DNA from: Sulfurivirga caldicuralii
Lineage (GTDB): Bacteria; Pseudomonadota; Gammaproteobacteria; Thiomicrospirales; Thiomicrospiraceae
Length of the DNA: 64,000 bases
Direction of reading: 5' to 3'
NCBI RefSeq assembly: GCF_900141795.1
Contig: NZ_FSRE01000004.1
Coordinates: 1 to 64,000, forward strand
This document shows, in pieces, positions 1-64,000 of this stretch. The notes beneath the pieces are model-generated. The model did not search any database and was not told the origin of the DNA. It saw only the letters and a list, made by a program, of their open reading frames with translations. The position numbers were made by a program, and so were the translations under genes. Every line of letters starts with the position of its first letter. Position 1 is the stretch's first letter.

Positions 1-1260
1 TCTGCTGCATTGTCTGATGCATCAAGTGTAACGCTAGCGCCTCCCAGTGCAACCGTAGAATAGTCGCTATGGTCCAGAGCAGCCAGATCATCACCTTCAC
101 CAGTCACAGTCAGCGCATCGTCGTCAGCGAACTTGGTCCCATTCGTGCGCACGCTGTCAGCTTGCGTAATAGTCAGCGTTGCTGCATCGTCTGATGCATC
201 AAGTGTAACGCTAGCGCCTCCCAGTGCACCCGTAGCATAGTTGCTATGGTCCAGAGCAGCCAGATCAGCACCTTCACCAGTCACAGTCAGAGCATCGTCG
301 GCAGCGAACTTGGTCGCATTCGTGCGCACGCTGTCAGCTTGATCAACAGTCAGCGTTGCTGCATCGTCTGATGCATCAAGTGTAACGCTAGCGCCTCCCA
401 GTGCAACCGTAGAATAGTTGCTATGCGTCAGACCAGCCAGCGCAGAACCCTTAGTACCCGTTACCGTTAGAGCGTCGCTGCTATCAAACTTCAAGCCCGC
501 GTTGCGCGCATTGTCAGCCTGTGTTCTCGTGAGCGAAACAGCATTGTCTGATGCATCAAGTGTAACGCTAGCGCCTCCCAGTGCACCCGTAGCATAATCG
601 CTATACGTCAGAGCAGCCAGCGCAGAACCTTGACCAGTCACATTCAGAGTATCGTTAGCAGCGAACTTCAAGCCTTCGTTGCGCGCATTGTCAGCCTGTG
701 TTTTCGTGAGCGAAACAGCATTGTCTGATGCATCAAGTATAACGCTAACGCCTCCCAGTGCAACCGTAGTATAGTCGCTATACGTCAGACCAGCCAGCGC
801 AGAACCCGTATCCGTTACCGTTAGAGCGTCGCTGCTATCGAACTTCAAGCCTTCGTTGCGCGCATTGTCAGCCTGTGTTTTCGTGAGCGAAACAGCATTG
901 TCTGATGCATCAAGTGTAACGCTAGCGCCTCCCAGTGCACCCGTAGCATAGTCACTATACGTCAGAACAGCCAGCTCAGAACCCGTAGCCGTTACCGTTA
1001 GAGTGTCGATGCTATCGAACTTGGTCGCATTCGTGCGCACGCTGTCAGCTTGCGTAACAGTCAGCGTTGCTGCATCGTCTGATGCATCAAGTGTAACGCT
1101 AGCGCCTCCCAGTGCACCCGTAGCATAGTCGCTATGCTCCAGAGCAGCCAGCGCAGAACCTTGACCAGTCACAGTCAGAGCATCGTTGGCAGCGAACTTC
1201 AAGCCTGCGTTGCGCACATTGTCAGCCTGTGTTGTCGTGAGCGAAACAACATTGTCTGTC
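1..1260. repeat. Tandem 177-bp (59-residue) coding repeat array
   Basis: The motif GTCTGATGCATCAAGTGTAA or a close variant recurs at 12, 189, 366, 546, 723, 900 and 1077, with a degenerate copy at 1254. The spacing is 177 bp, once 180 bp, so the reading frame is kept. Each unit encodes the strand-rich block containing ALGGASVTLDASD followed by a QADNARN/QADSVRT segment. The array continues past the left edge. Two flavours of the QAD segment alternate irregularly, which suggests shuffling by recombination between units. Confidence 0.9.
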
Positions 1261-4200
1261 GCATCCAGGAAATCTACTCTCTTGGCCTGGAGAGTCGCAA
1301 AGTCTGCAGCCGCGATGTTACTGCCACTATCTGTCACGATTACCGTGTCAGCCTCAGCATAAGCAGCATGGGCCATTGCCGTTGCCACATCCGGTGTCAG
1401 CGCATTGGTCTTAGCAAAGTTGTTTACGCTCAGCTTGTCGAGGTTGGTCGCGCTGTCGAGCTTGACCACGAGTGTGTTGTCTGAGCTATAGCCGCCAGCC
1501 GTGCCATTGTTGGTCATGATGTAGGTGCCTGCGGCCGTACCGTTGGACACCGTCACCACAGCCACGCCACCTGTCTGAGCCAGTGCGGTCGTCAGGTTGC
1601 CGCTGGCCTTCATATCGTCACTGAAGGTCGCCAGGTTGGCCGATCCTACGGTCACCGTGGAGATCGTCGTGGCAGTCCAACCGTACGGCAGTTGAATCCT
1701 GTCAACCACACCCGCTGCTGTGCCATCGCCTGCGTTAAAGCCCACGATGGTGTCACCTGCGAACGACGAACCCATGTCCATGGCCGACTCGTTCTGAGCG
1801 TAGTAGCGGAAGGTGTCGTTGCCTTCACCACCGGCCAGGCTGTCAGCACCAGCGCCGCCAGTGATGTTGTTAGCGCCGTTACCAGCAACGATCGTGTCGT
1901 TACCATCACCGCCATCGATCGTGTCGTCGCCAGCACCAGCGGTGATGATGTCATCATCAGCGCCGCTATCGATCGTGTTATCGCCATCGCCAACCGTGAT
2001 GGTGTCAGCACCAGCGCCACCAATGATGTCGTTCGAGCCGTTACCAGCAACGATCGTGTCGTCACCAGCGCCGCCATCGATCGTGTTATCGCCATCGCCA
2101 ACCGTGATGGTGTCAGCACCAGCGCCACCAATGATGTCGTTCGAGCCGTTACCAGCAACGATCGTGTCGTCACCAGCGCCGCCATCGATCGTGTTATCGC
2201 CATCGCCAACCGTGATGGTGTCAGCACCAGCGCCACCAATGATGTCGTTCGAGCCGTTACCAGCAACGATCGTGTCGTCACCAGTGCCGCCATCGATCGC
2301 GTCATTGCCATCGCCAACCGTGATGGTGTCAGCACCATCGCCGCCGATCACGTCGTTATCACCATCGCCCACGGTCACAGTGGCGTCGTTGGCATTGCCC
2401 GTCAGATTAACGGTCAGACCAGCGTCGAAGTCAGCAGCAGCAACGGTTTCAACCGAAGTCAGGGCGGTATCAATCTCCAGTTTCGCATCACCGGTCACAT
2501 TCAGCGTTTCGGCAGCGGCGATGGTCAGGCCAACGGTGTTGGTCACCGTGGTCGGATCAGCAGCAGTAGTGGTGGACTCGAGGTTCACCGTTTCAACGTT
2601 GGCAGCTTCGATTTCATCGAAGTCAGCCGAGTCATCTGCATTCAGCACGATATTGATGACGTCAGCCGTACCGGTCAGCGTGCTCTTGCCGGTGTTATCA
2701 GCACCGTAGGTCACCGTCGCGTTGCTGTTGATGCCGGAAATCGCGAAAGCGCCAGAACCAGCAGCCAGAACGACATTCTGGATGTCATCGAAGTTGGCAA
2801 CGTCCAGGTCGTGAGCAAGCGCATCGGTCACTTCAAGAACTTCGAAGTTGCTAATCACGTCAGAGTGGTCGGTACCAACATTTGCGGAAACGACAGCGAT
2901 GGTGTCTTCACCGTCGCCACCGTCAACCGTAGCGCCAGCAGTCAGAGCATCACCCAGCACAACGCGGTCATTGCCAGCACCTGCAGTGAAATCAACGGCA
3001 ACAGCGCCAGTGGTATCAATGTCCACAACGTCATCGCCCGCGCCTGCGTCAGCAGTGACGGTAACACCGGTCAGACCGTTAGCATCAACTAGAATAGACA
3101 AGGTGTCATCTCCGTCACCGGTGGAGACGGTAGCTGCTTTAGCGCCAGCGATAGCAGCGTAGTTCAGATCGATATCATCTTCGCCTGCACCGGTAGTGAT
3201 GGAGGCCACGTCTGTATCCCCGGCGAATGTGATACTGCCAGTAGAAGCAGCGGCATTGATTGCGTTCACATCTGCGTTTTCATCAACCGTCACGGTGGCA
3301 TCGATCGCGGTGTTCAGGGTGACGGTCTTCACGTCCACGCCACCTTTGACGTTGATGTTCAGCGCCTGAGTAGCCGACTCATCGGTACCTGCAGCGATGG
3401 TACCCGTGACGTTGACGGTAGTCAGCGCATCACCAGCGACTTTGAGAGTAATCTCGTTGCCGTCCGACAAGTCACCGTCAGCCACTTCATCCAGCGCAAC
3501 GTTAACAGAAGCAGCGGTAGCAGCGGCAGTCACGTCAAGCGCAGCATCGGTGACCACTTCGGTGAAGGTTGCGGTAGTGGTGGCAGCCAGATTGGTCATC
3601 GTGGCTGAAGCCAGACCGACTTGGTTAATGTTGGTAGCGCCAGCGAACTTGGAGGCGTCGATGTTACCAGTGCCGTCGGTACTGAAAGCAGTGGTGTCGT
3701 TGTAAATGTTGATGATTTCAACATTGGACACGGTCGCGCTGGTCGGCAGGGATTTGTTGTGAGTGCCGTCGCTATAGATGTTCAGAGTGTCGGTGCCAGC
3801 ACCGCCGTCGATAGCGTCGAAAGCGCTCAGGGTGGTGGCACGAGCGCCGGTGCCGTCGATGATCAGGGCGCGAATGGTGTCGTTGCCGGCGGTGCCAACG
3901 ATGTTGTCCTCACCAGTAGTGAGCGTGAAGGTCTGACCTATCACTGCGGCGAGGTTGCTGTTGATCACGGCAGCGGGATCGGACACATCGGTGGTGGCGT
4001 CAACATCCGCAACCGCGGCGCTGAGCACACCCAGGTCGGTGGATGTCGCGGCCATTGTGATGGTGTAGTACTCGGCAACAGTCACCTTGTTGCTCAGCGC
4101 CAGCGCTGTAGCGTGGAATGGGTTGTTGGGATCGGCTGCCGCCACATTGTTCAGATAGTCATTGGCCTGCACGAACAGCTCGCCGATGGTGTCGTAGATG

Positions 4201-4535
4201 TCGCCGGTGGCCCCATTCAGCTGCGCCAGGAAGAAGTTGTAGGCATCCGCACCTGGTGTATTATCACCATCATCAGCATCAGCATCATCATTCGGATCCA
4301 GACCATAGGCCTGGGTCATCTTGGCTGCGATTTCTTCTACGGCCAGATAGTTGGGATAACGGGCCGTATCCTGGAATACAGGCGTGTGCGCCAGATCCTT
4401 GGCGAACTGGGTCAAATTCTTGCCTGCGGCTTCGTACATATTGACCAGGTCGTCCATATAACCACCGGGGGCCGCGCCGAACATGGCAACGGTTACTTCG
4501 ATGATCGCCTTTCTTTCTGCTAAGGTAATAGCCAT
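1..4535 (-). CDS. Giant S-layer/RTX-like repetitive surface protein (3' end outside window)
   Basis: The minus-strand frame from ATG 4535 stayed open in every segment I translated down to the window edge, giving at least 1511 codons. AAGGAG lies 8-9 nt before the start. There is no Sec signal peptide: the N terminus (MAITLAERKAII...) is an alpha-helical domain of about 90 residues, like those of DUF4214-type and S-layer proteins. A Thr/Val/Asp/Ala-rich beta-strand region follows, then glycine-rich calcium-binding RTX nonapeptides (GGAGADTIT type) at about residues 715-890. At least seven copies of a 59-residue repeat come last. Missing signal peptide plus RTX repeats suggests type I secretion, the export signal being beyond the window edge. 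Base composition is lower in GC than its neighbours. S-layer, adhesin or other RTX protein cannot be told apart here. Confidence 0.8.
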   Translation of the reverse strand, partial: MAITLAERKAIIEVTVAMFGAAPGGYMDDLVNMYEAAGKNLTQFAKDLAHTPVFQDTARYPNYLAVEEIAAKMTQAYGLDPNDDADADDGDNTPGADAYNFFLAQLNGATGDIYDTIGELFVQANDYLNNVAAADPNNPFHATALALSNKVTVAEYYTITMAATSTDLGVLSAAVADVDATTDVSDPAAVINSNLAAVIGQTFTLTTGEDNIVGTAGNDTIRALIIDGTGARATTLSAFDAIDGGAGTDTLNIYSDGTHNKSLPTSATVSNVEIINIYNDTTAFSTDGTGNIDASKFAGATNINQVGLASATMTNLAATTTATFTEVVTDAALDVTAAATAASVNVALDEVADGDLSDGNEITLKVAGDALTTVNVTGTIAAGTDESATQALNINVKGGVDVKTVTLNTAIDATVTVDENADVNAINAAASTGSITFAGDTDVASITTGAGEDDIDLNYAAIAGAKAATVSTGDGDDTLSILVDANGLTGVTVTADAGAGDDVVDIDTTGAVAVDFTAGAGNDRVVLGDALTAGATVDGGDGEDTIAVVSANVGTDHSDVISNFEVLEVTDALAHDLDVANFDDIQNVVLAAGSGAFAISGINSNATVTYGADNTGKSTLTGTADVINIVLNADDSADFDEIEAANVETVNLESTTTAADPTTVTNTVGLTIAAAETLNVTGDAKLEIDTALTSVETVAAADFDAGLTVNLTGNANDATVTVGDGDNDVIGGDGADTITVGDGNDAIDGGTGDDTIVAGNGSNDIIGGAGADTITVGDGDNTIDGGAGDDTIVAGNGSNDIIGGAGADTITVGDGDNTIDGGAGDDTIVAGNGSNDIIGGAGADTITVGDGDNTIDSGADDDIITAGAGDDTIDGGDGNDTIVAGNGANNITGGAGADSLAGGEGNDTFRYYAQNESAMDMGSSFAGDTIVGFNAGDGTAAGVVDRIQLPYGWTATTISTVTVGSANLATFSDDMKASGNLTTALAQTGGVAVVTVSNGTAAGTYIMTNNGTAGGYSSDNTLVVKLDSATNLDKLSVNNFAKTNALTPDVATAMAHAAYAEADTVIVTDSGSNIAAADFATLQAKRVDFLDATDNVVSLTTTQADNVRNAGLKFAANDALTVTGQGSALAALEHSDYATGALGGASVTLDASDDAATLTVTQADSVRTNATKFDSIDTLTVTATGSELAVLTYSDYATGALGGASVTLDASDNAVSLTKTQADNARNEGLKFDSSDALTVTDTGSALAGLTYSDYTTVALGGVSVILDASDNAVSLTKTQADNARNEGLKFAANDTLNVTGQGSALAALTYSDYATGALGGASVTLDASDNAVSLTRTQADNARNAGLKFDSSDALTVTGTKGSALAGLTHSNYSTVALGGASVTLDASDDAATLTVDQADSVRTNATKFAADDALTVTGEGADLAALDHSNYATGALGGASVTLDASDDAATLTITQADSVRTNGTKFADDDALTVTGEGDDLAALDHSDYSTVALGGASVTLDASDNAA
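1968..2340. repeat. 108-bp tandem RTX repeat (four nonapeptides per unit)
   Basis: Units start at 1968, 2076 and 2184, with a diverging fourth at 2292. The full units are nearly identical at DNA level. Each encodes 36 residues, that is four consecutive nonapeptides of the GDGDNTIDG / GAGDDTIVA / GNGSNDIIG / GAGADTITV type, which form calcium-binding beta-rolls in RTX proteins. Further, more diverged nonapeptides surround the array between about 1840 and 2390. Confidence 0.9.
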
Positions 4536-4617
4536 TGCTATTGCTCCTTTCTTTGTTGACAGATTTGCAGTTAATGCACTTGCATTATCGATAATGCGCC
4601 AAATTATGGCAGTTGTA

Positions 4618-4659
4618 ATTCTATAGCACACCGCCCCCCTTATTGTGACACAAATCACA
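4618..4659 (-). promoter_or_regulatory. Perfect CRP-consensus site and candidate -10 upstream of the S-layer-like gene
   Basis: 4644-4659 reads TGTGA-CACAAA-TCACA, both half-sites matching the E. coli CRP consensus. On the minus strand a TATAGAAT -10-like sequence lies at 4625-4618, 18-20 nt downstream of the site. This places the site centre near -40 relative to a predicted start around 4610, the class II activator position. The gene's ATG is at 4535. The local crp product (15420-16079) carries the matching recognition helix. Binding itself is inferred. Confidence 0.6.
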
Positions 4660-4689
4660 AAAAAGCACGTTCTCCCTCGGATGCGTCTA

Positions 4690-5694
4690 TCATCGGCTGC
4701 GCGCACCCAGGCTGATTTCGACTGCCTGCCAGTCAAACAGCGGAATATTGCTCATCTGCCGCGCCCAGCGCGCCGACAGATACCACTGCCCTGAGGGTGA
4801 TCGCGGCATGACAAGTCTTGCCTCAAGCGCCAGTATCAGGCTCTCTCTTGCGCCGTAACCCTGCAGCAGGGCGCTCCAGTCCTGCAGATCCCGTTCGCCC
4901 TGCAGCTCGGTGCGCAGCTGAAGCGTCGGCCCCAGCGCAAGCGGTCTGCTCATCTCCACGCCGCCCCCCAGGCTGAAGGTGCCTCGCCCGGGATAGTCTG
5001 TATTGATACCGTGGGTAAAGCCGATGCTCGCGAAGTCGTGCACGGCCCCATGCCGGTCATCATACACCAACGCTGCCTGCAGATTGTCAAAGGCGTGGTT
5101 GTCGGCATTGCTTTCTGCGCCGAACCAGGCGGTCAGCCTGTGCGTGCCCGAGAGCGGATGGCCCCAGCCGATGTGGAGGCTGCGCACATCATACAGCCGC
5201 ATCGCCTGCAGGCGCCACATGCCGCCAGCGAGCCGCCCGCCCAGGCGCAGGCGGAAGTCGGGCGAATAGCCGTTGATCTGGCGCAGCATCAGCACACCAA
5301 AGCGCTGGTGGGTCACATCCTCAAAGGCAAAATCCAGCCGCAGCGCCGGCTGCGCGGGGGGCGGGGTGGGCAGCTGCAGCCGTATGCGCTGCTGCGTCGT
5401 AGTAAGCCAGATACGCCCCCCCTGCGGCAGATAGTAGGGGTTGGAGAGCCACTGCAGAGCAAGGGCGGCGGTTTTGCGTAGCAGCGCCGGCGGCGTTGCA
5501 GGGCGCGCATCCGGCCGGCAGCGGGGGCTTTGCAGCAGCTTTTCCAGCAGGGCTTTGGCGTTGCGGTCGTTGGGATGGGTAAAAAGATGGGCCTCAATCC
5601 GGTCGATACGGTCAAGACAGTCGGCCCGCGCTGCGGCGCCAAGGAGTAGCCCTGCCAGAAATGCGGCAGTGATGCGCGCTAGCGGCCTTGCCAC
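4690..5694 (-). CDS. Putative outer-membrane beta-barrel protein of the FecR locus
   Basis: About 334 residues. A clear signal peptide (arginines, then AAFLAGLLLGAAARA) is followed by a short helical segment (about residues 25-75) and a long region of alternating aromatic/hydrophobic strands, as in outer-membrane barrels. I chose the GTG at 5694, which overlaps the FecR gene by 16 nt and begins right at the signal peptide; a GTG at 5727 would add 11 residues. Neither has a strong ribosome binding site, which suggests coupling to the upstream gene. The family is not recognised; the helical-domain-plus-barrel plan recalls DUF560/YaiO-like proteins, a guess only. Confidence 0.55.
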   Translation of the reverse strand: MARPLARITAAFLAGLLLGAAARADCLDRIDRIEAHLFTHPNDRNAKALLEKLLQSPRCRPDARPATPPALLRKTAALALQWLSNPYYLPQGGRIWLTTTQQRIRLQLPTPPPAQPALRLDFAFEDVTHQRFGVLMLRQINGYSPDFRLRLGGRLAGGMWRLQAMRLYDVRSLHIGWGHPLSGTHRLTAWFGAESNADNHAFDNLQAALVYDDRHGAVHDFASIGFTHGINTDYPGRGTFSLGGGVEMSRPLALGPTLQLRTELQGERDLQDWSALLQGYGARESLILALEARLVMPRSPSGQWYLSARWARQMSNIPLFDWQAVEISLGARSR

Positions 5695-6944
5695 AGCAGT
5701 TTGGCGTCCAGACGGTCCTGCCCCCACGGCTGTTGCACAAAGTAGCCGGCCTGGCGGCCGTCATGGGAAAGGGCGCCGGCGATGCTGCCGCCCGCATCCG
5801 TCTTGCCCACGAATATGCCCGAAACGCTGCTGACCGGCACACTGGCCGACACCGTGGTCAGCTCACCGTTGTCATGCCGCTGGGCCTGAAAGCGCGTCTG
5901 CATGCTGCTGGAGACAAAGTCCACCTGCAACTGGGGGTGACTGATAAGCGCGCTCACCTGCCGTCCCGCAAGCGTGGTGACACGCGCTTCGGACTTGCTC
6001 AGGCTGAATTTCACCGTGCCCTGTGGGGGGCGGTAGGGCCCCTGCGCACGCCAGAGGGCGCCTTCGGCATTGCCCACGGTCACCTCGCGCTGCTGCTGTG
6101 CTTGCGCATAGGGCAGGCTGATTCCGTCCGCGGCGGTCGTCCAGGTTGCGAACACCATGTCGCCATAGCGGGCAAGGGAGTCGTCGCCGTTGCCCGCGCC
6201 GCTACCATCGGCGGGACTGAGGCCATGCTGAGCCAGAAAGTACGCCACCCGCTCGGGATTCTGGGACAGGTCTGCAAGCGTGAGGTCATCATTGTGGTGA
6301 ACGGGCGGGTGCGCCAGCGAGGCACGTTCGCTACTTACTAGGATGCGCCTGGCCGCTTCGCCGCGGCGGACCTGCAAAATGGCGTGGTCGCCCGCAGCCA
6401 GACTGGCAGCCAGCGGCGTGTTGCACGGCCCCAGTCCGCCCGCCGTGCAGGCACCTCCCAGCGGTGCGGCCACCACCTCACCCTGTATCACCCGAATGAG
6501 GGTTTCGTTCCGGTAGGCGCGCGTGACAAAGTCCGTACCGCGGATGCCCACGGCGGCCACCGGCGTGTTGAGACGAAAGCGGCTTTTGTGAGCCTGACCA
6601 ATGGCGCCGGTGCGCTCGCGCATTTCGCCCCGGATAAGGTTGAGGCGGATGCAGGGGCGGGGTTCGGCACGATAGCACTGTATCTGCAGGGTTGAGTCTG
6701 GGCGCAAACTGATATAGGCGCCGTCGCTCATGCTCAGGTGCGCAACAGTGCCCGCCGCGGTGCTCAACACCATGCCTTCCAGGATGGCATCTCCCTGGTG
6801 CAGGACGCTTTCTGTGCCGGCGGCGGTTTTTGCCTGAACGGCCTGCCCGATCAGAAGCTGCACGCGGCCCACCACCTCATCCGCCGCCCACGCCCGGGTG
6901 GCCAGCAGCAGCACCATGCAGCATCCAATCCACCATCCCCTCAT
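5679..6944 (-). CDS. Secreted FecR-domain protein
   Basis: 421 residues. ATG 6944 is preceded by GAGGAAAAGTGG and begins a signal peptide (MRGWWIGCCMVLLLATRAWA). After it comes a FecR/LysM-adjacent beta domain at about residues 25-160, with GDAILEGMVLSTAAG and the conserved VAAVGIRGTDF block. The rest is an unassigned beta-rich region. Unlike classical FecR it has no cytoplasmic anti-sigma segment and no fecI or fecA neighbour, so it is a periplasmic or surface FecR-fold protein. It follows the glycan genes, precedes the barrel gene, and has its own CRP-like site upstream. Confidence 0.7.
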   Translation of the reverse strand: MRGWWIGCCMVLLLATRAWAADEVVGRVQLLIGQAVQAKTAAGTESVLHQGDAILEGMVLSTAAGTVAHLSMSDGAYISLRPDSTLQIQCYRAEPRPCIRLNLIRGEMRERTGAIGQAHKSRFRLNTPVAAVGIRGTDFVTRAYRNETLIRVIQGEVVAAPLGGACTAGGLGPCNTPLAASLAAGDHAILQVRRGEAARRILVSSERASLAHPPVHHNDDLTLADLSQNPERVAYFLAQHGLSPADGSGAGNGDDSLARYGDMVFATWTTAADGISLPYAQAQQQREVTVGNAEGALWRAQGPYRPPQGTVKFSLSKSEARVTTLAGRQVSALISHPQLQVDFVSSSMQTRFQAQRHDNGELTTVSASVPVSSVSGIFVGKTDAGGSIAGALSHDGRQAGYFVQQPWGQDRLDAKLLWQGR

Positions 6945-6976
6945 CCACTTTTCCTCGGATTCACTCGTTATTACCA

Positions 6977-7017
6977 ATTTTACATATTCCCTGCACGAAA
7001 ATGTGACCTTCGTCACC
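6977..7017 (-). promoter_or_regulatory. CRP-like site and candidate -10 upstream of the FecR-domain gene
   Basis: 7002-7017 reads TGTGA-CCTTCG-TCACC, one mismatch from the perfect CRP palindrome. It begins right after the stop codon of the ABC ATPase gene. On the minus strand TAAAAT lies at 6982-6977, 19 nt downstream of the site. This is practically the same geometry as at the S-layer-like gene and close to a class II CRP promoter. Confidence 0.5.
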
Positions 7018-8268
7018 TTACTCAGGTTCAAGCGGCAACCAACGGCGGGGCAGCAGTACGCGCCCGATTTCCGGCGTTTGCTGGCGGACTTCAAATTGAG
7101 CTGCATGCTCGGCCTGATCGATCACCAGCACTGTGTTTTCACACATGAGATAGACGCTCACCGTGTAGACACCCTTAAGCAACGGCAGGCGCGCAAAGAC
7201 CAGCTGCACGCCCCCCCTGCCCCGGGCATCGCAGCACAACGACACGCCATCATAGGAGGTGGCGCAGCTGGAAATGGGCTGCATGAGCTCGTCGTTGATC
7301 ACCACCGCGATCACCGGCGGCTGCCCGGCAGGGTCATAGCTGTAGTGGATGTCGACAATCAGGTCGCTGCGCTCAGGCAGGCAGAGCACGGCGCCATCCT
7401 GCGCCGCTGCGCCCTGGCAGCGCAGCGCCACCCGTTCGATGCGTGCGCGCACATAGGCCCCTGAAGAGGGCGCGCCGCCACCCTCCTCTCTTGGCGGCTG
7501 GTCGGAAGATGCGCGAACCTGGGCCTGCTGCTGCGCCTCGATAAAGCGACTGTAGGCGCCAATCACGCGCTGCGGATCGCCCTGCTGGCGGATGCGCCCC
7601 TCATGCAGCCAGATGACCTGATCGCTCAGCACCTCCACCTGATAGAGCATATGGGAACAGAAAATAATCGCCGCGCCCCGCTCCTTCAGCGCCATGATAC
7701 GCTTGAAAGACTTTTGCGCGAACAGGCCGTCGCCGACGCTCAGCGCTTCGTCGATGATTAGCACATCCGGCTTCAGCGCCGTGGCGATGGAAAACGCCAG
7801 ACGGACGAACATGCCGCTCGAGTAGGTATGAATCGGCTGATCGATATATTCGCCGATTTCTGCAAATTCGATAATGGCATCCAGCTCGCGGGCGATTTCT
7901 TCTCGCCGCAGGCCAAGAAGCGCACCATAGAGCCAGATGTTTTCCCGGCCGGTGAGGTTTGGATTGAATCCCGCACCCAGCTCGAGCAGGGCGGCTATGC
8001 GACCACGGCGCTCGATGTGCCCGCCCGTGGGGGCCAGCACGCCTGCCATCAGCTGCAACAACGTGGACTTGCCGGCGCCGTTGAGCCCCACCAGCCCGAG
8101 CACCTGCCCGGCAGTAAGGGTCAGAGACACATCCTGCAACGCGGTAAAATGGGGCACCCGTGCGCCGATCAGGCGGGGGAAGGCATAGGCCAGCAGCTTT
8201 TTGACAGGGTGGGCTGTGGCAGGATAAGTCTTGCTGAGATGCTCGCAGCGCATGACAGGCTGATTCAT
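7018..8268 (-). CDS. wzt: Wzt-type polysaccharide ABC transporter ATP-binding protein
   Basis: 416 residues. Walker A (GLNGAGKST), signature (YSSGM) and Walker B (VLIIDEALSVGD) are all present in the N-terminal 240 residues. The spacing and the SVGD after Walker B are typical of the KpsT/TagH/Wzt subfamily. Residues of about 270-416 form an extra beta domain like the carbohydrate-binding Wzt C terminus, which recognises the terminal modification of an exported O-antigen. It works with the permease at 9218-9985. Its ATG overlaps the stop of the preceding gene by 4 nt. Confidence 0.85.
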   Translation of the reverse strand: MNQPVMRCEHLSKTYPATAHPVKKLLAYAFPRLIGARVPHFTALQDVSLTLTAGQVLGLVGLNGAGKSTLLQLMAGVLAPTGGHIERRGRIAALLELGAGFNPNLTGRENIWLYGALLGLRREEIARELDAIIEFAEIGEYIDQPIHTYSSGMFVRLAFSIATALKPDVLIIDEALSVGDGLFAQKSFKRIMALKERGAAIIFCSHMLYQVEVLSDQVIWLHEGRIRQQGDPQRVIGAYSRFIEAQQQAQVRASSDQPPREEGGGAPSSGAYVRARIERVALRCQGAAAQDGAVLCLPERSDLIVDIHYSYDPAGQPPVIAVVINDELMQPISSCATSYDGVSLCCDARGRGGVQLVFARLPLLKGVYTVSVYLMCENTVLVIDQAEHAAQFEVRQQTPEIGRVLLPRRWLPLEPE

Positions 8269-9221
8269 GGGCGCACCGCGAAAAAGGGGAGTTGCTCAAA
8301 CACGAACCATTTTTCCGGCTGACGCTCGATCTGCTCGATCGGGGCGCGCAAGGCCGCCGCAACACCTGCTTCATCGTCTGCCGCCACCGCTTCGCCGCAC
8401 CAGATGCGCACCCGATCCCTGCCGAGATAGTCTACCCAGTAAGGATGAATCCTGTAGCCGTAGCGGCGGGCCATTTTCAGCGCACCGCCGGAAAAGGCCC
8501 GCATCTCGCCAAAAAAAGGAAGATAGACAGCCTGAGAGGCTTTCGGCGCAGGCAGGTCGAACAGGACAACCATATCCTCACCGCGGCTGAAGGCTCTGGC
8601 GATCTCGATCATGGACTGTTCCTTGAACAGCACCCGCCCACCGTGAAAGCTTTTTTCGAGCACATGGTAACGCCGGGCAAGGTGCCGGCGAAACCCTTGC
8701 GGGACAACGGGATCAATCGTCGCCGCCGTGGCGATGGCGTTGACTCGTCTGCCGCGCCGGGCAGCGATGAGGGCAAAACCGGGTATGGACATGCTCCAGT
8801 GCATGCCGACCCACAGGCGGGGCCGGGGGTCAGGCTCCGGCGCCTGACCCACCCACTCGACCCGAAAGCGCTGCAGCCTTTGCACGCGCAGATCCAGCAC
8901 GTCCAGCAACGACTTGTGATAGCGATAGCCATAGATGAGCGCCTGCTCGGAGCGCTGCACGCGGGGGGCCAAGTATTGCGCGGCCTGGACAACTCGCTGC
9001 GCAGCCGTCGGCGGTGACTGAATGATGTAGTCCAGTACATCCCGCTGCAGACAGGCGTTGAAACGGGCCCGCAGACGGCTCAGCTGATCACACAGGGGTT
9101 GCGGCAACGAGGAAAGCCATGGAACCAGGCGCTCATAATCTGCGTCAAAGGCTTGCGGCGTACAGGTTTTTGCGCGCAGAAAAGCCTCATGACGATGACA
9201 CAGGTTCGACAGCATACTCAT
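8265..9221 (-). CDS. LpxL/HtrB-like acyltransferase family protein
   Basis: 318 residues. The middle (about 140-290) resembles lysophospholipid/lipid A acyltransferases: a His block (GMHWSMSIPG), then VLFDLPAP, FSGGALKMARRYG and a hydrophobic C-terminal part. The canonical HX4D/E catalytic pair is not clear after the His, so activity is uncertain. It sits between the ABC permease and ATPase genes with 4-nt overlaps on both sides. It may acylate the exported glycan or its lipid carrier, which is inference. Confidence 0.5.
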   Translation of the reverse strand: MSMLSNLCHRHEAFLRAKTCTPQAFDADYERLVPWLSSLPQPLCDQLSRLRARFNACLQRDVLDYIIQSPPTAAQRVVQAAQYLAPRVQRSEQALIYGYRYHKSLLDVLDLRVQRLQRFRVEWVGQAPEPDPRPRLWVGMHWSMSIPGFALIAARRGRRVNAIATAATIDPVVPQGFRRHLARRYHVLEKSFHGGRVLFKEQSMIEIARAFSRGEDMVVLFDLPAPKASQAVYLPFFGEMRAFSGGALKMARRYGYRIHPYWVDYLGRDRVRIWCGEAVAADDEAGVAAALRAPIEQIERQPEKWFVFEQLPFFAVRP

Positions 9222-9985
9222 ACCAGATCCGCAACGCCCTGTTCTACTCTGCGAAAAAACCAGTAGGCGAGCCCTGCAAAAAGCGAGATCCCGACTGCAT
9301 AGGCCACCAGCGTGTTGACATCGTACAGGCGATGCTCAAGAAGCAGGGCGCGGATGGACTCGATGGGGACTGTCAGCGGATTGAACCAGGCAAGGGGGCG
9401 GACGCTTTGCGGCAGGCGGTCCACCGTGTAGAACACCGGCGAAAGAAACAGCGCCGCTAGGATCAGACCGGGGACAAGCTGCAACAGGTCGCGCACATAA
9501 ACTGCAAGCGGCGCAAGCAGTAGTCCAAGGGCGATGGCACCCACATAAAGCGGGAGCAGCAGCAGAGGAAGCAGCAACACGTGTGGATCAAAGCCCGCCA
9601 TCCAGAGCGCAAAACCAAGCACCAGCAGCCATATGACCAGATTATGAAGAATAATGCCTGTCAAGCGCACCAATACAAGATACAGCCGCGGGACTGCGAC
9701 TTTTTTGACCAGATGCGCATTCTGCAGAAAAACATGACTGGCGCCATCCATTGTTTCAGCAAATAAGGTATGAACGCTCAGGCCGATAAAGATGGCCAGC
9801 GCATATGCATAAGGATCGCCGCTATCGCCTCCCCACTTTGACTGCAGCACCACACCGAAAACGAAGGTATACAGCACAAGCGCAATCAGCGGTAGAAAAA
9901 CCATCCACAACATGCCCAGCAGAGAATTGCGATAACGGGATGCCAACTCCTGCTTGAGCAGTTGCACAAATAGCAGGCGGTTCAT
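9218..9985 (-). CDS. wzm: Wzm/KpsM-type polysaccharide ABC transporter permease
   Basis: 255 residues from ATG 9985, which overlaps the upstream stop as ATGA. The N terminus (MNRLLFVQLLKQELASRYRN) is the usual amphipathic stretch of ABC-2 permeases. About six hydrophobic segments follow, ending in a charged tail. It forms the inner-membrane channel for lipid-linked glycan with the Wzt-type ATPase of the same operon. An open frame extends further upstream, but that part overlaps the glycosyltransferase gene and lacks the family start. Confidence 0.85.
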   Translation of the reverse strand: MNRLLFVQLLKQELASRYRNSLLGMLWMVFLPLIALVLYTFVFGVVLQSKWGGDSGDPYAYALAIFIGLSVHTLFAETMDGASHVFLQNAHLVKKVAVPRLYLVLVRLTGIILHNLVIWLLVLGFALWMAGFDPHVLLLPLLLLPLYVGAIALGLLLAPLAVYVRDLLQLVPGLILAALFLSPVFYTVDRLPQSVRPLAWFNPLTVPIESIRALLLEHRLYDVNTLVAYAVGISLFAGLAYWFFRRVEQGVADLV

Positions 9986-10944
9986 GGGCGGATAATGTTG
10001 TCGCGGATCTGTTCCAGGGTGGGCCAGCGTTGCAGCAGCGCATCGCCCAGTGCACGCCAGGTGTAGCGCAGATACCTGCCCCAGTCCCTGACGGGATAGC
10101 GCAACATGGCCACATGCCAGCTGACAAGGCGGTACAGCACGACAAGCGGATACCATCCGCCCGCTACCTGGCGGGCCACCTGCAGATTGTTGCGGTAGGT
10201 GAAATAGGCCTTCCACAGGGGTCGATAGATCTTTTTGCCGTCCTGCAGGGTATGACAGTCGTGCACATAGCGTATGCGTGGGTCAAACTCCAGACGAAAC
10301 CCTTTGCTGCGAATGCGCAGGGTGTATTCTAGATCGTCGCCATACAGAAACCACCTGGCATCGGGATAGCCCACTGCCTCGATAACGCGCCGGTGAACAA
10401 AAAGCCCTACGAATGAGGCGAAATCCACAGGCTGCGGCTGGGCGGTAGCGTAATCCGACGGGGTGACATGAAAGCCTTTCGCTCCCCTGAGCAGCGTGCG
10501 CAGGGTCTGGCGCGCCCCCTTGAAAGGGTGGTAGCCCGGAATATTCATGGGGCAAGCCTGACCGTTGGGGTAGTAGACCGCTGCAATCACGGCATCGGGT
10601 CGATCGTGGCGCCGACACAGTTGCTCGACCACATTGGATTCGGGCCAGGCGTCGTCATCCTGAAAGAGCAGGTAATCATAGTGCAGGTTTTCATGGGCAT
10701 AGCGCACCCCGGCATAAAACCCGCCGGCGCCGCCGGTGTTCTCCGGCAAATGGAGGACATGCACACGCCTGTCCGTCTGCGCGAGCGCGTCGAGATAGGC
10801 TCCGCTGCCATCCGTGGAGGCATTGTCCACCACCACAAGGTGCGCAAAGGGCTGCGCCAACAGGCGATCCATGACGCCCTGCAGACTCTTGATGCGGTTA
10901 TGCGTCACCACGACGGGCACGATGGTACAGGAAGTAGCGGTCAT
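9982..10944 (-). CDS. Family 2 glycosyltransferase, GlfT-like
   Basis: 320 residues, GT-A fold. An N-terminal nucleotide-binding strand (VPVVVTHNR), VVDNASTDGSGAYL, the NTGGAGGF block and the metal-binding DDDAWPE are visible. The NTGGAGGF...DDD combination is shared with galactofuranosyl- and rhamnosyl-transferases. It probably adds a sugar to the lipid-linked surface glycan in the cytoplasm before export. It overlaps both neighbours by 4 nt (ATGA). The donor sugar cannot be deduced; no UDP-galactopyranose mutase gene lies in the window. Confidence 0.8.
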   Translation of the reverse strand: MTATSCTIVPVVVTHNRIKSLQGVMDRLLAQPFAHLVVVDNASTDGSGAYLDALAQTDRRVHVLHLPENTGGAGGFYAGVRYAHENLHYDYLLFQDDDAWPESNVVEQLCRRHDRPDAVIAAVYYPNGQACPMNIPGYHPFKGARQTLRTLLRGAKGFHVTPSDYATAQPQPVDFASFVGLFVHRRVIEAVGYPDARWFLYGDDLEYTLRIRSKGFRLEFDPRIRYVHDCHTLQDGKKIYRPLWKAYFTYRNNLQVARQVAGGWYPLVVLYRLVSWHVAMLRYPVRDWGRYLRYTWRALGDALLQRWPTLEQIRDNIIRP

Positions 10945-12722
10945 GCATCCTCTTTGGAAAATTGTTCTCGCCAGAACGCTTCGTGCATCAATGCGGGCGC
11001 TTGAGCGGCATAAGCTCTGCGCAAGGCAGGCGCAGCCAGCGTCATTCTACCAGTGAGGCGCACCGCCTGCCAGAGAATGGCCAACAGCCGCATGCGGTCC
11101 TTGCACAGCCTGACTGCTCCCTTGATGTGGGGGGACACCAGGAAGACACAGCGGTAGGGCATGAACTGCTCCAGAATATGACTGCCTTTTTCAATGGTGA
11201 CGGGCGTCTCCTTCCACATCGAGCTGGGCAGCAGGTGGCCGTTCAATGTCAATAGCTTCATCAGACGCCGGCGCAACACCTTGCGATTTGAGCTGAATCC
11301 ACTCGGCGGTACCAACACCTGCCCGCTTGCCACTGGCCTTGCGGCTTCCTGCGCGTTGAGAGCGCGGATCGTCGGCCAGACACACTCCAGAGCAGGGTTC
11401 TCCTTCCAGAATGCGGGGCCCTGCAATACATGCCGCACCCCCAGTAGTTGCGCTTCGGCAGTGGCATAGCGCATGGTGAGCGTGGCCCGCAGAACCGGCG
11501 GAAGAATCACGCGCGCCCAGCGCCACCAGGGCTGACGGTCTTTTGAGTCGAGCAGGTATTGCATGAGGTGATGGCGCATATCCAGATAACGGGTCATGGG
11601 GGACTCTTTGGCGCTGAAGTCATCCCCCCAGGTACTGACGCCGGCAAGGGTGATTTTGGTAAAACGGTTGTAGCGGCCGAAAAGCACATCATCCCCACGA
11701 ACAAAAAAGGGGAAGGGATAAGCCACATGCTCAAGCGGAAAGGCGAAAAACCACCAGCCACCATAGTCGAATGACTGCGGCTTTTCGTTGTTAAACAGTT
11801 GCCGCGCGGCGCGCAGATCCCGGTTCTTTCCCAAGCTGACACAGTGATTTTCGAAACGTGCACCCCGCTCCTTCTGCAGATAGGGTGGCTGCTGAGCGAA
11901 AAGCGTGCCCGCAACGGCCAAATCGGCCTCACGGGCATGACGCAGCAGCTGCAGCGTCCGCCAGATGGACTCCGTTTCGCAGGCGGCGTCATCATCCATG
12001 AACAGGCAGTGCGTGAAGCGGCGCTCTTCCTTGAAATGATAGAGCCCCCGGGCAAACCCGCCGCTACCGCCCAGGTTGCGGTTGGGAATATAGGTTACAT
12101 GGGGCAGAGGGGGCAGCTCAAGATTACGGCCATTGTCAACCACCGCCAGGGCCAGCTCGGCATCATCAGGCAGCAACGGCGCCACTTGCTGAATGAAAGC
12201 ACTGATGCGCTCGGCAGAGGCGCGCGCAGCCTGCTGGCGGTTGAAGGTGGTTATGGAGAGTCCAAGCCGCACCGCCCGGGCAGGCGTCTGGGAAACGCCT
12301 TTCCAACTTAGGGCATAAAGCACCGATGGCTTCAGAGACCGCACACGTACGGATAGAAGCCCTGAAAAAATCTCGTCCGGGATGTGGAGATCAAATGTCG
12401 TGCCGTCCTCACTCTTGACATGACGCCGCATCAGACAATACGCACTGACAGGGCCTGTATGATGCCAGATCTCCACGACCAGTTCGCCCCGCGCTTCACC
12501 CTGAAGGATAAAATGCTCATAGGTTGTGTGATTGCGCCAGGCATCAAGATTGAACAGCCCGAACCATGTAAAGAAATTGACCTGTGCGCCCTGCCCAAGC
12601 CTGAGTCCTTCCGCTTCGCAGACATAGTCCCCCTGCGCCCGAAAATAAAGGGATTCGTCTGATACGACCTGCGGCACCAGCAGAATATTTTGCAGCACAT
12701 CTCCCTGCAGAACTTCGCTCAT
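10941..12722 (-). CDS. GlfT2-like galactofuranosyltransferase-family protein
   Basis: 593 residues from ATG 12722, overlapping the upstream stop as ATGA. The GlfT2 layout is visible: an N-terminal beta-sandwich (about 1-160), a GT-A domain with ITTFNR, NLGGSGGFARG and the metal site MDDDAACE, then WGDDFSAKE, where the family places its acid/base residues, and a helical C-terminal part. In mycobacteria GlfT2 polymerises galactan; here a role in building an O-antigen-like polymer is inferred from the operon. The donor is unproven without a glf gene nearby. Confidence 0.75.
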   Translation of the reverse strand: MSEVLQGDVLQNILLVPQVVSDESLYFRAQGDYVCEAEGLRLGQGAQVNFFTWFGLFNLDAWRNHTTYEHFILQGEARGELVVEIWHHTGPVSAYCLMRRHVKSEDGTTFDLHIPDEIFSGLLSVRVRSLKPSVLYALSWKGVSQTPARAVRLGLSITTFNRQQAARASAERISAFIQQVAPLLPDDAELALAVVDNGRNLELPPLPHVTYIPNRNLGGSGGFARGLYHFKEERRFTHCLFMDDDAACETESIWRTLQLLRHAREADLAVAGTLFAQQPPYLQKERGARFENHCVSLGKNRDLRAARQLFNNEKPQSFDYGGWWFFAFPLEHVAYPFPFFVRGDDVLFGRYNRFTKITLAGVSTWGDDFSAKESPMTRYLDMRHHLMQYLLDSKDRQPWWRWARVILPPVLRATLTMRYATAEAQLLGVRHVLQGPAFWKENPALECVWPTIRALNAQEAARPVASGQVLVPPSGFSSNRKVLRRRLMKLLTLNGHLLPSSMWKETPVTIEKGSHILEQFMPYRCVFLVSPHIKGAVRLCKDRMRLLAILWQAVRLTGRMTLAAPALRRAYAAQAPALMHEAFWREQFSKEDA

Positions 12723-13636
12723 TGGCTTACGCGCCCCTTGAACACAATAAGAAATGTTTTCAGCATGATTTTTACATCCAGCCAGAAAGACCAGTTGGCG
12801 ATATACCACAGGTCATGCTTAATACGCGGCTCAAGCGGCGTATCGCCTCGCCAGCCATGAATCTGCGCCCATCCGGTCAGCCCCGGCAAAACCATATGGC
12901 GCTGCATATAATGGGGAATCTCATTGTTGAATGTTGTGACAAACTCCACGCGTTCAGGTCGCGGCCCGACCAGGGACATATCCCCTTTCAGCACATTGAA
13001 CAACTGCGGCAACTCGTCCAGACCGGTTCGGCGCAGAAAACGCCCGACAGCCGAAACGGTCTTCTGCTCTGCCTGCCCCCACACCAGTTCCCTGTCCGCA
13101 TTTACAGGCATGGTGCGGAATTTGTACATGGTAAAGCTACGCCCGCGCAGCCCCACCCTGTTCTGAACGTAAATGATCGGCCCGGGAGAAGATAGCTTAA
13201 TGGCCAGCGCGACTGACAGCAAAACCGGCAAGAGAAAAATCAGCGCTAACAGAGCGGCGGTGAAATCAAAAAAACGCTTTCCATAACGAAAACCGGGGCG
13301 CCAGGCCGGCGTCGTAAGCAAGGGAATCAACAGCGCTTCAGGCGAAAGCCAGGCACCGCTCCAGGAATGAAGACGCGCAAACGCCTGTGGCAACACCCAT
13401 ACACTCAAGGTTGTGCGTTCCAGTGCATGCAGGCAGTCCGTATCATGATCCGGTGCCAGAATCACGCCATCATACAGATGCTCGTTTTCAAGCAGAAAGG
13501 CAAACGAAATGGATTTGGAAATGGCACTATCAGATTGAAAGCCGCATATTGCAGCCGGCTGCTTGCCGCCCGCCTGCAACCATGTATCCAGAGCGTGATG
13601 GGACTTCCCGAGCCAGACCAGACGAAGGGCTTTCAC
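12719..13636 (-). CDS. Polyprenyl-phosphate sugar-1-phosphate transferase (WbaP/WcaJ family), short form
   Basis: This enzyme starts lipid-linked glycan assembly by moving sugar-1-phosphate to undecaprenyl phosphate. It has one long membrane helix (about 125-150) and the family catalytic core: KRFFDF, KLSSPGPIIYVQNRVG, YKFRTM, RRTGLDELPQLFNVLKGDMS, VGPRPE and GLTGWAQI. I chose GTG 13636, which overlaps the cyclase stop as GTGA like every other junction in the operon; TTG 13693 or ATG 13687 are alternatives. Only a roughly 110-residue soluble domain precedes the core, so the usual four N-terminal membrane helices are absent. Confidence 0.8.
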   Translation of the reverse strand: MKALRLVWLGKSHHALDTWLQAGGKQPAAICGFQSDSAISKSISFAFLLENEHLYDGVILAPDHDTDCLHALERTTLSVWVLPQAFARLHSWSGAWLSPEALLIPLLTTPAWRPGFRYGKRFFDFTAALLALIFLLPVLLSVALAIKLSSPGPIIYVQNRVGLRGRSFTMYKFRTMPVNADRELVWGQAEQKTVSAVGRFLRRTGLDELPQLFNVLKGDMSLVGPRPERVEFVTTFNNEIPHYMQRHMVLPGLTGWAQIHGWRGDTPLEPRIKHDLWYIANWSFWLDVKIMLKTFLIVFKGRVSQ

Positions 13637-15411
13637 AGCAGGGTCTGTTGTTTTGAGGTGTGCACACACCCCTGTTGTTCTCTGCATACGCAATAGGCTT
13701 CCGATTCGTACGCCATCTGCAATCTGGCCTCGGTGTTGACGGAGATGACAACCGAACGCTGCGCATCGCGCGCGCAGCCGAGCAGCCTGTCTGCCTGGTT
13801 GACCGTATGACCAATGGCCGTGTAGGTATGGCGCAACGGCGTGCCCAAATCCCCGACCATGGCCTCGCCTGTGTTGATGGCGATGTGTATTCTAATATCC
13901 GGCCACTCGGGATGGGCGATATTCCACTGTTCCAGCGCCGCCACCATGGACATGGCGCAGCGCATGGCCCGGTCGGCGTGATCCGGCTGCTCCAGCGGCG
14001 CGTTCCACAGCGCCATGACGGCATCGCCGATGTATTTGTCCAGCGTGCCTTCAAAGCGGTGCACCTGATCAGTGAGCAAGGCCAGCACCTCTCGCGTCAG
14101 CTGTGCCAGCTGGTCCGTCGGCATCTCCCTGGAAAGCTGGGTAAAGCCCTCGATATCGGCAAACATGACGGTGATTTCCCGCTTCTGCGGGGTGAGGACA
14201 GCCTGGCCGGCATCATCGGCCTGTAGCAGACGCTCTACTACTGCCGGCGCAAGATAGCCGCGAAACAGCCGCGCCAGACGCCAGTGACGGCGCAGCACCC
14301 AGCGCCATTCGAATGGCAGCAGCAGTACCAGCAGCAGCGCGGTCGTCATTAGTGGCGCAATCACGGCAAAGTCCACGCGGGCTCGCCAGAGCCCATAGGC
14401 CAGTCCAAGCCAGAGCCCATTGAGGGCCAGCAGCACAAGCGCACCCTTGAGCAGACTTTCGTGGCGCAAGGCCCACAGCGTACCGACCACCAGCAGCAGG
14501 CTGACCAGCCAGGGCCAGACCGTTAGCAAAGGAGCAGGTGCAGGCAGCGGGCGCAGCCGCGCATCCAGCAGTTCGGCATGGAGCACGATGCCCGGCGTCC
14601 AGTTACTCAGCGGCGTCACCACGGCATCGTTCAGCCCCAGAGCGGTGGAGCCGATCAGTACCCAGGCGCCATCCAGCGCTTGGGGTGCAAGCGCTCCGGA
14701 AAGCAGCGCATACGCCGGTACGGCCCGCCAGCTGCCCACGCTGTGACGAAAGGGGATGGGCTGCCAGCGGGCTGCCACGGCGGTTGGCACTTGGTGCGAG
14801 GCCAGCGCGCCAGCCAGCCAGGGCCAGGTCTGTCCCTCCAGGCGGAATCCGGACGGCATACGCCGCACGATGCCGTCTTCATCCGCCTGCGGGGTGATGT
14901 GACCGCTGCACCGTGCCACCTGCGCCAGCGCCGCGTAATTACCCACATAACCACTCGCCTGCAGCGGATGCTGCACGCTCAGGGGGCTGGGCGACGCCAG
15001 ATAACCGATGCGGCGGCCCGGTGGCTGGGTGTCGAAGGCGTGGGCGATACAGACACCATACCGCTCAACCACTTCGGCAAGGCGCGCATCCGCTGCCCGA
15101 TCCTTTTGCTCTGGAAACACAATATCCAGCGCCATACCTTTGATATGGTGCTGCTGGTAAAGCTGCTCGATCAGCGATGCCATCAAATCCCGCGGCCAGG
15201 GCCAGGGCGCCACCTGCTGCAGGGAGGCATCATCAATGTCGATAATCACGATATCGTCTGGTGCATCGGAAACGACCTGCCAACGGGTAAAAACGTCCAG
15301 CACGGCATGATTCAGACGCTGCCCGGAGGGAGCCTGAACGAAAAAAAGGGTGGCTATAATAGCCAGCAGGGCCAGAATACGACGATACCAGGCAAGCTGC
15401 GAGGGTTTCAT
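13633..15411 (-). CDS. CHASE2-domain class III adenylate/guanylate cyclase
   Basis: 592 residues: one N-terminal membrane helix, a periplasmic CHASE2 sensor (about 30-290, with IVIIDIDDASL and the WPWPRDL block), three more membrane helices (about 300-370) and a class III catalytic domain (about 400-570). Catalytic features are intact: the metal aspartates in MFADIEGFT and YIGDAVMALW, the purine-selecting Lys in DKYIGD, and the N...R pair in GHTVNQADRL. Lys at the selectivity site predicts ATP. It starts the glycan operon and is divergent from crp with only 8 nt between start codons. Confidence 0.85.
   Translation of the reverse strand: MKPSQLAWYRRILALLAIIATLFFVQAPSGQRLNHAVLDVFTRWQVVSDAPDDIVIIDIDDASLQQVAPWPWPRDLMASLIEQLYQQHHIKGMALDIVFPEQKDRAADARLAEVVERYGVCIAHAFDTQPPGRRIGYLASPSPLSVQHPLQASGYVGNYAALAQVARCSGHITPQADEDGIVRRMPSGFRLEGQTWPWLAGALASHQVPTAVAARWQPIPFRHSVGSWRAVPAYALLSGALAPQALDGAWVLIGSTALGLNDAVVTPLSNWTPGIVLHAELLDARLRPLPAPAPLLTVWPWLVSLLLVVGTLWALRHESLLKGALVLLALNGLWLGLAYGLWRARVDFAVIAPLMTTALLLVLLLPFEWRWVLRRHWRLARLFRGYLAPAVVERLLQADDAGQAVLTPQKREITVMFADIEGFTQLSREMPTDQLAQLTREVLALLTDQVHRFEGTLDKYIGDAVMALWNAPLEQPDHADRAMRCAMSMVAALEQWNIAHPEWPDIRIHIAINTGEAMVGDLGTPLRHTYTAIGHTVNQADRLLGCARDAQRSVVISVNTEARLQMAYESEAYCVCREQQGCVHTSKQQTLL
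15352..15364 (+). promoter_or_regulatory. Candidate -10 box of crp within a perfect 13-bp palindrome
   Basis: GGCTATAATAGCC is a perfect palindrome about an A and contains a consensus TATAAT (15355-15360). It lies 60 nt before the crp start, inside the cyclase coding region. No good -35 is visible 16-18 nt upstream, which suits an activator- or repressor-controlled promoter. An autoregulatory role is speculation. Confidence 0.35.
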
Positions 15412-15419
15412 AGAAAGTT

Positions 15420-16079
15420 ATGATAAGGGCAAAACTGGAAGACTTTGAGCTTTTGCAGGGCCTGGATGAGACGGATCTGCAAAGACTCAGAAATCAGCTG
15501 CGCATCCAGACCGCCCAAAAGGGCGACATCCTCATTCACAAGGGCTCGCCCAGCCGCCATCTCTATTTTCTGTTCAGCGGCCTGGTCAATATCGTCGACT
15601 TCGATGACGAGGGCAATGCCACCTGGATCGCCACCATCGAGCCCGGCCACATTTTCGGCGAACTGGGGCTGATCCTCGAAACCACCCGCTCAGCAGATGC
15701 CGTGGCGATAGAAACAGCCGAATTTGCACGCCTGCCGCGGGAGGAGGCCATGAAGCTGCTCACGCAAAACCCGACGGTAGCGCAGCGCATGCTCCAACAG
15801 CTGGCGCGCACTATCAAGCAGCAGAACCAGCACCTGCACATGCTCAACCGTCCCAGCGCAGAAGAGCGCCTCAAGGCACTGCTGATGATGAAGGCGAAGC
15901 ATTACGCCTCCGGGTTGGTTGCCGTGGAAAACCTGCCTTCCCAGGCACAATTAGCGAGCATGGCCAACACCAGCCGGGAAACTGTTTCGCGCACATTAGC
16001 GCGCTGGTGCCGCGAGGGCATTATCGAAAAGGATTACAAACGACTCATTATCCGCAGGCCGGAAGCGCTGCAGTCGTAA
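15420..16079 (+). CDS. crp: cAMP receptor protein, Crp/Fnr family
   Basis: 219 residues. The N-terminal cyclic-nucleotide domain has the phosphate-binding cassette [16 protein letters not shown], matching the GEL...RSA residues that hold cAMP in E. coli CRP. The C-terminal winged helix has the recognition helix [11 protein letters not shown]; its R-E...R contacts are those that read TGTGA in E. coli. No N-terminal cysteine cluster, so not FNR. It is divergent from the class III cyclase and probably controls the CRP-like sites at 4644 and 7002. The start codon lacks a strong ribosome binding site. Confidence 0.85.
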
Positions 16080-16233
16080 ACAACCAAGCGCCGAAACCCG
16101 TGCATGTTCCCACTCCTCCTTGGCGTTGAGGCAGAAGTCATTCATATCTCAAGCTATTGATTTATCGAAACTATGCCACAAAATGCCTCCCCATCTCTCT
16201 GGTAAAATGCCTTTTTCTGACCAGGAACATGTC

Positions 16234-19938
<3,705 letters not shown>

Positions 19939-19996
19939 GCTTGCAAACCCTGCCGCGGGCATGCCATGATAAGCCTTCATCGCAGGAGTGATCGCC

Positions 19997-20560
19997 ATGC
20001 CCGCACTGCCTTACCTTCACTACACCGTCAAGGATTACGAGCAGTGGCCCGGCGACTGGGAACTGATAGAGGGGCATCCCGTAGCCATGTCCCCAGCACC
20101 CACGCTCGCCCATCAACGGCTCAATTTTCTGATCATGATGGCGCTGGAAAACAGCCTTGCAGCGTGTGAAGCGTGTCAGGCCATACCCGACGCGCAATGG
20201 CGCATTGACTCCGATACCGTCCTGCGTCCTGATGGCGTCGTCATCTGCTATCAGCCTCAACAGTATCTGACCCGGGCGCCGGAGGTTGTGGTGGAAATCA
20301 TTTCCCCGTCCACGGCTGCCATCGATGAACATTACAAGTTCGAGCGCTACGCCATTGAAGGCGTGCGCCACTATCTGCTGGTTTACGGTGAGGAAAAACG
20401 CGTGCGCCATTATGTGCGCAACCAACAAGGCCAGTTCGTGCTTGCCAATGATCGGCCGCAGGGCGTGTTGAAGCTGCCCCTGTCGCAAGGCTGCGAAGCA
20501 CAGATTGACTGGGATGAAATTTTCAAAAGCTTTTCCAAGGTGCTATCCAGCGCCCGCTGA
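19997..20560 (+). CDS. Uma2-family (DUF820) putative restriction-endonuclease-fold protein
   Basis: 187 residues from ATG 19997, with AGGAG 8 nt upstream. The PD-(D/E)XK-like core of the family is visible: LRPDGVVICYQP, then PEVVVEIISPST and a following Lys in HYKFERY. Uma2 proteins are widespread, often scattered singly, and their function is not settled. It sits alone between metH and the convergent moaC. Confidence 0.75.
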   Translation: MPALPYLHYTVKDYEQWPGDWELIEGHPVAMSPAPTLAHQRLNFLIMMALENSLAACEACQAIPDAQWRIDSDTVLRPDGVVICYQPQQYLTRAPEVVVEIISPSTAAIDEHYKFERYAIEGVRHYLLVYGEEKRVRHYVRNQQGQFVLANDRPQGVLKLPLSQGCEAQIDWDEIFKSFSKVLSSAR

Positions 20561-20581
20561 TGGGACGAAGGAAGCGGGTGA

Positions 20582-21073
20582 CTAAACCTCGTCGCCCTCG
20601 CGCACCCAGTGGCCGGACTTGCCGCCCTTTTTCTCCAGCAGCTGCACGTCGGTGATGCGCATGCCGCGGTCCACCGCCTTGCACATGTCGTAGAGGGTCA
20701 GCGCCGCCACCGACGCGGCGGTAAGCGCTTCCATTTCCACGCCTGTCTGCCCTTTCAGCTTGCAGGTGGCGACGATATGCACTGCCGCAGGATCGCCCGG
20801 CTCAGGCGTCAGCTCCACCTTGACGCCGGTAAGCAGCAGCGGATGGCACATGGGGATCAGTTCCCAGGTCTTTTTCGCCGCCATGATGCCGGCGATGCGC
20901 GCGGTGGCGAGCACATCCCCTTTCTTGTGGCGGCCTTCGGTAATCATGGCCAGCGTCTCGGGCTGCATGAGGATGCGCGCCTCGGCGCTGGCTTCACGGA
21001 AGGTTTCCGCCTTGTCGGTGACATCCACCATGCGCGCCTGGCCGCGGCTGTCGATATGGGTCAGTTCACTCAT
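20582..21073 (-). CDS. moaC: Cyclic pyranopterin monophosphate synthase
   Basis: 163 residues. Family blocks [37 protein letters not shown] and MCKAVDRGM are all present. It acts with MoaA to turn GTP into cyclic pyranopterin monophosphate, the first stage of molybdenum cofactor synthesis. Its start overlaps the moeA stop (ATGA), so it is the last gene of moaD-moaE-moeA-moaC. Confidence 0.95.
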
Positions 21074-22275
21074 GGCAGCAGTCTCCTGAAGGGATAAAAG
21101 GCAATGGCATCTCCCACCTCAACGGTGGTATCTTCCGGAATCACGGCAAAGCCGCTCGCCCACGCAACCGAGGTGAGCACGCCGGAGCCCTGATTGGGAA
21201 ACAGCACGGCGAAGCTTTCCTGCCCGCGGTTTTCCAGTCGCGCGCGGGCAAAATCGCGGCGGAAATTGGCTCGGTTACGGCTGAAACCGGCCCTGACCCA
21301 GATCGGCTCGGGGAAGCTGACCCGCTCGCCCGCCTGCGCACGCAGGAAAAAACCGGCCAGCAGGTGAAAGGTGGCAAAGGCGGACACGGGATTGCCTGGC
21401 AGACCTATAAAGGGCGTCTCACCAATGCGGCCATAGGCCAGCGGCTTGCCCGGCTTCATTTTCACCTTCCACATGTCCAACGCGCCCAGCTGCTCCACCG
21501 CCGGCTTGAGGTGATCCTCCTCGCCCACGGAGACGCCGCCGGTGGTCATGACCACATCCGCCTGCTGCGCAGCATTTTTCAGCGCCGCCACAGTGGCATC
21601 CAGCGTATCTTGCACCTGTCCCAGATCGACCACTTCCACCCCCAGGCGTTCCAGCAGACCGTGCAGGACAAAGCGGTTGGAATTGTAGATCTGTCCTTCC
21701 TCTAGCGGCTGGCCCGGCATCACCAGCTCGTCACCCGTGGTGAATGTGGCCACCTTCAGGCGGCGCAACACCCTGACTTGCGCAATGCCGAGGGAGGCGA
21801 TCAGGCCCACGTGTTGCGGCACAAGGCGCGTGCCGGCAGCCACCACCACATCGCCCTCGGCGATGTCCTCGCCGGTGCGGCGGATGTTCTGCCACGGCTT
21901 CACCGCCGGCGGGGTGAAGGAGACGGTGCCATCGTCGTGCACCTCGGCTTCTTCCTGGGGAATGACCACAAAAGCGTTATCCGGCACCGGCGCACCGGTA
22001 AAGATGCGCGCCGCCGTGCCCTTTTTGTGCGGCTCGGGGGTGCTGCCCGCCGGCACGCGCTGGCTGATCTCAAAACGGCGCCCAGGGGCGTAGTCCAGTG
22101 CGCACAGGGCATAGCCGTCCATGGTGGAGACGGGACGCGGCGGCACATTGATGTCGGCCACCACATCCTCGGCCAGCACGCGGTTATACGCCTCGTCGAG
22201 TGCAACGGTTTGCGTTTCAGTAAGCGGCTGCGCCGCGTCGATCAGCGTCTGCCAGGCCTGTTCAAATGTCAGCAT
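21070..22275 (-). CDS. moeA: Molybdopterin molybdenumtransferase
   Basis: 401 residues from ATG 22275 after AAGGAGTAATC. Characteristic blocks: [56 protein letters not shown] and [10 protein letters not shown]. It inserts molybdate into adenylylated molybdopterin. The four-domain length is normal. It lies between moaE and moaC in the same transcript. Confidence 0.95.
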
Positions 22276-22277
22276 GA

Positions 22278-22739
22278 TTACTCCTTTTCCCAACGGGCGG
22301 CGGCGGCCTGATCCGTCTCGCGCGCATCTACCCAGCGGCTGCCTTGCGGCGTGGTTTCCTTTTTCCAGAAGGGTGCGCGCGTCTTCAGGTAGTCCATAAT
22401 GAACTCGGCCGCCTCAAAGGCATCACCGCGGTGGCGCGCTGCCACAGCCACCAGCACGATCTGGTCTTCCGGCTGCAGCGGCCCGACACGGTGAATGATA
22501 AGGCTGTTTTCAATGGGCCAGCGGGCATGGGCCTGCTCGCGGATCTCGGTGAGCGCCTTTTCGGTCATGCCCGGGTAGTGCTCCAGTTCCATGGTGGAAA
22601 CGCTGTCGCCCTGATTGATGTCGCGGACGGTGCCCACAAAGGCCACCACCGCGCCCACGTCGCGGCGGCCGCCGCGCAGGCGTGCCACTTCGGTGGAAAG
22701 GTCAAAATCCGCTTCCTGTACCCGCACCCATTCGCTCAT
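22278..22739 (-). CDS. moaE: Molybdopterin synthase catalytic subunit
   Basis: 153 residues. Contains VGAVVAFVGTVRD, LEHYPGMTEKAL, the HRVGPLQP segment and the conserved KTRAPFWKKE, with the lysines that accept sulfur from MoaD. It makes molybdopterin from precursor Z together with MoaD, encoded 1 nt upstream. Confidence 0.95.
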   Translation of the reverse strand: MSEWVRVQEADFDLSTEVARLRGGRRDVGAVVAFVGTVRDINQGDSVSTMELEHYPGMTEKALTEIREQAHARWPIENSLIIHRVGPLQPEDQIVLVAVAARHRGDAFEAAEFIMDYLKTRAPFWKKETTPQGSRWVDARETDQAAAARWEKE

Positions 22740-22740
22740 G

Positions 22741-22995
22741 TCAGCCTCCGGTCACCGGCGGGAAAAAGGCTACTTCGTCGCCGTCGTTGAGCACGGTATC
22801 CATGCCGGCCACCGCCTGGTTCACCGCCACCTGCAGGTGCGGGTTGTCGCACAGCGCCAGCTGCCACGCATCGCCGCGGGCGCACAGTTGCTGCAGTAGA
22901 TCCTGCACGCGCAGGCCCGCTTCGATGTCCAGGGTTTCTTCGCTGGTTCCCAGCTGCTCACGCAGGCTGGCAAAGTAGAGAATCTTGATTGCCAT
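22741..22995 (-). CDS. moaD: Molybdopterin synthase sulfur-carrier subunit
   Basis: 84 residues, ubiquitin-like fold, starting MAIKILYFASLREQLG and ending in the obligatory Gly-Gly (VAFFPPVTGG), which is thiocarboxylated to carry sulfur. First gene of the moaDE-moeA-moaC cluster. The region just before its start contains one copy of the dispersed 19-mer repeat (23010-23028). Confidence 0.93.
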   Translation of the reverse strand: MAIKILYFASLREQLGTSEETLDIEAGLRVQDLLQQLCARGDAWQLALCDNPHLQVAVNQAVAGMDTVLNDGDEVAFFPPVTGG

Positions 22996-23277
22996 AATGC
23001 CTCTCGAAAGGGGGGTCCCCGACTTTTTAAAAGGTGATTTTTTCGCAGATTTTCAGGCCATAGCTGAGAAATATATCCTATTCAGCCTGTGCTGCTCGCT
23101 CATGGTTACGGGGTCAGGTTGCCCTAGGGCTTGCAGCGGGCGCGGCAGAACTCGCTGCGCTCAGACAACTGCCGCGCTAACGCCGTTGCTTGCGCCAACA
23201 GCAATCCAAGACGCCTCCACAAATCGCTGTGCGCACAGGCTGAACATCGAGATAACGCGTTAGAAAAACCGAACTTT
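22996..23277. other. moaA-moaD spacer with dispersed 19-mer and REP-like hairpin
   Basis: 282 bp between the moaA stop and the moaD start, without a supportable gene. It holds the 19-mer GGGGGGTCCCCGACTTTTT (23010-23028). It also holds a hairpin with a perfect 9-bp stem: GCGCGGCAG at 23140-23148 pairs with CTGCCGCGC at 23169-23177. The 20-nt loop carries CTCGCTGCGCTCAG. It separates two moa units that are often contiguous. No molybdenum-cofactor riboswitch was recognised. Confidence 0.6.
23010..23028 (+). repeat. Dispersed 19-mer repeat, copy 1
   Basis: GGGGGGTCCCCGACTTTTT on the plus strand, 15 nt upstream of the moaD start (moaD reads the other way). Followed after 9 nt by TTTTTT. Confidence 0.85.
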
Positions 23278-24276
23278 TCACCCGCCCAGATTGACCATTT
23301 CGCGGAACTGGATATTGTGCACATTCTCGTTGAAGAAGTGGCGCTCCGGCTTTTTGGCGATGGCGTCGATGATGAGCTGCCTGAGCTCATCGTCGCTGAT
23401 GCCGTCGCGCAGCGGGTCACGCAGATTGACACTGTCTTCCTGACCCAGGCAGAGGGCCAGCACGCCGCGGGCAGTGAGGCGCACGCGGTTGCAGGTCTCG
23501 CAGAAGTGCTGCGACACCGCAGAAATGACGCCGATGGTGGTGTCACTGTTGCCCAGGCGGAAGTTGCGCGCCGGGCCGTCGTGGCTGCGGCTGGTCAGCG
23601 GCACCAGTTCATCGCCCACATGGGCGCGCACGCGCGCGAGAATCTTTTCCATGGGATAGTGCTGATCCATGACGCCGATGCCTGCCTGGCCGATGGGCAT
23701 GGTTTCGATAAAACGCACCTGCACGCCCTGCTCGCGGGCGAAGTCCACCATGGCCTCGATTTCATCGTCGTTGGTGCCTTTCATCACCACTATATTGATC
23801 TTGACCGGATTCAGCCCCGCTTGCTGAGCGGCTTCGATGCCGGCGAGCACCTTGTTCAAGTCGCCGCCGCGGGTAATGGCTTCAAAGCGCTCCGGCTTGA
23901 GGGAGTCCAGCGACACATTGATGCGCTGCAGACCGTAGGCTTTCAGGGTTTCGGCATGGCGGGCCAGATGATGGGCGTTGGTAGAGAGCGCCAGATCGAT
24001 GATCTCGTCCATGGCGCCGATACGGCGCACGATATCGGGCAGATCCTTGCGCACCAGCGGTTCGCCGCCGGTGAGCCGGATCTTCTTCACCCCCAGCTCG
24101 GCAAAGGCGCGCACGATACGTTCGATCTCGTCGGCGTCCAGATACTCGGTATGGCGTCCGTCCGGGTGCACACCCTGCGGCGGCATGCAGTAGCCGCAGC
24201 GGTAGTTGCACTTGTCGGTCACCGAAACGCGCAGATACTCGATTCTGCGGTTGAAGGGGTCGATCAGCTCAGCCAT
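23278..24276 (-). CDS. moaA: GTP 3',8-cyclase (radical SAM)
   Basis: 332 residues. N-terminal radical-SAM cysteines in CNYRCGYC, GGEPL for SAM binding, the C-terminal second-cluster cysteines CETCNRVRLT...CLG, and the terminal Gly-Gly of functional MoaA. It converts GTP to the cyclic precursor that MoaC rearranges. Divergent from mobA with 84 nt between. Confidence 0.96.
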   Translation of the reverse strand: MAELIDPFNRRIEYLRVSVTDKCNYRCGYCMPPQGVHPDGRHTEYLDADEIERIVRAFAELGVKKIRLTGGEPLVRKDLPDIVRRIGAMDEIIDLALSTNAHHLARHAETLKAYGLQRINVSLDSLKPERFEAITRGGDLNKVLAGIEAAQQAGLNPVKINIVVMKGTNDDEIEAMVDFAREQGVQVRFIETMPIGQAGIGVMDQHYPMEKILARVRAHVGDELVPLTSRSHDGPARNFRLGNSDTTIGVISAVSQHFCETCNRVRLTARGVLALCLGQEDSVNLRDPLRDGISDDELRQLIIDAIAKKPERHFFNENVHNIQFREMVNLGG

Positions 24277-24360
24277 GACGTTATTTCCCGTCGAACATAA
24301 CGCGCAAGTTTACTTCATAAAACCCTGCAATGCCAGCATTGAATCGGCCACAATATCTCA

Positions 24361-24957
24361 ATGGAACAGACACTTACTGTCGCACTCATCGCCGGCGGCC
24401 GCGGGAAGCGCATGGACGGGCAGGACAAGGGGCTCATATGTCTTGACGGCAAGCCGCTGGTGCAACGCATCGCTCAGCAGCTGCGCGCTCACCTCTCCCC
24501 TTTTGAGGTCATCGCCGTCGCCAACCGCAACCAACCCCGCTATGCGGCTTACGTCAACCGCGTCATCAGCGATGATACCCCCGGCTATCTGGGCCCAATG
24601 ATGGGCATCTATACTGCGCTGAAAAACAGTCAGACCAATCGCATTTTCGTGTGGCCCTGCGATGCCCCCATTGTGTGTGAGTCGCTCATCAAGGGCATCT
24701 GTCGCAGTGTAAGCGACAACCGCGAGGCGCTGATTCATGTCCCTGTAGATAATGAGGAAAAGCTGCAGCCACTTTTTGGCGTTTATCATCAGGGGCTGCT
24801 GCCCGCGCTGGAGGAGGCCATCGATGCCGGCCATCTGGCGCTGGGACGCTGGGTACGCGAGCAGCGCCATGCCGTGGTGTCCATAGAAGATGATTATTGT
24901 TTTACCAACCTGAACCGCCCGCAAGAGCTGGACGCTTTCAGGGCCTTGGGCGATTAA
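24361..24957 (+). CDS. mobA: Molybdenum cofactor guanylyltransferase
   Basis: 198 residues. Starts with the nucleotidyltransferase signature LIAGGRGKRMDGQDKGL and has the metal Asp in WPCDAP. It converts Mo-molybdopterin to the guanine dinucleotide form used by DMSO-reductase-family enzymes. Its stop codon overlaps that of the convergent SDR gene in a shared TTAA. Confidence 0.93.
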   Translation: MEQTLTVALIAGGRGKRMDGQDKGLICLDGKPLVQRIAQQLRAHLSPFEVIAVANRNQPRYAAYVNRVISDDTPGYLGPMMGIYTALKNSQTNRIFVWPCDAPIVCESLIKGICRSVSDNREALIHVPVDNEEKLQPLFGVYHQGLLPALEEAIDAGHLALGRWVREQRHAVVSIEDDYCFTNLNRPQELDAFRALGD

Positions 24958-25763
24958 CTTTTGGTCATCTCGTCGCGGAAGGGATAGTTGCCCCGCGCGA
25001 TCAGGCCGCCGTCCACGGTGAGGATGCTGCCGGTCATCCAGGCGGCACGGTCGGAGATCAGAAAGGCCACCGCCTCACCCATTTCGTCGGTGGTGCCGTA
25101 GCGGCCCAGCGGCGTGCACTTCATCCAGCGATCCTTTACAGGGGGCTGGCTGAGGATTACTTCGGTGCGCTCCACCGGCACCACGCCGGGGGCGATGCCC
25201 ACCAAGCGGATGCCGTGCGGCCCCCACTCGATCGCTTGCACTTCAGTGAGTCGATCCAGCCCCGCCTTGGCGGCACCATAGGCGCTGAACCACTCGCAGC
25301 TTTTCTGCCCGTGGATGGAGCTGTTGTTCACCACCACGCCGCCGTGGCCGGCTTCAATGCAGTGCTGCGCAAAGGCAGTGGCCAGTCGATAGGGGGCCTG
25401 CAGGTTGACGGCAAGCACCTCATCGAAAGCTTCGCCGTGGGGATCCTTCAGACTGGTGACCTTGCTGACGATACCGGCGTTATTGATCAGCGCATCGAGG
25501 CCGTTAAACGCCTGCCATGCTGCCTCAAAAAAGGGCACGACGCGGTCCAACTCGCGAAAGTCACAGTGCAGCACTTCGGCTTCAGCGCCCAGCGCCTGCA
25601 CATCGCTCAGGGTCTTTTCAATCCCTGCCTCATTGCGGTTGTAGTGCAGCACCAACCGACACCCTTCCCGCGCAAGCACCCGCGCGATGCCAGCGCCGAT
25701 GCCGGACGAAGCACCAGTAATCAGTACACGCTTGTTGTTCAGCTCAGGATACAGCACCGTCAT
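24954..25763 (-). CDS. Short-chain dehydrogenase/reductase (SDR)
   Basis: 269 residues from ATG 25763, preceded by GGAGG. Classical SDR features: nucleotide-binding TGASSGIG, NNAG, and a Ser...Tyr-x-x-x-Lys active site (NNSSIHG, then AYGAAKAG). C-terminal GSILTVDGG is typical. The substrate is unknown; 3-oxoacyl-ACP reductase-like or pteridine-reductase-like roles are possible. It overlaps the end of the cation transporter gene by 20 nt in the same direction. Confidence 0.85.
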   Translation of the reverse strand: MTVLYPELNNKRVLITGASSGIGAGIARVLAREGCRLVLHYNRNEAGIEKTLSDVQALGAEAEVLHCDFRELDRVVPFFEAAWQAFNGLDALINNAGIVSKVTSLKDPHGEAFDEVLAVNLQAPYRLATAFAQHCIEAGHGGVVVNNSSIHGQKSCEWFSAYGAAKAGLDRLTEVQAIEWGPHGIRLVGIAPGVVPVERTEVILSQPPVKDRWMKCTPLGRYGTTDEMGEAVAFLISDRAAWMTGSILTVDGGLIARGNYPFRDEMTKS

Positions 25764-26721
25764 GCGATTCCTCCACACAGTGTGAGTTTTTGGATTCCAG
25801 CTGCAGGGTGACGTGGTGCACCCCGTGCTCATCGTTGAGGTATTTTTTCACCTTCGCCAGGGTGGCGTCGTTGATGTGATTCAGATCCGTCTTGGCATGC
25901 AGACTCATCATCACCTGGTCTTCGGCGATGGCCCACAGGTGCAGGTGGTGAATGTCGGTCAGGAAGGGAAATTTTTTCTGCAGATCATCCTTGATCGCCT
26001 CCAGCTCATAGCCCGCCGGCACGCCCTCCATGAGAATATGACCAGACGCCATCAGTAGATGCCAGGCGTGATAGCCAATCACCAGGCTGACGAAGATGGA
26101 CAGAATGGGGTCCAGCGCAACCCAGCCGGTGTAGTAGATGACAATCGCAGCGATAATCACTGCCACCGAGTTGAGCGTATCGCCAAGAAAGTGCAGTGCC
26201 GCACCGCGCATGTTCATGTTGTGCTTGTCGCCGCTGTGCAGAATCAGAAACACCACCAGATTGTTGATCAGACCGATCAGCGCAATGATGAACATTTCCC
26301 TGCCCATAATCGGTTCAGGGTTAAAGTAGCGCTCGATGGCGTACGCAATAATCCCCACCACAATGACCAGCAGAAACAGCGCATTGACGAAGGCGGTGAT
26401 GATCTGAAAGCGCTGATAGCCAAAGGTATAGCGATCATTGGGTGGACGGCTGCCGACATAAAAGCCCCACCAGGCAATCAGCAGCGCGGCCGCATCGGTG
26501 AGCATGTGCACGCCATCGGCCATGAGCGCCAGCGAACCCACCCACCAGCCGCCGATGATCTCCACCAGCATGTAGGAAGCGGTCAGCAGCGCGGCGATCA
26601 TCACCTTGCGCTGGTTTTCGGTATCCACCGCTTTCACATGGTTGTGATGGGGCGATACCGGCTGCACGGGGGTGCAGCTTTCCGGATTCGCGTCGCAATC
26701 GGTATTGAGATTAATACGCAT
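25744..26721 (-). CDS. Cation diffusion facilitator (ZitB/CzcD-like)
   Basis: 325 residues from ATG 26721. Six membrane helices, with metal-site residues in ADGVHMLTDAAALL (helix 2) and LHFLGDTLNSVAV (helix 5), the HxxxD pairs of zinc-type exporters. A cytoplasmic C-terminal domain ends in a His/Cys-bearing tail. It should export Zn2+ or a similar divalent ion in exchange for protons. A TTG at 26733 is a less likely start. Confidence 0.9.
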   Translation of the reverse strand: MRINLNTDCDANPESCTPVQPVSPHHNHVKAVDTENQRKVMIAALLTASYMLVEIIGGWWVGSLALMADGVHMLTDAAALLIAWWGFYVGSRPPNDRYTFGYQRFQIITAFVNALFLLVIVVGIIAYAIERYFNPEPIMGREMFIIALIGLINNLVVFLILHSGDKHNMNMRGAALHFLGDTLNSVAVIIAAIVIYYTGWVALDPILSIFVSLVIGYHAWHLLMASGHILMEGVPAGYELEAIKDDLQKKFPFLTDIHHLHLWAIAEDQVMMSLHAKTDLNHINDATLAKVKKYLNDEHGVHHVTLQLESKNSHCVEESHDGAVS

Positions 26722-26752
26722 TTCTCTTATCAAACTATTATTTTTAATAGCA

Positions 26753-27469
26753 TTATTTTATCATCGGTGTGCGCACCGCCGTCCAAATTTCTACGACCAG
26801 ATCGGGATTCGCTGCTTTCAGGGCAGTGGCGGCTGCGTCAGCGGTACTGCCTGTGGTGAGCACATCATCCACGAGTGCCACAATCGGCGGAAGATCAATG
26901 TTGTCATCTGCAAGGCAGAATGCACCCTGCATGAGGCGTTGCCGCTGCTTTCGAGCCTGCCCCGCCAGCTGTCCCGTATCCTGGGTGCGCACCAGCACAT
27001 CTTCCCGCACCGGCAGGTCAAATGCCCTCCCCCAGTCCCGCGCCAGAAAGGCGGACTGATTGAAACCGCGCTTGCGATAACGCTCGGCATGCAGGGGGAT
27101 CGGAATCAATGCCATGGCGTCCGACGCCTGCTGCTGCAATGGTTCGATGGCAAGACTGCTCAACAGCCGCGTGATAGCCAGATCGCCGCGGCCGTATTTC
27201 ATGCGGTGCAGCAGCGTCTTGAGGGTGTCATCCAGAAAATAGGCCGACAGCACCCGATCAAAGGCCGGTGGGTGCTGCAGGCAAGCCGGACAGACGCCAT
27301 TGGTCGGCAGATTGACCGCGCAGCGGCTGCAGTGGGGCTGTGCCGACACCGACTGCAGGGATGCGACGAGATGGTCCGCCAGATCAAACCGGCTGGCCGG
27401 CCCCGCGTCCAGCACGCATCTGGGCGGAAACAGCCAGCGGGTCAGCGCTGATATAATGCCGTTAAACAT
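26753..27469 (-). CDS. comF: ComF-family phosphoribosyltransferase-like protein
   Basis: 238 residues. N-terminal zinc-ribbon cysteines (CSRC...CPAC), the MKYGRGDLA helix and the phosphoribosyltransferase loop [14 protein letters not shown]. Homologues (ComF/GntX) are linked to DNA uptake. The start (ATG 27469) lies 19 nt from the divergent bioB start, so bioB's promoter lies within comF. Confidence 0.88.
27449..27457 (+). promoter_or_regulatory. Extended -10 promoter of bioB
   Basis: TG-A-TATAAT at 27449-27457 is a perfect extended -10. Transcription would start near 27464, giving a leader of about 25 nt before bioB. It lies inside the comF coding sequence. No BirA operator (TTGTAAACC-type palindrome) is seen. 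Confidence 0.6.
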
Positions 27470-27488
27470 AGCCACAAGGATACCGAAA

Positions 27489-28493
27489 ATGGCCGCTCTG
27501 GGTGATATCCGCCACGACTGGACCCGCGACGAAGTGCAGGCATTGCTGGACATGCCGCTCAACGACCTGCTGTTTGAAGCGCAGCGCATTCACCGCCGGC
27601 ACTTCGACCCCAACGAGATTCAGGTGAGTACCCTGGTCAATATCAAGTCCGGCGGCTGCGCCGAGGACTGCGCCTATTGCAGCCAATCCTCGCGCTACAA
27701 CACCGGCCTGGTCAAGGAGCCCATGATGACCCTGCAGGAGGTGCTGGACAAGGCCATGCAGGCCCGCGACAAGGGCGCCACGCGCCTGTGCATGGGCGCC
27801 GCCTGGCGCAATCCCAACAAAAAGGACTTCCCTGTGGTGCTGGAGATGGTCAAGATGGTCAAGGCGCTGGGCATGGAAACCTGCCTGACGCTGGGCATGC
27901 TGGACGACGAGCAGGTGCAGCAGCTCAAGGACGCCGGCCTCGACTACTACAACCACAATCTGGACACCTCCGAAGCCTACTACCCCAAGGTCATCACCAC
28001 CCGCACCTATGAGGATCGCCTAGACACCATCCGCCGCGTGCAGGAAGCCGGCATTCACGTCTGCTCCGGCGGTATTATCGGCATGGGTGAAAAGCCCGAG
28101 GACCGCGCCGAGCTGCTGCGCACCTTTGCCAATCTGCCCGCCCACCCCGACTCGGTGCCCATCAACCTGCTGGTGCCCATCGAGGGCACGCCGCTGGCAG
28201 AGATGCGCGGCAGGACCGACCCCATCGAACTGGTGCGCGTCATCGCCGCCGCACGCATCATGATGCCCAAGTCCTATGTGCGCCTGTCGGCCGGGCGCAT
28301 GGAGCTGTCGGACGAGGCGCAGGCGCTTTGCTTCATGGCGGGGGCCAACTCCGTCTTCTACGGCGAAAAGCTGCTCACCACCGACAACCCTGACGCAGAC
28401 CACGACCGCGCCCTGTTCGCCAAGCTGGGGCTGCGCATGCAGCAGAGCGCCCACGCCCATCTGGACGAGGACAGCAGCGCCAGCGTCGCCTGA
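27489..28493 (+). CDS. bioB: Biotin synthase
   Basis: 334 residues from ATG 27489, with AAGGAT upstream; the longer open frame before it overlaps comF. The radical-SAM motif [10 protein letters not shown] and the cluster-binding region around YNHNLDTSE and RLSAGRMEL are typical. It inserts sulfur into dethiobiotin. First gene of bioB-bioF-bioH. Confidence 0.97.
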
Positions 28494-28495
28494 AC

Positions 28496-29659
28496 ATGCG
28501 CCTGCGCGATCGTTTTGAGCCGCTTCTGCAACAGCGTAAGCAGGCAGAGCTGTTCCGCCGCGTGCCGCTGGTCACCAGCCCCATCGGCACGCGCATCCAA
28601 CTCAACGGCAAAACCCTGGTCAACTTTGCCGCCAACGACTATCTGGGCCTGAGCGAAGACCCGGATATCCGCAGGCAGGTCTGTGCCGCAGACGACGCCA
28701 CCTTCGGCAGCGGTGCCGCACATCTGATCAGCGGCCATCACCTGCACCACCACCTGCTGGAAGACGAACTGTCCGACTGGCTCGGCGTGGAACGCGTGCT
28801 GCTGTTTTCCACCGGCTACATGGCCAATATGGCGGTGCAGCAGGCGCTCATGCAGCGCGGCGACACCCTGATTCACGACAAGCTCAATCACGCCTCGCTG
28901 CTGGACGGTGCGCGCCTGTCCGAGGCAGAGCTGAAACGCTATCCCCACCGCAACATGGCGATGCTGGAAAAGCGTCTGCGGGCTGCAGAAGGTCAGGCCA
29001 TGATCGTCACCGACGGCGTATTCAGCATGGACGGGGACATGGCGCCATTGCCTGACATCCTCGAACTGAAGGAAAAACACGACGCCTGGCTGCTGGTGGA
29101 CGAAGCGCATGCCTTCGGCGTGCTGGGCGAACACGGCCGCGGCAGCTTCGAACACTTTGGCCTGCAGGCGGATGACGACACCCTGCGCGTAGGCACACTG
29201 GGCAAGGCCTTCGGTGTATTCGGCGCCTTTGTAGCCGGAAGCCAGATCGCCATTGATGCCCTCATCAATCTGGCGCGGCCATGGATCTACACCACCGCCC
29301 TGCCGCCGGCCAATGCGCTGGCGGCGCGCATTGCGCTTAAAAAGGTGCAGCAGGCCGATGCGGCGCGCGCCCACCTGCGTGCGCTGATCCAGCACTTCCG
29401 TGCAGAAGCCGAAAGCCTCGGCCTCACCCTGTGGGAGAGCGAAACGCCCATCCAGCCGCTCATTCTCGGCGATGCCGCCACCGCTGTGGCCTGGAGCCGC
29501 GCCCTGTTTGAACAGGGCTTTCACGTGCCCGCCATCCGCCCGCCTACGGTGCCAAAAGGCAGCGCCCGCCTGCGCATTACCTTCAGCGCCTGCCACACGC
29601 TGGAAGATGTAGCGCGCCTGCTGGAGGCACTGGCCGCTCTTTATCCTTGCAAATCGTGA
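28496..29659 (+). CDS. bioF: 8-amino-7-oxononanoate synthase
   Basis: 387 residues, pyridoxal-phosphate aminotransferase fold. NFAANDYLGLS, GSGAAHLISGHH, DEAHAFGVLG and the PLP lysine in TLGKAFG are all present. It condenses pimeloyl-ACP with alanine. It starts 3 nt after bioB. Confidence 0.96.
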   Translation: MRLRDRFEPLLQQRKQAELFRRVPLVTSPIGTRIQLNGKTLVNFAANDYLGLSEDPDIRRQVCAADDATFGSGAAHLISGHHLHHHLLEDELSDWLGVERVLLFSTGYMANMAVQQALMQRGDTLIHDKLNHASLLDGARLSEAELKRYPHRNMAMLEKRLRAAEGQAMIVTDGVFSMDGDMAPLPDILELKEKHDAWLLVDEAHAFGVLGEHGRGSFEHFGLQADDDTLRVGTLGKAFGVFGAFVAGSQIAIDALINLARPWIYTTALPPANALAARIALKKVQQADAARAHLRALIQHFRAEAESLGLTLWESETPIQPLILGDAATAVAWSRALFEQGFHVPAIRPPTVPKGSARLRITFSACHTLEDVARLLEALAALYPCKS

Positions 29660-29671
29660 CTCTACCTCCCG

Positions 29672-29865
29672 ATTTGCAAAGAAAGGGGTCGATGACCTGG
29701 ACAATGGTCGTTTTTCGGCATTCGACTCGCCCGAAGCGCTGCGCAAGCATCTTGATGCGCTGAAAAATGTCCTGGACAGTCCGCCTGACACAGGCTGCAG
29801 AGGAAGACTATCAGGCCATTGTGGCGTGGCGTCGCCAACAGTTTGGACAGACATGTGCACACTGA
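29672..29865 (+). pseudogene. Remnant of a parDE-type toxin-antitoxin module
   Basis: Two overlapping fragments lie between bioF and bioH. An upstream frame encodes GRFSAFDSPEALRKHLDAL and resembles the C-terminal end of ribbon-helix-helix antitoxins. From ATG 29767 a second frame encodes MSWTVRLTQAAEEDYQAIVA and stops at 29865 after 32 residues, matching the first third of ParE/RelE-family toxins (about 95 residues). The antitoxin start and two thirds of the toxin are gone. The bioH start codon lies within the toxin fragment. Confidence 0.65.
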
Positions 29866-30641
29866 ACCATGAAACCCTCGGCCAGGGGCCGAATCTGACG
29901 CTCATCCACGGCTGGGCGGCGGACAATGCCGTGTGGCGCCCGTGGGTGGAAAGCTGGCTCGCGCCCCATTTCACCTGCCATCTGATCGAGCTGCCCGGCT
30001 TTGGCAACAGCCCACCCATCGAGGCCGACACGCCCGAGCAAATCCACACCCGCTGGCGTGAAGCCCTGATCGACGCATTGCCGCCGCAGCCCACCGCACT
30101 GCTGGGCTGGTCACTGGGCGGGCTCATGGCGCAGGATATCGCCCTGCATGCACCCGAGCGCATCACCCACCTGATCGGCCTGTGCACCTCGCCCCGCTTC
30201 GTGCAGGCGGAAAGCTGGCGCCATGGCGTGCCGCCGGAGCTGATTCAGGAGTTTCTGGAGACGGTGGTGCGCGACACCGCCGCGCTGCTGAAGCGCTTCT
30301 GGGTGATGCAGTGGCAGGGCGATCCGCTGGCGCGGCAGCTGATGCGCCAGTTCGTGGCGGAGATGAAGGGCCGCCGGCTGCCCACGCTCTCCGGCCTGAA
30401 ACAGGGGCTGGCGCTGCTGCGCACGCTGGACTTCCGCAACGACCTGCCCCACATTCACCAGCCCACCCTGTGGCTGCTGGGGGAAAAGGATCCGCTTATC
30501 CCGGTAAAGTGGGTGCAGACACTATCCCAACTGCAGCCCCATGCGCAGGTACGGGTCATCGAAAACGCCGCCCACCTGCCGTTTCGCAGCCATCCGGATC
30601 AGACCGCAGCAATCGTAAGAAGCTTTTTAGAGTGCGCTTAA
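29853..30641 (+). CDS. bioH: Pimeloyl-ACP methyl ester carboxylesterase
   Basis: 262 residues, alpha/beta hydrolase. LIHGWAADNAVW oxyanion region, nucleophile elbow GWSLGG, Asp in LLGEKDPLIP and His in NAAHLPF form the triad. It frees pimeloyl-ACP for BioF. I chose ATG 29853, which keeps the BioH N terminus (CTLNHETLGQGPNLTLIHGW); the longer frame enters the toxin remnant. No bioC or bioD is in the window. Confidence 0.9.
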   Translation: MCTLNHETLGQGPNLTLIHGWAADNAVWRPWVESWLAPHFTCHLIELPGFGNSPPIEADTPEQIHTRWREALIDALPPQPTALLGWSLGGLMAQDIALHAPERITHLIGLCTSPRFVQAESWRHGVPPELIQEFLETVVRDTAALLKRFWVMQWQGDPLARQLMRQFVAEMKGRRLPTLSGLKQGLALLRTLDFRNDLPHIHQPTLWLLGEKDPLIPVKWVQTLSQLQPHAQVRVIENAAHLPFRSHPDQTAAIVRSFLECA

Positions 30642-30649
30642 AGACACTC

Positions 30650-30660
30650 TGTATAATACA
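30650..30660 (+). promoter_or_regulatory. Promoter/operator of the toxin-antitoxin pair
   Basis: TGTATAATACA is a perfect palindrome about its central A and contains the -10 TATAAT (30652-30657). Just upstream AGAGTG (30629-30634) and CACTCT (30645-30650) form a second inverted repeat. Such palindromes over the promoter are where antitoxins repress their own operon. Confidence 0.55.
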
Positions 30661-30684
30661 CTCCTATAACAACGGAGAGCAGTC

Positions 30685-30939
30685 ATGGCCCATACCCTCC
30701 AGACCCGCATTATTGCCAGCATTACCGAGTTGAAACGAGACCCCATGGGAACAGTCGCCAGTGGCGAGGGCGAACCGGTGGCGATTCTGAGCCGCAACGA
30801 CCCGGCCTTTTACTGCGTGCCGGCGGATACCTTTGAAGCTATGCTAGAACGTCTTGAAGACCTGGAACTGAACGCCATGGCCGAGCAACGGGCTCAGGAT
30901 GGCAGCCAGCCCATCAAGGTTTCTCTGGATGAGCTATAA
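30685..30939 (+). CDS. Type II antitoxin, Phd/YefM (StbD-like)
   Basis: 84 residues. The N-terminal half has the Phd/YefM fold signature (ITELKRDPMG, EPVAILSRNDPAFYCVPA) and binds DNA; the acidic C-terminal tail should neutralise the toxin. Overlaps the toxin gene by 11 nt, as is usual. The pair is inserted between bioH and ridA. Confidence 0.85.
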   Translation: MAHTLQTRIIASITELKRDPMGTVASGEGEPVAILSRNDPAFYCVPADTFEAMLERLEDLELNAMAEQRAQDGSQPIKVSLDEL

Positions 30940-31213
30940 ACTGGCCTTCCATCCTCAGGCGCTGCGCGAGTGGAAAAAACTGGATGGAACGCTGCAAACC
31001 CAGCTGAAAAAGAAGCTGGCTGAACGACTGAAAAACCCTCATGTGCCGTCCGATAGACTGACTGGGCATCCCTGCCGTTATAAGATTAAATTGCGCCAGA
31101 GCGGTTATCGTCTGGTCTATGAGGTAAAGGATCAGCAGTTGATCGTTGTGGTGCTGGCCATCAGAAAGCGCGAACGCAGTCAGATCTATCGACAGGCGCA
31201 CAATCGTCACTGA
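30929..31213 (+). CDS. RelE-family toxin (StbE-like)
   Basis: 94 residues from ATG 30929. RelE fold with [14 protein letters not shown] at the start and the conserved YRLVYEV...[11 protein letters not shown] at the end; family members cleave mRNA at the ribosome. It appears full length. No frameshift seen, so the pair is probably active. Confidence 0.88.
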
Positions 31214-31229
31214 AAAAGGAGACTTCATC

Positions 31230-31615
31230 ATGCGCGAAATCATCTCAACCGACCAGGCTCCGCAGGCCATTGGCACCTATTCCCAGGCGGTGCGTGTAGG
31301 CGACACCGTCTATCTGTCCGGTCAGATCGGCTTGGATCCTGCCACCATGGAACTGGTGGACGGCCCCATCGAAAACCGCATCCACCGCGTGTTTCAGAAC
31401 CTGCGCGCCGTGTGTGAAGCGGCCGGCGGCGACCTGAAGGACATCGTCAAGCTCAACATCTACCTGACCGATCTCAGCCACTTCGCCACCGTCAACGAGA
31501 TCATGGCGCAGTATTTCGACCAGCCCTATCCGGCACGCGCCGCCGTAGGCGTGGCCGAACTGCCCAAGGGCACCGACATCGAAGCCGATGGCGTGATGGT
31601 CATCAGCAGCTATTG

Positions 31616-31616
<1 letters not shown>
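31230..31616 (+). CDS. ridA: RidA-family reactive imine deaminase
   Basis: 128 residues from ATG 31230, after AAAGGAG. Signature blocks [31 protein letters not shown] and [14 protein letters not shown] with the active-site Arg. It hydrolyses enamine/imine intermediates released by PLP enzymes. Its stop overlaps the recG start (TGATG). Confidence 0.95.
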
Positions 31617-33675
<2,059 letters not shown>

Positions 33676-33679
<4 letters not shown>

Positions 33680-34176
33680 TCTGGCACAAGCGCACCGACT
33701 ACCCTGCTGCTCTGGCCGACTGGCTGCTGGAAACCGGCAGCCTCACCGCACGGCTGAATGCCCTGTGCGGCGCGCCCATTCGCGTGGTGCGCCAGCGCGA
33801 AGGCATCGGCCGCATCTGCGAGCACGAACAGGCAGCCTACGGACCACTGGCCGCGAAAGGGTGGGTGCGTGAAGTGATCCTGCACCATCCCCGCACCGAT
33901 GACCCCCTGCTGTGGGCGCGCACCTACATTCCGGACTTCAATCCGGGAAACCCCTGGTATGAGCTGGCAAAAATCGGTGAAAAACCACTGGGAGAGGTGC
34001 TTTTTACCCTGCAGGGGATTACACGCAGTCCGCTGCAGACCGGTAAAATTTTCGCCGCCGAAAAAGTCGGGGACCCCCCTCTCTGGCACGGCCGCTGGGG
34101 GCGGCACAGCCGCTTCGAGCGCAACGAAGCACCACTTATCCTGACGGAGGTATTTCTCTTTGAGCCAGACGCTTGA
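33676..34176 (+). CDS. ubiC: Chorismate pyruvate-lyase
   Basis: 166 residues. Active-site blocks VVRQREGIGR, LWARTYIP and the terminal LTEVFLFEP with its conserved Glu are present. It makes 4-hydroxybenzoate, the start of ubiquinone synthesis. Codons near residue 130 (encoding EKVGDPP) coincide exactly with the dispersed 19-mer repeat (34061-34079). ubiA, often its operon partner, is 1.8 kb away, convergent, across an IS scar. Confidence 0.92.
34061..34079 (-). repeat. Dispersed 19-mer repeat, copy 2 (inside ubiC)
   Basis: The minus strand reads GGGGGGTCCCCGACTTTTT. It lies wholly inside the ubiC coding sequence, encoding part of AEKVGDPPL. Confidence 0.85.
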
Positions 34177-34660
34177 GCAGATTCAGATCGATTTCGTAGC
34201 CAACGAGGACCGCCTGCTGCTCAAGTTGCGCAGTGGCAATCAGCTCTACCGCGCCTGGCTGACGCGCCGCTTCATCAAGCTGTGGGTGCCCATCCTGCAG
34301 GGGGTACATCCCCAGACCGGCGAACGCTTTGCCGACACGCCCGCCCTGCCGCTCGAGCAGGCTGACGCCATTCAGCCGGTGGAGGATACGCCGCTGGAAA
34401 AACAGGCTGAAGCCTACGAGTATCCACTGGGTGAAGCGCCGATTCTAGCGGTGGAGATCACCTACAACACTGCCAGTGCAGAGAAACCAGCGCAGATGAT
34501 CATCAAGCCCGCCAGTGGGCAGGGTATCGTGCTGCCCTATCAGCCCCAGCTGAACCACACGCTGCTCAAGCTGCTGCAGACGGGAAGCGACAAGGCGCAG
34601 TGGGATCTGCATGCTCTCTTTCATGCCGAAGCGGAAATCCCCGGCGGCCGCCTGCAGTAA
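34160..34660 (+). CDS. Conserved-looking protein of unknown function
   Basis: 166 residues starting at TTG 34160, supported by GGAGG 9 nt upstream and a 17-nt overlap with ubiC. No signal peptide or membrane helix. The sequence mixes beta-like segments (IQIDFVANEDRLLLKLRSG, LAVEITYN) with acidic stretches. I do not recognise a family. Its position suggests co-translation with ubiC. Confidence 0.65.
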   Translation: MSQTLEQIQIDFVANEDRLLLKLRSGNQLYRAWLTRRFIKLWVPILQGVHPQTGERFADTPALPLEQADAIQPVEDTPLEKQAEAYEYPLGEAPILAVEITYNTASAEKPAQMIIKPASGQGIVLPYQPQLNHTLLKLLQTGSDKAQWDLHALFHAEAEIPGGRLQ

Positions 34661-34689
34661 TGGCCATGTATTAAGAAAAAGAAAACAAA

Positions 34690-34870
34690 GGGTTATAAAA
34701 AGGTAATTCTGGGTTGCCTCCCGAATAAACTCGACTTTGGCCATCTCCCGTCGCCGAGATGGCCTAAAAGCTTTCCTTCCAGGGCTTCCTTGCGGATCTC
34801 GGCCATGAGCCGCTCTTCGGCGTACATTTTCTTCAGACGGCGGCTTTCCTCTTCAAGTTCGCGCAGACGC
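34690..34870 (-). pseudogene. IS3-family transposase fragment (OrfA C terminus)
   Basis: From 34870 leftwards the minus strand encodes RLRELEEESRRLKKMYAEER and AEIRKEALEGK, the leucine-zipper end of IS3-family OrfA. A second frame then starts REMAK... like OrfB but decays at once. Its 5' part is cut off where the IS256 remnant begins. Confidence 0.75.
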
Positions 34871-35821
34871 GGTCAAGTCCCAAATCTGCTGTAAATTCCC
34901 TTCCGCAGGTTTGACATTGCGCCAGTCTCAGTGATCGATACCGACCACCTTATCCGTCTTTCGCTCGGAAGCCTGTTGCGCTTCCCACCATTCGTTAAAC
35001 TCTCTCATGTCCAGGTATCGCCTGTCCTGCCAATCCTCATGTATCTCGGCCAGCAGTGCCCCAATTAGCCGTTCGGCCGATGCCTCTCCTGCATGTTGGT
35101 TGATTTGAGCCGTCGGCAGTATTTCTCCGGCAAGGCCATCACCGCCAGGGCGTCTTCCAGCCCTTCTTCCAGACAGGCCACCGCCTTGGGGGCTGCATTT
35201 TCCATCTCCTCCATCAGGGCATGGGCCTTTTGTCGTGCTTCCTGTGCCGTCTGCGCTCTGAAGATGCGCTTGAGCCCTTCTGTCATGGCCGTTTTGTGTC
35301 GAGCTGGGGTATGGGTGAGCACATTGCGCAGAAAGTGCACCTGACAGCGTTGCCAGATGGCACCCTGGAAACAGCGCTGAATGGCATTCACCAGGCCCTT
35401 GTGTTCGTCCGAGACGACGAAGGTCACACCCTCAAGACCCCGTTGCCTGAGCCCGTTGAACAGGTCAGGCCAGAAGCCTTCCGATTCGCTGTCGCCCATG
35501 GGGATGCCGAGCACCTCGCGATAGCCTTCGGCATTAATGCCCGAGACCAGCAGGGCCGCCTTGGTCACAACCCGCTGCTGTTCGCGCACCTTGATTCTTC
35601 GGCCTGTGCTTCAAGCATTTGATTGAGTACGCTCTCCACCAGTTCTCCCAGTCCCTGTCTGTCACCTGTGAGCAGATTGGACAACAGGGTGTCGTTTACC
35701 GTAATCTTGTACTCGGCCATCGTGTTTTCTCCTCTCGGTTGGTTAATGCTTTGCAACATCAATCCTACGGTGAGGAGGCCACGGTGGCCAATTCAATTTA
35801 CAGCACTATAGGGACATAACC
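34871..35821. mobile_element. Decayed IS256-family insertion sequence
   Basis: Related inverted ends are visible: GGTCAAGTCCC...GCTGTAAATT from 34871 inwards, and on the minus strand GGTTATGTCCC...GCTGTAAATT from 35821 inwards. They enclose a mutator-type transposase pseudogene. The element is about 950 bp, shorter than an intact IS256 element (about 1.3 kb). No clear target duplication remains. Confidence 0.7.
34928..35720 (-). pseudogene. IS256 (mutator) transposase, internally deleted and frameshifted
   Basis: Three pieces in different frames. The N terminus runs from ATG 35720 (MAEYKITVNDTLLSNLL). The catalytic middle at 35589-35065 has LVSGINAEGYREVLGI, GDSESEGFW, VVSDEHKGL and IWQRCQVHFLRN. 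The C terminus (RLIGALLAEIHEDWQDRRYL) ends at 34928. About 130 residues are missing between the first two pieces and a short block after STNMQER, so it cannot be active. Confidence 0.85.
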
Positions 35822-36010
35822 CAGGCGATCGCGCTGATCCTTTCTCCTGCTTTCTTCAGCGCCCAGATCTGGTATCTTTCCTCTTGGGTCAGTCGTTGGT
35901 AGTTGGCCATTGGACCCCTCTTTCGTGGTGGTTAGAAGGCGCACAGTCCATGCTATCCCGGCTGGCCCTTCTTGTCACCTCAAGGTGTTGCACTGGCTAG
36001 TTTAATCCGC
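35822..36010 (-). pseudogene. IS30-family transposase N-terminal fragment with its element end
   Basis: ATG 35910 starts MANYQRLTQEERYQIWALKK, the classic IS30 helix-turn-helix N terminus. It continues for about 30 residues and is cut by the IS256 end at 35821. Upstream, 35986-36010 (TGTTGCACTGGCTAGTTTAA...) resembles IS30 terminal repeats and abuts the end of ubiA. Confidence 0.7.
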
Positions 36011-36014
36011 GCTT

Positions 36015-36857
36015 TTACCTTAACTGCAGGGCGATACCGATCCAAATGGTGAAGGCGACCCAGTGGTTGCGCAGAAAGGCCTCGAAGGGGCGGCCGCTGG
36101 CTGCGAGACGCTGATGCCAGACAAACTGCGCCGCCGCCAGCAGCACCGCAGCGAAATACCACGGCCCAAGACCAAACGCCATGCCGGCGAAAATCAGCAG
36201 CAGAATCATCACCCATTGAAGCACCGCCACCACCTGCAGTACCCGTTCGCCCAGCAGCACCGCCGGCGACTTCACGCCAATCTTGATGTCGTCCTCCCGA
36301 TCCACCATGGCGTAGTAGGTGTCGTAGATCAGCGCCCACACCAGTGTGGCGGCATACAGCAGCCACGCCTCAGGGGGCACCTCGCCGCGCGTGGCCGCAA
36401 AGCCCATGGGGATCGCCCAGGCAAACGCCGCGCCGAGAAAGGCCTGCGGCCAGTAGGTCCAGCGCTTGGTGAAAGGGTACAGTGCCGCCAGCACAAAGGC
36501 GCCCAGCGACCACAGAACCGTTTCGCGATTGAGGGTCAGCACCAGCGCAAACGCCAACGCGATGAGGAGCGCAAACAGCACCAGCGCCTCTTTGGGCGAG
36601 ACCTCGCCACAGGCGATGGGGCGCGTGCAGGTGCGCTTTACATGGGGGTCGAAATTGCGGTCGGCGTAGTCGTTGATGACACAGCCTGCCGAGCGCATCA
36701 GCACCGCCCCCATGACGAAAACGAACAGCGTCCACGGATCGGGCGTGCCGCCAGCGCCAAGCCACAGCGCCCATAGCGCCGGCCACAGCACCAGCCAGAT
36801 GCCCACCGGGCGATCCAGACGCATGAGACGAATATAGGCGGAAAGCTTCGTAACCAT
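36015..36857 (-). CDS. ubiA: 4-hydroxybenzoate octaprenyltransferase
   Basis: 280 residues from ATG 36857, after GAGGATTGACGCC. About eight to nine membrane helices with both prenyl-diphosphate Asp motifs: NDYADRNFDPHVKRT and DTYYAMVDREDDIKIG. It prenylates 4-hydroxybenzoate in ubiquinone synthesis. It follows the small gene and glmU in the same direction. Confidence 0.95.
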   Translation of the reverse strand: MVTKLSAYIRLMRLDRPVGIWLVLWPALWALWLGAGGTPDPWTLFVFVMGAVLMRSAGCVINDYADRNFDPHVKRTCTRPIACGEVSPKEALVLFALLIALAFALVLTLNRETVLWSLGAFVLAALYPFTKRWTYWPQAFLGAAFAWAIPMGFAATRGEVPPEAWLLYAATLVWALIYDTYYAMVDREDDIKIGVKSPAVLLGERVLQVVAVLQWVMILLLIFAGMAFGLGPWYFAAVLLAAAQFVWHQRLAASGRPFEAFLRNHWVAFTIWIGIALQLR

Positions 36858-36861
36858 GGCG

Positions 36862-37125
36862 TCAATCCTCGGCGCACTTGGCAAGCAGTGCGTTCACCTG
36901 TACCAGCGCTTTCGGGTTGGCCTCATAAGTGTAGTAGGCCTGTCCGGCACGCTCCCCCTGAATCAGGGTCAGGATGGCACCCTCCTTTTCATAGCGCAGG
37001 TGCGCCTCCCAGCCGACAAACTGATTCTGGCCGCCATCTGAGGCAGTATGCGTCCAGCCCAGTTGCGGCAGCGTCTGCTGCAGGCAGGCAAACTGGACTT
37101 CTGAGAGCGCGCTCTCGTCTATCAT
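36862..37125 (-). CDS. Small protein of unknown function between glmU and ubiA
   Basis: 87 residues, ATG 37125 overlapping the glmU stop (ATGA) with GGGAGACGA upstream. Acidic, soluble; strands such as HLRYEKEGAILTLIQGER and AYYTYEANPKALVQVN suggest a small alpha/beta fold. No family recognised. It ends 4 nt before the ubiA start, so it is probably translated with its neighbours. Confidence 0.7.
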   Translation of the reverse strand: MIDESALSEVQFACLQQTLPQLGWTHTASDGGQNQFVGWEAHLRYEKEGAILTLIQGERAGQAYYTYEANPKALVQVNALLAKCAED

Positions 37126-38492
37126 TCGTCTCCCTTGCAGCGCTGTTTGGGCGATAGCCAGTTTTTCAACGTCACCTGTTTGGCGCGCGACAGCGTCAGC
37201 TGCTGCGCCGGTGCATTCTTCACGATGGTGGAGCCGGCGCCGATGGTGGCACCCTCGCCCACTTCCACCGGCGCCACCAGTTGCGAGTCGGAGCCGATAA
37301 AGGCGCCGTCTCCAATAACGGTGCGGTGCTTGTTGACGCCGTCGTAATTGCAGGTAATCACGCCAGCACCGATATTCACGCCCGCACCCATGGTGGTGTC
37401 GCCAATATAGGCGAGATGATTGACCTTGCTGCCTGCACCGATGGCAGACTGCTTGATCTCCACGAAATTGCCCACGCGCGCGCCTTCCGCCAGCGTAGTG
37501 TCCGGACGAATGCGTGCATAGGGGCCGATGCTTACATCCGGTTCGGTTTTGCACCCCTGCAGATGACTGAAGGCATGCACCTGCGTATTTTCGCCCAGTG
37601 AGACATCTTTCAATACGCAGTTGGGACCGATGTGCACGCCATCGGCCAGGTGCACATCCCCTTCCAGCACCACATTCACATCAATGAACACATCCTGCCC
37701 CACGGACACGCTGCCACGAATGTCCAGCCGCGCCGAATCCGCTACGGTCACGCCTGCCGCCAGCAGCCGATCCACCTGATGGCGCTGCCAGGCGCGCTCC
37801 AGCTGCGCCAGCTGCGCCTTGTCGTTGACCCCCATCACCTCCAGCTGCAACGATGGCGAGGTGGTGTGAATCTCATGGCCGTCCTCGACGCAGAAGCGGA
37901 TAATGTCGGTCAGATAATACTCGCCCTGAGCGTTGTCATTATCCAGCCGCGCCAGCCAGCGCTTCAGCTGACGGCCAAAAACCGCCATCATGCCGGTGTT
38001 CACCTCGCGGATGGCCAGTTGCTGGGGCGTGGCGTCCTTCTGCTCCACGATTGCCACCACCTGATGATGCTGATCGCGCACAATGCGCCCGTAGCCGGTG
38101 GGATCCTCCAGCGCCACCGTCAACAGCGCCAGTGGATGGTTCTCATCCACCAGCGACACCAGATCCTTAAGCGTCTGCGGCTGCACCAATGGCACATCAC
38201 CATAAAGAATCAGCGCAATGGCTTCATCGGCCACATGCATGGCGGCCTGCTGAACAGCATGCCCCGTGCCCAGCTGCTCGCCCTGCAGCACCCAGCGGGG
38301 GCCGTCAAAACGTGCCTGCACCTGACCGGAACCGTAACCGATCACCACAAGTGGGGGAACATCCGCCACGGCCTGGGCCGCATCCAGAACATAGGCCAAC
38401 AGAGGACGGCCCGCCAGTGGCTGCAGCACCTTGGGCAAGCGCGATTTCATGCGTGTTCCCTTGCCGGCCGCAAGGATAATGGGCTGAATCAC
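37122..38492 (-). CDS. glmU: Bifunctional UDP-N-acetylglucosamine pyrophosphorylase / glucosamine-1-phosphate acetyltransferase
   Basis: 456 residues from GTG 38492, preceded by GGGAG and giving exactly the E. coli length; an ATG at 38519 has no ribosome binding site. N-terminal uridyltransferase LAAGKGTRMKSRLPKVLQ, GDVPL and GEYYLTD; C-terminal left-handed beta-helix hexapeptides with NFVEIKQSAIG and HLAYIGD. It makes UDP-GlcNAc for peptidoglycan and lipopolysaccharide. Located downstream of the atp operon, beyond a terminator. Confidence 0.95.
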   Translation of the reverse strand: MIQPIILAAGKGTRMKSRLPKVLQPLAGRPLLAYVLDAAQAVADVPPLVVIGYGSGQVQARFDGPRWVLQGEQLGTGHAVQQAAMHVADEAIALILYGDVPLVQPQTLKDLVSLVDENHPLALLTVALEDPTGYGRIVRDQHHQVVAIVEQKDATPQQLAIREVNTGMMAVFGRQLKRWLARLDNDNAQGEYYLTDIIRFCVEDGHEIHTTSPSLQLEVMGVNDKAQLAQLERAWQRHQVDRLLAAGVTVADSARLDIRGSVSVGQDVFIDVNVVLEGDVHLADGVHIGPNCVLKDVSLGENTQVHAFSHLQGCKTEPDVSIGPYARIRPDTTLAEGARVGNFVEIKQSAIGAGSKVNHLAYIGDTTMGAGVNIGAGVITCNYDGVNKHRTVIGDGAFIGSDSQLVAPVEVGEGATIGAGSTIVKNAPAQQLTLSRAKQVTLKNWLSPKQRCKGDE

Positions 38493-38571
38493 TTCACTTC
38501 TCCCGGGATGATTCTTCATTTTACCCGGCCAAGCGCATCATGGCAGAGGCCTGTAATGGGCACCTGTGCCT

Positions 38572-38601
38572 AAAAAAAAAAAAGCGCCCGGAGGCGCTTT
38601 T
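38572..38601 (-). terminator. Intrinsic terminator of the atp operon
   Basis: AAGCGCC (38582-38588) and GGCGCTT (38593-38599) form a 7-bp stem around a CGGA loop. On the minus strand it is followed by an uninterrupted run of T (A12 on the plus strand, to about 38572). It lies 27 nt after the atpC stop. Confidence 0.9.
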
Positions 38602-38625
38602 GTATTGAAGCTGTCGAGGGGGAAA

Positions 38626-39069
38626 TCAGTGGGAAACGGTGAGTCCCCGTTTCCCCAGGCGCTCGCGCAGCTTGGAGATGGCTTCCAGCTGAGCAATGGC
38701 TTCGCTAAGCTCCGCCTGCGCCTTGGCAAAGTCCACTTCGGACTCGGCCTTTTTCATCGCCTCTTCGGCACGCTGCTTGGCCTCCAGCGCCTTGGCCTCG
38801 TCCAGATCATCCGCACGGATGGCGGAGTCGGCCAGGATGGTGACCACCTCGGGCTGTACTTCCAGAATGCCGCCGGCAACGAAGAAGTGCTCTTCTTCAT
38901 CACCGCTGACAATGCGCACCAGCCCGGGCTTCAACGTGGAAAGAAACTGGGTATGGTGGGGCAGGATGCCCACCTCACCCTCGGCAGCCAACGCAAACAC
39001 CTCGTTCGCCTTCCCGGAGAAAAGCGGTTGCTCGGCGCTTACGATGTCGACTTGCATTGAGACTGCCAT
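38626..39069 (-). CDS. atpC: F1F0 ATP synthase epsilon subunit
   Basis: 147 residues. N-terminal beta domain ([37 protein letters not shown]) and C-terminal helical hairpin ([17 protein letters not shown]) typical of the inhibitory epsilon subunit of the central stalk. Last gene of the operon. Confidence 0.96.
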
Positions 39070-39075
39070 GACTGA

Positions 39076-40479
<1,404 letters not shown>

Positions 40480-40494
40480 TTAAATTCCAAACCC

Positions 40495-41370
40495 TTAGCC
40501 TTCGATTGCCGCAGCACCGGACACGATCTCGGAAATCTCCTGCGTAATCGCGGCCTGACGGGCCTTGTTGTACGCAAGCTGCAGTTCCTTGATGATTTTG
40601 CCGGCATTGTCGGTCGCGTTTTTCATCGCGATCATACGTGCAGACTGTTCGCACGCGGCATTTTCCACTACAGCCCCATAAACCAGCCCCTCGATATAGC
40701 GGTTCATGAGGGTGTTCAGGGCTGTCTTGGCATCAGGCTCGTAGATGTAATCCCAGTAGACCGGCATCTTCTCCTGCTGGGCCGCATCGGCGACAACGGG
40801 CACCAGCTGCTCGATCTTCGGCTGCTGAGTCATGGTGTTGACGAACTCGTTGGAAGCGATATAGAGCGTATCCAGCTCGCCACTGTCCAACTTGTCCAGC
40901 ATGACGCGGACTTCACCGACCAGATCTTCTGCATGGGGTGCATCACCCAGGTCCACTACGGAGGCAACCACATTGCCGCCCACGTGTTTGAAAAAGGTCT
41001 CGGCCTTGCGGCCGATCAATGCCAGTTCCACGGTTGCACCGTTTTCCTGCCATTCCTTGATGCTACGGATACATCTACGGAACAGGTTGTTGTTCAGGCC
41101 ACCACACAAGCCACGGTCGGAAGATACGACGATCAGGCCGATCTTCTTGTGTTCGCTTGGCTGAGTATAAGGATGCTTATACTCAGGGTGCGCATTGGCC
41201 ACATGGCCGATAACGCGCTTGAGCTTTTCCACATAGGGGCGGCTGGCTTCCATGCGCTGTTGTGCACGGCGCATTTTTGCCGCAGCCACCATTTCCATGG
41301 CTTTGGTGATCTTCTGGGTATTCTTGATCGAGTTGATCTTACCCCGGATTTCCTTACTTGCACCTGCCAT
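40495..41370 (-). CDS. atpG: F1F0 ATP synthase gamma subunit
   Basis: 291 residues. Begins [20 protein letters not shown] and ends with the coiled-coil helix containing [20 protein letters not shown], the rotating shaft. Standard position between atpA and atpD. Confidence 0.97.
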
Positions 41371-41382
41371 GGCTAAACCCTC

Positions 41383-42924
41383 TTAGTAGACACCGTTGGC
41401 CTTGAATTCCTCGATCGCCTTGCGCAGTTCCGCTTCGATCTCGTCGTTCCAGTCACCGGTTTCGTTAAGTTTAGCCATCAGGTCAGCGTTGTTGCTGTTC
41501 AGGTAGGCATGCAGGGCACGCTCGAAGTCGCCAACCTTCTCGACAGGGATATCGTCCAGGAAGCCTTCATTGGCAGCATACAGAGATGCGGCCATTTCAC
41601 CAATGGACAGCGGTGAGTACTGAGGCTGCTTCATCAGCTCAGTTACACGCTTGCCGCGCTCCAGCTGAGCACGGGTTGCCGCGTCCAGGTCAGAGGCGAA
41701 CTGCGCGAAGGCTGCCAGTTCACGGTACAGTGCCAGGTCAACACGGATACCGCCACCCAGCTTCTTGATAACCTTGGTCTGCGCAGCACCACCAACACGG
41801 GATACAGACAGACCGGCGTTGATGGCAGGACGGATACCCTGTGCAAACAGAGAAGTCTCCAGGAAGATCTGACCGTCGGTGATGGAAATCACGTTGGTCG
41901 GAACAAATGCAGAGATGTCACCGGCTTGCGTCTCGATGATCGGCAGCGCGGTCAGTGAACCGGTCCTGCCTTTCACTTCGCCATTGGTGAAGTTTTCAAC
42001 ATACTCGGCGTTCACACGCGCCGCACGCTCCAGCAAACGGGAGTGCAGGTAGAAGATGTCACCCGGATAAGCTTCGCGGCCCGGCGGACGACGCAGCAGC
42101 AGAGAGATCTGACGGTAGGCCCAGGCCTGCTTGGTCAGGTCATCGTAAACAATCAGGGCATCTTCACCGCGGTCACGGAAATATTCACCCATGGCACAAC
42201 CCGCATAGGCTGCCAGATACTGCTGAGCCGCCGGATCGGAGGCGTTGGCCGCCACAACAGTGGTGTACTCCATCGCGCCATACTCTTCCAGCTTGGTCAC
42301 AATATTGCGAACGGTGGAAGCCTTCTGACCGATGGCCACGTAGATACATTTAACACCGGTACCCTTCTGGCGGATGATAGCGTCGATAGCAATTGCGGTC
42401 TTACCGGTCTGACGGTCACCGATGATCAGCTCACGCTGGCCACGGCCGATCGGAATCATGGAGTCGATCGCCTTGATACCGGTCATCAGCGGCTGGTCAA
42501 CGGACTGACGGTCGATAACGCCCGGCGCAATACGCTCAACCGGCGAAGTTGTCTTGGCGTCGATGGGACCCTTGCCGTCGATGGGACGGCCCAGCGCGTC
42601 AACGACGCGGCCCAGCAGCTCGGGACCAACCGGCACTTCCAGAATCCTACCAGTACAACGTACGGTGTCACCTTCGGAAATGTGTTCATATTCACCCAGA
42701 ACAACGACACCCACGGAATCGTGCTCAAGGTTGAGCACCATGCCGTAGGTGTTTTCGTCGAACTGGACCATTTCGCCGTACATGGCGTCGGACAGACCGT
42801 AGATCCGTGCGATGCCGTCGGCGATGCTGATGACAGTGCCTTCACTGCCTTTCTCGGCAGTGACTTCAAAACCTTCGATGCGGTTTTTGATCAGGTCACT
42901 GATTTCAGAGGGATTCAGTTTCAT
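41383..42924 (-). CDS. atpA: F1F0 ATP synthase alpha subunit
   Basis: 513 residues from ATG 42924 ([16 protein letters not shown]), the same length as E. coli. P-loop [23 protein letters not shown] and the [15 protein letters not shown] segment. An upstream in-frame start overlaps atpH and is not used. Confidence 0.98.
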
Positions 42925-42940
42925 GCTTTCCTCTCCAGAA

Positions 42941-43477
42941 TTATTGGGCGATTGCTGCACGCAGCTTCTGCAGCTGGATGCGGGCGCTTCCGTCCGCAAC
43001 CCAGTCGCCGATACGAATACGCATGCCGGCGATCAGATCAGGGTCAACGCTGTAGTCGATGTCCACATCGGCGTTGAACTTGGCTTTAAGTGCAGCAGCG
43101 ATTTTCTCTTTTTGCTCGACCGTTGGCTCCATGGCCGAAACGGCGTGCGCTTGAATGCGGCCTTCGGCCGCCGCACGCATGGATTCGAACACTTTGGCCA
43201 CTTCTGGCAGCAACAGCAGACGATCGTGATCCGCCATGGTCTGCAGCAGCGCAAGGCCGTCCTTAGGCAGCTTGTCGCCCAGGACGTCCGCGAACAGCTG
43301 CACCTTGACACTGCGCTTGATCTCAGGGTTTTTCAGTACCTTGCGTACCGTTTCTTCCTGCGCGATCAATGCCAGGGTTTCCAGAAGTTCTGACCATTGC
43401 GAAAGCTGATTGGCCGCCTTGGCGTGCTCAAACGCCGCTTCGGCATAAGGTCGAGCAATGGTCAATGTATCTGCCAT
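42941..43477 (-). CDS. atpH: F1F0 ATP synthase delta subunit
   Basis: 178 residues. Starts [20 protein letters not shown] and has the C-terminal [18 protein letters not shown] block that binds the b-subunit stalk. Normal order b-delta-alpha. Confidence 0.96.
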
Positions 43478-43489
43478 ACCGTTGTTCCC

Positions 43490-43960
43490 TTAGATTGATT
43501 GAACCAGGGAATTGAGCAGCTGCTCGTGTGCCTTGGCATCCACCTCTTTCTGCAGAATCTTCTCTGCACCGGTGACAACCAGTTCTGCAACTTCCTTGCG
43601 GAGCTGCTCACGTGCGTGCGCAATTTCCTGTTCGATTTCGGCCTGTGCGGCTGTCTTGACCCGCTCGGCTTCTTCCTGTGCCTTGATCTTCGCGTCTTCC
43701 ACGATTTCATTGGCACGTTTTTCAGCCTGGGCAAGAATGTTCTGAGCCTGTGCCTTGGCGTCCTTCAGGACCTCCTTGGCGCGCTGTTCTGCCAGCTCCA
43801 GCTCATGCTTACCCTTTTCGGCGGCTGAAAGGCCGTCGGCAATGCGTTTCTGCCGTTCAGCCATCAGCCGTGTCAGCGGGCCCCACAGCACCTTGTTCAC
43901 AAACCAAATCATAAGGATGAACGCTACGATTTGGATGAGAAGGGTGGCGTTAATATTCAC
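43490..43960 (-). CDS. atpF: F1F0 ATP synthase b subunit
   Basis: 156 residues, as in E. coli. One N-terminal membrane helix ([20 protein letters not shown]) and a long charged Ala/Glu-rich coiled coil forming the peripheral stalk. Confidence 0.96.
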
Positions 43961-44016
43961 TGTGGTGTCCTCGTTAGTGGTTTAAACAATCGGGGTGACG
44001 TGCACTCCGCTTGTAA

Positions 44017-44307
44017 TCAAGCGCCCAGAGCCGCTTTCATTGCGCCAACGAACGGGTTGGCAAACAGGAACCACATTGCGAAAGCCAGAATGATGAACGG
44101 GAAGGATTCCATCAGACCCGCGAAGATGAACATGTTGGTCATCAGCTGAGGGCGCATTTCAGGTTGACGTGCAATCCCTTCCAGTGTCTTGGAACAGATC
44201 AGACCCCAGCCGATTGCAGAACCCAAGCCTGCAGCAGCCAGAATCACACCTACACCAATTGCAGTCGCAGAATAGATATCAGCGATCATAGCAGCGGTTA
44301 CTTCCAT
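44017..44307 (-). CDS. atpE: F1F0 ATP synthase c subunit
   Basis: 96 residues, two membrane helices joined by the polar loop ARQPE. The ion-carrying acid is Glu67 in GLMESFPF rather than the Asp of E. coli. The first helix lacks the Gln of Na+-type rings, so proton coupling is expected. About 15 residues longer than E. coli at the ends. Confidence 0.96.
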
Positions 44308-44433
44308 GGTCTTACTCCTAGTTACAAAGTTAAAGTTACAAAGTTAAAAAGTCGGTTTGGCCCTTGGCAGGGCCGCCTCTGTTTGCGCCTGTGGCGCCGT
44401 GTTTATCCGGGCCGGCGAGCCAGCCCTCACGGA
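44308..44433 (-). other. atpE-atpB spacer with direct repeats and hairpin
   Basis: 126 nt. On the plus strand AGTTACAAAGTTAA occurs twice in tandem, the second copy shifted (44323-44348). GGCCCT...AGGGCC (44359-44374) forms a 6-bp stem with a TGGC loop. In the mRNA this lies just before atpE, whose translation must exceed that of its neighbours, so an RNA stability or translation-enhancer role is plausible but unproven. Confidence 0.5.
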
Positions 44434-45252
<819 letters not shown>

Positions 45253-45618
45253 TTAGTCAGTCAAACGGCGCTTGCCCCGCAGACTCAGCGCCGAGCCCAA
45301 CTGCATCACCACAAAGGTGAGCACCATCGGCATCGGCTTGAGTGCGAAGAGCGCCAGCCCTAATGCAAAAAACACGGCAAGCAGGATAAACCTGATTACC
45401 GCACTCATATATAAGACGGTCATGCCCTGCTTAGGGTTGTTCGCCGCCTGTCGATTGGCGATGCGGAACGTGCCACCCAGCAGCAGCAGGTTTGCCACAC
45501 CGATCGCCCATCCATACAGGGCCGACAGCAGCATTTCACTGCCTTGCGTGGCAAACGCGGCGACGACAATCAGGCCCAGTATCAGCTGGATCGCAATGGC
45601 CTTCTGCGGTCCGTTCAT
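45253..45618 (-). CDS. atpI: ATP synthase subunit I
   Basis: 121 residues with four hydrophobic helices (IQLILGLIVVAAFATQG, LLSALYGWAIGVANLLLLGG, and two after FRIANRQ). AtpI assists c-ring assembly. It overlaps the upstream AtpZ-like gene by 4 nt. Confidence 0.88.
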   Translation of the reverse strand: MNGPQKAIAIQLILGLIVVAAFATQGSEMLLSALYGWAIGVANLLLLGGTFRIANRQAANNPKQGMTVLYMSAVIRFILLAVFFALGLALFALKPMPMVLTFVVMQLGSALSLRGKRRLTD

Positions 45619-45902
45619 GTGCGTGGCGTATCCTTGTCCCGGCTGTCGTCACCCGGTTGTTCGTTTTCATCCGCCGCAGGCACCTGGTCCTGCAGTCGGG
45701 TCACTTCGTGAACCTTCATCATCCCGCCGATCATGCCCAGCACGCCGCAGATCAGCATGGCAATCGGTCGGGTGTCCAGCAGCTCGTCAAACACATAACC
45801 CACAAGAAAGCCTGAAATCACCATGGCGGTAAACATGGTGCCGGCCCCGATGAGGAGAAAATTGGGCCCTTTGGGGCGCGGGCTATCGTGTGGTTCGCTC
45901 AC
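45615..45902 (-). CDS. AtpZ/AtpI-family small membrane protein
   Basis: 95 residues with two membrane helices (about 15-35 and 48-65) and a charged C-terminal tail. The GAGTMFTAMVISGFLVGYVF...GMIGGMMKV pattern fits the AtpZ family, whose members pair with AtpI and have been linked to ion supply or assembly of ATP synthase. First gene of the atp operon. Confidence 0.8.
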   Translation of the reverse strand: MSEPHDSPRPKGPNFLLIGAGTMFTAMVISGFLVGYVFDELLDTRPIAMLICGVLGMIGGMMKVHEVTRLQDQVPAADENEQPGDDSRDKDTPRT

Positions 45903-45943
45903 GTGTCCTTCTCAGTTCAAAAGACCAGACAAATTCACCATAT

Positions 45944-45971
45944 CTTATACCGATTAACCCCCCATCAGCAA
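45944..45971 (-). promoter_or_regulatory. Promoter of the atp operon
   Basis: On the minus strand TTGCTG (45971-45966) and TATAAG (45949-45944) are separated by 16 nt. The predicted start is about 35 nt before the first gene. Confidence 0.6.
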
Positions 45972-46045
45972 TTGAAATGGGAGGATAAATGGGCTTTTAT
46001 CATCTGGGCGGCTATAGCACAGCAGGTAGCCACAACATATGGTGC

Positions 46046-46915
46046 TCAGTCGCCCTGAACCCCCAAGGCATCCAAAATGCGCTGCAGGTCATCGAGATCG
46101 CTGTAGCGGATTTCCAGCTTACCGCGCCCCTTGGCACCGTGGTGAATGGCCACCTTTGCACTCAACTGCTCGGCCAGTCGCTGCTCCAGCGCGGTAATAT
46201 TGGGGTCCTTTTTGGTGCGCTTTTTCGGTTTTTCCTCCTGCTGGCGCTGCACTGCTGCCTCCAGCTGGCGCACGCTCCAGCCTTCGTCGATAGCGCGCTG
46301 CCCCAGCGCCAGCTGCGAACTTTCCGGCAGGGTCAGCAGCGCCCGGGCATGCCCCATGGACAGCAGGCCGTCGTGCACCCAGGCCTGCACCATCTCGGGC
46401 AGTTTGAGCAGGCGCAGCAGGTTGCTCACCTGCGCCCGGGACACACCTACCGCTTCGGCCAGTTGCTCGTGGGTGAGGCTGAACTCGTCCAGCAGGCGCG
46501 CCAGCCCCTGTGCCTGTTCTATGGGATTGAGGTCTTCGCGCTGCAGGTTTTCGATCAACGCCATGGCCAGCGTGGCCTGATTGTCCGCCTGACGCACGAT
46601 GACCGGGACAGTCACCAGACCCGCTTTCTGCGCCGCGCGCCAGCGCCGCTCGCCGGCAATGATTTCGTAGCGATCGTCCTCAAGGCGGCGCGCCACAATG
46701 GGCTGCACCATACCCTGAGCACGGAGGGAGTCCGCCAGCGCGTCCAGCGCTACCTGATCGAACTGCTGGCGTGGCTGATACTGGCCGGGCTGCAACTGCT
46801 CCACTGGCAGCTGCTCGATGCGCTGGTCACCGCCGCTGGTAGCGCGTACCGCCTTTTCACCCAGCAGCTTGTCGATTCCTCGGGCGTTGCCCAGTCCGCG
46901 TCGTTTCTTTGCCAT
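46046..46915 (-). CDS. parB: Chromosome-partitioning protein ParB
   Basis: 289 residues from ATG 46915 (MAKKRRGLGNARGIDKLL). CTPase/parS domain blocks QYQPRQQFD and IIAGERRWRAAQKAG, the NLQREDLNP block, HTH LAEAVGVSRAQVSNLLRLL, and the C-terminal dimerisation segment. It loads on parS sites near the origin. A longer upstream frame lies inside parA and is ignored. Confidence 0.96.
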   Translation of the reverse strand: MAKKRRGLGNARGIDKLLGEKAVRATSGGDQRIEQLPVEQLQPGQYQPRQQFDQVALDALADSLRAQGMVQPIVARRLEDDRYEIIAGERRWRAAQKAGLVTVPVIVRQADNQATLAMALIENLQREDLNPIEQAQGLARLLDEFSLTHEQLAEAVGVSRAQVSNLLRLLKLPEMVQAWVHDGLLSMGHARALLTLPESSQLALGQRAIDEGWSVRQLEAAVQRQQEEKPKKRTKKDPNITALEQRLAEQLSAKVAIHHGAKGRGKLEIRYSDLDDLQRILDALGVQGD

Positions 46916-46925
46916 CTGCGTTGTC

Positions 46926-47693
46926 CTAAATTCCGGTTCGTCGGGTGAGTTCGTTGGCAAGCGCCAGATAGGCCATGGCGCCAGTGGAGCTGGCGTCGTA
47001 GTCGAGAATGGATTGACCGTAGCTGGGCGCTTCGGCCAGGCGCACATTGCGCGGCACAATGGTGGAAAGCACCTTCATGCCGAAATGGGCCAGCAGTTCA
47101 TTGGAGACGTCGTTGGCCAGGTTATTGCGCCGATCGTGCATGGTGCGCAGCAGCCCGTCGATCTGCAGGTCGGGGTTGAAGCCGGCCTGCACCTTCTCAA
47201 TGGTATCCATCAGCGCCGACAGCCCTTCCAGCGCAAAGTATTCGCACTGCACCGGCACCAGCACGCCATCCGCCGCCACCAGTGCGTTGAGGGTAAGCAT
47301 ATTGAGCGTGGGCGGACAGTCGATAATAATGGCATCGTAATCGCCGCGCACCTTTTCAAGCACCTTGCGCAGGCGCTTCGGCCCAAGGGTTTCCTCGAGC
47401 AGGTCCACCTCGGCGGCAGTAAGATCACCATTGGCGGGCGCCACATCCACACCCGCCTCCTCGGCTGGCACCAGTACCTGCCTCAGCTTGGCCTCACCGA
47501 TGAGCGCATCATACAGCGTCCGTTCAAGGGCATCCTTGTCCACGCCAAGAGAGACGGTGGCGTTGCCCTGCGGGTCCATGTCCGCCAGCAGAACGCGTTT
47601 GCCCAGTCGCGCCAACGCGGCGGCCAGATTGACCGCGGTGGTGGTCTTGCCCACCCCGCCCTTCTGATTGGCCACTGCAATGACGCGTCCCAT
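46926..47693 (-). CDS. parA: Chromosome-partitioning ATPase ParA
   Basis: 255 residues. Deviant Walker A KGGVGKTT, DMDPQGNAT and IIDCPPTLNML. Works with ParB in origin segregation. Lies 3 nt after rsmG and 10 nt before parB, in one transcript. Confidence 0.97.
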   Translation of the reverse strand: MGRVIAVANQKGGVGKTTTAVNLAAALARLGKRVLLADMDPQGNATVSLGVDKDALERTLYDALIGEAKLRQVLVPAEEAGVDVAPANGDLTAAEVDLLEETLGPKRLRKVLEKVRGDYDAIIIDCPPTLNMLTLNALVAADGVLVPVQCEYFALEGLSALMDTIEKVQAGFNPDLQIDGLLRTMHDRRNNLANDVSNELLAHFGMKVLSTIVPRNVRLAEAPSYGQSILDYDASSTGAMAYLALANELTRRTGI

Positions 47694-47696
47694 GCC

Positions 47697-48332
47697 TCAG
47701 CGTTTCCTCAGTTCGATCAGACTGCGCCGCGCCGTCTCAAACGGCACGGCAAGTTCAATGATACGCACCACCGCCACATCGTCCGGCAGGTGGTCCAGCT
47801 CGTTTTCCACGTGGCCCTTCATGCCCCACCAGCGGCCGTCATCGGCAAGCAGGTGGCGGGTCAGGCACACAAAATCGCCCAGATCGGCAAAGGCGCGCGA
47901 GATGATGCCCGTAAACGGCGTGTCCACTTCAAACTGCTCCACCCGCGCCTGCGCCACGTGCACATTCTGCAGCCCCAGTTCGCGTACTGCCATGCGCACG
48001 AAGCGTGCCTTCTTGCCATTGCTGTCCAGCAGGGTCAGCGCGGCGTCCGGCCACACGATGGCGAGAATAATGCCAGGGATGCCCGGCCCCGTGCCCACAT
48101 CCAGCAGGTGCCGCTGCGGGATATGCGGCACCACCGCCAGCGTGTCGAGCACATGGCGGCGCAGCATCTCCACCGGCTCGCGCACCGCGGTGAGATTATA
48201 GGCGCGATTCCACTTGTGCAGCAGAGCAACATAGTCCAGTATCTGCGCCTGCTGGGTTTCGGAGAGCGTCAGCCCCAGCTGTGCAGCCCCCTGCAGCAGA
48301 TCGTGCTGGGCCTGTTCGCGCCAGTCAGCCAT
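47697..48332 (-). CDS. rsmG: 16S rRNA (guanine527-N7)-methyltransferase
   Basis: 211 residues. SAM-binding [16 protein letters not shown], preceded by [12 protein letters not shown], the usual RsmG pattern. Overlaps the end of mnmG by 8 nt, the standard pairing. Confidence 0.96.
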
Positions 48333-50220
48333 TGACCGCCTGCTGCGCCTTGCGCTTTTTCAGGTGGATCAGCAGGAGGGAAATGGCCGCCGGCGTCACC
48401 CCGCTGATGCGACTGGCCTGCCCGAGTGTCGCTGGTCGATGTGTCTTCAGCTTCTGCTTCACTTCGTTGGACAGGCCGCTGATGGCGTCATAGTCCAGAT
48501 CCTCCGGCAGCGGGGTGTTTTCTGCCTTGCGCAGCCGCTCGATCTCCTCCTTCTGGCGCGCGATGTAGCCGGCGTACTTGGCCTCGATCTCCACCTGCTC
48601 CACCACCTTCTCGTCCGCCAGCGGCTCACCGAATGCATCCAGCTGCGCCAGTGCCTCATAGCTGACGCCGGGGCGCTTGAGCAGATCGAACAGACTCTGC
48701 TCCTTGGACAGCGGCAGCTCCATGAGCTGTTCCGCCTTTTTCGCTTCGGGGTGATGGGGGTGAATCCAAGTGTCGCGCAGCCGCTGCAACTCCCGTTCCA
48801 GCGCCTCCATCTTGCCCTCGAAGGCGGCCCAGCGTGCGTCATCCACCAACCCCAGCCGACGACCGACGGGCGTAAGGCGCTGGTCGGCATTGTCCTCACG
48901 CAGCATCAGGCGGTATTCGGCGCGGGAGGTAAACATGCGGTAAGGCTCCTGCGTGCCGAGGGTGATAAGATCGTCCACCAGCACGCCGATATAGGCTTCG
49001 TCGCGGCGGGGATACCACGGCTCGCGCCCCTGGGCACGCAGCGCCGCATTGGCGCCTGCCAACAGCCCCTGTGCCGCCGCCTCTTCATAACCGGTGGTGC
49101 CGTTGATCTGGCCAGCAAAATAGAGTCCCTCGAGGGCGCCCGTTTCCAGCGTCGGCTTGAGGTGGCGCGGGTCGAAGTAGTCGTATTCGATGGCGTAGCC
49201 CGGACGCACGATACGGGCATTTTCCAGCCCTTTTATGGAGCGCACGATCTGCACCTGCACCTCAAAGGGCAGACTGGTGGAAATGCCGTTGGGATAGAGT
49301 TCGTTGGAGGTGAGACCTTCCGGCTCGATAAACACCTGATGGCTGGGCTTGTCGGCAAAGCGCACCACCTTGTCCTCGATGGAAGGACAGTAGCGCGGTC
49401 CTACGCCTTCGATTACGCCGGCGTACATGGGCGACTGGTCCAGCGCGCCCTGAATGATCTCGTGGGTGCGTTCGTTGGTGTGAGTAATCCAGCAGGGCAC
49501 CTGCGCAGGGTGCATCTGCGGCGAGCCCATGAAGGAGAATACCGGCGGCGGTTCATCGCCGGGCTGTTCGGTCATCACGGAAAAGTCCACCGTGCGCGCG
49601 TCCAGCCGTGGCGGCGTGCCCGTCTTGAGGCGACCCACCGGCAGATCCAGCTCGCGCAGGCGCTCGGCCAGCCGATTGCTGGGTTCGTCACCGGCGCGCC
49701 CGCCCTCGTAATTGTTCAGACCAATATGAATGCGCCCGGCGAGGAAGGTGCCCACGGTCAGCACCACCTGCGGCGCGTAGAACTTCAGCCCCATGCGGGT
49801 GATGACGCCGGTGACGCGGTCGCCTTCCAGAATCAGGTCTTCCACCGGTTGCTGAAACAGATCCAGATTGGGCTGATTTTCCAGACGGGTGCGGATGGCC
49901 TGACGGTACAGCACGCGGTCGGCCTGCGCCCGGGTGGCACGCACCGCCGGGCCCTTGGAGGCATTGAGAATGCGGAACTGAATGCCGGCTTCGTCAATGG
50001 CCAGCGCCATGGCCCCGCCAAGCGCATCCACCTCCTTGACCAGATGCCCCTTGCCGATGCCGCCGATGGCGGGGTTGCAGCTCATGGCACCAAGGGTGTC
50101 GATATTGTGGGTGAGTAGCAGCGTGCGCACGCCAATGCGCGCCGCCGCCAGCGCCGCTTCCGTGCCGGCATGACCACCGCCGACCACGATCACGTCATAG
50201 TGCTGAATGTCTCGATCCAT
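48325..50220 (-). CDS. mnmG: tRNA uridine 5-carboxymethylaminomethyl modification enzyme, FAD subunit
   Basis: 631 residues. FAD-binding [19 protein letters not shown], the [18 protein letters not shown] and [14 protein letters not shown] motifs, and the C-terminal MnmE-binding helices ending in [18 protein letters not shown]. Together with MnmE it modifies U34 of several tRNAs. Confidence 0.98.
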
Positions 50221-50314
50221 GGCTCACCCGTCCCAAAACATTGAATTTTAGCAAAAAACGCCCCGCTGCCGCCCGAAGACGGCAGCGGCGAAACGGGCAA
50301 AAAAAATCGCCGTC

Positions 50315-50334
50315 AAAAAGTCGGGGACCCCCCC
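50315..50334 (-). repeat. Dispersed 19-mer repeat, copy 3
   Basis: The minus strand reads GGGGGGTCCCCGACTTTTT directly after the queF stop. It is followed by a second T-rich tract. Identical to the copies at 23010, 34061 and 59977. The GGGGTCCCC core is itself palindromic. Confidence 0.85.
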
Positions 50335-51156
50335 TCATTGACGCAACAGACGGGAGGTGTCCGGCTCGAAGGGATGGGTGCTGCGGTAGGGGTTGATGTC
50401 GAGACCGCCGCGGCGCAGATAGCGGGCATACACCAGCAGCTCTTGCGGCTGACAATGGCGCAGGATGTCCACAAAGATGCGCTCGACGCACTGCTCGTGA
50501 AACTCCCAGTGATTGCGGAAGGAGACGATATAGCGCAGCAGACCGGCGTGATCGATGCGCGGGCCTCGGTAATGGATTACCACCGTACCCCAGTCCGGCT
50601 GGCCGGTGACCAAACAGTTGGACTTGAGCAGGTGGGAATAGAGGGTTTCTGCCAGGGTTTCGCCACCGCTGCGCAGGTGCTGCGGTGCCAGATCATAGTC
50701 CGAACAGGCGATATCCAGATCATCCAGACGCATGCCCTCTGGCGCCGGCGCGCAGGGTGGCGCCGCTTCCACATCGTACAGCGCCACCTGTACCGGCGCG
50801 CCACTGGCCTCTGACAGATCGCGTGCGAGGGTGTCGCGCACCGCTTCCTCGCTGGCAAACACGGTATTGTTGAATGAGTTCAGATAGAGCTTGAACGACT
50901 TGGACTCCACCAGCATGGGACTGGCGGCATCAAAGCTAAAGCGCCCCACCGCCACCTGCGGCTTGCCCTGGGCATTGAGCCAGGAGAGCTCGTAGCCGGT
51001 CCACACATCCACGCCCACAAACGGCAGCGCTTCGGCCTGAATGCCCAGCTCGTCGCGCTTGGCCTGTCGTGGCAGCGGGCACAATAGCGTGGGGTCATAC
51101 TGACTGCAATAGGCGGTAGGCTTGCCAAGCGGCAGCTGTGCATAGGGATCGGTCAT
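50335..51156 (-). CDS. queF: NADPH-dependent 7-cyano-7-deazaguanine reductase, long (type II) form
   Basis: 273 residues from ATG 51156 ([16 protein letters not shown]). Tandem T-fold halves; the catalytic Cys in [14 protein letters not shown] and the C-terminal [17 protein letters not shown]. It reduces preQ0 to preQ1 in queuosine synthesis. It sits between mnmG and the GGDEF/EAL gene, so two tRNA wobble-modification genes are adjacent. Confidence 0.95.
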
Positions 51157-51213
51157 GGCGTGGTCCTGATAAGCTAATCCCGATAGCATAGCGAAAATGA
51201 CGGGATAAATGCA

Positions 51214-53241
51214 TCAGCTCTGCAAAGTCGGGCACCTGCCCACGCCCACATCATGGGCGTCGAGCCAGGCGAGGAAATCGTCAATGGGCATGGGGCGGGC
51301 ACAATAATAGCCCTGGATCAGGTCCACACCGGCCTGTTTGAGCCAGCGGTACTGTGCTTCCGTTTCAACACCTTCCGCCACGATGCGTTTATTCAGTGCC
51401 CGGCCCATGCCGATGATCGCCCGCGCAATCTGACGATCTTCTGCATCATCCGGCAGGCCATCAACAAAAGCCCGATCCACCTTAAGTTCACCCACCGGTA
51501 GCTGCTTGAGCAGCGCCAGCGACGAATAGCCGGTGCCGAAGTCGTCCATGGAAAGCTCAAATCCAGCCTCGGTCAGTTGATCGAGGGCGCGACGGGCCGG
51601 TCCTTCCTGCCAAACGGGTGAGCTCTCAGTGATTTCCAGGATGAGGCGCGAGGGCTCTATGCCGGCAGCCTGAACCTCGTGCAGCAGGTCACCCGCAAAA
51701 GTGGGCTTCACCAACTGGAGAGGGGAAATATTGATGGCCAGACGGAGAGGATGGCCATGCGCATCCAGCCTTGCGAGATGTTCGCATGCCTGCTGCAGCA
51801 TGATGCGAAAGAGGCGGTCGATCAGGCCCTGCTCTTCTGCCACAGGGATAAATTCCGCCGGACTGACCCAGTTTTCATCATGGCGCCAGCGCGCCAGCAA
51901 TTCAGCGGTAGCCACCGCATCCGTATGCACGCACACCTTGGGTTGCAGCCAGGCAGAAAATGCCTGCGGCTGCGCGTCCAGGTCGTGGCGCAGCGCCGCA
52001 CCCAGCTGATAGAGGTGCTCCACGTGGCGCATGTGTGCCGTATCGCAGTTTCCGATGCTGCTGCTGGGGGACTTTTTGGCAGCCGTCATGGCCAGGTCGG
52101 CACAGCGCAGCAGTGCTTCCCGCTCGTACAGTTCGGTGGGCGTCGCCTCGGCAACACCAATCGCCACCGACATCGGAATCGTCGTCCGCCCTACGGTAAT
52201 GGGGGCATCAAATGCCTCCACAATGCGCTGCGCTTTCTGCTGTACGGCCGCTGCATCCAGCTCGGTGGAGCAGACCACGCCGAATTCGTCCGCGCCCAGC
52301 CGCGCCAGAAAACAGACTCGTCCCAGCGCCTGCTCCAGACGCTGCGCGGCCGTCCGCAGCACCTCATCCCCCATACGCTGCCCCAGGCTGTCGTTAATCT
52401 GGCGAAAGCGGCGCAGATTGATGAGCATGATCCAGAAGGGCAGGCGATCGCGCTGCACCCGCGCCAGGCGCTTCTCCAGATACTCCATGAAATAGCTGCG
52501 GTTTGGCAGACCGGTAAGACTGTCCTGATAACGCAGATCCTGAATGGTGCGGCGGGCGCGCTCTAGCGGTGACAGATCCGAAAAAACGCCCAGATAATGC
52601 TGCACCTCGCCTTGATGGTTGGTAATGGCGGTGATGCGCAAACGCTCCAGGTAGATTTCGCCGTTCCTGCGGCGGTTATAGAGCTCACCTTCCCACACGC
52701 CCGTATTATTCAGCTGCGCCCACATGCGTTCGTAAAACGCCTTGGTCTGCAGGCCGGACAGGAGAATGCGCGGCGTCTTGCCCTTGACTTCCTCTTCGCG
52801 ATAACCGGTGATTTCGGTAAAGGCGGGGTTCACCATCAAGATGCGCTGGTTGGCATCGGTGACCATCACCCCATCCAGACTGGCGTCGAGCACCTCACGC
52901 GCCAGCTCCATGCGCTGCAGCTCCCAATAGCGTTCGGTGACTTCTTCAAGAATCAGCAGCTCGCCCTGCTCACAGCCATCAACGGCAACCGGCTTGACCT
53001 CCACCTGCAGCAGGTAGTGCCGATCACCTACGTTAAAGGGGGCAAATTCCAGGGGGGCAGCGCTGGCGCGCGCCATGCGATGGAGCTCGAGCAGGTTCTG
53101 CGGGCACTGCTGGATGGAAGAGGTGGCTTCACACCCAGTGAGCTGGTAAAAGGCACGATTTGCATAGGCCAGTTCTTCCTTGCAGATCAGTGCCACCGCC
53201 ATGGGCATGGCGTCGATCAGCGGAGCATATTCTTGAAACAT
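51214..53241 (-). CDS. PAS-PAS-GGDEF-EAL protein, probable c-di-GMP phosphodiesterase
   Basis: 675 residues, no membrane helices. Two PAS domains (about 10-100 and 110-225), a diguanylate-cyclase domain (about 235-395) and an EAL domain (about 415-665). The GGDEF signature reads GADEF, with no RxxD inhibitory site before it, so cyclase activity is doubtful. The EAL signature reads ELL (AELLARWR), but metal and catalytic residues remain: NISPLQL, LEITES, DDFGTGYSS, LKVDR, AEGVET. I expect a phosphodiesterase gated by PAS and possibly GTP. Confidence 0.85.
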   Translation of the reverse strand: MFQEYAPLIDAMPMAVALICKEELAYANRAFYQLTGCEATSSIQQCPQNLLELHRMARASAAPLEFAPFNVGDRHYLLQVEVKPVAVDGCEQGELLILEEVTERYWELQRMELAREVLDASLDGVMVTDANQRILMVNPAFTEITGYREEEVKGKTPRILLSGLQTKAFYERMWAQLNNTGVWEGELYNRRRNGEIYLERLRITAITNHQGEVQHYLGVFSDLSPLERARRTIQDLRYQDSLTGLPNRSYFMEYLEKRLARVQRDRLPFWIMLINLRRFRQINDSLGQRMGDEVLRTAAQRLEQALGRVCFLARLGADEFGVVCSTELDAAAVQQKAQRIVEAFDAPITVGRTTIPMSVAIGVAEATPTELYEREALLRCADLAMTAAKKSPSSSIGNCDTAHMRHVEHLYQLGAALRHDLDAQPQAFSAWLQPKVCVHTDAVATAELLARWRHDENWVSPAEFIPVAEEQGLIDRLFRIMLQQACEHLARLDAHGHPLRLAINISPLQLVKPTFAGDLLHEVQAAGIEPSRLILEITESSPVWQEGPARRALDQLTEAGFELSMDDFGTGYSSLALLKQLPVGELKVDRAFVDGLPDDAEDRQIARAIIGMGRALNKRIVAEGVETEAQYRWLKQAGVDLIQGYYCARPMPIDDFLAWLDAHDVGVGRCPTLQS

Positions 53242-53361
53242 GGTCGGTTTTTCGTCGGGTTGTCAGAACCACCCCTGGCGCGGCATTTTTCTATTATTGA
53301 GGCTAAAAATAATTTTGCAAATTTTATAGATAGAAAAGAACTGTTTTTTATAAATTTTTAT

Positions 53362-53383
53362 AAAGTTGATTTGTATCAACTTT
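53362..53383. other. AT-rich inverted repeat after mnmE
   Basis: AAAGTTGAT (53362-53370) and ATCAACTTT (53375-53383) form a 9-bp stem with a TTGT loop, touching the mnmE stop codon. It lies in the most AT-rich stretch of the window (about 53285-53400). A weak terminator or a regulator site for the GGDEF/EAL gene is possible; the flanking T tract is on the plus-strand side. Confidence 0.45.
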
Positions 53384-54742
53384 TTACTTGCCAATACAAA
53401 AACTTGCGAAGATTTCTCCCAATAAATCGTCCGATGTAAAACGCCCGGTAATGCCTTCCAGCGCCTGCTGTGCCATGCGCAAATCTTCTGCAAGCAGTTC
53501 GCCCGCCGCAAATTCCTTGAGGTTATGTGCCCCCTGTTGCAGGGCGGTGAGCGCTTCGCGCAGGGCATCCACGTGCCGCTTGCGCGCCATAAAGACGCCT
53601 TCCGTGGTCTGGGCATAGCCCACACTCTCCTTGAGATGCCGCTTGAGCAGGTCCAGCCCGGCACCCTGTTTGGCCGACAACCACACCACGGTGCGCCCTT
53701 CAGCGTCTTCTTCGATGCGCGGCGACTCGCCCACAAGATCGATCTTGTTGCGCACCAGCGTCACTGGCAGGTGGGCGGGCAGGCGCTCGAGAATGGCCTG
53801 ATCCTCCGGCGCAATGTCTTCATCGGCCGGCACCACCACCAGTACGCGATCCGCCTGATCGATCGCCTGCCAGGCGCGCTCAATGCCGATGCGCTCCACC
53901 GTATCGGCGGTTTCGCGCAGACCGGCAGTGTCCACCACGTGCAGCGGCAGGCCGTCCACCTGGATGGCCTCTCGGATCACATCGCGGGTGGTGCCAGCAA
54001 TGTCGGTGACAATGGCGCTCTCGCGGCCGGAAAGGGCATTGAGCAGACTGGACTTGCCCGCATTGGGGCGCCCGAGAATCACCACCGTCATGCCCTCGTG
54101 CAGCAGTGCGCCCTGCTGCGCGCGGTCGAGCAGATCCAGCAACTGGTCGATGAGCTGCTCCAGCTCGCCTGCAACGCGACCGTCGCTGAGAAAGTCGATC
54201 TCCTCTTCGGGAAAATCGATGGCCGCCTCCACATACATGCGCAGATGAATCAGCCCATCCACCAGCACGTCCACGGCGGCGGCAAATTCCCCCTGCAGAC
54301 TTTTGAGCGCACTTTTCGCCGCCTGCTCGGTGCTGGCGTTGATCAGATCTACAATGGCTTCGGCCTGGGTGAGATCCAGCTTGTCGTTGAGAAAGGCGCG
54401 GCGGGAAAATTCGCCCGGTTCCGCCAGGCGCGCGCCCAGCGCCACCACCCGCTCCAGCAGCCACTGCAACACCACCGGGCCGCCGTGGCCCTGCAGCTCG
54501 AGCACATCCTCACCGGTAAAGGAGTGCGGTCCCGGGAAATACAGCGCGATACCCTGATCGAGCAGCTGACCCCCTTCGCCATAAAAGGGGCCGTAGTGGG
54601 CGTAGCGAGGCTTGAGCGTACGCCCGGTGACCGCACTGGCAATCTCGCCGGCTTTGGAGCCGCTGACGCGCACAATGCCGATGCCGCCACGGCCGGGCGG
54701 GGTGGCGATGGCGGCAATGGTGTCCTGATCGCGTAAACTCAT
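53384..54742 (-). CDS. mnmE: tRNA modification GTPase MnmE
   Basis: 452 residues from ATG 54742 ([20 protein letters not shown]); ATGs at 54757 and 54751 are alternatives. N-terminal tetrahydrofolate-binding domain, G domain with [19 protein letters not shown] and NKID, and the invariant C-terminal FCIGK with the catalytic-site Cys. Partner of MnmG; the two genes are 3.2 kb apart here with queF and the GGDEF/EAL gene between. Confidence 0.96.
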
Positions 54743-54805
54743 GGTGTCCATTCCCATTCTGTCGTGAGGTTAGTTTAACGGCTCGGCCCTTTTCGCTGCC
54801 GCAAC

Positions 54806-54836
54806 AAAAAAGCCCCCGCCGAGGCGAGGGCTTTTT
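54806..54836 (-). terminator. Intrinsic terminator after yidC
   Basis: A GC-rich inverted repeat (AGCCCCCGCC / GGCGAGGGCT, one imperfect pair) at 54811-54831 is followed on the minus strand by six T. It also has T5 on the plus strand, so it could act both ways. It separates rpmH-rnpA-yidC from mnmE. Confidence 0.85.
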
Positions 54837-54854
54837 CTCGAACAGTCAGCGCGG

Positions 54855-56498
54855 TCAATCTTCCTGTTCGATCTTACGGGTGATGTACCACTGCTGCGCA
54901 ACGGTGAGGATATTGTTCACCACCCAGTAGAGCACAAGACCGGACGGGAACCACAGGAAGAAAATGGTGAAGATGAATGGCATCAGCTGCATCACCTTCT
55001 GCTGGGTTTCGTCCATCATGGCAGTGGGGTTCAGCTTCATCTGCAGCCACATGCTGATGCCCATGATCACCGGCAGGATGTAGTAGGGATCCGGTGCGGA
55101 CAGATCCTGAATCCAACCCAGCCACGGCGCCTGACGCAGTTCCACCGAGTAGAGCAGCACCCAGTAGAGGGCGATGAACACCGGCATCTGCACCAGTATG
55201 GGCAGACAGCCGCCCATGGGGTTGATCTTCTCTTCCTTGTACAGCTGCATCAGCTTCTGCTGGAACAGCTGCTTATCGTCGCCGTAGTTTTCCTTCAGCT
55301 GCTGTAGCTTGGGCTGGAACTTGCGCAACCGCGCCATGGAGCGGTAGCTGGTTTCCGATAGCTTGTAAAAGGCCAGCTTGATCAGCACCACCAGCAGGAT
55401 GATGGACCAGCCCCAGTTACCCACCACGCTGTGGATCGCCTTCAGCACCCAGAAGATGGGTTCTGCCAGCCAGGTGAGCATGCCGAAGTCCTTGGTCAGC
55501 TCAAGACCTTCCGCCAGCGGCGCCAGGTTCTCTTCGATAACGGGGCCCACATAGTAGGTATGGCTGAACTGCACACTGCCATTCACCGGCGCCTGCTTCA
55601 GCGGGCCCACCACACCGGCCACGTAAATATCGTTGGCCAGCGGCTTGGCGTAGTAGGTATTGATCGCCTGCTGATCCGGCACCACCGCAGAGAGGAAATA
55701 GTGCTGGATCATGGCCACCCAGCCGCCCTGCGCCTGTTTGGCGGTCACGGGCTGCTTGAGCAGATCGTCAAAGGAAACCTTGTGATACTTGTTTTCCGGA
55801 TCGTAGAAGGCGGGGCCGGTATAGGTCCAGATCAGACGGCTCTTGTTGGGCTCGTAGCGATTGCGCTTGAGCTGACTGTAGAGCGAGCCCTGCCATGGCC
55901 TGGCAGTATGGTTCTCCACCGTATAGGTGACAGTCAGGTCGTAGTGGCCCTTCTTCAGGGTATAGACCTTGGTGACCTTGAGGCCATTGCCTTCCCACAC
56001 GAACGGCACCTGCAGGGTGTCGCCCTGCAGCGTGTAGTCCTTCTTGAGCGTGCGCCAGGTCATCTTGTGCGTGGGCGCAGGCGCGTCCTTGTCCGGCGTG
56101 GTCAGACCATTCTGCAGAATGTGGAACAGCGGCCCGCTGTCGGACATGAGCAAAAACGGCTTGTCCTTCTCCTCGCTGCTGTGCGCGTACTTGAGCAGCT
56201 TGACGACACGCAGATCGCCGCCCTTGAGGTCGAATTCCATGTCGAGCACATCGGTTTTCACGTGCACGCGGCCCGCACTTTCGGCACCAGCCTGTACGCT
56301 AGGTGCGTCTGCCTGCACCGCACCACCGTTGCCACTGCCTGTGGGCACGGCACCCGCCTGCGAAGCAGCCGGCACATCCTGCTGCATCTGAGCAGCGGGC
56401 TGAGCGGGCGGCTTGGGTGCAGTGAACTTCATCCACTCCATCCAGATCCACATCAGGGTAAAGGCGAGCGCGATCCACCAAAGGGCTCGGGTATTCAT
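54855..56498 (-). CDS. yidC: Membrane protein insertase YidC
   Basis: 547 residues, E. coli-type long form. An N-terminal membrane helix, a linker rich in Pro/Ala/Gln, the large periplasmic domain (about 70-340), then five membrane helices with the cytoplasmic hairpin and MGGCLPILVQMPVF. Inserts proteins such as the ATP synthase c subunit. Start overlaps the rnpA stop by 4 nt; there is no yidD between them. Confidence 0.97.
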   Translation of the reverse strand: MNTRALWWIALAFTLMWIWMEWMKFTAPKPPAQPAAQMQQDVPAASQAGAVPTGSGNGGAVQADAPSVQAGAESAGRVHVKTDVLDMEFDLKGGDLRVVKLLKYAHSSEEKDKPFLLMSDSGPLFHILQNGLTTPDKDAPAPTHKMTWRTLKKDYTLQGDTLQVPFVWEGNGLKVTKVYTLKKGHYDLTVTYTVENHTARPWQGSLYSQLKRNRYEPNKSRLIWTYTGPAFYDPENKYHKVSFDDLLKQPVTAKQAQGGWVAMIQHYFLSAVVPDQQAINTYYAKPLANDIYVAGVVGPLKQAPVNGSVQFSHTYYVGPVIEENLAPLAEGLELTKDFGMLTWLAEPIFWVLKAIHSVVGNWGWSIILLVVLIKLAFYKLSETSYRSMARLRKFQPKLQQLKENYGDDKQLFQQKLMQLYKEEKINPMGGCLPILVQMPVFIALYWVLLYSVELRQAPWLGWIQDLSAPDPYYILPVIMGISMWLQMKLNPTAMMDETQQKVMQLMPFIFTIFFLWFPSGLVLYWVVNNILTVAQQWYITRKIEQED

Positions 56499-56980
56499 TG
56501 CGTGTCCTTCGTCTGAAAATGTTTTCGTATCTTGCGCACCAGATGCTCGAAGCTGCGCACCAGCGTGGCGTTATCCACGTCGGCGACCCCCTGCCGGGCC
56601 AAAATCACAATATCATAGCCCACCAGTGCCCGCTTCTGCTTGCGAAAGCACTCGCGCGCAATGCGCTTGATGCGGTTGCGGTCGTGGGCCTTGCCGGCCT
56701 GCTTGCGGGCGATGGCCAGCCCCATGCGCGGAATCGGCAGGCCGTTTTCGCGCACCAGAAAGGTCCAGTGCCGGTTGGCAAAGCGGGTGGCATTGGCAAA
56801 GACGTGGCGAAACTCGCCGGGCTTGCGCAAGCGCAGCGCCTTGGGAAAGGTTTCGCCGGCAAGCAGGGCATCATAATCAAGCAAGCCGGAAGCGCACTCT
56901 GCAGTCTGGGACTGCGCTGCCTGGGCAGCTGAGGCGTCTTCCGGCTTGTCTGGAGAATCAGCGTTCTGGCGTGATGCCAT
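56495..56980 (-). CDS. rnpA: Ribonuclease P protein component
   Basis: 161 residues from ATG 56980. The RnpA core starts only around residue 45 (FPKALRLRKPGEFRHVF) and includes the RNA-binding RNRIKRIARECFR motif. The N-terminal extension, rich in Ala/Gln/Asp/Ser, is unusual, since most RnpA proteins are about 115-125 residues. No internal ATG or GTG with a good ribosome binding site near the core was seen, so the extension is probably real. Confidence 0.9.
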   Translation of the reverse strand: MASRQNADSPDKPEDASAAQAAQSQTAECASGLLDYDALLAGETFPKALRLRKPGEFRHVFANATRFANRHWTFLVRENGLPIPRMGLAIARKQAGKAHDRNRIKRIARECFRKQKRALVGYDIVILARQGVADVDNATLVRSFEHLVRKIRKHFQTKDTQ

Positions 56981-56995
56981 CAAGGCTGGTTCGAC

Positions 56996-57133
<138 letters not shown>

Positions 57134-57177
57134 TTAAATCCTTGTCTGTCTGCAGATCAAATTCGGGGAAAAGCGGA

Positions 57178-57205
57178 ATGATACCCAAATGCCGCCAAAA
57201 AGCAA
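57178..57205 (-). promoter_or_regulatory. Promoter of rpmH-rnpA-yidC
   Basis: On the minus strand TTGCTT (57205-57200) and TATCAT (57183-57178) are 16 nt apart, predicting a start about 40 nt before rpmH. Confidence 0.6.
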
Positions 57206-57279
57206 GCACTTACCTACTTTTTACCCGACGACATATGTCACTTCCGGCCCGAGTTATCCGTGATCCGCTGCACCGATAC

Positions 57280-57302
57280 AAAAAACCCCGCACGGGGCGG
57301 GG
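57280..57302 (-). terminator. Intrinsic terminator of the rhodanese gene
   Basis: CCCCGC (57286-57291) pairs with GCGGGG (57297-57302) around ACGGG, followed on the minus strand by six T (57285-57280). It begins 27 nt after the stop codon. Confidence 0.9.
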
Positions 57303-57329
57303 CTGCCAAATGGCGGATTCAGCTGGCGA

Positions 57330-58244
57330 TCAGTTTTCCAGCTTGAAGGCCACGGTCGGCTTTTTCTTCAGCGTCCAGATGTTCATGGAACCGTCGTAGA
57401 GCTTGACGTCCTTGTTGCCCAGGATCTCATGCAGGATGAACCAGCTGCCTGCAGCCAGATGGCCGGAGTTGCAGTAGGTGATGGCTGGCTTGGCAGGATC
57501 GATATTCAGCGCCTGAGCCGCCTTCTTGTAAGTGTCTGCATCGAAGAACTTGGAGGACTTGCCCGGGGTGAACACCGTCAGCGGGAAAATCTTCGCACCG
57601 GGGATATGACCCGGGGCAAACACGTAGTTCTTGTGCCAGGTACCCAGATACTGCCCCATGTCGCGGTTGTCCAGAATCTGGGTGCCGTTCTTCATCGCCG
57701 CTTCCACGTCTGCGCTCTTGGCGATCAGATCGGTGCGCGGCTTGCCCGCCTTCCAATTGCCCGGCTTGGCTGCAACCGCCTTCACCGCTTTCTTGTTGTA
57801 GGGCAGCTTGGCCTTGGCCCACACCATTTCACCACCATTCAGGATGGTGACATTGTCATGGCCGAAGTACTTGAACTGCCAGTAGAGACGTGCCGCATTG
57901 GACGCGTCGGACGCCCCCTTGCCGGCATCCACAATCACGACGGCGTCACCTTTGTTCACGCCCGCAGCCTGCACCAGCTTTTCGAACTGCTCGGCGCTCG
58001 GCACCAGACCCTTGCCCTTGACACCCTCTTCCATGCGCTTGACGCGCATTTTTTTGCTGTCGAACGCAACGGCACCGGGGATATTGGCCTTGTCGCTCTT
58101 CTTGGTCAGCTCCAGAATCTTCACTTCACCCTTGTGGGCATTCACCCACGCCGGATCCACCAGCGGGCCGGGCACGTTCAGCGCATAGGCATTGCCTGCA
58201 GCAAACACAGCCGCTAGACCGATTGACTTCCACATCATCTTCAT
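57330..58244 (-). CDS. Periplasmic tandem-rhodanese thiosulfate sulfurtransferase
   Basis: 304 residues from ATG 58244, preceded by AGGAG. A signal peptide (MKMMWKSIGLAAVFAAGNAYA) is followed by two rhodanese domains: an inactive one (about 25-150, no Cys in VIVDAGKGASD) and an active one (about 170-300) with loop YCNSGHLAAG and catalytic Cys near residue 265. It would move sulfane sulfur from thiosulfate to cyanide or another thiophile. Export suggests use of sulfur compounds in the periplasm. It is monocistronic, with its own promoter and terminator. Confidence 0.88.
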   Translation of the reverse strand: MKMMWKSIGLAAVFAAGNAYALNVPGPLVDPAWVNAHKGEVKILELTKKSDKANIPGAVAFDSKKMRVKRMEEGVKGKGLVPSAEQFEKLVQAAGVNKGDAVVIVDAGKGASDASNAARLYWQFKYFGHDNVTILNGGEMVWAKAKLPYNKKAVKAVAAKPGNWKAGKPRTDLIAKSADVEAAMKNGTQILDNRDMGQYLGTWHKNYVFAPGHIPGAKIFPLTVFTPGKSSKFFDADTYKKAAQALNIDPAKPAITYCNSGHLAAGSWFILHEILGNKDVKLYDGSMNIWTLKKKPTVAFKLEN

Positions 58245-58288
58245 GAGGTAACTCCTGTTGCTTGAATTTGATTGATACTCGCAAATTG

Positions 58289-58318
58289 ATTGTAGCGAGC
58301 GGATATAACAGTAAACAA
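58289..58318 (-). promoter_or_regulatory. Promoter of the rhodanese gene
   Basis: On the minus strand TTGTTT (58318-58313) and TACAAT (58294-58289) are 18 nt apart in an AT-rich spacer, about 45 nt before the start codon. Confidence 0.5.
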
Positions 58319-58347
58319 TAAAATACTTATATGCAAAATAAACAAAA

Positions 58348-59659
<1,312 letters not shown>

Positions 59660-59683
59660 CTAAAATCGCATTAGTATTAGTAC

Positions 59684-59943
59684 AGGCACCGCCGTAAAGC
59701 CTCTAAACGGTCGCGACAGTGATGATTCCGATTCAAGTCAAGGCGCATCGAGCGTGGCATGGTCATTCCATGCGAGCGAGATGTAACACCGCATTGAGCC
59801 GGAATCACCCTGTCCCTGCTGGTTGCGGCGCAATGGCCGGCTCACGCCCCGCCCTGTCGCCACCACAGGTGGCGCTTGCTGCCCGCATCGGATGCGATTG
59901 CGCCGGCAACGCGAGTGCATTCAGAGGTTTTGCGGCGGTGTCT
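59684..59943. repeat. MITE-like palindromic element A (260 bp)
   Basis: Ends are 21-bp inverted repeats with 18 matches: AGGCACCGCCGTAAAGCCTC from 59684, and AGAGGTTTTGCGGCGGTGTC from 59923. Inside lie CGGTCGCGACAGTG, a head-to-head inverted segment around 59750-59780, and a perfect hairpin CGCCACC-ACA-GGTGGCG. It fills the hemF-M48 lipoprotein gap; no gene is supported here. Confidence 0.7.
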
Positions 59944-59965
59944 CAAATTGTAGAGGGGTTTTGCC

Positions 59966-60835
59966 ATGGCCACCAAGGGGGGTCCCCGACTTTTTCGCGG
60001 CCATGTTTTTGCCGCGCTGAAAAATGCCCTGCTGGGCGGCACGCTGGGGCTGTTTCTGGGCCTGAGCGGCTGCGCCACGGTCAAGACCACGCAAAGCGGC
60101 GCCGTGGGCGTGCAGCGCAGCCAGTTGATGCTGGTGTCCGAGCAGGAACTGGAAAAAGCCGCACAGCAGTCCTATGCGCAGGTGCTGGAAAAGGCCCGCA
60201 AGGCGGGCAAGCTGGATACCGACCCCGCCATGGTGGCACGGGTGCGCCGTATCGTGCAGCGACTGATCCCGCAGACCCGTGTCTTCCGCCCGGATGCACC
60301 GCGCTGGCGCTGGAAAGTGCACGTGATCGATTCGGACGAACTCAACGCCTGGTGCATGCCCGGCGGCAAGATCGTAGTCTATTCCGGCCTGATCAAAAAG
60401 CTCAGGCTGACCGACGACGAGCTGGCTGCCATTCTCGGCCACGAAATCGCCCACGCTTTGCGTGAACACGCCCGCGAACGCACCAGCCAGGCACTGGCGG
60501 CCAATCTGGCACTGGATCTGGGTGCTGCCTTTCTGGGTCTGGACAGTGGTTCGCGCCAGCTGGCCGGCACCCTGTATCAGGTCACCGTCGGGCTGCCGTT
60601 CAGCCGCCTGCACGAGCAGGAGGCGGACCGCATCGGCGTGGAGCTGGCGGCACGGGCGGGCTACGATCCCTATGCGGCCGTGCGTGTATGGGAAAAGATG
60701 ACGCGCCTCAGCAAGCGCAATCCGCCCGAGTGGCTCAGCACCCATCCCAGCCACACCAGCCGCATCAAGGACCTGAAAAAGTACGCGGCGAAGGTTTATC
60801 CACTGTATTTGCAAGCGAAAGGATTGAAAAGCTGA
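59966..60835 (+). CDS. M48-family metalloprotease lipoprotein (LoiP/YcaL-like)
   Basis: 289 residues. Lipobox at LFLGLSGCAT, so the mature protein is membrane-anchored in the periplasm. Zinc-binding HEIAH with the third ligand in EQEADRIGVE. Family members degrade misfolded outer-membrane proteins. The start (ATG 59966 after AGAGGGG) lies 22 nt beyond repeat element A. Codons 4-10 are made of the dispersed 19-mer (59977-59995), so the signal-peptide n-region (ATKGGPRLFRGH) seems derived from repeat DNA. Confidence 0.88.
   Translation: MATKGGPRLFRGHVFAALKNALLGGTLGLFLGLSGCATVKTTQSGAVGVQRSQLMLVSEQELEKAAQQSYAQVLEKARKAGKLDTDPAMVARVRRIVQRLIPQTRVFRPDAPRWRWKVHVIDSDELNAWCMPGGKIVVYSGLIKKLRLTDDELAAILGHEIAHALREHARERTSQALAANLALDLGAAFLGLDSGSRQLAGTLYQVTVGLPFSRLHEQEADRIGVELAARAGYDPYAAVRVWEKMTRLSKRNPPEWLSTHPSHTSRIKDLKKYAAKVYPLYLQAKGLKS
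59977..59995 (+). repeat. Dispersed 19-mer repeat, copy 4 (start of the M48 gene)
   Basis: GGGGGGTCCCCGACTTTTT within codons 4-10 of the M48 lipoprotein gene, 34 nt beyond the end of MITE-like element A. Confidence 0.85.
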
Positions 60836-60857
60836 ATCCATGCCTCCATAACTTGTA

Positions 60858-60953
60858 AGGCACCCCCGCAAAACCTTTGAACGGTCGCGACAGTGGCGAT
60901 TCTGGTTCAAAGCAAGGCGTGGCGAGCGCATGCAGAGGTTTTGCGGGGTGCCT
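60858..60953. repeat. MITE-like palindromic element B (96 bp)
   Basis: AGGCACCCCCGCAAAACC from 60858 and AGGTTTTGCGGGGTGCCT ending at 60953 are inverted repeats. The interior shares CGGTCGCGACAGTG and the following 35 bp with element A, while about 160 bp present in A is missing. Together the elements bracket the M48 gene. Confidence 0.75.
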
Positions 60954-60981
60954 AACAAATCAATCCAAAAGGAGGTGCGCC

Positions 60982-61524
60982 ATGCTGTCGGTTTCCATTT
61001 ATCAACTTCTCAACCGTCAGGTCACCGAAGAACAGATCGCAGCCTACAAGTATCTGCAAATGGCTGCGTGGGCGGAAAAGGAGGGCCTCGAAGGCGCCGC
61101 CAGATTCTTCCGCATTCACAGCCAGGAAGAAGAAGCCCATCGCGACCGCCTGTTCGACTATCTGAACGAATGCGACCAGGAAGTCATTCTCGGCGACATC
61201 CCTGCACCGAAACACGACTATGCCCACCTGCTGGAAGTGGTGGAAGCGGCTTACGAACACGAGAAAAACGTGACCCGCATGATCAAGAACATCGCCGAGA
61301 AGAGCTTTGCCGAGCAGGATTTCCAGACCTTCAATTTCATCCAGTGGTTCGTGGCCGAGCAGCACGAGGAAGAGACCCTGTTCATCAAGGTGCTGGACAA
61401 GGCCAAAGTGCTGGGCTACACCGGCCAGAGCAGCGGTGAGGCGCTGTATCTGTTCGACCAGTATCTGGCCCGCGCCCACAACGAGGCCGAAGGCAAGGAA
61501 GATGGCGGCAAAGACAACGCCTGA
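60982..61524 (+). CDS. ftn: Ferritin (non-heme, FtnA-like)
   Basis: 180 residues from ATG 60982, after a perfect AAGGAGG. Four-helix bundle with ferroxidase ligands in EEQIAAYKYLQMAAWAEKEG, SQEEEAHRDRL, EAAYEHEKNV and FVAEQHEEE. No heme-binding Met of bacterioferritin was recognised. Stores iron by oxidising Fe2+. Confidence 0.93.
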   Translation: MLSVSIYQLLNRQVTEEQIAAYKYLQMAAWAEKEGLEGAARFFRIHSQEEEAHRDRLFDYLNECDQEVILGDIPAPKHDYAHLLEVVEAAYEHEKNVTRMIKNIAEKSFAEQDFQTFNFIQWFVAEQHEEETLFIKVLDKAKVLGYTGQSSGEALYLFDQYLARAHNEAEGKEDGGKDNA

Positions 61525-61548
61525 GCCTTCACCATCAATCCCCTTCTC

Positions 61549-61574
61549 AAGCCAGCCCCCGTGCTGGCTTTTTT
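61549..61574 (+). terminator. Intrinsic terminator after ferritin
   Basis: AAGCCAGC and GCTGGCTT pair around CCCCGT, then a run of T to 61574. Lies 25 nt after the ferritin stop. Confidence 0.92.
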
Positions 61575-61611
61575 GCATGCGACAGAAGGTGTCGCACGCC
61601 TTTCGCATCAT

Positions 61612-61641
61612 TTGGAAATGCGCGCGCCCTTTGAGTATAGT
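61612..61641 (+). promoter_or_regulatory. Candidate promoter of recC
   Basis: TTGGAA (61612-61617) and TATAGT (61636-61641) are 18 nt apart. The predicted transcription start falls at or within a nucleotide or two of the recC ATG (61648). Confidence 0.45.
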
Positions 61642-61647
61642 GGCCGC

Positions 61648-64000
61648 ATGCAAACACACCACCTGTTCATCCATACCGGCAACCGCTCCGAACGCCTGCT
61701 CGAAGGGCTGATCAACCTGCTCGAGGCCGCCCCGCCGCTGCCGTTCGAGCGCATTCCATTTCTGATTCAGGGGCGCGGCATGGAGCGCTGGCTGCAGCAG
61801 CGCCTGAGCGAGCATTTCGGCGTCTGGGCCAGCGGCGACTTTCTCTTCCCACAGCACTTTTTTGACCAGCTGGCACAGCAACTGAGCTTGACCCTCTCCA
61901 ACGATGCGCTGGCGCGCGAGTCGGTGCGCTGGCGCATCGAGAAACTGCTGCGCGCGCCCCGTTTTGCCGAGCAGCCGCAGCTGAAGGCCCTGCTGCAGGG
62001 TGACGGCCACGCGCGGCGCCGCTTTCAACTGGCCGAGCAGCTGGCCAACTTGTACGACCAGTATCAGATCAGCCGCATGGACTGGCTGGAAGCCTGGACC
62101 CATGACCAGCAGCCGCAGGAACTGATCGGCAATCCCCATGCCGACTGGCAGAAGGATCTGTGGCGCGCACTGGATCTTAACCCCCATCGCGGCCAGCTGT
62201 GGCAGCGGCTCATCGACCGGCTCGAACAGATCCACACCCCGGACACCCTGCCCACACAGGTGTTTGTGTTTGGCGTCAGTTTCATGCCGCCGCTGATGCT
62301 GCAGGTGCTCAAGGCGCTGAGCCGCCACTGCGCCGTGCATCTGTTCACCCTCTCGCCCAGCGAAGTCTTCTGGAGCGACCTGCCCAGCCGCGCACAGCGC
62401 CTTGCCCTGCTGTCGCAGCCCGACAGTCTGCCGGATCTCGACCATCACCCGCTGCTGCTGGCGCTGGGGCGCCAGGGCGCGCACTTTCAGCATCTGTTGC
62501 TGGAAGAAGAGAGCGCCCTGCATCAGGACACCCCCTATTTCGCCACAGCACCCGAACAGACCCTGCTTGGCCATATTCAGAACGACCTGCGCCACAATGC
62601 GATCACGCCGCTGCCGGACGGGACGCAGACCAATATCCACTTCCACCGTTGCCACACGCCCCAACGGGAAGTAGAAGTGCTGCGCGACCGCATTGTGGCG
62701 CTGCTGGCCGACAACCCCGAGCTGAGTGCCAACGATATTGTGGTCATGTCGCCGCAGCTGGAGCGCTACCGCCCCTTTATCGAAACGCTATTCGCCGAGC
62801 TGCCCCATACCATCGCCGACCGCACCCTGGCCAACGACGCCCCTGCGCTGCAGCTGCAGGCCGACTGGTTCGCGCTAGCGCAGAGCCGGCTGGAGTGGGA
62901 CGCCGTGTTCGCCTTCCTGCAGCAGGAATGGGTCAGTCAGGCCCTGCATCTTTCGCCCGCCCAGCTGGACACCCTGTATGAAGCACTGGTGGAACAGGGT
63001 CAGGTCCGCTGGGGACTGGACGGCGAAAATCACCGCAACCACTGGCGCAACGGCTTCGACCGCATCCTGTTGGGCGGACTCATGCACGCCCCCGATGCCC
63101 TGTGGCACGACACCGCGCCCATTACCGCACTGGAAGGCCAGTCGCTTCAGCAGCTCTCCCCGCTGCTGGCGCTGTTTGAACAGCTGGAGCACTGGCACGC
63201 GCTCGCCCGCCGCAATGAGGGGCTGCCCATGGCGCAGTGGCTTGAAGAAATCAACCAACTGGCCGACTTCTTCTTTGCCGATCACCCCGAGCGCCTGCCA
63301 CTGGACGACGCGCTGGACCAACTGCAGCAACAGAGCGCGCCGCTGGGCGATACACCCATTACGCTGGATACTCTGGCTGCATGGGCACAAACACTGGGCG
63401 AGGAACGCCGTGCCTCCAGCGGCTTTCTCTCCAACGGCATTACCTTCTGCGATCTGCTGCCCATGCGCGCCATTCCGGTGCGCGTCGCCTTTCTGCTCGG
63501 CATGGACGACCGCACCTATCCACGCCCACGGCCCACGCCCACCTTTAATCTGCTGCAGCAGCATTTCCGAGCCGGCGACCGCGACCTGCGCGCCGAAGAC
63601 CGCTACACCTTCCTTGAACTGCTGCTAGGCGTACGCGAACGGCTAGAGATCTTCTGGCAAGGGCTCAGTGCCGACAAGAACCAGCCGCAACCGCCCGCAC
63701 AGGTGGTGCTGGAACTGATGGACACGCTGCAGAATCACTACGGCGTGGAGTTGGACGTCATCACCAGCCTGCATCCCGCGCAGCCCTTCAGCCCGCGCGC
63801 CTTTTCCAAAGACACGCCGCCACACCGGCGCGGGCGCATGCCCGCCGACTTTGCCGTGTGCGAAGCCCTGCAGGCGCAGCCCGCGCCGCCAGAACCTCTG
63901 TGGCAGCAACCACTTGAGTGGCCCGAGGACACTTTGCCGCTGGAAACGCTGGCGAATGCCCTGGCCAGACCGGTGCACTGGGCGCTGCAGCAGGCCAATA
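61648..64000 (+). CDS. recC: Exodeoxyribonuclease V gamma subunit RecC (3' end outside window)
   Basis: 784 codons inside the window of about 1100 expected. Starts MQTHHLFIHTGNRSERLLEG; contains PFLIQGRGMERWLQQRLSE, VFVFGVSFMPPLML, HFHRCHTPQREVEVLRDRI and LLPMRAIPVRVAFLLGMDD, all typical of RecC. It recognises Chi in the RecBCD helicase-nuclease. recB and recD should follow beyond the edge. No Shine-Dalgarno sequence precedes the ATG. Confidence 0.95.
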   Translation, partial: MQTHHLFIHTGNRSERLLEGLINLLEAAPPLPFERIPFLIQGRGMERWLQQRLSEHFGVWASGDFLFPQHFFDQLAQQLSLTLSNDALARESVRWRIEKLLRAPRFAEQPQLKALLQGDGHARRRFQLAEQLANLYDQYQISRMDWLEAWTHDQQPQELIGNPHADWQKDLWRALDLNPHRGQLWQRLIDRLEQIHTPDTLPTQVFVFGVSFMPPLMLQVLKALSRHCAVHLFTLSPSEVFWSDLPSRAQRLALLSQPDSLPDLDHHPLLLALGRQGAHFQHLLLEEESALHQDTPYFATAPEQTLLGHIQNDLRHNAITPLPDGTQTNIHFHRCHTPQREVEVLRDRIVALLADNPELSANDIVVMSPQLERYRPFIETLFAELPHTIADRTLANDAPALQLQADWFALAQSRLEWDAVFAFLQQEWVSQALHLSPAQLDTLYEALVEQGQVRWGLDGENHRNHWRNGFDRILLGGLMHAPDALWHDTAPITALEGQSLQQLSPLLALFEQLEHWHALARRNEGLPMAQWLEEINQLADFFFADHPERLPLDDALDQLQQQSAPLGDTPITLDTLAAWAQTLGEERRASSGFLSNGITFCDLLPMRAIPVRVAFLLGMDDRTYPRPRPTPTFNLLQQHFRAGDRDLRAEDRYTFLELLLGVRERLEIFWQGLSADKNQPQPPAQVVLELMDTLQNHYGVELDVITSLHPAQPFSPRAFSKDTPPHRRGRMPADFAVCEALQAQPAPPEPLWQQPLEWPEDTLPLETLANALARPVHWALQQAN

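Follow-up and report, generated by a model that had tools for sequence, protein, structure and literature searches.

MITE-like elements on either side of an M48 metallopeptidase gene in Sulfurivirga caldicuralii and the folded core of their family in proteobacteria

Two palindromic elements, A and B, lie on either side of an M48 metallopeptidase gene in the window, the whole stretch of 64,000 nucleotides of S. caldicuralii contig NZ_FSRE01000004.1 that was analysed. They are best explained as non-autonomous MITE-like elements inserted independently beside a resident gene, with a presumed DDE transposase acting in trans, a core kept for its fold or through copying between its arms, and an internal deletion giving rise to B; the probability of this reading is put at nearly four in five (about 0.78). 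The features of the region are the following, in window coordinates.

58727..59650, - strand: hemF, the left neighbour (PF01218)
59685..59942, + strand: element A, a near full-length copy of 258 bp with terminal GGCACC/GGYGYC, one of at least 27 copies in the genome
59685..59708, + strand: left terminal inverted repeat of A, predicted to pair with the right end
59709..59829, + strand: first folded unit of A (covariance model R1, 139 bits, A being one of the model's own training sequences)
59830..59919, + strand: second (inverted) half of A, diverged, with the outer stem kept in the predicted fold
59920..59942, + strand: right terminal inverted repeat of A (sequence comparison and predicted fold)
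59966..60835, + strand: M48 metallopeptidase gene, between A and B (PF01435, E 2.4e-40)
60859..60952, + strand: element B, read as an internal-deletion copy, 94 bp with terminal GGCACC/GGYGYC
60982..61524, + strand: ferritin-like gene, the right neighbour (PF00210)

Elements A and B and the genes around them

The original prediction had placed a pair of palindromic elements here, and both were found in their places and fold strongly in comparison to shuffled sequence (z -6.4 for A and -6.6 for B, 0/200 shuffles each). They are the only two family copies in the window, and the first unit of A is its only match to R1; the second half of A is too diverged to give a match on the opposite strand. 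The terminal repeats of A are imperfect, GGCACCGCCG being paired with CGGCGGTGTC. A and B have terminal inverted repeats in common together with the GGTCGCGACAGTG core, a perfect AACGGTCGCGACAGTG core is likewise present in both, and the similarity extends over the left 71 nt (80% identity) and the right 25 nt (92%). Element B corresponds to the left ~70 nt of the family joined to the right ~25 nt, with unit 2 and the preceding sequence back to the tip of unit 1 missing. As judged from this comparison, B is a deletion form of the family, presumably produced by an internal deletion that left the ends intact; that it is a deletion form, as had been proposed, holds for the family, but not provably for copy A as the parent.

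The bracketing of one gene had been taken for the arrangement of a mobilisable cassette, A and B being the ends of a compound element that carries M48. This is extremely unlikely, the geometry of two related elements flanking one gene being what speaks for it, and it was rejected as the gene stands at the same place without the elements in the congeners. The hemF–M48 adjacency is present without elements in all three congeners, and in seven of the eight other family loci compared the two genes are no more than ~1.2 kb apart. The original prediction had proposed to look for empty sites, and sites without the elements were found in relatives: A is absent from its site in 3/3 congeners and B in 2/2 with a contig that spans the B site. 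The hemF/M48 gap is read as ~57 bp in one congener (L092) and 315 bp in the window, and the congener gaps are too diverged for a base-exact empty site to be defined. Under random placement of 27 copies, 0.50 pairs within 1.2 kb are expected, and the probability of at least one such pair is 0.40; a second close pair, ~1 kb apart, is indeed present at C7:520109 and C7:521154. Furthermore, the M48 protein has a single match in the genome, its closest named relatives are Sulfurivirga records (68–69% identity), and no outer target duplication was seen around the pair. The M48 gene is a resident, ordinary gene and not cargo. Since the congeners lack the elements and the spacing of the pair is at chance level, the elements are regarded as non-autonomous MITE-like insertions and not as parts of a mobilisable gene. 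For annotators, two elements bracketing a gene are no evidence of a cassette.

In two congener loci (L092, 5800–6400, and L091, 1110–1700) there is an extra small gene between M48 and ferritin, at the place of B, which we take to be PsiE-like. Element A is placed in the divergent gap between hemF and M48, and the native sequence left between it and the gene starts is only ~34 bp on the hemF side (59651–59684) and ~23 bp on the M48 side (59943–59965). With so little native sequence, A has to be situated within the hemF and M48 promoters or contribute to them, if the genes have promoters of their own. A consensus promoter scan gave one weak site on the + strand, at 59639–59666.

The repeat family in the Sulfurivirga genome

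The genome (1.67 Mb in seven contigs) contains at least 27 dispersed copies of the family, assembled from BLAST searches that took A, B or the best copy as query (42 and 49 BLAST pieces). The copies are 69–276 bp in size, most of them ~235–276 bp, and too short for a transposase. Both ends are kept and the middle is lost in the short forms, which include B, c16 (178 bp) and c21 (~70 bp). Ends of the GGC..GCC type were readable in 20 of the 25 aligned copies and degraded in five. Among the 20 readable copies, five have exact 4-bp target duplications (CTTA, TTTA, TTAT, TTAG and CTGA), for which 0.26 were expected from mismatched flank pairs and which none of 20,000 permutations reached; exact duplications of length 5 to 9 were not found among these copies. 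Neither A (TACA/TCAA) nor B (GTAA/TAAC) has an exact 4-bp duplicate left. The MITE-like character claimed by the original prediction is borne out by the dispersed copies, the terminal inverted repeats, the target duplications of the family and the sites without elements. Also the genome-wide search that it had called for yielded further copies, and of the outcome that would have spoken against it one half was found, the gene without elements at the same place in relatives, while the other half, a lack of other copies, was not.

All 27 copies are at gene edges or between genes, the nine that were flagged as overlapping called frames being read as frame extensions or as ends at the edge. The gaps are convergent in 11 cases, divergent in six, tandem in five and unassigned in five. 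Because the copies are diverged (the best match of copy c3 is 90%), there has been no recent movement in this genome.

Exact TATAAT motifs reading outward occur no more than 30 bp from the element in 6 of 50 flanks (copies c3, c12, c16, c21 and c25), against 0.44 expected from shuffles and one counted on the opposite strand; with one mismatch allowed, there was no excess in the flanks (9 vs 6.9). The excess of exact motifs suggests possible insertion beside -10 boxes.

Related copies were present in 4 of 39 genomes, own included: one of the three congeners (G002), a member of another genus of the same family (G022) and a member of another family (G037). With the G022 copy as query, 5 of 62 genomes of the family had matches, the Sulfurivirga genome among them; one of the five, G076, has no more than a 29-nt match and is left uncounted. 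An exact 26-nt pattern had no matches over the genome contig collection.

The folded core, its distribution and its movement

The ~270-bp element is built as an inverted dimer from a folded unit of ~120 nt, and full copies consist of two halves in opposite orientation around the centre CCCTTCGGG. The covariance model R1 was built of the first half (121 positions, 34 pairs, 22 sequences). In four copies of the Sulfurivirga genome it also finds the second half, on the reverse strand (E 0.01 or better), and an opposite-strand second unit was present in 21 of the 29 external loci. In one locus (G396:C8:7450-7672) two unit matches stand in tandem, both pointing the same way.

In the 22 training sequences, 85.0% of the cells were paired, and 57 cells had two-sided change compared to 27.0 in shuffled data (0/500). 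The number of pairs with two-sided change, 14 against 11.8, was not exceptional, so a few lineages may account for many of the two-sided cells. In 49 distinct external units, whose alignment was fitted to R1 itself, 93.9% of the cells were paired and 505 were two-sided, against 160.2 expected and at most 119 in slid controls. Under the modelled structure, the stems are kept by compensatory change. RNAalifold produced a weak consensus from 19 copies because a sequence-based alignment blurs the stems, and the structure used was that of the single-copy folds. Among 12 near-identical copies of genome G269, one (L291) has a paired A>T/T>A change, and most other stem changes are one-sided.

Combinations of the G-T type exceeded those of the A-C type in the external unit arms (53 to 23, p 0.0008). 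The ratio was 29 to 18 in the mostly-Sulfurivirga set of 22 (p 0.14) and 17 to 12 in the second units alone, neither being significant, and the terminal repeats showed no excess (17 to 18). A model-fitted count (113 to 16) may be biased and was replaced by the symmetric count. These counts give a modest hint that what is important in the unit is one folded strand, and that the ends work as double-stranded DNA. The core would be kept because a single strand folds, either as single-stranded DNA during movement or as transcribed RNA; the neutral alternative is that the arms of the palindrome may be copied onto each other.

R1 was found in 85 of 369 gammaproteobacterial genomes (E<=0.01), in 75 of the 314 of good quality, and in 68 of 271 genera. 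At E<=1e-4 it was present in 58 of 398 genomes of the phylum, of which 35 belong to other classes and 23, counting the Sulfurivirga genome, to the Gammaproteobacteria. Among 59 other loci scanned with R1, there were only two weak matches. Queries with external copies gave matches in the plasmid collection from Azotobacter chroococcum, Halomonas sp. PA16-9, Methylophaga frappieri and Pseudomonas aeruginosa PA83; the first three carriers, including the A. chroococcum and M. frappieri plasmids, are positive also with R1, and the PA83 plasmid matched by BLAST only. The same queries had no match in phages or Escherichia coli genomes, and no match was found with the Sulfurivirga copy in the plasmid collection or with the G022 copy in the plasmid and phage collections. 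The covariance model finds the family where BLAST of the Sulfurivirga copies finds little.

The external copies keep the length and the architecture, and their outer repeats differ. The elements were 261–298 bp in the 25 loci, out of 29, that could be measured, and the terminal repeats were 26–38 nt with at most four mismatches in 24 of 25 loci, the remaining one (L217) having 18 nt with four. The terminal sequences are AGGGCCTGTTMACAC-like in many loci, and GAGCCTGTCTGTGAATAAATC, GAATCTCTGATTAATTC, GAACCTATCTCAGAATCC and others also occur; the Sulfurivirga terminal sequence GGCACCTCCGCAAAACC is unlike these ends. An exact end of the G007 type had no matches over 274 genomes. Also the target duplication apparently differs. 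In genomes G408 and G269, nearly all of 35 copies have the flanks YT/AGGGCC..GGCCCT/AR, a pattern partly forced by picking the copies with an exact end pattern. TA at a YTAR site fits better than a 4-bp direct repeat, since the left T and the right G co-occur. The 15 copies taken from G269 have a median pairwise identity of 98%, and the element has therefore been recently mobile there. In the G408 and G269 loci (L265–L299), 37 gene ends were counted, those of open frames of 120 codons or more that terminate in the element or no further than 200 nt from it. In 11 of them the stop is a TAG created right at the element border, as though the stop were re-created when an element inserts at a YTAG stop codon.

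The terminal repeats together with the 4-bp duplication point to a DDE-type transposase that would have acted in trans on the terminal repeats of A and B; this combination resembles that of IS5-type MITEs. In a profile search for PF01609, PF01797 and PF13358, none of the three was found in the Sulfurivirga genome; PF01609 was searched in this genome only, and the other two profiles in all 369 genomes of the R1 survey. The 4-bp duplication fits an IS5-type element, and PF01609, absent from the own genome, was the sole IS5 model and this the sole genome searched for it. An IS630-type element is not supported: DDE_3 (PF13358) is absent from the Sulfurivirga genome and no commoner in carriers (25/85 R1-positive vs 69/284 negative genomes, p 0.39). 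A full transposon with the same ends, sought as the original prediction advised, was not found: there were no paired ends at transposon distance, by eye, among the ~100 of 161 end matches listed for G408, nor among those listed for G269 (most of 55), where the lone end matches fetched were MITE-length elements or lone ends. The mobilising enzyme may now be lost, or it may be of a kind other than those searched. The elements are MITE-like rather than derived from a named insertion sequence.

Two further explanations bear on the fold. It is improbable that the elements are kept mainly as RNA, in the form of transcript hairpins controlling hemF, M48 or ferritin, or of a structured non-coding RNA. 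The strong predicted folds, the compensatory change in the stems and the G-T excess in the unit arms, with none in the terminal repeats, agree with such a role, but the excess may partly reflect the hit selection of the model, and G-T pairs form in single-stranded DNA too. Rfam gave nothing credible over the elements, a MIR918 match in L232 scoring 33.5 bits where the gathering score is 268. Every gene orientation is used, and the symmetry of the inverted dimer leaves no preferred transcript strand. The long hairpins of the original prediction are accordingly retained as predicted folds, and their proposed influence on the neighbouring genes is disfavoured by the convergent, divergent and tandem gaps alike.

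Movement of an inverted hairpin pair as single-stranded DNA by a Y1 (RAYT/IS200-like) transposase, as in a REPIN system, is also quite doubtful, slightly more so than a role as RNA. The inverted dimer of hairpins with R1 on both strands is of the kind expected, and Y1_Tnp is present in 75 of 85 R1-positive and 166 of 284 negative genomes (Fisher p 1.2e-7, raw genome counts that ignore genome size and kinship). However, Y1_Tnp is lacking in the Sulfurivirga genome and in nine other positive genomes, and the Sulfurivirga copies have 4-bp target duplications. The element was present in only 4 of the 20 Y1 neighbourhoods fetched (137 kb, matches at E up to 0.01), which was judged no clear excess and not taken as linkage. 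In L064 (G037:C18:570356-571902) an element lies ~1.2 kb from a Y1_Tnp gene.

Within the preferred reading of non-autonomous MITE-like elements, the ~120-nt unit, as an inverted dimer of fixed length (~270 bp), might be a conserved selfish module whose outer ends are exchanged, so that different transposase systems move the core, and which is kept through a common host factor binding the folded strand. This is tentative and on balance unlikely. The sites under such an exchange of ends would be the 4-bp duplications in Sulfurivirga and YTAR/TA in the others. Should the conserved part be the core, this would imply a factor, of the host or a transposase, that reads the shape of the DNA or RNA, and the recently mobile genomes, one of them at 98% median identity, are places to seek it.

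Comparison with known systems

In the main text of the open-access literature searched, no description of these ends or of the family was recognised; the family may have been described under other names, and this negative is no proof of novelty. MITEPsy1 of Pseudomonas syringae is, in the available text of PMC3189936, similarly short and non-autonomous with a 4-nt duplication (CTAG or YTAA), has 18-nt terminal repeats, one side ending CTCTGAAAAAGCC, and is classed as IS5-like with a question mark. On this analogy the Sulfurivirga element resembles IS5-type MITEs. Unlike it, MITEPsy1 is 100 nt long and restricted in distribution, and that text describes no inverted dimer of conserved folded units.

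QMITE1 and QMITE2 of Coxiella burnetii are likewise long, very stable palindromic MITEs of a gammaproteobacterial host, ~400 bp (PMC5896051) and ~190 bp (PMC10969869) in size, and according to the available part of PMC5896051 they have divergent copies, truncated small forms and sRNAs. QMITE1, compared here by description, is in contrast reported there to be without orthologues by BLASTn. The families R0, R1, R2, R6 and others of Pseudomonas fluorescens (PMC2718517, as far as available) are intergenic, with inverted ends and hairpins, a bias to tail-to-tail gene pairs and sizes of 50–352 bp, a likeness at the level of description.

REPINs share with the present family the inverted pair of hairpin repeats, the extragenic placement, the compensatory changes and the non-autonomous nature; in the available text of PMC3116915 they are short, with invariant 16-mers 71 bp apart (GI type of P. 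fluorescens), and movement by RAYTs is proposed. The elements described here differ from them in their ~270-bp length, long terminal repeats, 4-bp duplication and a genome with no Y1 gene. Descriptions of MITEs usually rely on the ends and treat one genome at a time; here the ends vary and the folded middle is common across the phylum. In kind this is a MITE-like family, and it is the breadth and structural conservation of the core that are unusual.
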